Shown piece after piece: positions 1 through 27,054 of a stretch of 27,054 nucleotides of DNA. Origin of the DNA: a virus; IMG/VR virus record IMGVR_UViG_3300015198_000007, positions 1-27,054 of that record, one strand, 5' to 3'. The position numbers were made by a program, and so were the translations under genes. Every line of letters starts with the position of its first letter. The first letter of the stretch is position 1. Under the pieces are notes generated by a model. The model searched no databases. It saw nothing but the letters and a program-made list of their open reading frames with translations, and was not told the origin of the DNA.

Positions 1-849
1 CGTCATCTTGCGCCCAGCGGCGGTCAGCGTCGGGGCGAGGTAGTGCTCCTTGTCCCACCAAACTGAGAGCGCTCCCTGGGCGGCGCCCTCGCAGAGCAGC
101 CCGGCGAACCCTTGCGTGTAGATCGGCGCAGCCGAGATGGAGACGCACGTCCAGGTGGTGCCGCCGTTGACGATGCCCGTCTGCCCGGCCGCGATCAGGT
201 TGGGCGAGACGCTCATCACGACGCTCGTGGGCGTGCCTCGGCCGGTGCAGATGAAGATGGCGTCCTGGTTGGGCTGTCCGGCAGTGACGTAGGCGCTTGA
301 GGTGACGTACTGAGCCACCTCGTAGATGGGCGACCCCAGGCTCGTGCTGTAGACCACGCTGAGCACGTTGTGGCTGTAGTCGGTGGTGTTGGGCGCGGTC
401 TGCACCGAGATCGTGTAGACGCCGCCCACCGGGCCCGTGACGACCGCCTCGCCCGGGCCTGGAGCGCCGCCGCCGACGCGCACCGTGTAGCTGGAGCCGA
501 ACCCATAGGCTCCAGTGGCCGGGTCGGGGATCAACAGGGCGACCGTGAGCACAGCGACGAAGAGCGGATCTTGGAAGGTGACGGCGGTCGCACCGTTGGC
601 CGGCTCGAGGAACACGTCCACGGCGTCGGCCAGCTTGAGCGGCGACGGCTGCTTGGAGATGGGAGTGCGCTTCTCGATCAGCTGGACGGGGATCTTGACC
701 GTGCCGTAGGCAATCGGCACCGGGACGCCTTGCTGCGCGACCGTGTTGGCCTGAGTGTCGCCGCCGCGCCAGCCGATGTCGGTGCCGGGAACGAAATCTG
801 GCGTCGACGTGTCTGGAGGCCCATCGGCTGGATCGTGCGGCGGGCGCAT
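1..849 (-). CDS. Tail-tip / host-specificity protein, 3' part missing
   Basis: The frame is open from an ATG at 849 to the left edge (283 codons, no stop), so the C-terminus lies outside the window. The ATG overlaps the upstream TGA (TGATG), and GGGGGAG lies just upstream. Residues 41-52 (GVPVPIAYGTVK) and 252-268 (LCEGAAQG, then VWWDKE) match the opening of phage tail-tip proteins that follow DUF2163 proteins and form the central tip or fibre base. In that family these two motifs are usually much closer. Here about 190 residues separate them and look like inserted beta-rich modules; residues 180-237 end in GGTTWTCVS, a motif common in phage adhesion inserts. The family call is fairly firm, but receptor binding is only inferred. 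Confidence 0.75.
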   Translation of the reverse strand, partial: MRPPHDPADGPPDTSTPDFVPGTDIGWRGGDTQANTVAQQGVPVPIAYGTVKIPVQLIEKRTPISKQPSPLKLADAVDVFLEPANGATAVTFQDPLFVAVLTVALLIPDPATGAYGFGSSYTVRVGGGAPGPGEAVVTGPVGGVYTISVQTAPNTTDYSHNVLSVVYSTSLGSPIYEVAQYVTSSAYVTAGQPNQDAIFICTGRGTPTSVVMSVSPNLIAAGQTGIVNGGTTWTCVSISAAPIYTQGFAGLLCEGAAQGALSVWWDKEHYLAPTLTAAGRKMT

Positions 850-1724
850 CAGGCTCCCCCTTCGCTGGTCGGAACGTGCGGGTAGCCGCGAAACTGGCCG
901 AGGTTCGCGAACGTCGTCAGGCAGGTGGTCAGGGTGTGGTCGCAGCCGGGGTAAACCGAGAAGGCGTCTCCCGCCGAGGGCGCAGCGGGCAGCGCGAGCG
1001 CGAGAATGAAGACAGTCCCAGACCAGGCCTTGACCGCTCGCGAAGTGCCCGCCAGCGCCCCGCCCGTGAACTTGAGCAGGCCGAGATTGAAGTACCCCGC
1101 AGCCTTCGCGGTCAGCGCCGGCGTGGCCGTGGTGATGGCCTGCGCGGTCGAGGAAGAGACGGTGCCGGTCAGAGTGAAGGTCGCCTTGACCAAGCCGCAG
1201 TTCGCGTCATAGAGGGCGTTCCCGCATGGCGGTTGGATGTTGAATCGCGGGAGCATCTGCACGCCGAGCACCTCGAGCTCGCTCTTCAGGCGGAGATTCA
1301 CCCGCGCGCCTTGCGGCTCTGCCTGCGCGACTCGCCCCTCAAAGAAGCTGCCGACAGAGCCGAGCGAGACGTCGCCCGGGTTGGGCATGATCAGGTGGTC
1401 GATCCGCACGCGCGCGCCGTCGAAGTAGCCCTGCGCCGCGTTGAGGCCGAGCGTCTTGCCGCCGATGGAGAAGGTGCCGCCGATCAGGACCAAGTCGAGC
1501 GTGTCCACCGCGAGCCGCGCGTTTTGGGTGTAGGGCCCGCGCTGCACCAAGGGTCCGTTCGTTCCCGCCGTAGAGTAGGTGATCGCCGAAACGGTCAGGT
1601 CGCTGTCGAAGGTGGTCCACTGATAGACCGTCCCGCCGAGCGTGGTCAGCGTGACCAGGTCTGCCCGGTGGGCAACCCGGTTGGCCGCGAGGTAGGCGAT
1701 CAGCGCGCCGCTGGCTGCCCTCAC
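849..1724 (-). CDS. DUF2163/BR0599 baseplate hub-type tail protein
   Basis: This 291-residue protein starts at a GTG (1724) whose last bases form the TGA of the preceding gene (GTGA). The first 160 residues fit DUF2163. The C-terminal part has the BR0599 cysteine motifs: PCGNALYDANCGL at 166-178 and YPGCDHTLTTC at 258-268, followed by QFRGYPHVP. In related phages and in gene transfer agents this protein sits at the tail tip next to the DUF2460 distal-tail protein, as it does here. The usual NlpC/P60 cell-wall peptidase gene is not found after it; the tail-tip gene follows directly. The family call is firm. The hub role is taken from gene transfer agent tail structures. Confidence 0.88.
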   Translation of the reverse strand: MRAASGALIAYLAANRVAHRADLVTLTTLGGTVYQWTTFDSDLTVSAITYSTAGTNGPLVQRGPYTQNARLAVDTLDLVLIGGTFSIGGKTLGLNAAQGYFDGARVRIDHLIMPNPGDVSLGSVGSFFEGRVAQAEPQGARVNLRLKSELEVLGVQMLPRFNIQPPCGNALYDANCGLVKATFTLTGTVSSSTAQAITTATPALTAKAAGYFNLGLLKFTGGALAGTSRAVKAWSGTVFILALALPAAPSAGDAFSVYPGCDHTLTTCLTTFANLGQFRGYPHVPTSEGGA

Positions 1725-2962
1725 TTGACGGACACCAGCATCAGGTTCGAGTGCCAGACCTGCTGCACGATGCGGGAGAAGGTGAGCTTCGGATCTTGGA
1801 ATCGCACCCGCTTGTAGTAGGTGCCTGTCCACGAGAGCACCGCGCCCAGGACGGGGAGCACGGTGAATGTCACGAGCCCCTTGGCGTTGACCGTGTAGTC
1901 GGTGCCCAGCACCAGGGCGGCGCCGTTGAGGAACACGACCAAGCCCGGCGCGAGGTCGGTGACGATCTCGAACCCGTCCGAATAGGCCGGATAGTAAGCC
2001 GGTGCGAACGTGACGGCCGCGCTCGTGGTCGCGATGTACTGGCTCGGCGGACTGCTCGATATTTCCGCCTGCGCTCCCCAGAGATAGAGGCCAGAGACGC
2101 CGTCGCCGGTATAGGTCGAGACGGCATCTCCGGTCTCGACCTTGATGCGCACGGTGGGGTTGGACGCGCCCGCGCCGACGTTGACGACGATGCCGCACCG
2201 ATACCAGCCATTGCCGGCGGAGTAGATCGAGGGCGTCACGCCCGGCAAGACGGTTCCGATCGCGCCAGTCGATAAATTGAAATAGGCGCCGGAGACGGTC
2301 ACGCCATCGCGCAAGACCATGGCGACAAAAACCCAATTTCGACCGGCCGGCTTTGCATAGACGCCGAAGTTGACGATGGCGCCAGCGGTCGCGGCGGCCT
2401 GGAGCGCGGTCGAGGATTGCTGAACGTAGTGCTCGACCGAGGCTGCAGCGGTCTCGGCCAGCTTGGCCGCGTTGAGCGTGCCATCGGGGGAGATCGCTGC
2501 AGCCGCCGTGGCGACCAGCTGAGTCGGAGCCCATGCGGCGTTGCCGAGCGCTCCAGACTGCAGGACCAAGTTCGTGCGTGGCTTGCTGCTGACCGACCAG
2601 GGGCCGCCGCTGGCATCATAGACGGTGCCGAGTTGGCTGCGCTGCAGCTGGAAGGCCGCAGTCACGCCGTCGCCGACGCCGAAACCATGATCGATGACCG
2701 CGTTGTCCTCGGGGTCGACAAGCAAAAAGTCGTCGAGCTGCCCGAAATGCCTCGAGTAGAAGCTGGCGATTTGCTGGAAATCGTAGACCACGCCCGAGCG
2801 CAGGACGTTGAGCCCGATGGCGTAGCGCCGCCGGCGCGTGCCCCACCAGCTCGAGCGAACCTCCTTACCGGACGCCGACTCTTCGATCAGCACGTCGCTG
2901 AACGGCTCGCGTGAATTGACCACGCACCCTGCGGCCTGGAGTGGGAAGATCAGCTGGCTCAA
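1721..2962 (-). CDS. DUF2460 distal-tail protein with inserted carbohydrate-binding-like domain
   Basis: This 413-residue protein starts at TTG (2962), which shares bases with the tape-measure TGA (TTGA) and has GGGAGG five bases upstream. Residues 1-115 (GKEVRSSWWGTRRRRYAIGL, then a FxFRFxHF-type segment) and 340-413 (VFLNGAALVLGTDYTV, KRVRFQDP) form the two halves of a DUF2460 protein, normally about 200 residues long. Residues about 128-320 are an insert of the type seen in phage carbohydrate-binding modules: TNLVLQSGALGNAAW at its start, NFGVYAKPAGRNW in the middle, then NGWYRC and GLYLWGAQ. DUF2460 is the distal tail ring that joins the tube to the tip. The insert probably projects from the tail end and may bind host surface glycans; this is inference. 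Confidence 0.88.
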   Translation of the reverse strand: MSQLIFPLQAAGCVVNSREPFSDVLIEESASGKEVRSSWWGTRRRRYAIGLNVLRSGVVYDFQQIASFYSRHFGQLDDFLLVDPEDNAVIDHGFGVGDGVTAAFQLQRSQLGTVYDASGGPWSVSSKPRTNLVLQSGALGNAAWAPTQLVATAAAAISPDGTLNAAKLAETAAASVEHYVQQSSTALQAAATAGAIVNFGVYAKPAGRNWVFVAMVLRDGVTVSGAYFNLSTGAIGTVLPGVTPSIYSAGNGWYRCGIVVNVGAGASNPTVRIKVETGDAVSTYTGDGVSGLYLWGAQAEISSSPPSQYIATTSAAVTFAPAYYPAYSDGFEIVTDLAPGLVVFLNGAALVLGTDYTVNAKGLVTFTVLPVLGAVLSWTGTYYKRVRFQDPKLTFSRIVQQVWHSNLMLVSVK

Positions 2963-4737
2963 GAGATCCTCCCGTTGCGCTGTGCCTCGCGCAGGGCCGC
3001 GGCGAAGTCCGGCGACTCGACCATGCGCCGGACGCTGGGACCGTCGACCGCGTTGATGTTGACCGTGAAGCCACCGCCGCCGCCGCCACCGCCGTCTGCC
3101 ATGCCGCGGATCATGTCGGCGTATTTGGCCGGCAGGATCATCTCGCGCGCGTGCGTCTGCACCATCGGGTTGACGCCGGCAGGGATATCGTAGCCGCCCG
3201 CTGCCGACGGGACCGCCGAGAGCAGGCCAAGCACCAGCGCGCTGGCCGCCGCGGCGGCGCCGACGGCGAGGAATGGACCGATGAGCGGGATGCCGATTTG
3301 CGAGAAGAAGGCCGCACCTGCGGCGCTGGCCGCGTAGGCCTCGATCGCCTTGATAGCCATCTCGATCAACGAGTGGATGACTGCCTTAGCCATATCAGCA
3401 AAAGCCTTCTTCACGCTGATGGTGTGATCGAGTACGCCGGCCATCGCAGCACCGATGCCGTCCGCGATCGACTTGACTACCGCGAAGTGCTCCTTGAGGC
3501 TCTTCTCCTCCTCCGCCTGGACGCGCAGAAAGTCCTTGAGCCGGACGTCGTCTTGCTCCTTGAAAAACTTAGTCAGCGCCTCCTGCGCCTTGAAGTTGGC
3601 GTTGAGGATCATCGCCTGGTGCTTGGCCTCGGCCTTCTCGCGCTCGTCGTTCTGCTTATTGTGGAGGTCCGTGATCTGCTGATCGAGGATGCGCTTCTGC
3701 AGCGCAATTTCCTGATCGTCCTGCTCTTCGGTGCTGTTCTCCCTTTCCCGGATCCCAGCGACCTTGATCGAATACTCGGCGCGGAGCTTGGCCTCACCGG
3801 TCAGCAGAGAAGCCTTCAGCGCCATCATGCGAAGGTTGTGGGCGTCCTCTTCCTTTTCATCGTCGGCGCGCTGCTTGTTTTGGTCGTCGTTGCCGACCGC
3901 AATCTCGGCGCGCTTTACCTGTGCGTTCGACGCCTCGATCTGCTGCTTCTTGGCCTCGAGCGCGTGAGTGAGCCGCTCGACCTCCTCGGTCTCCTTGCTG
4001 GTAAAGGCGGCCATCGCCTGCGACTCTTCCCTGGCCCCGTGATAGTTCGCCTTGACATAAGCGCTGGCCTTCTGCTGCGCAGTCGAGAGATCGAGTTGCG
4101 CCTTGAGCAACTTCTGCTTGAGATCGAACTCCTCGCGCAGGGCGGGCCCGACAGAAGAATGAAAGAGCTTGTCCGCCTCGGTGGCACCGTTGAGCGATGC
4201 GATCAGCGCGTCGACCTGCTCGCGAACCTTGCCCACGGAGTCTGCCGCGTCGATGGCGAACTTCTTTAGCTCCTCTTTCGTCTTCGCTTCTTCTTTGCCG
4301 AGATCGTTGAACGCCGTCACCGCGAGCTTGACGACCTCGATGCCGATGCCGATAGGACCGCCGAGCGCGAAGGCCGAGACGAGCCCGGTCAGTTCCCCCG
4401 CTGCGCTCTTGCTGGCGATTCCCATCGACTGCAGATCGCTGGCGAGGAAACGACCCATGCGCCCCTCTGTGCGCTGGGTCTTTCCGTATTCCTTGATCAC
4501 GTCGCCCAGGCCGCCGAGGGAGCCGCTCGCCCCTTCGGCGTCGCGCCCGACGCCCACCACATCACGGCCGAACTCCTGAACCGGACCCTTCGCTGCCGCC
4601 GCCTCCTTGGCGATGCGCGCGAGGCTGGAGCGCATCAGCTCGGACGCATCGTCCACGCTCGTCGAGGCGATCTTGAGCCCACGGATGAGCCCATCGCTGC
4701 CGATCTTGATGTCAAGCGCGATTGATCCGTCGCTCAT
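2959..4737 (-). CDS. Tail tape measure protein
   Basis: This 592-residue protein starts at ATG 4737, with GGAGG six bases upstream inside the end of the chaperone gene. It is mostly charged helix (about residues 150-425), followed by a hydrophobic Ala/Gly-rich segment at about 455-515 that could cross a membrane. The C-terminus has a tape-measure signature (AAGGYDIPAGVNPMVQTHAR, then EMILPAKYADMIR), a run of eight glycines, and a short conserved tail. It lies directly after the gpG/gpGT chaperone genes, the standard place. No cysteine was seen. At the usual 1.5 angstrom per residue its length would give a tail of roughly 90 nm; this is an estimate. No peptidase or transglycosylase domain was recognised. 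Confidence 0.93.
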   Translation of the reverse strand: MSDGSIALDIKIGSDGLIRGLKIASTSVDDASELMRSSLARIAKEAAAAKGPVQEFGRDVVGVGRDAEGASGSLGGLGDVIKEYGKTQRTEGRMGRFLASDLQSMGIASKSAAGELTGLVSAFALGGPIGIGIEVVKLAVTAFNDLGKEEAKTKEELKKFAIDAADSVGKVREQVDALIASLNGATEADKLFHSSVGPALREEFDLKQKLLKAQLDLSTAQQKASAYVKANYHGAREESQAMAAFTSKETEEVERLTHALEAKKQQIEASNAQVKRAEIAVGNDDQNKQRADDEKEEDAHNLRMMALKASLLTGEAKLRAEYSIKVAGIRERENSTEEQDDQEIALQKRILDQQITDLHNKQNDEREKAEAKHQAMILNANFKAQEALTKFFKEQDDVRLKDFLRVQAEEEKSLKEHFAVVKSIADGIGAAMAGVLDHTISVKKAFADMAKAVIHSLIEMAIKAIEAYAASAAGAAFFSQIGIPLIGPFLAVGAAAAASALVLGLLSAVPSAAGGYDIPAGVNPMVQTHAREMILPAKYADMIRGMADGGGGGGGGFTVNINAVDGPSVRRMVESPDFAAALREAQRNGRIS

Positions 4738-4739
4738 AG

Positions 4740-5012
4740 CTAGCCTCCATTCACGGCGCTGATAAAGGCGAGCATCTCGGATTCGGTGGACGGCCTGACG
4801 GGGGCTGATTCAGGCTGCGACGGGTTCCAACCGACCATGCCGCGCGCAAGCATCGCGAGCAGGACATGGTCGGGAGGTGACCTGCGCCAGTAGGTTGAGA
4901 GGCGTTCGAGTTGGGGCAGCGTCACCCCGTCCTCTACCTCGGACGGCGTCTTGTGCAGAGCCGTGCAGAGCAGCCCGACCAGGGCGCCCCAATCTACTGG
5001 CTCGGGGCTTCC
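4740..5012 (-). CDS. Tail assembly chaperone gpT part, read by -1 frameshift from gpG
   Basis: This frame lies at -1 relative to the upstream gpG gene, overlaps its end, and runs to a TAG at 4740, two bases before the tape-measure ATG. About 90 residues would be added to gpG, giving a fusion of about 182 residues. The segment after the overlap (PVDWGALVGLLCTALHKTPS, later FISAVNGG) looks like a real protein, while the frame upstream of about 5020 is Arg-rich and looks like a shadow, so an independent start is unlikely. The gpG/gpGT arrangement by programmed frameshift is conserved in most long-tailed phages, where the fusion recruits tail tube subunits to the tape measure. The start given here is the proposed shift point. 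Confidence 0.78.
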   Translation of the reverse strand, partial: GSPEPVDWGALVGLLCTALHKTPSEVEDGVTLPQLERLSTYWRRSPPDHVLLAMLARGMVGWNPSQPESAPVRPSTESEMLAFISAVNGG

Positions 5013-5287
5013 CCCGCGGGAACGCTCCGCATACCGCCGGCCGCCATCATCGCAGCGAAGAGCGGACGCAGCTCGCCGAGCTCGACGTTCTCGCGCAGCC
5101 ATGCGGCCGTCGCATCTTGGTTCCCTCGCTTGACGCCGACCGCGACCATCTCCACGAGGTTCGAGATCGCCGCCATCTCTGTGAGTCCGGCCGCCTTGTC
5201 GGCGAGCAGGAAGAGCGCCTCGGCCGTCCCGATGGTGAACGGCAGGAGCTGCAGTTCCCGGCCGCCAGCCCTGAAGGTAGACGCCAT
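4994..5287 (-). CDS. Tail assembly chaperone gpG
   Basis: This 97-residue protein starts at ATG 5287 with GGAG six bases upstream, immediately after the tail tube stop. It has the compact, mostly helical build of gpG-type chaperones. It lies between tail tube and tape measure, and a second open frame at -1 overlaps its 3' end; position and paired frames identify it better than sequence does. The product should coat the tape measure during tail assembly and is not expected in the finished virion. It ends at TAG 4994, 13 bases past the candidate slip site. Confidence 0.82.
   Translation of the reverse strand: MASTFRAGGRELQLLPFTIGTAEALFLLADKAAGLTEMAAISNLVEMVAVGVKRGNQDATAAWLRENVELGELRPLFAAMMAAGGMRSVPAGEAPSQ
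5009..5015 (-). other. Candidate -1 ribosomal slip site G GGG GAA
   Basis: In the gpG frame the bases read GCG GGG GAA, giving the heptamer G GGG GAA. After a -1 shift, the P-site pairing (GGG) is kept and the A-site would read GGA. The site is close to the gpG stop, and the -1 frame leads straight into the gpT segment. It is not the textbook lambda heptamer, and the A-site re-pairing is imperfect, so the exact slip position is uncertain. Confidence 0.5.
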
Positions 5288-5290
5288 CGG

Positions 5291-6058
5291 TTACTCCACC
5301 GTGATGAGCTTGGCGACGGCGAACGCGGACCCGGAACCGTCGTCGAGACCCTCGAAGTCGATGTCGGTCATGCTGAAGTCGTTGTTCTTGAAGACCATCG
5401 CCAACTTGGGGATGACGATCGCCGAGAGCCGCGCGCCGTACACCTTGCCGGAGTTCGGGCCGGTGTCGTTGAAGAGATCGAGGATGTAGGTCGTCGAGAG
5501 CCCCATCAGCGGGTTGCCGAGAGAGATCGTCTTGCCCACGGCGGGCACAGTCTTCAGGTAGGTGATCTTGACCGAGATGCCCGACACGTTGTCGGCCGCG
5601 GCGAAGAGGTACGTCCCGCTCGCGACGGTCACGCTGTACTGGCCGGCGATAGGCGAGCTCGGGACCTGCTTGAAGGACACGCCGGTCGCCGCATTCGCCA
5701 CGCCCACGTCCTCGACGAAGGTGGCGCCGCCCGCGACGACGATCTGAAACGGCGTGGTCGGGATCGCGATGACCGGGTCGGTGACCTCCACCGTCTCGCC
5801 TGCCGCGGTGGTCGAGCCCACCAGCGCAGCGCCGAGAACCGAGCCGCGGATCTGGCCGCTCTTCGCCTTGCCGGTAAGCTTGGCCTCGGCGTCAGCTGCA
5901 GCGACAGGAAACTGTCGATTGCCGTAGAGCATCTTTTTGGTCGACGAGTAGTCGATCTGCACGTCCTGCAGCGTGCCGATGACGATCGGGGAAGTATCCG
6001 CCGCAGTGCTGGGCGGGAGAAGCGCGAGATTGCCAACGCCGAAATTGAATTGCGCCAC
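5291..6058 (-). CDS. Major tail tube protein with inserted Ig-like domain
   Basis: This 255-residue protein starts at GTG 6058 with a strong AAGGAGG six bases upstream. The flanking parts (residues 1-95 and 170-255) read as a tube protein: an N-terminal strand region with TLQDVQIDYSST, and a C-terminal part with AIVIPKLAMVFKNNDFSMTD. The gene directly precedes the gpG/gpGT pair, the standard tail-tube place. Residues about 98-169 form a separate module (PFQIVVAGGATFVEDVGV, IAGQYSVTVASGTYLFAAAD) that also occurs in the head-tail connector of this phage. Such modules usually decorate the outside of the tube. The protein has no cysteine. The function is supported mainly by position and build. 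Confidence 0.82.
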   Translation of the reverse strand: MAQFNFGVGNLALLPPSTAADTSPIVIGTLQDVQIDYSSTKKMLYGNRQFPVAAADAEAKLTGKAKSGQIRGSVLGAALVGSTTAAGETVEVTDPVIAIPTTPFQIVVAGGATFVEDVGVANAATGVSFKQVPSSPIAGQYSVTVASGTYLFAAADNVSGISVKITYLKTVPAVGKTISLGNPLMGLSTTYILDLFNDTGPNSGKVYGARLSAIVIPKLAMVFKNNDFSMTDIDFEGLDDGSGSAFAVAKLITVE

Positions 6059-6169
6059 GAGGGCCTCCTTGGAACGAGCGAATGCCCGGGCGCGCGAGGC
6101 GCCGAGCGGGTTGGTGAAGGGGTGAAGACGGCGCGCAGGTTGAAGCGCGGAGAGGCCAGAAGAGGCGGA

Positions 6170-6679
6170 CTAGTTACAGACCCAGATGCCGTTCAAGCGC
6201 TTTGCGAAGGCGCCCGTACCGGCACCAGCGCACGGATTCGCGATGGTGCAGTCGGAGCAGTAGGCAATCGTCCCGTTCGCGGGAGCGCCAATGGATGCGA
6301 AGACGATCGGGGCCAGCGTGATCTTGCCAGAGGTGAGCGTGCCGGAGATGGTCGCGGAGCTTCCAGCAAAGGGCACCCATGCGTTGCTGCTACAGACCTT
6401 GAGTGCGAGCGATGTCGTGTCCCACGCCAGGGCGCTGTCCGGGCATGTGACAGGCAGCGCGGCGGTTGTGTAGGCGCAAAGGGAGTGCTGGTGATCTGCA
6501 CGAGCAACAGCCACGCTGGATCCCTCGACGAGAGTGCCGCCGGGGCAGACTGGGGTCGCCGTTCGGATCTGGTCGGTGCCCATGCCCCTGGTCGCAGCCA
6601 GGAGGAAAACGGCAGCGCCCAGGAGCAGCCCGAGGGACGCTCGGCGATTGGCGCGCTTGATGTCGGAATCAGAAGGCAT
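6170..6679 (-). CDS. Membrane-anchored or exported Cys-rich tail-fibre-like protein
   Basis: This 169-residue protein starts at ATG 6679 and overlaps the preceding gene by 11 bases. Residues 8-31 (KRANRRASLGLLLGAAVFLL) form a basic stretch followed by a hydrophobic helix, fitting a signal peptide or N-terminal anchor; the RRAS context is loosely twin-arginine-like. The rest has eight cysteines, several in close sets (YCSDCTIANPC). The C-terminus (APANGTIAYCSDC, GTGAFAKRLNGIWVCN) is of a type found at the ends of phage fibre-like proteins. It is the last gene of the accessory block; a 111-base gap follows before the tail tube gene. Location in the envelope is inferred from the N-terminus and cysteines. 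No enzyme motif was seen. Confidence 0.68.
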   Translation of the reverse strand: MPSDSDIKRANRRASLGLLLGAAVFLLAATRGMGTDQIRTATPVCPGGTLVEGSSVAVARADHQHSLCAYTTAALPVTCPDSALAWDTTSLALKVCSSNAWVPFAGSSATISGTLTSGKITLAPIVFASIGAPANGTIAYCSDCTIANPCAGAGTGAFAKRLNGIWVCN

Positions 6680-7241
6680 AGAAGGACACCACCTTGTCTC
6701 CTGCGAGGAGCGGCGCAGTCATGGTCACGCTCGGGCTGCCCGGGGTGAGCGTGAACCCGAGTTCCAGGTTGCCGTTTCGGAAGAGCTGCATCGACCCGGC
6801 GAGCGGGATGTGCATGAGCGCGAGGATGGTCTCGCCGCCGACCGCGTTGGAGACCACGATCTCTGCGTTGACCTGCGTCACGACGCCGACCACGATGGGC
6901 ACAGACGGATTGACGACGGTGATGCCGCTGACGCCGAGTGTGCCGATCCATTTCTGCACGTCGCCGCCCGTGGTCAGCCAGACCTCGGCGTAGTAGACGC
7001 CCGGCACGGTCAGGTCGGTGGACAGCAGGCCAAACACGGCTTGATTGGTCGGCGTGGTCGTGACGCCAGTGCGGATTGGGAAGAGCAGCGTCCTTCCGCT
7101 CGAGTCAGTGAAGACGTGCAGCGTGACAACGCTCGCGCTCACGTCGCGCGCGCTCCCGTCGTCGTCCCAGACGAAGGATTGCGCGACGTGCGGAGTCGTG
7201 CCCGCTACCACGTCGATGCGGTCGAAGGAAGGCGCGGCCAT
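6669..7241 (-). CDS. Beta-rich virion protein resembling baseplate upper protein N-domain
   Basis: This 190-residue protein starts at ATG 7241 after a GGAG. It has no signal peptide, unlike its neighbours on both sides. Residues 1-90 (FDRIDVVAGTTP, SASVVTLHVFTD, DLTVPGVYYAEVWLTTGG) follow the pattern of the BppU-type beta-sandwich that attaches receptor-binding parts to phage baseplates. Residues 115-190 hold a second strand-rich part (MQLFRNGNLELGFTLTPGSP, GDKVVSFYAF) of a kind common in phage tail proteins. It is probably an adaptor in a fibre or tip complex. The family match is by pattern only. Confidence 0.62.
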   Translation of the reverse strand: MAAPSFDRIDVVAGTTPHVAQSFVWDDDGSARDVSASVVTLHVFTDSSGRTLLFPIRTGVTTTPTNQAVFGLLSTDLTVPGVYYAEVWLTTGGDVQKWIGTLGVSGITVVNPSVPIVVGVVTQVNAEIVVSNAVGGETILALMHIPLAGSMQLFRNGNLELGFTLTPGSPSVTMTAPLLAGDKVVSFYAF

Positions 7242-7253
7242 TGGGCTCCGATC

Positions 7254-8333
7254 TCAGGTCTTGGATCTGATGGTTCCGGGTGCGCGACGGGAGGTGATGC
7301 CTCCAGGCGCACGCCGAGAGGTGAGCGTCTGCGTGACGTAGTGCGGGCTCACGGGGAGCGTGGTGGTCAGGCTGGCTGTTCCGGTGCTGCTCGCGGCTCC
7401 AGCGGCAGCGAGAGGGATGCCCGTGGCGAGGAGCGCCACCCCAGCCAGGGCGCCGGTGCCGCTCGCCGAGATGCCACTCCCCGAGCTCGTGGTGAGGGCC
7501 ACCGATGCGCCCAGAGCCGCAGCGCCGCTTGCTGCCAGCGGAATGCCGGTAGTCAGCGCCCCAGATCCGGCCAGGACATCGTTGCCTGCCGCGGAGAGAG
7601 TAAGGCCCGTCGATAGCAGCCAGACGCCTGACAAACCCACCGAGCCCGCCGCAGCCAGCGGAATGCCGGTGGTGAGCGCGCCGACGCCAGACGCCGCCCC
7701 TGTCCCGCTCGCCGAGATGGATCCAGCAGCGCCCGCAGTGAGAGCGGCGGCACCCGCCTCGCTTGCGACGCCAGATGCGGCAAGGGGGATCGCGGTGACA
7801 AGGACGCTGGTCGCCGAACCGATTGCAGCGCCGGACGCGGCCAGGACAACCGAGGTCGTAAGGCCGGCTGTCCCGCTGGCCTGCCCGGTGCCCGCTGAAG
7901 ACAACGGGACTGCGGTGGACAGCGCAGCGAGACCGAGACCCGTCCCCAACCCGCCGGACGACAAGGGCATCGCCGTCGACAGCGACACGACCCCAGAGTC
8001 CGAACCTGTACCGGCCGCGATCAGAGAAACCGAGAAAGCGGCGAGGCCGGAACTCGTGAAAGCACCAGATGCAGCGAGAGGGATTGCCGTCGCGAGAGCG
8101 CCGACGCCCGACCCGAATCCAGCTCCAGACATGGCGAGCGGGATCGCCGTGGTGAGCGCGGAGGCACCCGATTCTCCGCCAGACCCAGAGGCGACAACTC
8201 TGATGCTGGTGGTGAGCCCGGCCGTCCCCGTCGACCCCATCGAGCCGGAGGCAGACAGGGCTGCGCCAGATCCTCCGCTGGCGGATGCTATGGCTGCTAC
8301 GAATAGAGTTGAGCGGCGACGAAGGAAGGCCAT
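7254..8333 (-). CDS. Repeat protein with about fourteen 20-residue repeats, probable signal peptide
   Basis: This 359-residue protein starts at ATG 8333 behind GAGGTGAG. The N-terminus (MAFLRRRSTLFVAAIASASG) has a basic start and a hydrophobic core, so export is likely. Residues about 35-325 are tandem repeats of about 20 residues with the pattern ALTTxIPLAASGxxxxSGxx; two copies are 22 and one is 18. Composition is almost entirely Ala, Gly, Ser, Thr, Leu and Ile; no cysteine was seen. The C-terminus carries a doubled SRRAPG motif and a basic end (TIRSKT). The regular period suggests a stacked-strand or fibrous rod. Its place between an esterase and a baseplate-like protein suggests a surface or fibre role. 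No known enzyme or named family was recognised. Confidence 0.7.
   Translation of the reverse strand: MAFLRRRSTLFVAAIASASGGSGAALSASGSMGSTGTAGLTTSIRVVASGSGGESGASALTTAIPLAMSGAGFGSGVGALATAIPLAASGAFTSSGLAAFSVSLIAAGTGSDSGVVSLSTAMPLSSGGLGTGLGLAALSTAVPLSSAGTGQASGTAGLTTSVVLAASGAAIGSATSVLVTAIPLAASGVASEAGAAALTAGAAGSISASGTGAASGVGALTTGIPLAAAGSVGLSGVWLLSTGLTLSAAGNDVLAGSGALTTGIPLAASGAAALGASVALTTSSGSGISASGTGALAGVALLATGIPLAAAGAASSTGTASLTTTLPVSPHYVTQTLTSRRAPGGITSRRAPGTIRSKT
7336..8262 (-). repeat. Imperfect 60-bp tandem repeats coding the 20-residue repeats
   Basis: The repeat array of the 359-residue protein is visible at the DNA level. For example, the 30 bases at 7531-7560 and 7651-7680 differ at only a few positions and lie exactly 120 bases apart, two periods. 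Most copies have diverged in DNA while keeping the protein pattern, which suggests old duplication with selection on the protein. Confidence 0.75.
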
Positions 8334-8342
8334 CGTCTCACC

Positions 8343-9251
8343 TCAGAAGGAAGCAAAAAAGTTCCATGTGTCCTGGCCCCACGTCGCTGGCCGCGCGTGG
8401 CCGAGGCCGACGATGGGGCAATCGACCACACGAGAAGCGCACTGCGCGTATTCGCTGCAGACGCCGGTCGGGCTGCTCGCAGAGGAGCATTTGTTGAGCG
8501 CGCGGAACAGCTTGCTCGTGGTGACGAAGTCTGGCGCCGAATAGCCGCTATCTCCGCCGCTGGAATCCCATGTAAATCGGACGGCTGGGCTGGTCGTGGT
8601 GCAACTGCCGGAGGAGAAGTTCAGGAAGTCGCGGTAGTCGCTGCTCGCCCCCGGCTTGCTGATGAACTCGTCCGAGCAGCTCGCCACCGACACGGCGCGG
8701 ATCACGTTGCCACGAGCGCAGGAAAGGTCTGTGACTTGATCGCAGCCCCAGGAGAAACCTGCAGCGAACACCCGGTTGGTATCGGTGCAGTAGTGGCTCT
8801 GCACCCACGCGAGAAGCGAGTCAAACCACTTCACGTCACGTGCGGTGCTGCCATAGGCGTTTTTCGCTGCGGTCGTTGTAGCCGCGCCGTCCCAGCCGAC
8901 TCCGAAGGTCTGGTAGGCGATTCCCTGGGGCACGACAAAGATGGCGTTTGCCGCAGCACCGCTCGCGGTCGTGATGCCCCATGCCTCCGCTCCAGCGGAT
9001 GTGCCGCCCGCCTCGTGGAAAATAAAAACCACTGGGAACTTGGTGGTATTCACATAGCCAGCGGGAACCAGAAGATCGAAGCTGCGCGAGGTGGCGTCGC
9101 CGTCCGCCACGACCCCTGTCTGCGTGGTGGTGCCGGTGGCAGGAGGCGTGGTGCTGCACCCGCTCGAGGCGACCACAGCGACCGGCGTGTAAGCTGGATT
9201 GACCGACCGGACGCCGCCGAACTGCGCGAGAAGCAGGGCGAGAATCAGCAT
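8343..9251 (-). CDS. Putative secreted esterase, PHB-depolymerase/feruloyl-esterase (CE1-like) type
   Basis: This 302-residue alpha/beta-hydrolase starts at ATG 9251, overlapping the previous gene by 7 bases, with AGGAG upstream. Residues 1-16 (MLILALLLAQFGGVRS) look like a signal sequence but lack a clear basic start. PVVFIFHEAGGT at 73-84 fits the oxyanion-loop strand. GFSWG at 165-169 is the nucleophile elbow (Ser167). Asp229 or Asp234 may be the acid, and His285 in GLGHARP is the likely base, followed by a WNFF segment typical of this family's end. Ten cysteines suggest disulfides and an oxidising location. The family hydrolyses esters of polyhydroxyalkanoates or plant and microbial glycans; the substrate here is unknown. 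An esterase within a phage structural operon may deacetylate host surface polymer. Confidence 0.8.
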   Translation of the reverse strand: MLILALLLAQFGGVRSVNPAYTPVAVVASSGCSTTPPATGTTTQTGVVADGDATSRSFDLLVPAGYVNTTKFPVVFIFHEAGGTSAGAEAWGITTASGAAANAIFVVPQGIAYQTFGVGWDGAATTTAAKNAYGSTARDVKWFDSLLAWVQSHYCTDTNRVFAAGFSWGCDQVTDLSCARGNVIRAVSVASCSDEFISKPGASSDYRDFLNFSSGSCTTTSPAVRFTWDSSGGDSGYSAPDFVTTSKLFRALNKCSSASSPTGVCSEYAQCASRVVDCPIVGLGHARPATWGQDTWNFFASF

Positions 9252-10084
9252 GAGCGCTCCTCTTTCAGCCAGGCCCAGCGGTTGTCGTTCAGCGCGCCCG
9301 CCCCGCGGAGAGCTCGACGTGGAGCATTGCCGCCTGCGGGAGCAGCCACGTTGTTGGATCGCAGCTCGAGCGCGGCCTCGGTGACCTCGGATGCCCCGGT
9401 CCACGTCTCGGTGACATTCACCACGGACGCCGACGCGGCAGTGCCGTCGCCTGCATAAAATATGTCTCCGGTCTTGGCGCTGATGGTGGTCGTGGCGCAG
9501 ACTGGAGTTGAGGCAGACGAGCAGACGATGCGACCGGTGCCCGCCGTCCAGGTCAAGGTGGTACTAACGCTCTGATTCAGAAAGAGCGCTTTCACCACGG
9601 TGTTGTTCGTGTCTTGAGTCGTGATGCCAAGCGTGTTGGTAGTGACCTGCACAGCTGCAGATTGGCCGCTGGTGTTGAGGCCGTAGGCCGTGACGTTGCT
9701 ATATTCGAGAACCACCAGATACAGAAACGTGGTGGTCGCCCCGGTGCAGCCGACGTTGTTTGCGCAGACCTTGAACGAGGTGGCGGCGCTGGCACTGAGA
9801 GGAGAGGTGAACAGATAGGCTTTATTCGTGGCCACGGCGGCGGAGTTATCCACCACGACTTGTTGCGTATATGTATTCCCTGCGCTGTCCGACACAAAAA
9901 TCGGCACAGTGTCGATGGCCTCGACGGCCAGCACGATCGAGTTGCCCGCGGTGCTGGTGGTCGTGACCGTGACCGAGTTCGCTGCGACGGTCGAGATGCC
10001 GGCTCCGCTCGCCTTCACAAAGGTCGGGTTGAGCGCCCACGCCTGAGCGGAGACAAGCAGACAGATCAGGAGAATGCGCCTCAC
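9245..10084 (-). CDS. Exported beta-rich protein, function unknown
   Basis: This 279-residue protein starts at GTG 10084, overlapping the preceding TGA (GTGA). Residues 1-17 (VRRILLICLLVSAQAWA) are a convincing Sec signal peptide with an Ala-Trp-Ala cleavage motif before LNP. The mature part is Thr/Ser/Val-rich with strand alternation. It has cysteine pairs (KVCANNVGC, IVCSSASTPVC) and a final Cys. The last 35 residues turn basic (RRALRGAG, WLKEERSC) and overlap the esterase start. Strand-rich repeats of the form NSVTVTTTSTAGNSIVLAVEA resemble domains in phage and bacterial surface proteins, but I recognise no named family. Confidence 0.65.
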   Translation of the reverse strand: MRRILLICLLVSAQAWALNPTFVKASGAGISTVAANSVTVTTTSTAGNSIVLAVEAIDTVPIFVSDSAGNTYTQQVVVDNSAAVATNKAYLFTSPLSASAATSFKVCANNVGCTGATTTFLYLVVLEYSNVTAYGLNTSGQSAAVQVTTNTLGITTQDTNNTVVKALFLNQSVSTTLTWTAGTGRIVCSSASTPVCATTTISAKTGDIFYAGDGTAASASVVNVTETWTGASEVTEAALELRSNNVAAPAGGNAPRRALRGAGALNDNRWAWLKEERSC

Positions 10085-11394
10085 TGGAGTTGGACCGCCT
10101 GCGCCTCGCAAATAACGCTGGATGAGGAGGTGCCAGCTTGAATCGTCCAGTTGTTATTGACGGCGGTCTGCTTGAACGGGACCGAGAAGACCTCGCCCTC
10201 GCACGGCCCGATTGACGCTGGGCATACGATGGTCGAGCGCACAGTGCCCGCCGTCGCATCTCGAATAGAAATGGTGTTGGCGGTCGCGACAGTGTTGGAG
10301 CACTTGATATAGGTGAGGTCCAAGAACGTGCTGGCGATGGCTGCCAGCAGCGTCGTCTCGGCGACGGATGCGGTCAGGGTGACGGCAGCCTGGGAAACGA
10401 GCGACCGATCCACCTGTGGAGCAACGAAGAGGCGCCCGCGCCCATCGCCGTAGCGAGAGCAGACGCCGACGCCGGTAGTCGCGCGGAGGAATACCGAGGT
10501 TGAGTTGGTTACGGCCGCGTTCGCCCGAATGCGAGCGGCCTGCGAGCCTTGCGGGCACATGATGGTCTGCTTGCCGGTGGTGGTGTCGGCCGCGTAGGCG
10601 AGGCTGGTGCTGAGCAGGCAGGTGTTGTCGGACATCTTGGCGAGTTGCCAGATCCCGTTGCCCACCTGGCAGTCGCCGACCAGCGTCGAGGTGAACGTGG
10701 CATTGACCCACGATGCGCTCGCCGCCGACTGACCAGCCAGCGCGACCGACACGAACGATCCCGCTCCGCAGGCGTTGATATTGGCGTCGGAGCAGATCGC
10801 GGTGATCGAGGTCGGGCCTGCCACGGTATCGGCCGGCACATCGTCGGAAGCGCGAATGATCGGAATGCTCAATGCGGACGTCTTTTGGCCCAGCGAGATC
10901 ACCTGCCCATTGATCGACGCAATGTTGCCAGCTGGATTGGATGTCGCGCGCAGGGTCGCGGCAACCGATCCGCTCGTGAAGGCGGCGACGCGCACACGGA
11001 CATGCGTGGCTCCGTAGCAGCCCTGGGCGAGACGGATCGTCAGCGCGCCGTTGCTGGGGTTGGCGATCGACGTGAGCGAACTTGATCCGCTCTCCAAATA
11101 AGAGAGGCCGGTGCTCGAGGGCGTCCCAGTGAGCAGGTAGATGATGCCGCCATCGCTGCTGCAGTCGGCGACGATCGTCATCACGGGCGACGTGCTCGCG
11201 GTGAAGTTGACGACGGCCGATCTCTGCCCGGCCATGACGACGAGAGCGGTGCTGCCGGCTGCGCAGCTGAGCCCTGTCGCGCAAACCGCGTTCAGGGTAA
11301 CCACGGAGCCCGGCGTGTCGGGGGCAAGCACGGGCGTCACCGCAGCGAAGGCGACGGGCGCGAAAAAGAGGATCAGATAGGAAAGTCGCTTCAT
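10081..11394 (-). CDS. Exported Cys-rich protein with duplicated beta-domain
   Basis: This 437-residue protein starts at ATG 11394, overlapping the upstream TGA (ATGA). Residues 1-17 (MKRLSYLILFFAPVAFA) form a clear Sec signal peptide with Ala-Phe-Ala at the cleavage site. Two related domains follow, about 35-151 and 198-306. They share aligned cysteines (38/44 with 201/209, 78 with 242, 126 with 280), an AGQ(R/S)SA start and a (T/F)LRAT end. Residues 328-437 form a third strand-rich domain (SIRDATAGTVRSTIVCP, FKQTAVNNNWTIQAG) of a kind seen in phage virion surface proteins. Fourteen cysteines favour a disulfide-bonded product outside the cytoplasm. No catalytic motif was seen; a role as exported adhesin or virion decoration is a guess. 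Confidence 0.7.
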   Translation of the reverse strand: MKRLSYLILFFAPVAFAAVTPVLAPDTPGSVVTLNAVCATGLSCAAGSTALVVMAGQRSAVVNFTASTSPVMTIVADCSSDGGIIYLLTGTPSSTGLSYLESGSSSLTSIANPSNGALTIRLAQGCYGATHVRVRVAAFTSGSVAATLRATSNPAGNIASINGQVISLGQKTSALSIPIIRASDDVPADTVAGPTSITAICSDANINACGAGSFVSVALAGQSAASASWVNATFTSTLVGDCQVGNGIWQLAKMSDNTCLLSTSLAYAADTTTGKQTIMCPQGSQAARIRANAAVTNSTSVFLRATTGVGVCSRYGDGRGRLFVAPQVDRSLVSQAAVTLTASVAETTLLAAIASTFLDLTYIKCSNTVATANTISIRDATAGTVRSTIVCPASIGPCEGEVFSVPFKQTAVNNNWTIQAGTSSSSVICEAQAVQLQ

Positions 11395-11690
11395 CCTGAC
11401 GACTCCTCGACGTAGATTGTGGACGTGCCCGCAGCAAGGACGCAGTAGATGTCCACGCCAGGCCCGTAGGCGCGTTCCTCTGGGATGCCCGTCTGCATCG
11501 GGTAGCCAGTGGCGGACGTGACGCCGATCGGGCCGAGATAGGCGACGGCCGCCGGGTCGTTGACCAGTCCGCGCCAAAGCAAGCGCAAGGCGAGCGGCAC
11601 GCCAGCCGCACCGCTCCCCACCTTAGCCGCCGTGGTGGACAGCGCGATCTGCGCAGTCGCGATCGCCGTGTTGGCGTAGGGCGTGGTCAC
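11391..11690 (-). CDS. Small phage structural-type protein
   Basis: This 99-residue protein begins at GTG 11690, two bases after the preceding stop, with GGAG inside the end of that gene. It ends at TGA 11391, overlapping the next ATG. The sequence (AQIALSTTAAKV, YLGPIGVTSATGYPMQTG, YCVLAAGTSTIYVEES) fits a family of small beta-sandwich proteins found among phage structural genes. In these, a glycine-rich turn with VTSATG-type sequence is followed by a GxxIYxxxAAGxxxxxV strand pair. It has no signal peptide. It may be a decoration or fibre-associated subunit; the role is not established. Confidence 0.65.
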   Translation of the reverse strand: MTTPYANTAIATAQIALSTTAAKVGSGAAGVPLALRLLWRGLVNDPAAVAYLGPIGVTSATGYPMQTGIPEERAYGPGVDIYCVLAAGTSTIYVEESSG

Positions 11691-11692
11691 GG

Positions 11693-12346
11693 TTATTGCT
11701 CCGTGTATGCAAGCTGGCCGGCAGCGATGAACGGTGCGGCGTCGCCGTTGTTGAGGGTCTTCGTGAGCCCGGCGGGGAGCGCGACAAAGTCGAGCATGTT
11801 GCCGACGGTGAGCGCATCGAACTCGGCGGCGGCCCAGACGAGGGACGGGCCGCTGGTCGGCGCGCCGAAGGTGATCGCGTTGTTGTTGCTGGTCACGCCG
11901 CCGGTGCCGGTCGAGGCAACAGAGGTGCCTGCGCCTTGGGTGCCGGCCCAGTTGGCCAGCGAGGCCGCGTAGGAGATGCGCGCGTATCCGGTGTATGCCG
12001 CCTCCACCACCGCGCCGCCGACGCCTGCGCGCAGCGCCGAGTCCTGCTCGGTGAAGACGGCGGTGTTGTCGGTGATCGCCTCGTTGTTGGCACCGGGATA
12101 CAGCGACGCCTGAGCGGCGGCCGTGGTGCCGCCCGTGGTGCACTTGTAGAGGTGCGTTTTTCCGTCGTTCGCGGTCAGGCTGATCGTGTCGTTCGCCACG
12201 TAGGCGACCGAGTTCTGCCGCGGGCCCTTGGTGGTGGTGAGTAGCGCGATGAACGTGTTGACGAGCTGGGTGAACGTCTGGCCGCGACGCAGCCAATCGA
12301 CGCGGATCTTGTTCTGCTGGTAGTTCGTGACGCCGGACGCGGCCAT
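11693..12346 (-). CDS. Phage tail-fibre/structural family protein with inserted module
   Basis: This 217-residue protein starts at ATG 12346 with AAGGAG seven bases upstream. The N-terminal 40 residues (NKIRVDWLRRGQTF, FIALLTTT) and the part from about 110 to the end (SYAASLANWAGTQGAG, GTGGVTSNNNAITFGAPTSG, LTKTLNNGDAAPFIAAGQL) belong to a recurrent phage structural family. Residues about 43-105 appear to be an insert (YVANDTISL, HLYKCTTGGTTAAAQASLYP, ITDNTAVF) like the add-on modules of tail-tip proteins. It is the first gene of the accessory block and has no signal peptide. The family is probably virion-associated; its exact position in the particle is unknown. Confidence 0.68.
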   Translation of the reverse strand: MAASGVTNYQQNKIRVDWLRRGQTFTQLVNTFIALLTTTKGPRQNSVAYVANDTISLTANDGKTHLYKCTTGGTTAAAQASLYPGANNEAITDNTAVFTEQDSALRAGVGGAVVEAAYTGYARISYAASLANWAGTQGAGTSVASTGTGGVTSNNNAITFGAPTSGPSLVWAAAEFDALTVGNMLDFVALPAGLTKTLNNGDAAPFIAAGQLAYTEQ

Positions 12347-12412
12347 AAAATTGCTCCTTCGACGGCGCGGGGCCGTGAGTGCGAGAGGGAACGGCTGGTG
12401 ATGGGGCGTGAG

Positions 12413-12862
12413 CTACTGGAGCGCGAGCATTTCAATCGAGAGGGAAGCGCCGGCCTGACCTTCGCCGAGGCCGTGGTGCAAAACCCAGTTGGCATGATGG
12501 CAGTAGCGGACCAGGCCGCCGAGAGTGGTCGTGATGTCGTCGAAGTTCTGCTCGCGAGGCTGCAGCTGGAGCGCGCCCTCGACGAGATCCATCAGCGCGA
12601 AGAGTTGCGTCTCGACGGTCAAGGCCATGTCGGCAGGCTCACGGACGTAGAGGATCGCCATCGCGTGCTGCGTCCAGCGCGGCGGCATTCCCGGGGCGCG
12701 CGCAGCCATGCCGGAGACCGCGACCACGGACAGGGCAGGCTGCTGCAGCGCCGCCAATTCGGAGACTCCAACGTAACGGCGATTCGTCGAGATCAACCCG
12801 GGCACCTGAAGGCGCAGGCGCGTCAGCAGCGCATCTTGTATCTGCTCTCGCTTGGCGCTCAT
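12413..12862 (-). CDS. Probable tail terminator / tail completion protein
   Basis: This 149-residue protein starts at ATG 12862, overlapping the previous TGA (ATGA), with GAGGCGAG upstream. Its opening (REQIQDALLTRLRLQVP) and the strand-helix pattern fit small neck or tail-terminator proteins, which follow the gp10-like protein and cap the tail before head joining. Sequence similarity to a named family is weak to my eye, so the call rests mainly on gene order: connector, gp10-like, this gene, then the tail genes. Confidence 0.65.
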   Translation of the reverse strand: MSAKREQIQDALLTRLRLQVPGLISTNRRYVGVSELAALQQPALSVVAVSGMAARAPGMPPRWTQHAMAILYVREPADMALTVETQLFALMDLVEGALQLQPREQNFDDITTTLGGLVRYCHHANWVLHHGLGEGQAGASLSIEMLALQ

Positions 12863-13320
12863 TGACTCGCCTCTTCCGCGGCTCCGTTTGCGGCAGTTGC
12901 GAGGTCCGCCTCGATCGTCTGGCGCATCGCAGACAGGGCGGGCCCGAGAAACGGGCGCGGCTGAATGCGAAACGAGCCGGTCGCCCGGAGCGCGTGCAGG
13001 GCGTGGAGCTTGGCCTTCTTTCCCCGGACGGCGTTGCGGTTGTGCGCGCCGCCGTGGTTGACGGTGCCATGCTCGAGGAAGAGAGCGGGAGACGGCGCCT
13101 TGATGGTGGCGCGGATCTCGGTCAGCGTCTCCGTGAATCTCACCGAGATCCCTGCGGCCATGGTGCCGGTCTTCACTGGAGCCGAGGCCCTGGCGCGGTC
13201 CCTGACTTGCTCGGCCAGGCCCGCGAGCGTCCGCCGCAGGCGCGCCCGGATGGTGTCGGCCGCGTTGTTGAACCGCTCGGCCACGCCATCGGTGGTCACG
13301 GTCCCGATGATCTCGATCAT
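12859..13320 (-). CDS. HK97 gp10-like neck / head-tail joining protein
   Basis: This 153-residue protein starts at ATG 13320, overlapping the connector stop (ATGA). Residues 15-50 (ERFNNAADTIRARLRRTLAG, then RDRARASAPVKTGTMAAGI) and the segment ALFLEHGTVNH followed by PRPFLGPAL are characteristic of the HK97 gp10 family. In that family an amphipathic N-terminal helix is followed by the APVKTG motif, a (E/Y)xGT strand and a P-R-PFL motif. These proteins sit at the junction between head and tail. Length and order agree with the family. An upstream in-frame extension exists but is a shadow of the connector gene. Confidence 0.85.
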   Translation of the reverse strand: MIEIIGTVTTDGVAERFNNAADTIRARLRRTLAGLAEQVRDRARASAPVKTGTMAAGISVRFTETLTEIRATIKAPSPALFLEHGTVNHGGAHNRNAVRGKKAKLHALHALRATGSFRIQPRPFLGPALSAMRQTIEADLATAANGAAEEASQ

Positions 13321-14201
13321 ACGTTGGGCCTGAGCCAATTCTGGATCACCGAGGCAGCGCTCGACGGGACCGCCCCGGTCTGGAGCATGACCGTCTCGCC
13401 ACCGATCGAGGTGCTCACATGGCCGATGCGCGTCCGGCTCCGGTAGGCGTAAGCCACCATATCGATCACTGCCTGCTCGACGTCGCCGGGGATGCAATCG
13501 TAGTTGATCAACATCGCCTGCCCCTGGTCGGCCGCGTTGAACGCGTAGAGGCCGGCCGTGCTCACGCTGTACTGCCCAACAGCGGGCGCGCTCGCCACCT
13601 TGACCAGCGCGGCCGAGTTGCTGACGCGCGTGACACTTCGGTCGCTGACGAGCGTGAGCGCCGGCAGGACGGTGTATGGGCTCGAGATCGGGACGGTGGT
13701 GGGCTCAGCGGGGACGTTCGCGCCAGCGTCATAGATGATGGAGACGTTCCCGATGCCGGCAGTGAACTGCACGCCGTCCGTAAGCTCCAGCCGCGCGTTC
13801 TCGACGATCACATAGCCGTCCGTGGTCAGCGCAGCGTTGGGATCACCGACAGCAAGCACGGGGCGAGGTGGAATCAGCGTGCCGTCGACCATCACTTGAG
13901 CGACGGAGACGATCGGCGAGTGCAGCATGTTGATGGCGTAGCCGCGGGAGCCGCTCAGACCATAGCCGCCGCTGCTCCACATGCCCGGCGCCGACCTTGA
14001 GCGGATGCGCTCGGACGTGCCGTCCAAGACTTCCGTGTAGGTCTGGCGCAGGACGTCGCGGTCGACCTCCTGAACGAACCGGGCCGACTGCGCGGTGATG
14101 AGGCGCGAGAGGAGCGCATCGTCGGCCGTGAAGGCGTTGGCCTGATCGAGGCTGAGCCAAGCATGCACGCTCGCAAGCGTGGTCAGATCGCCGATCGCCA
14201 T
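13317..14201 (-). CDS. Head-tail connector with inserted Ig-like domain
   Basis: This 294-residue protein starts at ATG 14201 behind GAGGTGAG. The first 60 residues (TLASVHAWLSL, ALLSRLITAQSARFVQEVDR) and the last 60 (CIPGDVEQAVIDMVAYAYRS, RTRIG) match HK97 gp6-like connectors, helical proteins that form the ring under the portal. The family is usually near 100-200 residues. The extra length comes from a middle strand-rich part (75-160) and a module at about 172-236 (SPYTVLPALTLVSD, AVGQYSVSTAGLYAFNAAD). The same module type is inserted in the tail tube protein of this phage. It is the first gene after a terminator-like hairpin. Confidence 0.82.
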   Translation of the reverse strand: MAIGDLTTLASVHAWLSLDQANAFTADDALLSRLITAQSARFVQEVDRDVLRQTYTEVLDGTSERIRSRSAPGMWSSGGYGLSGSRGYAINMLHSPIVSVAQVMVDGTLIPPRPVLAVGDPNAALTTDGYVIVENARLELTDGVQFTAGIGNVSIIYDAGANVPAEPTTVPISSPYTVLPALTLVSDRSVTRVSNSAALVKVASAPAVGQYSVSTAGLYAFNAADQGQAMLINYDCIPGDVEQAVIDMVAYAYRSRTRIGHVSTSIGGETVMLQTGAVPSSAASVIQNWLRPNV

Positions 14202-14227
14202 CGCTCACCTCGAAGAAAAAGGGTGAA

Positions 14228-14253
14228 AGCAGGGCCCGTGCGGGCGCCCTGCT
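14228..14253 (-). terminator. Hairpin with U-rich tail between decoration-type and connector genes
   Basis: On the minus strand the arms AGCAGGGCGCCCG and CGGGCCCTGCT pair over 11 bp with a 2-base bulge and a 2-base apex. They are followed by TTT, CACCC and TTTTT. It lies 14 bases past the stop of the decoration-type gene. The interrupted U-run suggests partial termination or attenuation, which would separate abundant capsid transcripts from lower-level neck transcripts. Confidence 0.6.
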
Positions 14254-14266
14254 CTCGGGGTACGGA

Positions 14267-14668
14267 TTAGGCCGCGAACTCGTTGGGTCCGAAGGCGACG
14301 CGGACCGCGACGAGCGCGCCGGTGCCACCCGTATTGGTGCAGCGGACCTGGACGAAGCTGAAGCCGTTGTTGATGTCCATCGTGTCGAGGTTGACCTCGT
14401 CCTGGTCAGTGACGTTGTTGACGGCCTCGGTGCGCAGGTTGGTGACCAGCGCCTTTGACCCGGTGCCGCCGACCGTGGTGGCCTGGAGCACGTCGATCTG
14501 CTCCGAGCCGCCGCCGAGAACGCCGGTGAGGGTATCGATCACGGCCCACTTCGAGCCGGGCGGCACTGCGATCCACGCCGAGAGCGCGTTGCCGGCGGCG
14601 GCGATCGACTGCGGGGAAATCTGCGTCTTCGCGATGTAGACCTGAGACGGGCGGATGTTTGGCATCAT
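14267..14668 (-). CDS. Probable head decoration / capsid-associated protein
   Basis: This 133-residue protein starts at ATG 14668, the first of two ATGs in tandem, with AGAGAGAAG upstream. It directly follows the major capsid gene and lies between two strong hairpins, a position typical of highly expressed decoration or stabilisation proteins. The sequence is strand-rich without cysteines in the core (YIAKTQISPQSIAAAGNALS, DTLTGVLGGGSEQIDVLQAT, ALVAVRVAFGPNEF); one Cys lies in VRCTNTG. I do not recognise a named family. The longer upstream in-frame reading is an Arg/Ser-rich shadow of the capsid gene. Confidence 0.68.
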   Translation of the reverse strand: MMPNIRPSQVYIAKTQISPQSIAAAGNALSAWIAVPPGSKWAVIDTLTGVLGGGSEQIDVLQATTVGGTGSKALVTNLRTEAVNNVTDQDEVNLDTMDINNGFSFVQVRCTNTGGTGALVAVRVAFGPNEFAA

Positions 14669-14723
14669 GTTCTTCTCTCTTGAAAAGGGTTGGCTTGCGG
14701 GATTCAATTCTGGTTGACGGGAT

Positions 14724-14762
14724 GGCCGCTCGCGCGTGGCCTTGCGGTGCGCGCGAGCGGCC
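14724..14762 (-). terminator. 13-bp perfect hairpin just after the capsid gene
   Basis: GGCCGCTCGCGCG at 14724-14736 is the exact inverse of CGCGCGAGCGGCC at 14750-14762, with a 13-base loop. It starts six bases past the capsid stop. There is no U-run on the minus strand, so it is more likely to protect the 3' end of the capsid message or slow polymerase than to act as a complete intrinsic terminator. Confidence 0.6.
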
Positions 14763-14768
14763 GAGGGA

Positions 14769-16148
14769 TTACCGCTGGGCGAGCGCGACGTATGCCGACA
14801 TCGGCAGCGTCGACTTCGCGCGGGCGAGCGGCTTGCTCCACCAGGGCTGCCCACCGACGCGCAGGATGAACCTGAACGCCGTCTGGTCCTGGTCGAAGTA
14901 GAGGTGCATCGACACATCAGTCCGCACGCCTCCGCTCTTGATGACCGAGAGGTACTGCGTCGGGTCGACCAGGATGATGTCGCCGGGAGTCCCGAGGCCC
15001 TGTGCCGCCTCGCTGTAGACCACCGGCCGGCCCATCAGCGAGTCATACTGCGACGACGAGAGGCCACCAGCGGGCAGGAACGCGGGGAACGCCGCCTGGG
15101 TGCCGGGGACCACCATCGAGTAAAGCTGCGGCTCGGCGTCCTGGTTGATGATCCAGATCGCGTTGCGCCGGTTCCGCTGCGGCATGCGCGACCACATCTT
15201 GGTCACGTTGTTGAAGACGATGGTGCCCGCGACCTGGCCGCCTTCCGCTGCTTGGGTAACGAGCGCGTTCGACTTGAGGATGCCGAGCGGCTTGCCCACG
15301 CCGTCGCCATTGATGATCGCGTCGTTGATGCGGTAGTCGAGCTTCTGGGGGACCTTGGTGCGCAGGTACGCCTCGAGCGACGAGGCGTCGGCGAGCAGTT
15401 CGTCGGTCACCGGCACCAGCGCCGCCAGCTTCTCGGCGCGGATGGTGGTGTTCTGCAGAGCGATCTTGCTCTGGTTGATCTGCGCGCCCTCGGCCATCCA
15501 GTAGCCCTGGGTGCCGCCGGTCAGGTTCCACGGCTCGTTCTCGTCGACCGGGAGGGTGATCGAGTTGCTCGAGGTCTGCTGCTGGTCGGTGCGCCCGAGC
15601 AGCGAGTCCTCCATCGCCATCTTCTCGAGGATCGTGGTCTTGAAGTCGGGCGGCACCGCATAGCCGCCGTCCGCGCCCACGGCCTCCTGACCGAAGGTGC
15701 TGGCCGCGTTGAGGATCTCGAGACGCTGGTCGGCGCGCCGGCCGACGCTGGCCGCGTGCACCTTGCCGGCGTACTCGCCGAAGGAGCGGAAGCCGCCCGA
15801 GCCCCTGTAAGCCGCGGTGACGTCGCCGCCCTCGTAGACCACCTTGCGCTCGGTGGTCTGGTTGGTGGCGCCGCGCCGCGCGGGCGGGGTCATGTCCTCG
15901 GTGTCGTTCGGCGAGGTCAAGCGCCGGCCGGGGGCGTCCAGCTTGGCCTCCATCGCCTGGATGTCCTGGCGACGCGCGATCTCCTTCTCTTTGTCCGCGA
16001 AGCTGGCCTTGTAGGCCTCGAACCGCTCGGCCTCCTCGGGGCTCAGGTCGCGGTCGTCGGTGTCCGCCGCCTCCTGCAAGGCCTTCATCTCGGCGTGCAC
16101 GGACGCCAGGGTTTCGTTGAGTTCGTCGATCGTGATCTTCTTCTTCAC
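14769..16148 (-). CDS. Major capsid protein, HK97 fold
   Basis: This 459-residue protein starts at GTG 16148 with GAGGAG eight bases upstream; an in-frame extension to 16190 has no such site. Residues 1-75 are a charged coiled coil (VHAEMKALQEAADT, EEAERFEAYKAS, KEKEIARRQ), the delta domain that acts as built-in scaffold. After a linker the mature part begins near residue 115 and shows typical gp5 stretches: GADGGYAVPPDFKTTILEKM, NSITLPVDENE, NDAIINGDGVGKPLGIL, and GRPVVYSEAAQGLGTPGDII. No cysteine was seen. The delta domain is expected to be removed by the protease encoded just upstream. The downstream hairpin fits high expression. Confidence 0.95.
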   Translation of the reverse strand: MKKKITIDELNETLASVHAEMKALQEAADTDDRDLSPEEAERFEAYKASFADKEKEIARRQDIQAMEAKLDAPGRRLTSPNDTEDMTPPARRGATNQTTERKVVYEGGDVTAAYRGSGGFRSFGEYAGKVHAASVGRRADQRLEILNAASTFGQEAVGADGGYAVPPDFKTTILEKMAMEDSLLGRTDQQQTSSNSITLPVDENEPWNLTGGTQGYWMAEGAQINQSKIALQNTTIRAEKLAALVPVTDELLADASSLEAYLRTKVPQKLDYRINDAIINGDGVGKPLGILKSNALVTQAAEGGQVAGTIVFNNVTKMWSRMPQRNRRNAIWIINQDAEPQLYSMVVPGTQAAFPAFLPAGGLSSSQYDSLMGRPVVYSEAAQGLGTPGDIILVDPTQYLSVIKSGGVRTDVSMHLYFDQDQTAFRFILRVGGQPWWSKPLARAKSTLPMSAYVALAQR

Positions 16149-16295
16149 GGGATAGCTCCTCGGGCGCGGGGGCCCAATGCGGCGTGCCAATGACTGGCGC
16201 CGGTGGTTCGTTGTCTGGTGGAAAGGTCGGGGAGGTGCTTTTCGAGCGGACTGGCCGCCTCTGCTGCCCGGGCTGGCCCGGTCCTGCGGAATCGT

Positions 16296-17192
16296 TTACT
16301 TGCGGGGAACAGCGCCCGGCTTGGGCGCGATCTTCTTGGCCTGCTCGGCGAGCAGCGCGGCGTTGGCGGCCGCCTTTGCGGCGCGGTCACGCTCGTCCTG
16401 GATGATCCGGGCGGCGGATGCGGCAAGCGACATCCCCTGGCCCATGCGGGCGTCGCTCATGCTCTCCATGTCGTCGCCCAGGGAAGCGCTTGCGGCGGGA
16501 GCCATCTCCTGCTCGCGTGCAATCTCATCGGCAAAGCCGAATGCCTTGCACTCGTCGGCAGTCATCCAAGAGCCCTGCCCGTCTGCGCCGGCGGCCATCA
16601 TTGAGAGGCACTCGGCCGGGGTCTTCCCGGTCTTGGCCGAGTAGATGTCGGCGATCGTTCCGTCGAGCTTGCTCAGGAGGTCGCGCATCGCTTCCATGTC
16701 CGATGCGTTCCCGGACCTGCCCGCCCATGCGCGATGGCTCATCCACTCGGACGCGGGCGCGGCCACGACTTTCGAGCAGCCGAGAGCCACGATGGTTGCA
16801 GCTGACGCGCAAAGGCCGTCGTTGAACGCCGTGGCGGACATGCCGCACCTCTTCAGCGCCTCGAACATCGCCAAGCCATCGAGCAGATCGCCGCCCTCGG
16901 AGTGAAAGCGCACATCAAGGGCTGTGCAACCCGCCCTCTTGGCAGCTTCGATCGCGCCGACGAAGTCCTTTGCCGAGCAGCCCTCGCCCGTCCACATGTT
17001 GAGCCCGATCGGCTCGTAGACGTAGACGGTCGCGGTCGTCGGCGACTTGGATGCGCTGTAAATCCCGTCCGCGCCGGCGCCCCAGATCACGCGCCGTTGG
17101 AGCACGTCTGCCGGAATCGTCGCGCGGTGGGCCAAGCGCCCCTCGGCGGCCTTCGCGCGGGCGTGCACCATGAACTTGGGAAGTTTCATCAT
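16296..17192 (-). CDS. ClpP-like (S14) prohead protease
   Basis: This 298-residue protein starts at ATG 17192, overlapping the portal stop (ATGA), with AGGGGG upstream. It has the ClpP fold order: VRFHSEGGDLLDGLAMFEAL at 94-113, the nucleophile at Ser130 in LCASAATIVALGCSK, His153 in EWMSHRAWAGRSG, and probable Asp177 in LSKLDGTIADIY, then a KTGKTPAE helix. These are the three catalytic residues of phage ClpP-type head maturation proteases. It should cut the delta domain of the capsid protein and itself. The last 70 residues are Ala-rich and charged. An alternative start is the second ATG at 17189. Confidence 0.92.
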   Translation of the reverse strand: MMKLPKFMVHARAKAAEGRLAHRATIPADVLQRRVIWGAGADGIYSASKSPTTATVYVYEPIGLNMWTGEGCSAKDFVGAIEAAKRAGCTALDVRFHSEGGDLLDGLAMFEALKRCGMSATAFNDGLCASAATIVALGCSKVVAAPASEWMSHRAWAGRSGNASDMEAMRDLLSKLDGTIADIYSAKTGKTPAECLSMMAAGADGQGSWMTADECKAFGFADEIAREQEMAPAASASLGDDMESMSDARMGQGMSLAASAARIIQDERDRAAKAAANAALLAEQAKKIAPKPGAVPRK

Positions 17193-18847
17193 GCTGCCCC
17201 CTGCGTGACTGTGAAGGTTGCGACCAGACGCTCTGCCGCCTCGTGCGGGTCCGTGCCGTTGTCGATTGAATCGGCCGCAGCGAGCAGCCCCACATCGCGC
17301 GCCGCAGCGTCCGTGCCCGGCAGCGCTCGGATCGAAAGCTCAATCGCTGCGTGACATTCCTCGAGCAGCCACGGTCGCAGGCGCTGGCGCTCTTCAGCCA
17401 GGTTGACCGCGACCTTCGCCGCGGAGAGGTTGTGCCGCTCGAGGTCCGCCGCGCGCGCAGTGAGCCGCTTGGCGTAGCGCTCGAGCGCCGAGCCAAAGAC
17501 CATCTCCATCGAGTCCTTGACCAGCGTTGCGCGGTCGCCGAACCCCGGAGTGCCCGAGCCGTCGTCTGGCTGCGCCGCCTCGTTGGGAGGACTCGCAGCA
17601 CCGCCCCCGTCCGAACCCGTCCCGGGCGCGGACGTCTTTGGCACGATCAGGTTGTCATAGGTCGTCATGTTCATGGGGACGATCCGCACGTCGCCGAACC
17701 TCCCGGGGAGCCGATTCTTGCCCTCCATCGCGAGGATGTCGTTGGCCGAATAGACGCCGATGTTCCGGCCGATCGAGTAGGCCTCGAAGCGGCTTTTTGC
17801 GTCGCCGTGGGTCAGCCAGCCCATATCGATCTGGGTCATCTTCCGCGGACCGCGCGCGGGGATCAGCTTGTAGTCGCCCTCCTGCTCCACGCGCTTTGCC
17901 CAGGGCGTGAGCGAGTCGCGCACGAACTCGATGCCGAGGTGCTCGATGTTGGAGAACGTCGCTCGCGCCAGGTGCTGCACCTTGTGCGGAGGCACGCCAT
18001 AGAAGCGGCAAATCTCCTCGATCTGGAAAGTGCGACTGTTCGTGAGCTGCGCCTTGTCTGCCTCGACATTGGAGGGCAACCACTCCATGCCGTCCTCGAG
18101 GATCGCGGGCCGGTTGGCCTTGAAGGGGCCCTTGAACTTGTCCTCCCAGTCGTCTTTCAGCTTCTTGTGCGCGTCCGTTGAGAGCTTCTTGGGATACTTG
18201 AGGATCCCGCCCATGTTCGTGTTGTTGCCAAAGTAGGTCGACGCGAACCGCTCTTGCGCCGCCGCGAGGCTCATCGCCTTCGCCGCTCGGGCAACGAAAT
18301 TGTCTCCCATCAGGCCGGTGATACCGGGGCCATGAAGGTGGAAGACCTGCTCGGCCTCGAGGCGCATCATCCCGCCGTCCATCTGCCGATGCTCGTAGTA
18401 GAGCACCCCGGTCTGCTTGTCGCGCCGAGGAAGCGTCCGGTCCGGGAGCAGCGGCCACAACGCTGACGGCTGGCCGCGGGCGTTCTTGACGATCTCCGCG
18501 TAGCCGTTGCCCCACGTCGTCGCGTTCATCATCAGCGATTCACGGAACGCGACAGCCGTCATCTCGGGGTTTGGCCGGACGTTGAGGAGGTAGTCGAGCG
18601 GGTCGTCGGGGAGGATCTCGCGGTTCGCGCCATCGAAGAGGGTCACATTCCATCGGCAGCTCGAGATCGCCGTCGTGATAGCCATGACGCAGGCCCAGAC
18701 CACGGAGATTTGCAGCGCCGTCTCCGGCGTGACGACGATCCCGCTCGGTTGATCCGTGCTGACCCACTGGAATAGACGGATCGGGTCGTCGCGGCGGATC
18801 TCGTTCCGCGCGCGGAACGGCCCGGTGAGCCTGTCCCAGATGCCCAT
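17189..18847 (-). CDS. Portal protein, HK97 family
   Basis: This 552-residue protein starts at ATG 18847 with GGAG nine bases upstream. It shows the HK97-type portal pattern: ALQISVVWACVMAITTAISS at 44-63, FRESLMMNATTWGNGYAEIV at 101-120, LYYEH and VFHLHGPGITGLMGDN, then FQIEEICRFYGVPPHKVQHL near 275-295, and SIGRNIGVYSANDILAMEG in the clip region. The order terminase, portal, protease, capsid is standard. Residues beyond about 415 form a low-complexity Gly/Pro/Ser stretch, then a helical C-terminal part (ERYAKRLTARAADLERHNLS) longer than in compact portals. The dodecameric ring is known for the family. Confidence 0.95.
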   Translation of the reverse strand: MGIWDRLTGPFRARNEIRRDDPIRLFQWVSTDQPSGIVVTPETALQISVVWACVMAITTAISSCRWNVTLFDGANREILPDDPLDYLLNVRPNPEMTAVAFRESLMMNATTWGNGYAEIVKNARGQPSALWPLLPDRTLPRRDKQTGVLYYEHRQMDGGMMRLEAEQVFHLHGPGITGLMGDNFVARAAKAMSLAAAQERFASTYFGNNTNMGGILKYPKKLSTDAHKKLKDDWEDKFKGPFKANRPAILEDGMEWLPSNVEADKAQLTNSRTFQIEEICRFYGVPPHKVQHLARATFSNIEHLGIEFVRDSLTPWAKRVEQEGDYKLIPARGPRKMTQIDMGWLTHGDAKSRFEAYSIGRNIGVYSANDILAMEGKNRLPGRFGDVRIVPMNMTTYDNLIVPKTSAPGTGSDGGGAASPPNEAAQPDDGSGTPGFGDRATLVKDSMEMVFGSALERYAKRLTARAADLERHNLSAAKVAVNLAEERQRLRPWLLEECHAAIELSIRALPGTDAAARDVGLLAAADSIDNGTDPHEAAERLVATFTVTQGAA

Positions 18848-18983
18848 GCGATTGACTCCGTTTTGTCAGATCAAGAATGCGCGTCAGGACGTGCGCCGTG
18901 CGTGCTGGGACGTGCTTCCGGCGCGCCCGCACGCGCAGCCAAGGCGTCGACTGGTGCAACCCTCATGCGTCCACGAGCAGCCG

Positions 18984-19727
18984 CTAGTTCACCGGCGTTA
19001 GCAGCAGGCTCGCCCGGTAGATCGAGGAGCCTGTTGCCGCGCCAATCGTGTTGACGCTCACCGACGTTGCAGACGGAACTACCAGGCGCCTGAACGTCAC
19101 CGGGTTGGGCGCGATGTTCGCCGCGGCCGAGACGATTAGGGTCGTCACCACCGACCCGCCGATCTTGACCTGCATGTTGTCGATGTCGGCCGAGGTCAGC
19201 GTGCCGGCCACGTTGGCCATGACCGTGATCTCGTAAGTGCCTGCACCGGGAGTTAGTGTGGCGATCACCGCTCCAGCCCCAGCGCTGCTCACCGACCCGA
19301 ATGCCGCCGTGGTCGAAAGGCCCTGTACCGGAGCACCCGGGGCCGCTGCGGCCGGCGTCACGGTCGGGTTGACCACAATGGTCACGTTCGCCAGGCCGCT
19401 CGTGTAGGAGGTCAGGGTCACGCACAGGAACTGCGCTCCGCCCGAGAGGATGGTCCACTGCCCGTTGGCGCTGGTGGAGCTCGCCGGCCCGGCTGTCCCG
19501 CCGATGGGCCACCCCGGAGCGGGGATGAAGGTGCTCGACGTCGCGGTCGAGAAGGCGATGCTTGCGACGTAGGTACCAGCCACTTCCACGGTCGCGCTCG
19601 GGCCGTTGGTCAACGACACCACGATCGAGCCCGGGGCGTTGCAGGCGGCCACCACGTTGAGGGGCGTCGAGGCGATGGCCGGCGCGGCCCCAAGCAGAAG
19701 CGCCAGCAGAAGCAGTGTTTTTCGCAT
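18984..19727 (-). CDS. Exported Ig-like protein between terminase and portal genes
   Basis: This 247-residue protein starts at ATG 19727, five bases after the preceding stop. The longer reading to 19868 is a shadow. Residues 1-19 (MRKTLLLLALLLGAAPAIA) are a textbook Sec signal peptide with an Ala-Ile-Ala cleavage site. Two strand-rich domains follow. Residues 25-120 (SATVEVAGTYVASIAFSTAT, GQWTILSGGAQFLCVTLTSY) resemble virion surface Ig-like domains. Residues 150-247 (VIATLTPGAGTYEITVMANV, SIYRASLLLTPVN) resemble another common phage capsid-associated domain. It has two cysteines. A signal peptide here is unexpected, because virion proteins assemble in the cytoplasm. It could act at the host surface or in the periplasm. 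Confidence 0.7.
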   Translation of the reverse strand: MRKTLLLLALLLGAAPAIASTPLNVVAACNAPGSIVVSLTNGPSATVEVAGTYVASIAFSTATSSTFIPAPGWPIGGTAGPASSTSANGQWTILSGGAQFLCVTLTSYTSGLANVTIVVNPTVTPAAAAPGAPVQGLSTTAAFGSVSSAGAGAVIATLTPGAGTYEITVMANVAGTLTSADIDNMQVKIGGSVVTTLIVSAAANIAPNPVTFRRLVVPSATSVSVNTIGAATGSSIYRASLLLTPVN

Positions 19728-19731
19728 GGAA

Positions 19732-20031
19732 TCAGCCGACCACTGCGCCGGTTGCGTCCAGCCAGGCGCTGTTCGCGACGTTGCGCCAGATCGGCTTGTT
19801 GAGGGTCGTCTCGAAGAAGCTGAAGCCCGGCACCACCGGCACCCCGACCAAGGAGGCCATCGTCCCAATCAGCACGTCGTCTGGCGCGAGCAGGTAGCCC
19901 TGGAGCAGGAGGCCGATCGCGTATTTCGCGTCGACGGAATAGGACCCGTCGGGGCCGATCTGCAGGTTCGCCCCGTCGAGGTTCAGGTACGGGGGGGAGT
20001 TGGCTGGCGGCAGCATTCGAATCGTGGACAT
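19732..20031 (-). CDS. Small phage structural-type protein
   Basis: This 99-residue protein starts at ATG 20031, 23 bases after the large terminase stop. It opens with STIRMLPPANSPP, then a short strand region (IGPDGSYSVDAKYAIGLLLQ), and ends with FFETTLNKPIWRNVANSAWL followed by DATGAVVG. That FDTTLxKPxWW-type ending is widespread in small phage proteins and in tips of fibres, where it forms a beta-hairpin. No signal peptide, cysteine or enzyme motif was seen. The gene is compact and well conserved in look, so it is real; its role in the particle is unknown. Confidence 0.7.
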   Translation of the reverse strand: MSTIRMLPPANSPPYLNLDGANLQIGPDGSYSVDAKYAIGLLLQGYLLAPDDVLIGTMASLVGVPVVPGFSFFETTLNKPIWRNVANSAWLDATGAVVG

Positions 20032-20054
20032 AGTTGTGATCGCCTTTTGGTGAA

Positions 20055-21731
20055 TCAGAGCGTGAGGAGTCCGCGCTCCCCTGTGTAGATTGCCTCATCC
20101 GGCATAGCCATCGAGCGCGACAGAGCCATGATCGATGCCACCACGCCGTCGATCTTGTCCTTTGCCTTTTCCTTGTCCGGCTTGATATTGCCCGCCGGAT
20201 CTTTCCTTATCACAGCGTTACCGATCATCCAGGCCATCACGGGGTTCCCGCCGTGGCGGACTTTTCCCTCAACGATCTTGCTCTCGAACTCTTTTGACGG
20301 CTCGCTCAGGGATTGGAACCCCTGGCGCATCTCCACCATCGTAAAGCCGTCGTCTTCGCCAAGGTCGGTGGCGATCGATTGAGCGTTCCAGTTGTCGTAG
20401 GCGATCTCATTCAGCGCGGTGTAAGTCTCGCGCAGCTTCTTGATATCGGCGCGGATGAACTTGTAGTCGATCACGCTGCCAGGCGTCGATGTGATCCAGC
20501 CGGCCGCCGCCCACTGCTCGTAGTGCTTGCGGCCCTTCGCGGCCTGCGCGCGGATCGTGTCCTCGGGCAACCAGAATCGGCAGAGCAGATCGACAGATCC
20601 GTCGTCGGCCGGGAACACCATCACGAAGGCGGCCAGGTCGAGGCGGCTTGCGAGGTCCAGCCCGCCGACGCACAGGCGGCCCACCAGCGCAAGTTCGCGC
20701 GCTTCGCGCACCGCCAGCGGGTCGTCCACCGGGTCGCACTCCTTCCATCTCTCGACCGATAGCCACCTCGTCACCTGCTGCACCCAGCGGTTGCAGTGGT
20801 AGCGAAGGAAGTCGTTTGTCTTGTCCGAGCTCCGGCGCGCCGTGACCGCTTCGTCCGCGAGGAAGCTTGCCTTGACGCTCACGCCCAGGTTCGGGTTTGC
20901 CTTCGCCCATGTTTCTGGATCGAAGGGATCGTCGCCGTCGTCGATCGCTGCGATGTATGCGAACTGGCGGTCGTCCTCGAACGCGCCGTCGAGAACCTGC
21001 GTCGCATATTCGTGGTGCTGCCAGCCGACCCCGTTGGGATCATAGACGCCCGCCGTCGTGATCTCCAGGGTAAGCGGCTGTCGCCGCGCGCCGACCGCGG
21101 TGTCGAGCACCGCGCAGAGATCGTGATCGGTCCACTCGTGCACCTCGTCCCGAAAGTCCCCGTGCGGGTTGAGTCCGTCCTGTGTCTCCGCGTCCGAACT
21201 GAGCGGGAGCATCTTCGCGCCCAGCCTGTCGCAGAAGATCGTCCCGCCAGCGCTCTTGTGGATCTTGAGGAAGCGCTTGAGGTCGGGCGATGCGCGCACC
21301 ATCTTCGCGGCACCGTCCCACAGGATCTTGGCTTGCTCCTTCTTGGTCGCCGTCGAGTAAATCTGCGCGCCCGCCTCGTTGTCGGCGACGAGCATGTAAA
21401 GCGCGAGCCCGCTGCCGAGGATCGTCTTGCCGTTTTTCCTCGGTATTTCGATCCATGCCTTACGAAACCTGCGCGTGCCGTCTTGACGGAGCCACCCGAA
21501 CAAAGGCCGCACCACGTCGTTGCGCTGCCAGTCGCCCAGCATCAGCGGCAGCCCGGCCCACTCGCCCTCATGGTGCCGGCAGAATTGCGCGAGGAATTGC
21601 ACCGGACGATCAGCGGCCTGCTCGTCGAATCGAAACCCTTTCGGGTGACCACTCTTGCGCAGAAATAGAGCCATGTCGCGCTCATGCCGCTCGATCGCTA
21701 GCTGCTCATACTTCCCGCGCGCCCGACTCAA
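20055..21731 (-). CDS. terL: Terminase large subunit, HK97/Terminase_1 type
   Basis: This 558-residue protein starts at TTG 21731, sharing bases with the small subunit TGA (TTGA), with GAGGGCGG upstream; the first ATG would be residue 20. IPRKNGKT at 96-103 is the deviant Walker A of this family. GDFRDEVHEW at 191-200 holds the Walker B acid (Asp195) and catalytic Glu196, though the strand before it is less hydrophobic than usual. The nuclease half starts near 352 with GGLDLASRLDLAAF and continues to KDKIDGVVASIMALSRS near the end. The enzyme powers DNA entry through the portal and cuts the concatemer. Its neighbours, small subunit and portal, agree. Confidence 0.96.
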   Translation of the reverse strand: MSRARGKYEQLAIERHERDMALFLRKSGHPKGFRFDEQAADRPVQFLAQFCRHHEGEWAGLPLMLGDWQRNDVVRPLFGWLRQDGTRRFRKAWIEIPRKNGKTILGSGLALYMLVADNEAGAQIYSTATKKEQAKILWDGAAKMVRASPDLKRFLKIHKSAGGTIFCDRLGAKMLPLSSDAETQDGLNPHGDFRDEVHEWTDHDLCAVLDTAVGARRQPLTLEITTAGVYDPNGVGWQHHEYATQVLDGAFEDDRQFAYIAAIDDGDDPFDPETWAKANPNLGVSVKASFLADEAVTARRSSDKTNDFLRYHCNRWVQQVTRWLSVERWKECDPVDDPLAVREARELALVGRLCVGGLDLASRLDLAAFVMVFPADDGSVDLLCRFWLPEDTIRAQAAKGRKHYEQWAAAGWITSTPGSVIDYKFIRADIKKLRETYTALNEIAYDNWNAQSIATDLGEDDGFTMVEMRQGFQSLSEPSKEFESKIVEGKVRHGGNPVMAWMIGNAVIRKDPAGNIKPDKEKAKDKIDGVVASIMALSRSMAMPDEAIYTGERGLLTL

Positions 21732-22225
21732 TTTTTGCCGCCCTCGATGACGCGAGGTCTTCCAAAGAGGAAACTCTCGGCGCTGTCCTTGTCCTCCTCG
21801 CCATCCTTGTCGGGCGGTCGCACCCTTGATCGCGCGGCGTAGTGCAAACCCAAAGCCCCCGCGACCTCATGCACGACCTGCCACAACTTCCGGGCCTCGC
21901 CTGCGGCCGGATTGATGCGCAGCCCGAACGACGTCCTGAGCATCGGCGCGCGGGCCGCCAGGTGATCCAGGTGCACCGCGCGCGCGTGCATTCTGACGTA
22001 ACTCTCCAGCGTCCCGCCGTCCACGTCGCTGAGCACGCCGGCCATCAGCAATCGCGGCAATAGATGAGTCCAGAGCTTCAATGCCGCGCTCGGCAGGTCG
22101 TCAGGCGTCGGCGGCGCGCCTGGGGCCAGTTCAAACACCCTGCCCGCGGAGCTGCGCCCCGCTCGAAAGGTGCCCTGCTGCTTCTTCAGCGAGTCCGGCT
22201 TCGCAGGTGGTCCGCGCTTGCCCAT
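21728..22225 (-). CDS. terS: Terminase small subunit, P27 family
   Basis: This 165-residue protein starts at ATG 22225 with a perfect GGAGG five bases upstream; an in-frame extension to 22291 lacks a site. The opening (MGKRGPPAKPDSLKKQQGTF) is characteristic of P27-type small terminases. A helical core follows (LPSAALKLWTHLLPRLLMAG, LESYVRMHARAVHLDHLAAR), and the segment INPAAGEARKLWQVVHEVAG matches the family's conserved C-terminal helix. It recognises the packaging site and loads the large subunit. The divergent DUF932 gene begins 144 bases away. Confidence 0.92.
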   Translation of the reverse strand: MGKRGPPAKPDSLKKQQGTFRAGRSSAGRVFELAPGAPPTPDDLPSAALKLWTHLLPRLLMAGVLSDVDGGTLESYVRMHARAVHLDHLAARAPMLRTSFGLRINPAAGEARKLWQVVHEVAGALGLHYAARSRVRPPDKDGEEDKDSAESFLFGRPRVIEGGKN

Positions 22226-22296
22226 GAAACCTCCGCGAAGGAACACGCATGTTTTCGCGCAGTTAGCCGCTTTGTACAGGGATCGCCGCAAAGAGC

Positions 22297-22325
22297 TTGA
22301 CGTTTCGCAGCGCTCCGATTATCTT
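22297..22325 (+). promoter_or_regulatory. Promoter with palindromic spacer ahead of the DUF932 gene
   Basis: TTGACG (22297-22302) and TATCTT (22320-22325) are spaced by 17 bases, a good sigma70 fit. The spacer holds CGCAGCGCTCCG at 22306-22317, which matches its own inverse at 10 of 12 positions and looks like an operator. The start would lie near 22332, leaving a leader with GGAG at 22358-22361 before the ATG. A near copy lies at 24249-24277. Confidence 0.75.
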
Positions 22326-22369
22326 GTGCTCCGTAACAACGCCACCCCAACCGAACCGGAGAAACCAAA

Positions 22370-23440
22370 ATGGCACACGAAGCGAAGATGATCTTCGATA
22401 TGAATAGCGGCGAATACGTCTTTCAGAACGACGCCACCCCGGAAGAGATCGTCAAGGCCGGGGCGCGCACCGGATCGTGGGGCGATTCCACCTTTCACAA
22501 CTTGACCGACGGCGCCCGCGCCTCCGGCAATGTGCATAGCGCCCATTCGTTGCTGAAGGCCGCCGACCTGGACTGGGATCCGAGGTTCGCCCCGCTCAGC
22601 GTGGGGGGAATCAACGTGCCCGCCGATGTGGGCCGCGCGGTTGTGCGCAGCGACAACGGCGAGACGATCGGTGTCGTTGGCTCCCGCTACACCCTCATTC
22701 CTCACCGCAAGCTGGCCGACCTGGCCGACGCGATCTGCGGCACGGGCACCGCACTCCACTACGGAAACGCCGGACACAAGAAGCACGGTGCGCGCCCCTT
22801 CATCCAGCTGAAAAGCGCCCCCCGCACCATCGGCAAGGACGTCCGCGGGAGCGACGTCGACGTCGCCGACGTCATCACCCTGATGACCGGCCACGACGGC
22901 ACGCTGCAGGCGCTCGCCTGCTACGGCGCGAACATCATCGTCTGCGACAACACCTATGCTCACGCGCTGTCCTGCGCGTCGTCGCGCGGCGTTTCGATCC
23001 GTCACACGTCCGTCGGCATGAAAACGATCGACGAGGCGATCCGTATCGCTACCGCGACACGCGAACTCGGCGCGTCCTTCGATGCTGCCGCGCTCAAACT
23101 CCTGTGCGCCCGCTTCGAGGACCGCTCGATGGAGCAACTGGCGAACGTGCTCATCCCGGGCGAAGGGACGCGCGCTGACGCCGCCCGCGAAAAGCTGATG
23201 ACCGCCTGGACGTCCTCGCCCGGTGCCGCGCCGGGAACCATGTGGGGCGCCGCGCAGGCAGTGACGCACTACACGACGCACTCGATCGGCGCCCACGCCG
23301 AAACGGATCGCTCCTTCAACCTCGCGACCGGCGAAGGCCGCGGCTCGGACATGCAGGCGACCGCGTGGTGGCACCTGACCACCGAGGAAGGCAGCGAGGC
23401 GCTCAAGCAGGTGCAGGTCCGCCGGGCGATCAGCGCCTAG
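22370..23440 (+). CDS. DUF932 phage/plasmid-like protein
   Basis: This 356-residue protein starts at ATG 22370 with GGAG eight bases upstream. The sequence fits the DUF932 / TIGR03299 phage-plasmid family throughout: MAHEAKMIFDMNSGEYVFQN at the start, GVVGSRYTLIPHRKLADLAD at 101-120, TLQALACYGANIIVCDNTYA in the middle, and a C-terminal TTHSIGAHAETDRSFNLATG then WWHLTTEEGS. Length is normal for the family. The biochemical role of DUF932 is not known; it is common on phages and plasmids in early or accessory regions. It has its own promoter and runs opposite to the late operon. Confidence 0.9.
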   Translation: MAHEAKMIFDMNSGEYVFQNDATPEEIVKAGARTGSWGDSTFHNLTDGARASGNVHSAHSLLKAADLDWDPRFAPLSVGGINVPADVGRAVVRSDNGETIGVVGSRYTLIPHRKLADLADAICGTGTALHYGNAGHKKHGARPFIQLKSAPRTIGKDVRGSDVDVADVITLMTGHDGTLQALACYGANIIVCDNTYAHALSCASSRGVSIRHTSVGMKTIDEAIRIATATRELGASFDAAALKLLCARFEDRSMEQLANVLIPGEGTRADAAREKLMTAWTSSPGAAPGTMWGAAQAVTHYTTHSIGAHAETDRSFNLATGEGRGSDMQATAWWHLTTEEGSEALKQVQVRRAISA

Positions 23441-23454
23441 CGAGCAAGGGCGAA

Positions 23455-23476
23455 GGGGCGGCGCCGAATCCGCCCC
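23455..23476 (+). terminator. GC-rich hairpin after DUF932
   Basis: GGGGCGG (23455-23461) and CCGCCCC (23470-23476) form a perfect 7-bp stem with an 8-base loop, 15 bases past the DUF932 stop. No T-run follows, so it may only slow transcription or protect the message end. Confidence 0.45.
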
Positions 23477-23562
23477 GCATTGACTGGCTATCGAAGCCAA
23501 CCAACGTCGCGTCCTGCACCGATGGGCGCCTCAGCCCCACGAACGGGGAAAAAGAGAAAAAC

Positions 23563-24252
23563 GTGAAGACCGACTGGAAGCGGACTGCGCGAGGGCTGCT
23601 CGCCCTGGCTCAACGCGGTGGAACCGAGGCAGAGGCCCAAAACGCAGCCAAGGCTTTCGCGCAATTCTGCGCAGAAAACGGCGTGCTTGACGAGGTGAGC
23701 ACGTCGCGAGCGAAGCCGAAGATGATCGGGTCTGGCCGCGGACCAGGCTCCGCAACGAAAAGGTTGGATGCCTTCTATGACGGCCTCGCGCCGTCGTGGG
23801 TCGACCGCTACGGAAAAACAGTGACGTGGGGAGCCGACAGCTGGAAGGCCGCGCAGAAGTTCCACGCCATGCGTCGCGCAGGGTGCCGTTGGGACATGAG
23901 CGCCCAGAACTGGATCCCGAAGGAATCACACGAGCCGTTCGCATCCGTCCGCCAGCTGCCACCGGCGCCGGTTGGACCTCTCGTCGCACATGAACCACGG
24001 GTGGCCCCCGTGCTGACTTTGGTCAGCGGCTGCTCGCACTGCGGTGAGCCGCTCGACGCTCGAGCCAAGGACGGATGGTGCGGTCCTTGCGCTGCGATCA
24101 GGCCGGCACCAGTCGCGACCGCCTCGGCACCAGTCGCTACCGCGCTCGCAACCCGCATCAAGGGCTCGTGCTCGGCGAGCGGCTGCTCGTCATCTACGCA
24201 CGCCCGCGGCCTGTGCGCTCCCCACTACCGTCAAGCACGACAAACCGCTTGA
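23563..24252 (+). CDS. DUF2786-like protein with two C-terminal zinc-binding segments
   Basis: This 229-residue protein most likely starts at GTG 23563 after an AG-rich stretch (GGGGAAAAAGAG). The in-frame reading further upstream overlaps DUF932 and looks like a shadow. Residues 8-40 (ARGLLALAQRGGTEAEAQNA, then AKAFAQFCAENGV) resemble the helical N-terminus of DUF2786 proteins. A middle part (YGKTVTWGADSWKAAQKFHA) is of unknown type. Near the end CSHCGEPLDARAKDGWCGPC is a four-cysteine zinc ribbon, and CSASGC followed by ARGLCAPHYRQ is a second metal site found in many phage nucleic-acid-binding proteins. DNA or RNA binding is inferred. Its TGA lies inside the -35 box of the next promoter. 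Confidence 0.75.
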   Translation: MKTDWKRTARGLLALAQRGGTEAEAQNAAKAFAQFCAENGVLDEVSTSRAKPKMIGSGRGPGSATKRLDAFYDGLAPSWVDRYGKTVTWGADSWKAAQKFHAMRRAGCRWDMSAQNWIPKESHEPFASVRQLPPAPVGPLVAHEPRVAPVLTLVSGCSHCGEPLDARAKDGWCGPCAAIRPAPVATASAPVATALATRIKGSCSASGCSSSTHARGLCAPHYRQARQTA

Positions 24253-24277
24253 CGTTGCGAAGCGCTCCGATTCTAAT
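24249..24277 (+). promoter_or_regulatory. Second copy of the palindromic-spacer promoter
   Basis: TTGACG (24249-24254) and TCTAAT (24272-24277) are spaced by 17 bases. Across the 25 bases from the C before TTGACG, 23 match the promoter at 22297. The spacer holds CGAAGCGCTCCG at 24258-24269, again palindromic at 10 of 12 positions. The ATG of the next gene begins 9 bases past the -10 box, so the message should have almost no leader. Confidence 0.72.
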
Positions 24278-24285
24278 GCGCCGCC

Positions 24286-24489
24286 ATGACAACCCATCGA
24301 AAGAATCCAGCTGCCGTCGCTCTCGGTCGTCGCGGCGGCAGCGCCAACACTCTCGCTCAGCGCGCCCAGCGCCAAGCCGCAGCCAGGCACGCCGGGCGAC
24401 CGCGCGAGCAGCTTCCCTGCATCCACTGCAAGCGACAGACGCTCAGGCGCGACAGCAGCCGGCGCCCGTCGTGCGGCGGCGAGGATTGA
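24286..24489 (+). CDS. Small zinc-finger protein, probably from a leaderless message
   Basis: This 67-residue protein begins at ATG 24286, only 9 bases after a -10 box. The opening (KNPAAVALGRRGGSANTLAQ) is a motif often seen at the start of small phage proteins, which supports this start. The C-terminus has CIHC and, 15 residues on, a single Cys (PSCGGED), plus many Arg and Lys, suggesting a small nucleic-acid-binding metal site that may be incomplete. No ribosome site can fit between the predicted transcription start and the ATG. It ends one base before the ASCH gene, so the two are probably translated together. Confidence 0.7.
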   Translation: MTTHRKNPAAVALGRRGGSANTLAQRAQRQAAARHAGRPREQLPCIHCKRQTLRRDSSRRPSCGGED

Positions 24490-24490
24490 C

Positions 24491-24907
24491 ATGCAAGCCC
24501 TGACCCTCATCCGCCCTTGGTGCTGCGCGATCGCCGAGCTGGGCAAGGTGATCGAGAATAGGTCTTGGAGCCCGAGCGAGGCAGCGATGGGGCAGCGCAT
24601 CGCGATCCACGCCGGTCGAAAGTGGGACGAGACTGCTCTCGACTTCATCCGTCAAGCGAGCTCCCTGCCGCCAGCCGAGACCGAAGCCGCCCTCGATCGC
24701 GCCCGCAACCGCGACGGTGCGATCGTCGCGACAGCGCTCCTCGTGCGCGTCGTCTATGAATCGAGCAGCCCGTGGTTCGTTGGCCCTCGGGGTTGGGTGC
24801 TGGCCGACGTGCGCCCGCTCGCCAAGCCCGTGCCTTGCCGTGGGGCCCAATCGCTTTGGACTGTTCCGCCCGATGCGGCCGAGGCCGTGCTCAACCAAAA
24901 CGGCTAG
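24491..24907 (+). CDS. ASCH-domain protein
   Basis: This 138-residue protein starts at ATG 24491, one base after the preceding TGA, with GAGG inside that gene's end. It fits the ASCH/PUA-like fold: MQALTLIRPWCCAIAELGKV at 1-20 then IENRSW, GQRIAIHAGRKWDETALDFI at 34-53, IVATALLVRVV, and WFVGPRGWVLADVRPLAKPV near the end. ASCH domains bind RNA or modified nucleotides, and some hydrolyse cytidine derivatives; none of these roles can be assigned here. It is the last gene of the plus-strand cassette and meets the opposing zinc-ribbon gene with a 4-base overlap of the stops. Confidence 0.85.
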   Translation: MQALTLIRPWCCAIAELGKVIENRSWSPSEAAMGQRIAIHAGRKWDETALDFIRQASSLPPAETEAALDRARNRDGAIVATALLVRVVYESSSPWFVGPRGWVLADVRPLAKPVPCRGAQSLWTVPPDAAEAVLNQNG

Positions 24908-25080
24908 CGAACCTCGACAGTCGATGTGCAGCGCTTCCCGTGCTGCGCAATCGCCTCGCTCGCCTCGTGGATCGACTGCGGCGGCGAGAACGGCACGACG
25001 TCATCGCAGGTTCGGCAGGTAAACGACTTTACCAGCGGCCATTCGTCGTCGGTCCACTCGATCCAGAAAGAGTTTCGCAT
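24904..25080 (-). CDS. Small zinc-ribbon protein
   Basis: This 58-residue protein starts at ATG 25080, directly abutting the TAG of the ABC-ATPase gene (TAGATG), which suggests coupled translation. It begins MRNSFWIEWTDDEWPLVKSF, then CRTCDD, and ends HEASEAIAQHGKRC plus seven residues. The Cys-X2-Cys and the later His/Cys pair could hold one zinc ion. The gene overlaps the convergent ASCH gene by 4 bases. No family was recognised. Acidic and aromatic residues near the start and the metal site suggest a protein-binding or nucleic-acid-binding helper. Confidence 0.65.
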   Translation of the reverse strand: MRNSFWIEWTDDEWPLVKSFTCRTCDDVVPFSPPQSIHEASEAIAQHGKRCTSTVEVR

Positions 25081-26211
25081 CTACGCCCCCAGCAGACGTT
25101 GCGCTTGAGTCAGATCCGCCATCGCCGGGCCGGCGTAGCGGAAGGTGGCGCAGGGCCTCGACGAGAACGAGCTGGCGCCTTTCTCGACGTTGGCGACGCG
25201 CCGCACGGCCGTTGCTCGCGTCACGCCCTTGACACCAGGCTCGTGCCGCAACTGCCACCGCGGCGACTTGTCGAATGACCGAATCAGCGCCGGGTGCGCC
25301 GGGTAAGTGTGCAGAATACGGTCCGTCGCCTTGTACGCAGCGCCGATCTGGTCGACAAGTGCCATCGCCAGACCGCACCCCTGCCAATCGGGTAGCGTTA
25401 CGAGTCGCGAAACGCCCTTGATATTGGCGATCCGCGAGTGCGGCTTGTGGATGACCCCAGCAAAGGCCGCCAGTCGGCCGTTCGCATAAAGCGCGAAGCA
25501 ACGAGCTGCTTTCGTCATCTCGGCACTCAAATAATGAAACGGAGCGAAGACCCGCCAGACTTCATATGGGACCCGCCGGACCTCGCACTCGATGGACGGT
25601 CGCCCTTGAAGCAACCTCCGCTGGAACGTCTGGTCAGCCATGTCGACGATCCAGTCGGGCTGGAGCCAGTCGATCACATCGTAGTGGCATGTCACCGCAA
25701 CGAGCTTGCGCTCCTTGCGTCGGATGAACTTCTGCACCGAATGGCTGACGATCTTTGCCACCTGCCGGTCGACAAACGAGGTGAACTCGTCCACCACGAT
25801 CGGCGACGCATCACTGAGCAGCGATTGGGCCACGTCGACGCGGAATTTCTCGCCGTTGGACAGCACCGAATACGGCCGCAGCCAGGCCGGGATCGTATTG
25901 AACCCGACCGATTGGCAAATCTCGCTGATATCCTGAATCGACCGGCCCGGCGCCAGCTCGTCAACCACCGGCCTCGGCCCCCATGTCGATGCGGGCGGCT
26001 CGCCGAAGACGTGCTTCATCACCGTGGACTTTCCGCTCCCGCTGGGCCCAACGATCAACCCGACCGACCAATCCATCGACTCGATCGGCATGTCGAACTT
26101 CCAAGAGAGGTGGCACTTTTCCTGCGCCGGCACATCGAACATCGCGGACACTTGTCTGGTGCGCGCGGAGTGCTGGATGCTGCTCTCGATCTCGACAGAT
26201 ACCTTTGGCAT
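25081..26211 (-). CDS. ABC-type ATPase fused to acetyltransferase-like domain (COG2401 type)
   Basis: This 376-residue protein starts at ATG 26211, eleven bases after the ParB-like stop, with AGGGG upstream. The first 205 residues hold an ABC ATPase: Walker A GPSGSGKST at 55-63, signature LSNGE at 117-121, Walker B IVVDEF at 138-143 and H-loop His176. No membrane domain is present, so it is not a transporter by itself. The rest is GNAT-like: YLSAEMTKAARCFALYANGR, then VSRLVTLPDWQGCGLAMALV at 267-286 as a likely acetyl-CoA loop. This architecture (COG2401) is known but poorly understood, and is often near ParB-like and terminase genes on phages. Its function is unknown. Confidence 0.85.
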   Translation of the reverse strand: MPKVSVEIESSIQHSARTRQVSAMFDVPAQEKCHLSWKFDMPIESMDWSVGLIVGPSGSGKSTVMKHVFGEPPASTWGPRPVVDELAPGRSIQDISEICQSVGFNTIPAWLRPYSVLSNGEKFRVDVAQSLLSDASPIVVDEFTSFVDRQVAKIVSHSVQKFIRRKERKLVAVTCHYDVIDWLQPDWIVDMADQTFQRRLLQGRPSIECEVRRVPYEVWRVFAPFHYLSAEMTKAARCFALYANGRLAAFAGVIHKPHSRIANIKGVSRLVTLPDWQGCGLAMALVDQIGAAYKATDRILHTYPAHPALIRSFDKSPRWQLRHEPGVKGVTRATAVRRVANVEKGASSFSSRPCATFRYAGPAMADLTQAQRLLGA

Positions 26212-26222
26212 TAGGGCGCCCC

Positions 26223-26807
26223 TCAGACGATCAAGGGTTTGCAGGAAATGCCGAGCGCCTCGATCGTTCCCATCATCTCGGCCTGCTGTTCTTCGCTGAC
26301 GCACTCGATCAAAAGTTGAAAGCGAAGCCCGTCGAGCTGCGGCGACGTGTCCGGCTCGTCTGCGGCATCGCCCTCGGCGCCCAACATCTTCTCCAGTTCT
26401 GTCTCGCTGAAGCCGGAGTCTTCCAAGTCTGCCTCACCCGCCCGCAGCTCCCTGAGCACCTCGGCGAGTTCGTCCTCATCCCATTCGGCCTCTTCGCCGA
26501 CTCGGTTGTCCGCCAGCGCGAGCAGGTGAGCGTCGGCCGGGTCGAGGTCCAAATAGCGGACCGGAACCTTCTCGATTTTGAGCTTGATGGCGGCCTTGAG
26601 GCGCGTGTGTCCTGCGATCAGTTCGCCGTCCTGCTTGCGCGCGAGCAGCGGCGCGCCGAACCCAAACCGCTTGATCGACTTCATCACCTTGGCCACCGCC
26701 GCGTCGTTCTTGCGCGGGTTCTTCGCCCAGGGCTTCAGCTTTTCGACCGACACCCACTCGGCCGCGGCCTCGCCCTCGGTTGGCTTGTCGATTGACTTTT
26801 TCGCCAA
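26223..26807 (-). CDS. ParB-like nuclease-fold protein
   Basis: This 194-residue protein probably starts at TTG 26807, with GAGAGG six bases upstream; an in-frame ATG at 26852 would add 15 residues but has no clear site. Residues 18-105 form a ParB/sulfiredoxin fold: WVSVEKLKPWAKNPRKND, FGAPLLARKQDGELIAGHTR (the box II motif), and VPVRYLDLDPADAHLLALAD. A helical part (DEDELAEVLRELRAG) follows. Residues 158-194 (LDGLRFQLLIECVSEEQQAE) form a small extra domain. Phage copies often modify packaging-end DNA or regulate late genes rather than partition plasmids. A motif for DNA methylation was not seen. Confidence 0.85.
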   Translation of the reverse strand: MAKKSIDKPTEGEAAAEWVSVEKLKPWAKNPRKNDAAVAKVMKSIKRFGFGAPLLARKQDGELIAGHTRLKAAIKLKIEKVPVRYLDLDPADAHLLALADNRVGEEAEWDEDELAEVLRELRAGEADLEDSGFSETELEKMLGAEGDAADEPDTSPQLDGLRFQLLIECVSEEQQAEMMGTIEALGISCKPLIV

Positions 26808-26891
26808 TGAAAACCTCTCAATTCCATAAACCTGACAGCGTGTGTGCGTCATTGGGAACGGTCGGAAGACCCGGTCGACCTACCTTTTTGA

Positions 26892-26915
26892 CCCGCCCTA
26901 CCCCTACCGGGCGGG
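26892..26915. repeat. GC-rich inverted repeat between HNH and ParB-like genes
   Basis: CCCGCCC (26892-26898) and GGGCGGG (26909-26915) are a perfect 7-bp inverted repeat with a 10-base loop, next to a run of five T on the plus strand. The T-run is on the wrong side for a minus-strand terminator. A packaging-site role is possible because HNH genes often lie next to cos sites. Confidence 0.4.
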
Positions 26916-26954
26916 CCCCTTGGCCCCCAGGCCTTGCGGAGCGGGGCGCGACGG

Positions 26955-27054
26955 TCACCCGTGCCCAAACCCACCATCGGTGCAGGCGGTCTTGCGGCTG
27001 TGCGCCCCGCAGCCACCTGTGCCGCATAGGGTCTGCAGGTTGCCCGGGTCGAGC
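26955..27054 (-). CDS. HNH endonuclease, C-terminal end only
   Basis: A minus-strand frame enters from the right edge and ends at TGA 26955 after 32 residues. It reads LDPGNLQTLCGTGGCGAHSR, then KTACTDGGFGHG. The sequence N-L-Q-T-L-C, a second Cys, then H-S-R-K-T is the end of an HNH nuclease: the Asn and final His belong to the catalytic and metal site, and the cysteines to the structural zinc. Phage HNH proteins next to terminase genes help cut or pack cos DNA. The rest of the gene, including its start, is outside the window. It is not visible by length alone; the motif decides it. Confidence 0.72.
   Translation of the reverse strand, partial: LDPGNLQTLCGTGGCGAHSRKTACTDGGFGHG

Follow-up and report, generated by a model that had tools for sequence, protein, structure and literature searches.

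A candidate module of exported proteins inserted between the head and tail genes of a siphovirus-type phage

Tailed phages are taken to assemble wholly in the cytoplasm. Why, then, would a run of genes within a phage structural operon encode proteins that carry signals for leaving it, and what might such proteins do? We address this question with a 27-kb linear virus record (IMG/VR IMGVR_UViG_3300015198_000007), all 27,054 nucleotides of which we call the window. Its minus-strand genes follow the usual siphovirus order: TerS, TerL, portal, protease, HK97-type capsid protein and head-tail adaptor, then an HK97 gp10-like gene, a tail terminator-like gene, the block of putatively exported proteins, a tail tube-like gene and the tape measure gene. 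A near-copy from IMG/VR sample 3300015204 is 99.98% identical over 18 kb. A betaproteobacterial host is likely, because the best relatives of the capsid protein in bacterial genomes belong to the Burkholderiales (Aquincola, 47%; Rhodoferax, 45%). Note that the window is a fragment of the virus genome, and the remaining tail fibres therefore lie outside our view.

The five ORFs that a first-pass annotation had assigned to an exported, cysteine-rich block are all present on the minus strand. Together with their neighbours and one further gene, they are as follows.

18984-19727, minus strand: further predicted exported protein, 247 aa (MRKTLLLLALLLGAAPAIA^S), between the terminase large subunit and portal genes
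12413-12862 and 12859-13320, minus strand: neck genes (tail terminator-like and HK97 gp10-like, respectively), upstream border of the block
11693-12346, minus strand: protein with a podophage GP4 fibre I (gp80) domain (PF23140, 51.4 bits, cut-off 27), no signal peptide
11391-11690, minus strand: small beta-rich-looking protein at the head end of the block, no signal peptide
10081-11394, minus strand: predicted exported protein, 437 aa, cut after AFA, 14 Cys, C-terminal jelly-roll at aa 288-437
9245-10084, minus strand: predicted exported protein, 279 aa, cut after AWA, 5 mature Cys, beta-rich by sequence
8343-9251, minus strand: predicted extracellular-type alpha/beta-hydrolase (feruloyl esterase / type 1 scl-PHA depolymerase kind), 10 Cys, hydrophobic N-terminus
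7254-8333, minus strand: low-complexity repeat protein (SGxxxxxxALTTxIPLAA-type), fibre-like, no Cys, signal peptide doubtful
6669-7241, minus strand: 190-aa protein within the block, without signal peptide or Cys by the ORF list and signal-peptide score; no database match found
6170-6679, minus strand: predicted exported or anchored protein, 169 aa, 8 Cys, C-terminal module YCSDCTIANPCAGAGTGAFAKRLNGIWVCN
5291-6058, minus strand: tail tube-like protein (phrog_8234), downstream border of the block

GC content by codon position supports the five ORFs as coding (third-position GC, 0.72-0.81). From 11690 to 6170, neighbouring genes overlap or sit no more than 12 nt apart, and no promoter- or terminator-like site was found on the minus strand across this interval, so that co-expression of the block with the structural genes is likely. 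Its position between the neck genes and the tail tube gene, and its tight packing, were thus described correctly by the first-pass annotation; that expression falls late is something we infer. The stretch from the tail terminator to the start of the tail tube gene measures 6.4 kb, and, to judge by sequence comparison, it is an insertion, since the corresponding interval in relatives is only about 1 kb long (adaptor and tail-tube matches lie ~1.1 kb apart in both L021 and L023). A PADLOC search of the block matched no defence system. The inserted nature of the stretch had been missed previously, as had the esterase identity of 8343-9251 and the sixth exported protein, 18984-19727.

Signal peptides were assessed with a purpose-written, rule-based score of the n-, h- and c-regions, with a strict threshold of ≥5.0. 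Among ORFs of the window, 3 of 18 reached this threshold, compared with 17 of 1441 same-strand ORFs around related capsid genes (binomial P = 1.2e-3), a background that itself includes false positives (the L077 match runs into a terminase frame). The excess is conservative because the automatic ORF picker skips 6170-6679 and others. An n-region, h-region, c-region and cleavage site were all found in 10081-11394 (MKRLSYLILFFAPVAFA^AVTP), 9245-10084 (VRRILLICLLVSAQAWA^LNP) and 18984-19727, the first two with the two Ala-X-Ala sites noticed earlier. The remaining N-termini are weaker or fail. That of 6170-6679 is a long hydrophobic segment, plausible as a signal peptide or an anchor. That of 8343-9251 (MLILALLLAQFGGVRS) carries no charge in its n-region and did not pass the score; the closest homologues of the protein in bacteria are secreted lipoproteins. 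That of 7254-8333 (RRRSTLFVAAIASA) gives a weak signal and passes straight into repeats. The earlier count of five genes with a signal peptide or hydrophobic start was therefore generous, comprising two clear cases, two weaker ones and a doubtful one. No lipobox with Cys at +1, of the Llp/Cor type, occurs in the scored N-termini of the window's predicted exported proteins. Good ribosome-binding sites precede the starts of 10081-11394 and 8343-9251. Export of the block's products during late infection is well supported as a prediction from these sequences.

Cysteine content agrees with what had been described: four of the block's proteins are rich in Cys (14 in 10081-11394, 6 in 9245-10084 of which 5 are mature, 10 in 8343-9251 and 8 in 6170-6679), and there are none in 7254-8333 or in the major capsid, tail tube and tape measure proteins. 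Among the cysteines of 10081-11394, Cys364 and Cys428 fall on two strands of the predicted jelly-roll. This domain (residues 288-437) matches proteins of a Manatee Spring phage and a Microcystis phage and recurs at 36 further viral loci, not counting the near-copy of the window. Nearly all homologues have no signal peptide; the four bearers are the window protein and those of L157, L164 and L192. Cysteines at both aligned positions were found only in the window, L157 and L164, that is, in three of four homologues with a signal peptide and in none of 30 without one (Fisher P = 7e-4, uncorrected for kinship and resting on three sequences). None of these 30 has even one of the two cysteines. In a tree of the domain, the window protein sits on a long branch and L157 groups with L158 and L182, which have no signal peptide (93/86), so that the Cys pair may have had one or several origins. 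Of the sequence evidence that these proteins would meet an oxidising compartment, this coupling of Cys pair and signal peptide is the strongest. The predicted fold matches phage cement proteins, Ena subunits, XepA, YomS and many other jelly-rolls, all with Z ~8; with so many unrelated jelly-rolls tied near this value, the matches single out no function. The jelly-roll model leaves room for the surface structure on the infected cell that had been proposed.

A second recurring element lies at the end of 6170-6679, whose last 45 residues share 71% identity with the C-terminus of a fibre-like protein, 1253 residues long, from the complete phage MW202444. That protein has a clear signal peptide, and its gene, the only large fibre-like gene of the phage, is placed after the tail hub. 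We found this YCSDC module at 19 viral loci. Among full-length carriers, including the window and MW202444, 8 of 18 pass the strict signal-peptide threshold, against ~1% of background ORFs. At least four tailspike- or fibre-like carriers (L138, L142, L143 and L144) have no signal peptide; the four module cysteines are present in them as well, and these cysteines may therefore bind metal instead. In bacterial chromosomes, P2-like tail clusters end with a looser form of the module, borne by proteins that have a signal peptide and 17 to 23 Cys; among 398 Pseudomonadota genomes, the module itself gave three weak matches only. That export would preclude a place on the virion is not established: fibre- or cement-like phage proteins that have no signal peptide contain these domains and modules too.

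The GTG start of 9245-10084 overlaps the stop of 10081-11394. Database searches returned no relative of this protein, and a likeness to signal peptide-bearing neighbours in L157 and L192 was non-significant (BLASTP E 4) and was dropped as evidence.

The protein encoded by 8343-9251 is a putative esterase of a secreted kind. Its triad, Ser167-Asp234-His285, with the nucleophile in a GxSxG motif, is invariant in an alignment with two Burkholderiales lipoprotein homologues; the triad rests on this alignment because the structure prediction is poor (pLDDT 31.5). The C-terminal cysteines are common to both homologues, so its Cys content is a trait of the secreted family. Matches were obtained to solved feruloyl esterases in the PDB (1.5e-10), to the NCBIfam extracellular type 1 scl-PHA depolymerase family (NF050058; 4.9e-13, 49.2 of 150 bits), to TIGR01840 (17.8 of 107.85 bits) and to PF00756 (14.2 of 22 bits). 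As these scores lie below the curated cut-offs, the protein is best called esterase-like and is not filed in any named family. No relatives were found in annotated phages, and a wider viral scan returned only the near-copy of the window. L017, a contig with a sheath-like gene that is otherwise unrelated to the window, carries the C-terminal half of the esterase at 96% protein and 89% DNA identity, and the dN/dS of 0.078 points to purifying selection that has kept the enzyme functional. In L017 the next gene after the esterase begins with MAFLRRRSTLF, as does 7254-8333; the fibre N-termini are 69% identical and the repeats 41% identical, and the L017 fibre has diverged and gained a BNR/sortilin-like stretch. 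Because the pair recurs in an otherwise unrelated, contractile-tailed phage, it evidently moves between unrelated phages.

Predicted exported proteins are also found in the late regions of phages with other gene orders. In the podovirus L157, whose gene order is of the T7 type, the genes for the capsid and a virion protein precede four ORFs in a row that start with a hydrophobic segment or a signal peptide, and tail tubular genes come next. L192 and L164 likewise have two or three signal-peptide ORFs in succession, followed in L164 by an endolysin gene. Loci anchored on the major capsid protein add further cases: L037, L079 and L081 encode signal-peptide proteins downstream of the capsid gene, as does L068, with two in tandem. 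In Bradyrhizobium phage ppBdUSDA122-1 such a protein is encoded between a tail protein and a tail fibre, and Acinetobacter phage 5W encodes a GDSL lipase with a hydrophobic N-terminus between the tail tube gene and the next large tail gene. In the openly accessible literature we found nothing on point about exported tailed-phage fibres, which is weak evidence of absence.

We tentatively propose that the stretch represents an accessory module which entered the operon between the head and the tail genes and is expressed together with both late in infection, and that its products work on the infected-cell envelope instead of within the virion assembly line. After Sec-dependent export they would fold under oxidising conditions, in the periplasm or outside, and form disulfides there. 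The esterase would hydrolyse an ester of a surface or exported polymer, and the fibre-like and cement-like proteins would bind the surface. The likeliest effect would be that the phage's own attachment sites are masked or removed, which would keep competitors out and progeny off the lysed host; this is the simplest reading because an ester-cleaving enzyme stands together with binding-type proteins. The first-pass annotation had suggested that the block is exported and acts outside the cytoplasm, perhaps by modifying host polymer. The former gains support from the tracking of Cys pair and signal peptide, from the secreted esterase family and from the exported proteins predicted elsewhere in late regions, and the latter fits the predicted esterase.

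Several other explanations have to be weighed. A tail role fits at least as well with one observation, namely that fibres with signal peptides close chromosomal P2-like tail clusters. The fibre-like and cement-like proteins might be virion appendages that travel via the periplasm: after export and disulfide bonding, they would be added to virions once lysis lets the contents of periplasm and cytoplasm mix. The Cys-rich fibre at the end of those clusters argues for this, as does the signal peptide on the sole large fibre-like gene of MW202444. So does the occurrence of the 10081-11394 domain and the YCSDC module in phage proteins without signal peptides, encoded at decoration or fibre gene positions, and the modelled domain fold resembles that of phage cement proteins. 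However, we know of no tailed-phage virion protein that assembles via the periplasm, and an esterase that digests surface polymer needs no place on a virion; we consider this explanation unlikely. A broader version, in which Sec-exported, disulfide-bonded fibre- or cement-like proteins would form an appendage layer on the infected cell or be added to virions at lysis, as an extracytoplasmic branch of assembly that chromosomal tail clusters have kept, seems to us doubtful, if somewhat less so.

It is less probable again that these are lysogenic-conversion or auxiliary genes serving the host with a secreted depolymerase and adhesins. The esterase does resemble extracellular PHA depolymerases and feruloyl esterases of Burkholderiales, but the genes are packed into the structural operon with no promoter or terminator of their own found, and lysogeny of the virus would have to be presumed. 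A shade more improbable still is that the hydrophobic N-termini are virion anchors or start-site errors on proteins that assemble in the cytoplasm. The poor signal peptides of 7254-8333 and 8343-9251 and the homologous modules that have none would suit this idea; it is at odds with the textbook signal peptides and AXA sites on 10081-11394, 9245-10084 and 18984-19727, with the Cys pair that follows the signal peptide across homologues, and with the ribosome-binding sites noted above. We regard as very improbable that the products are lysis helpers, exported beta-sandwich proteins that damage the envelope in the manner of XepA. XepA and YomS are among the structural matches (Z 8.1) and an endolysin follows the run in L164, but this Z value is common to many unrelated jelly-rolls, there is no sequence relation, and no recognised lysis gene adjoins the block in the window.

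If phages do recurrently make a late set of exported, disulfide-type proteins that have domains in common with fibre- and cement-like phage proteins, then either particle assembly would include a step outside the cytoplasm, or a dedicated programme would remodel the infected-cell surface. Both outcomes bear on the loss of progeny to debris and on the exclusion of competitors. Furthermore, exported esterases of this kind should not be labelled by default as auxiliary metabolic genes.

Masking of attachment sites, the reading we favour, has a parallel in the Llp-type lipoproteins of phage T5, which reportedly block the phage receptor on the infected cell. The likeness is one of proposed function only: Llp is one small lipoprotein, whereas the window encodes several fibre-like proteins without a lipobox. 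Ena subunits of Bacillus, whose N-terminal connector cysteines bond to neighbouring subunits, build disulfide-linked surface appendages, and the predicted domain of 10081-11394 resembles them as a jelly-roll of similar size (Z 8.3), by fold alone. The same kind of likeness holds for the phage cement proteins of KHP30 and KHP40 (E 7.6e-4, Z 8.2, tied with unrelated jelly-rolls); a PDB sequence search with the domain matched neither these, nor Ena, nor XepA and YomS. With secreted feruloyl esterases and type 1 scl-PHA depolymerases (8jh8; NF050058), the esterase shares the GxSxG motif, Asp, His and the C-terminal Cys pattern, but its gene is part of the structural operon of a phage and has a repeat-fibre gene as its partner. 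The podophage GP4 fibre I domain is found above the Pfam cut-off at the border of the block, in 11693-12346, and the exported genes themselves differ in having no such domain. XepA of the Bacillus subtilis prophage PBSX is exported while the phage develops and is missing from its particles (PMC6834076); it would be like the window's proteins in being an exported phage protein, and its beta-sandwich is among the structural matches. XepA, however, is part of a lytic cassette and its host is Gram-positive, whereas the window has several putatively exported genes set between those for head and tail.

Fibre proteins that are rich in cysteine and bear signal peptides, as called by our own n/h/c-region score, are encoded last in P2-like tail clusters at three bacterial chromosomal loci, where they carry 17 to 23 cysteines:

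L216, 4133-8104, fibre gene at the end of the tail cluster
L217, 4948-7695, fibre gene at the end of the tail cluster
L219, 6644-9010, fibre gene at the end of the tail cluster

The tail cluster of L217 and L219 may be a tailocin locus, because both share their flanking genes. Signal peptides were also called in a 1331-residue protein with 31 cysteines downstream of a capsid gene (L081, 7709-11704), and in a small protein (119 residues, five cysteines) of Microcystis phage Mwe-JY08, encoded upstream of the structural genes (L010, 11961-12320). In the complete phage MW202444.1, the signal-peptide fibre gene adjoins a gene for a sep15/selM-type redox domain (L220, 35906-36151), which is possibly a disulfide helper.

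Within the window, the head-tail adaptor (13317-14201) and the tail-tube protein (5291-6058) have a stretch of about 55 residues in common and both match phrog_8234; one domain is reused in two virion proteins. The gene at 25081-26211 (minus strand) fuses an acetyltransferase-like part to an ABC-type ATPase; it matches phage family phrog_11143 strongly (2e-99) and the defence model mad3 weakly.

The tail operon of Acinetobacter phage 5W includes a GDSL lipase with a hydrophobic N-terminus (L012, 11414-12124), which occupies a place comparable to that of the window esterase (8343-9251) but is of an unrelated esterase type.
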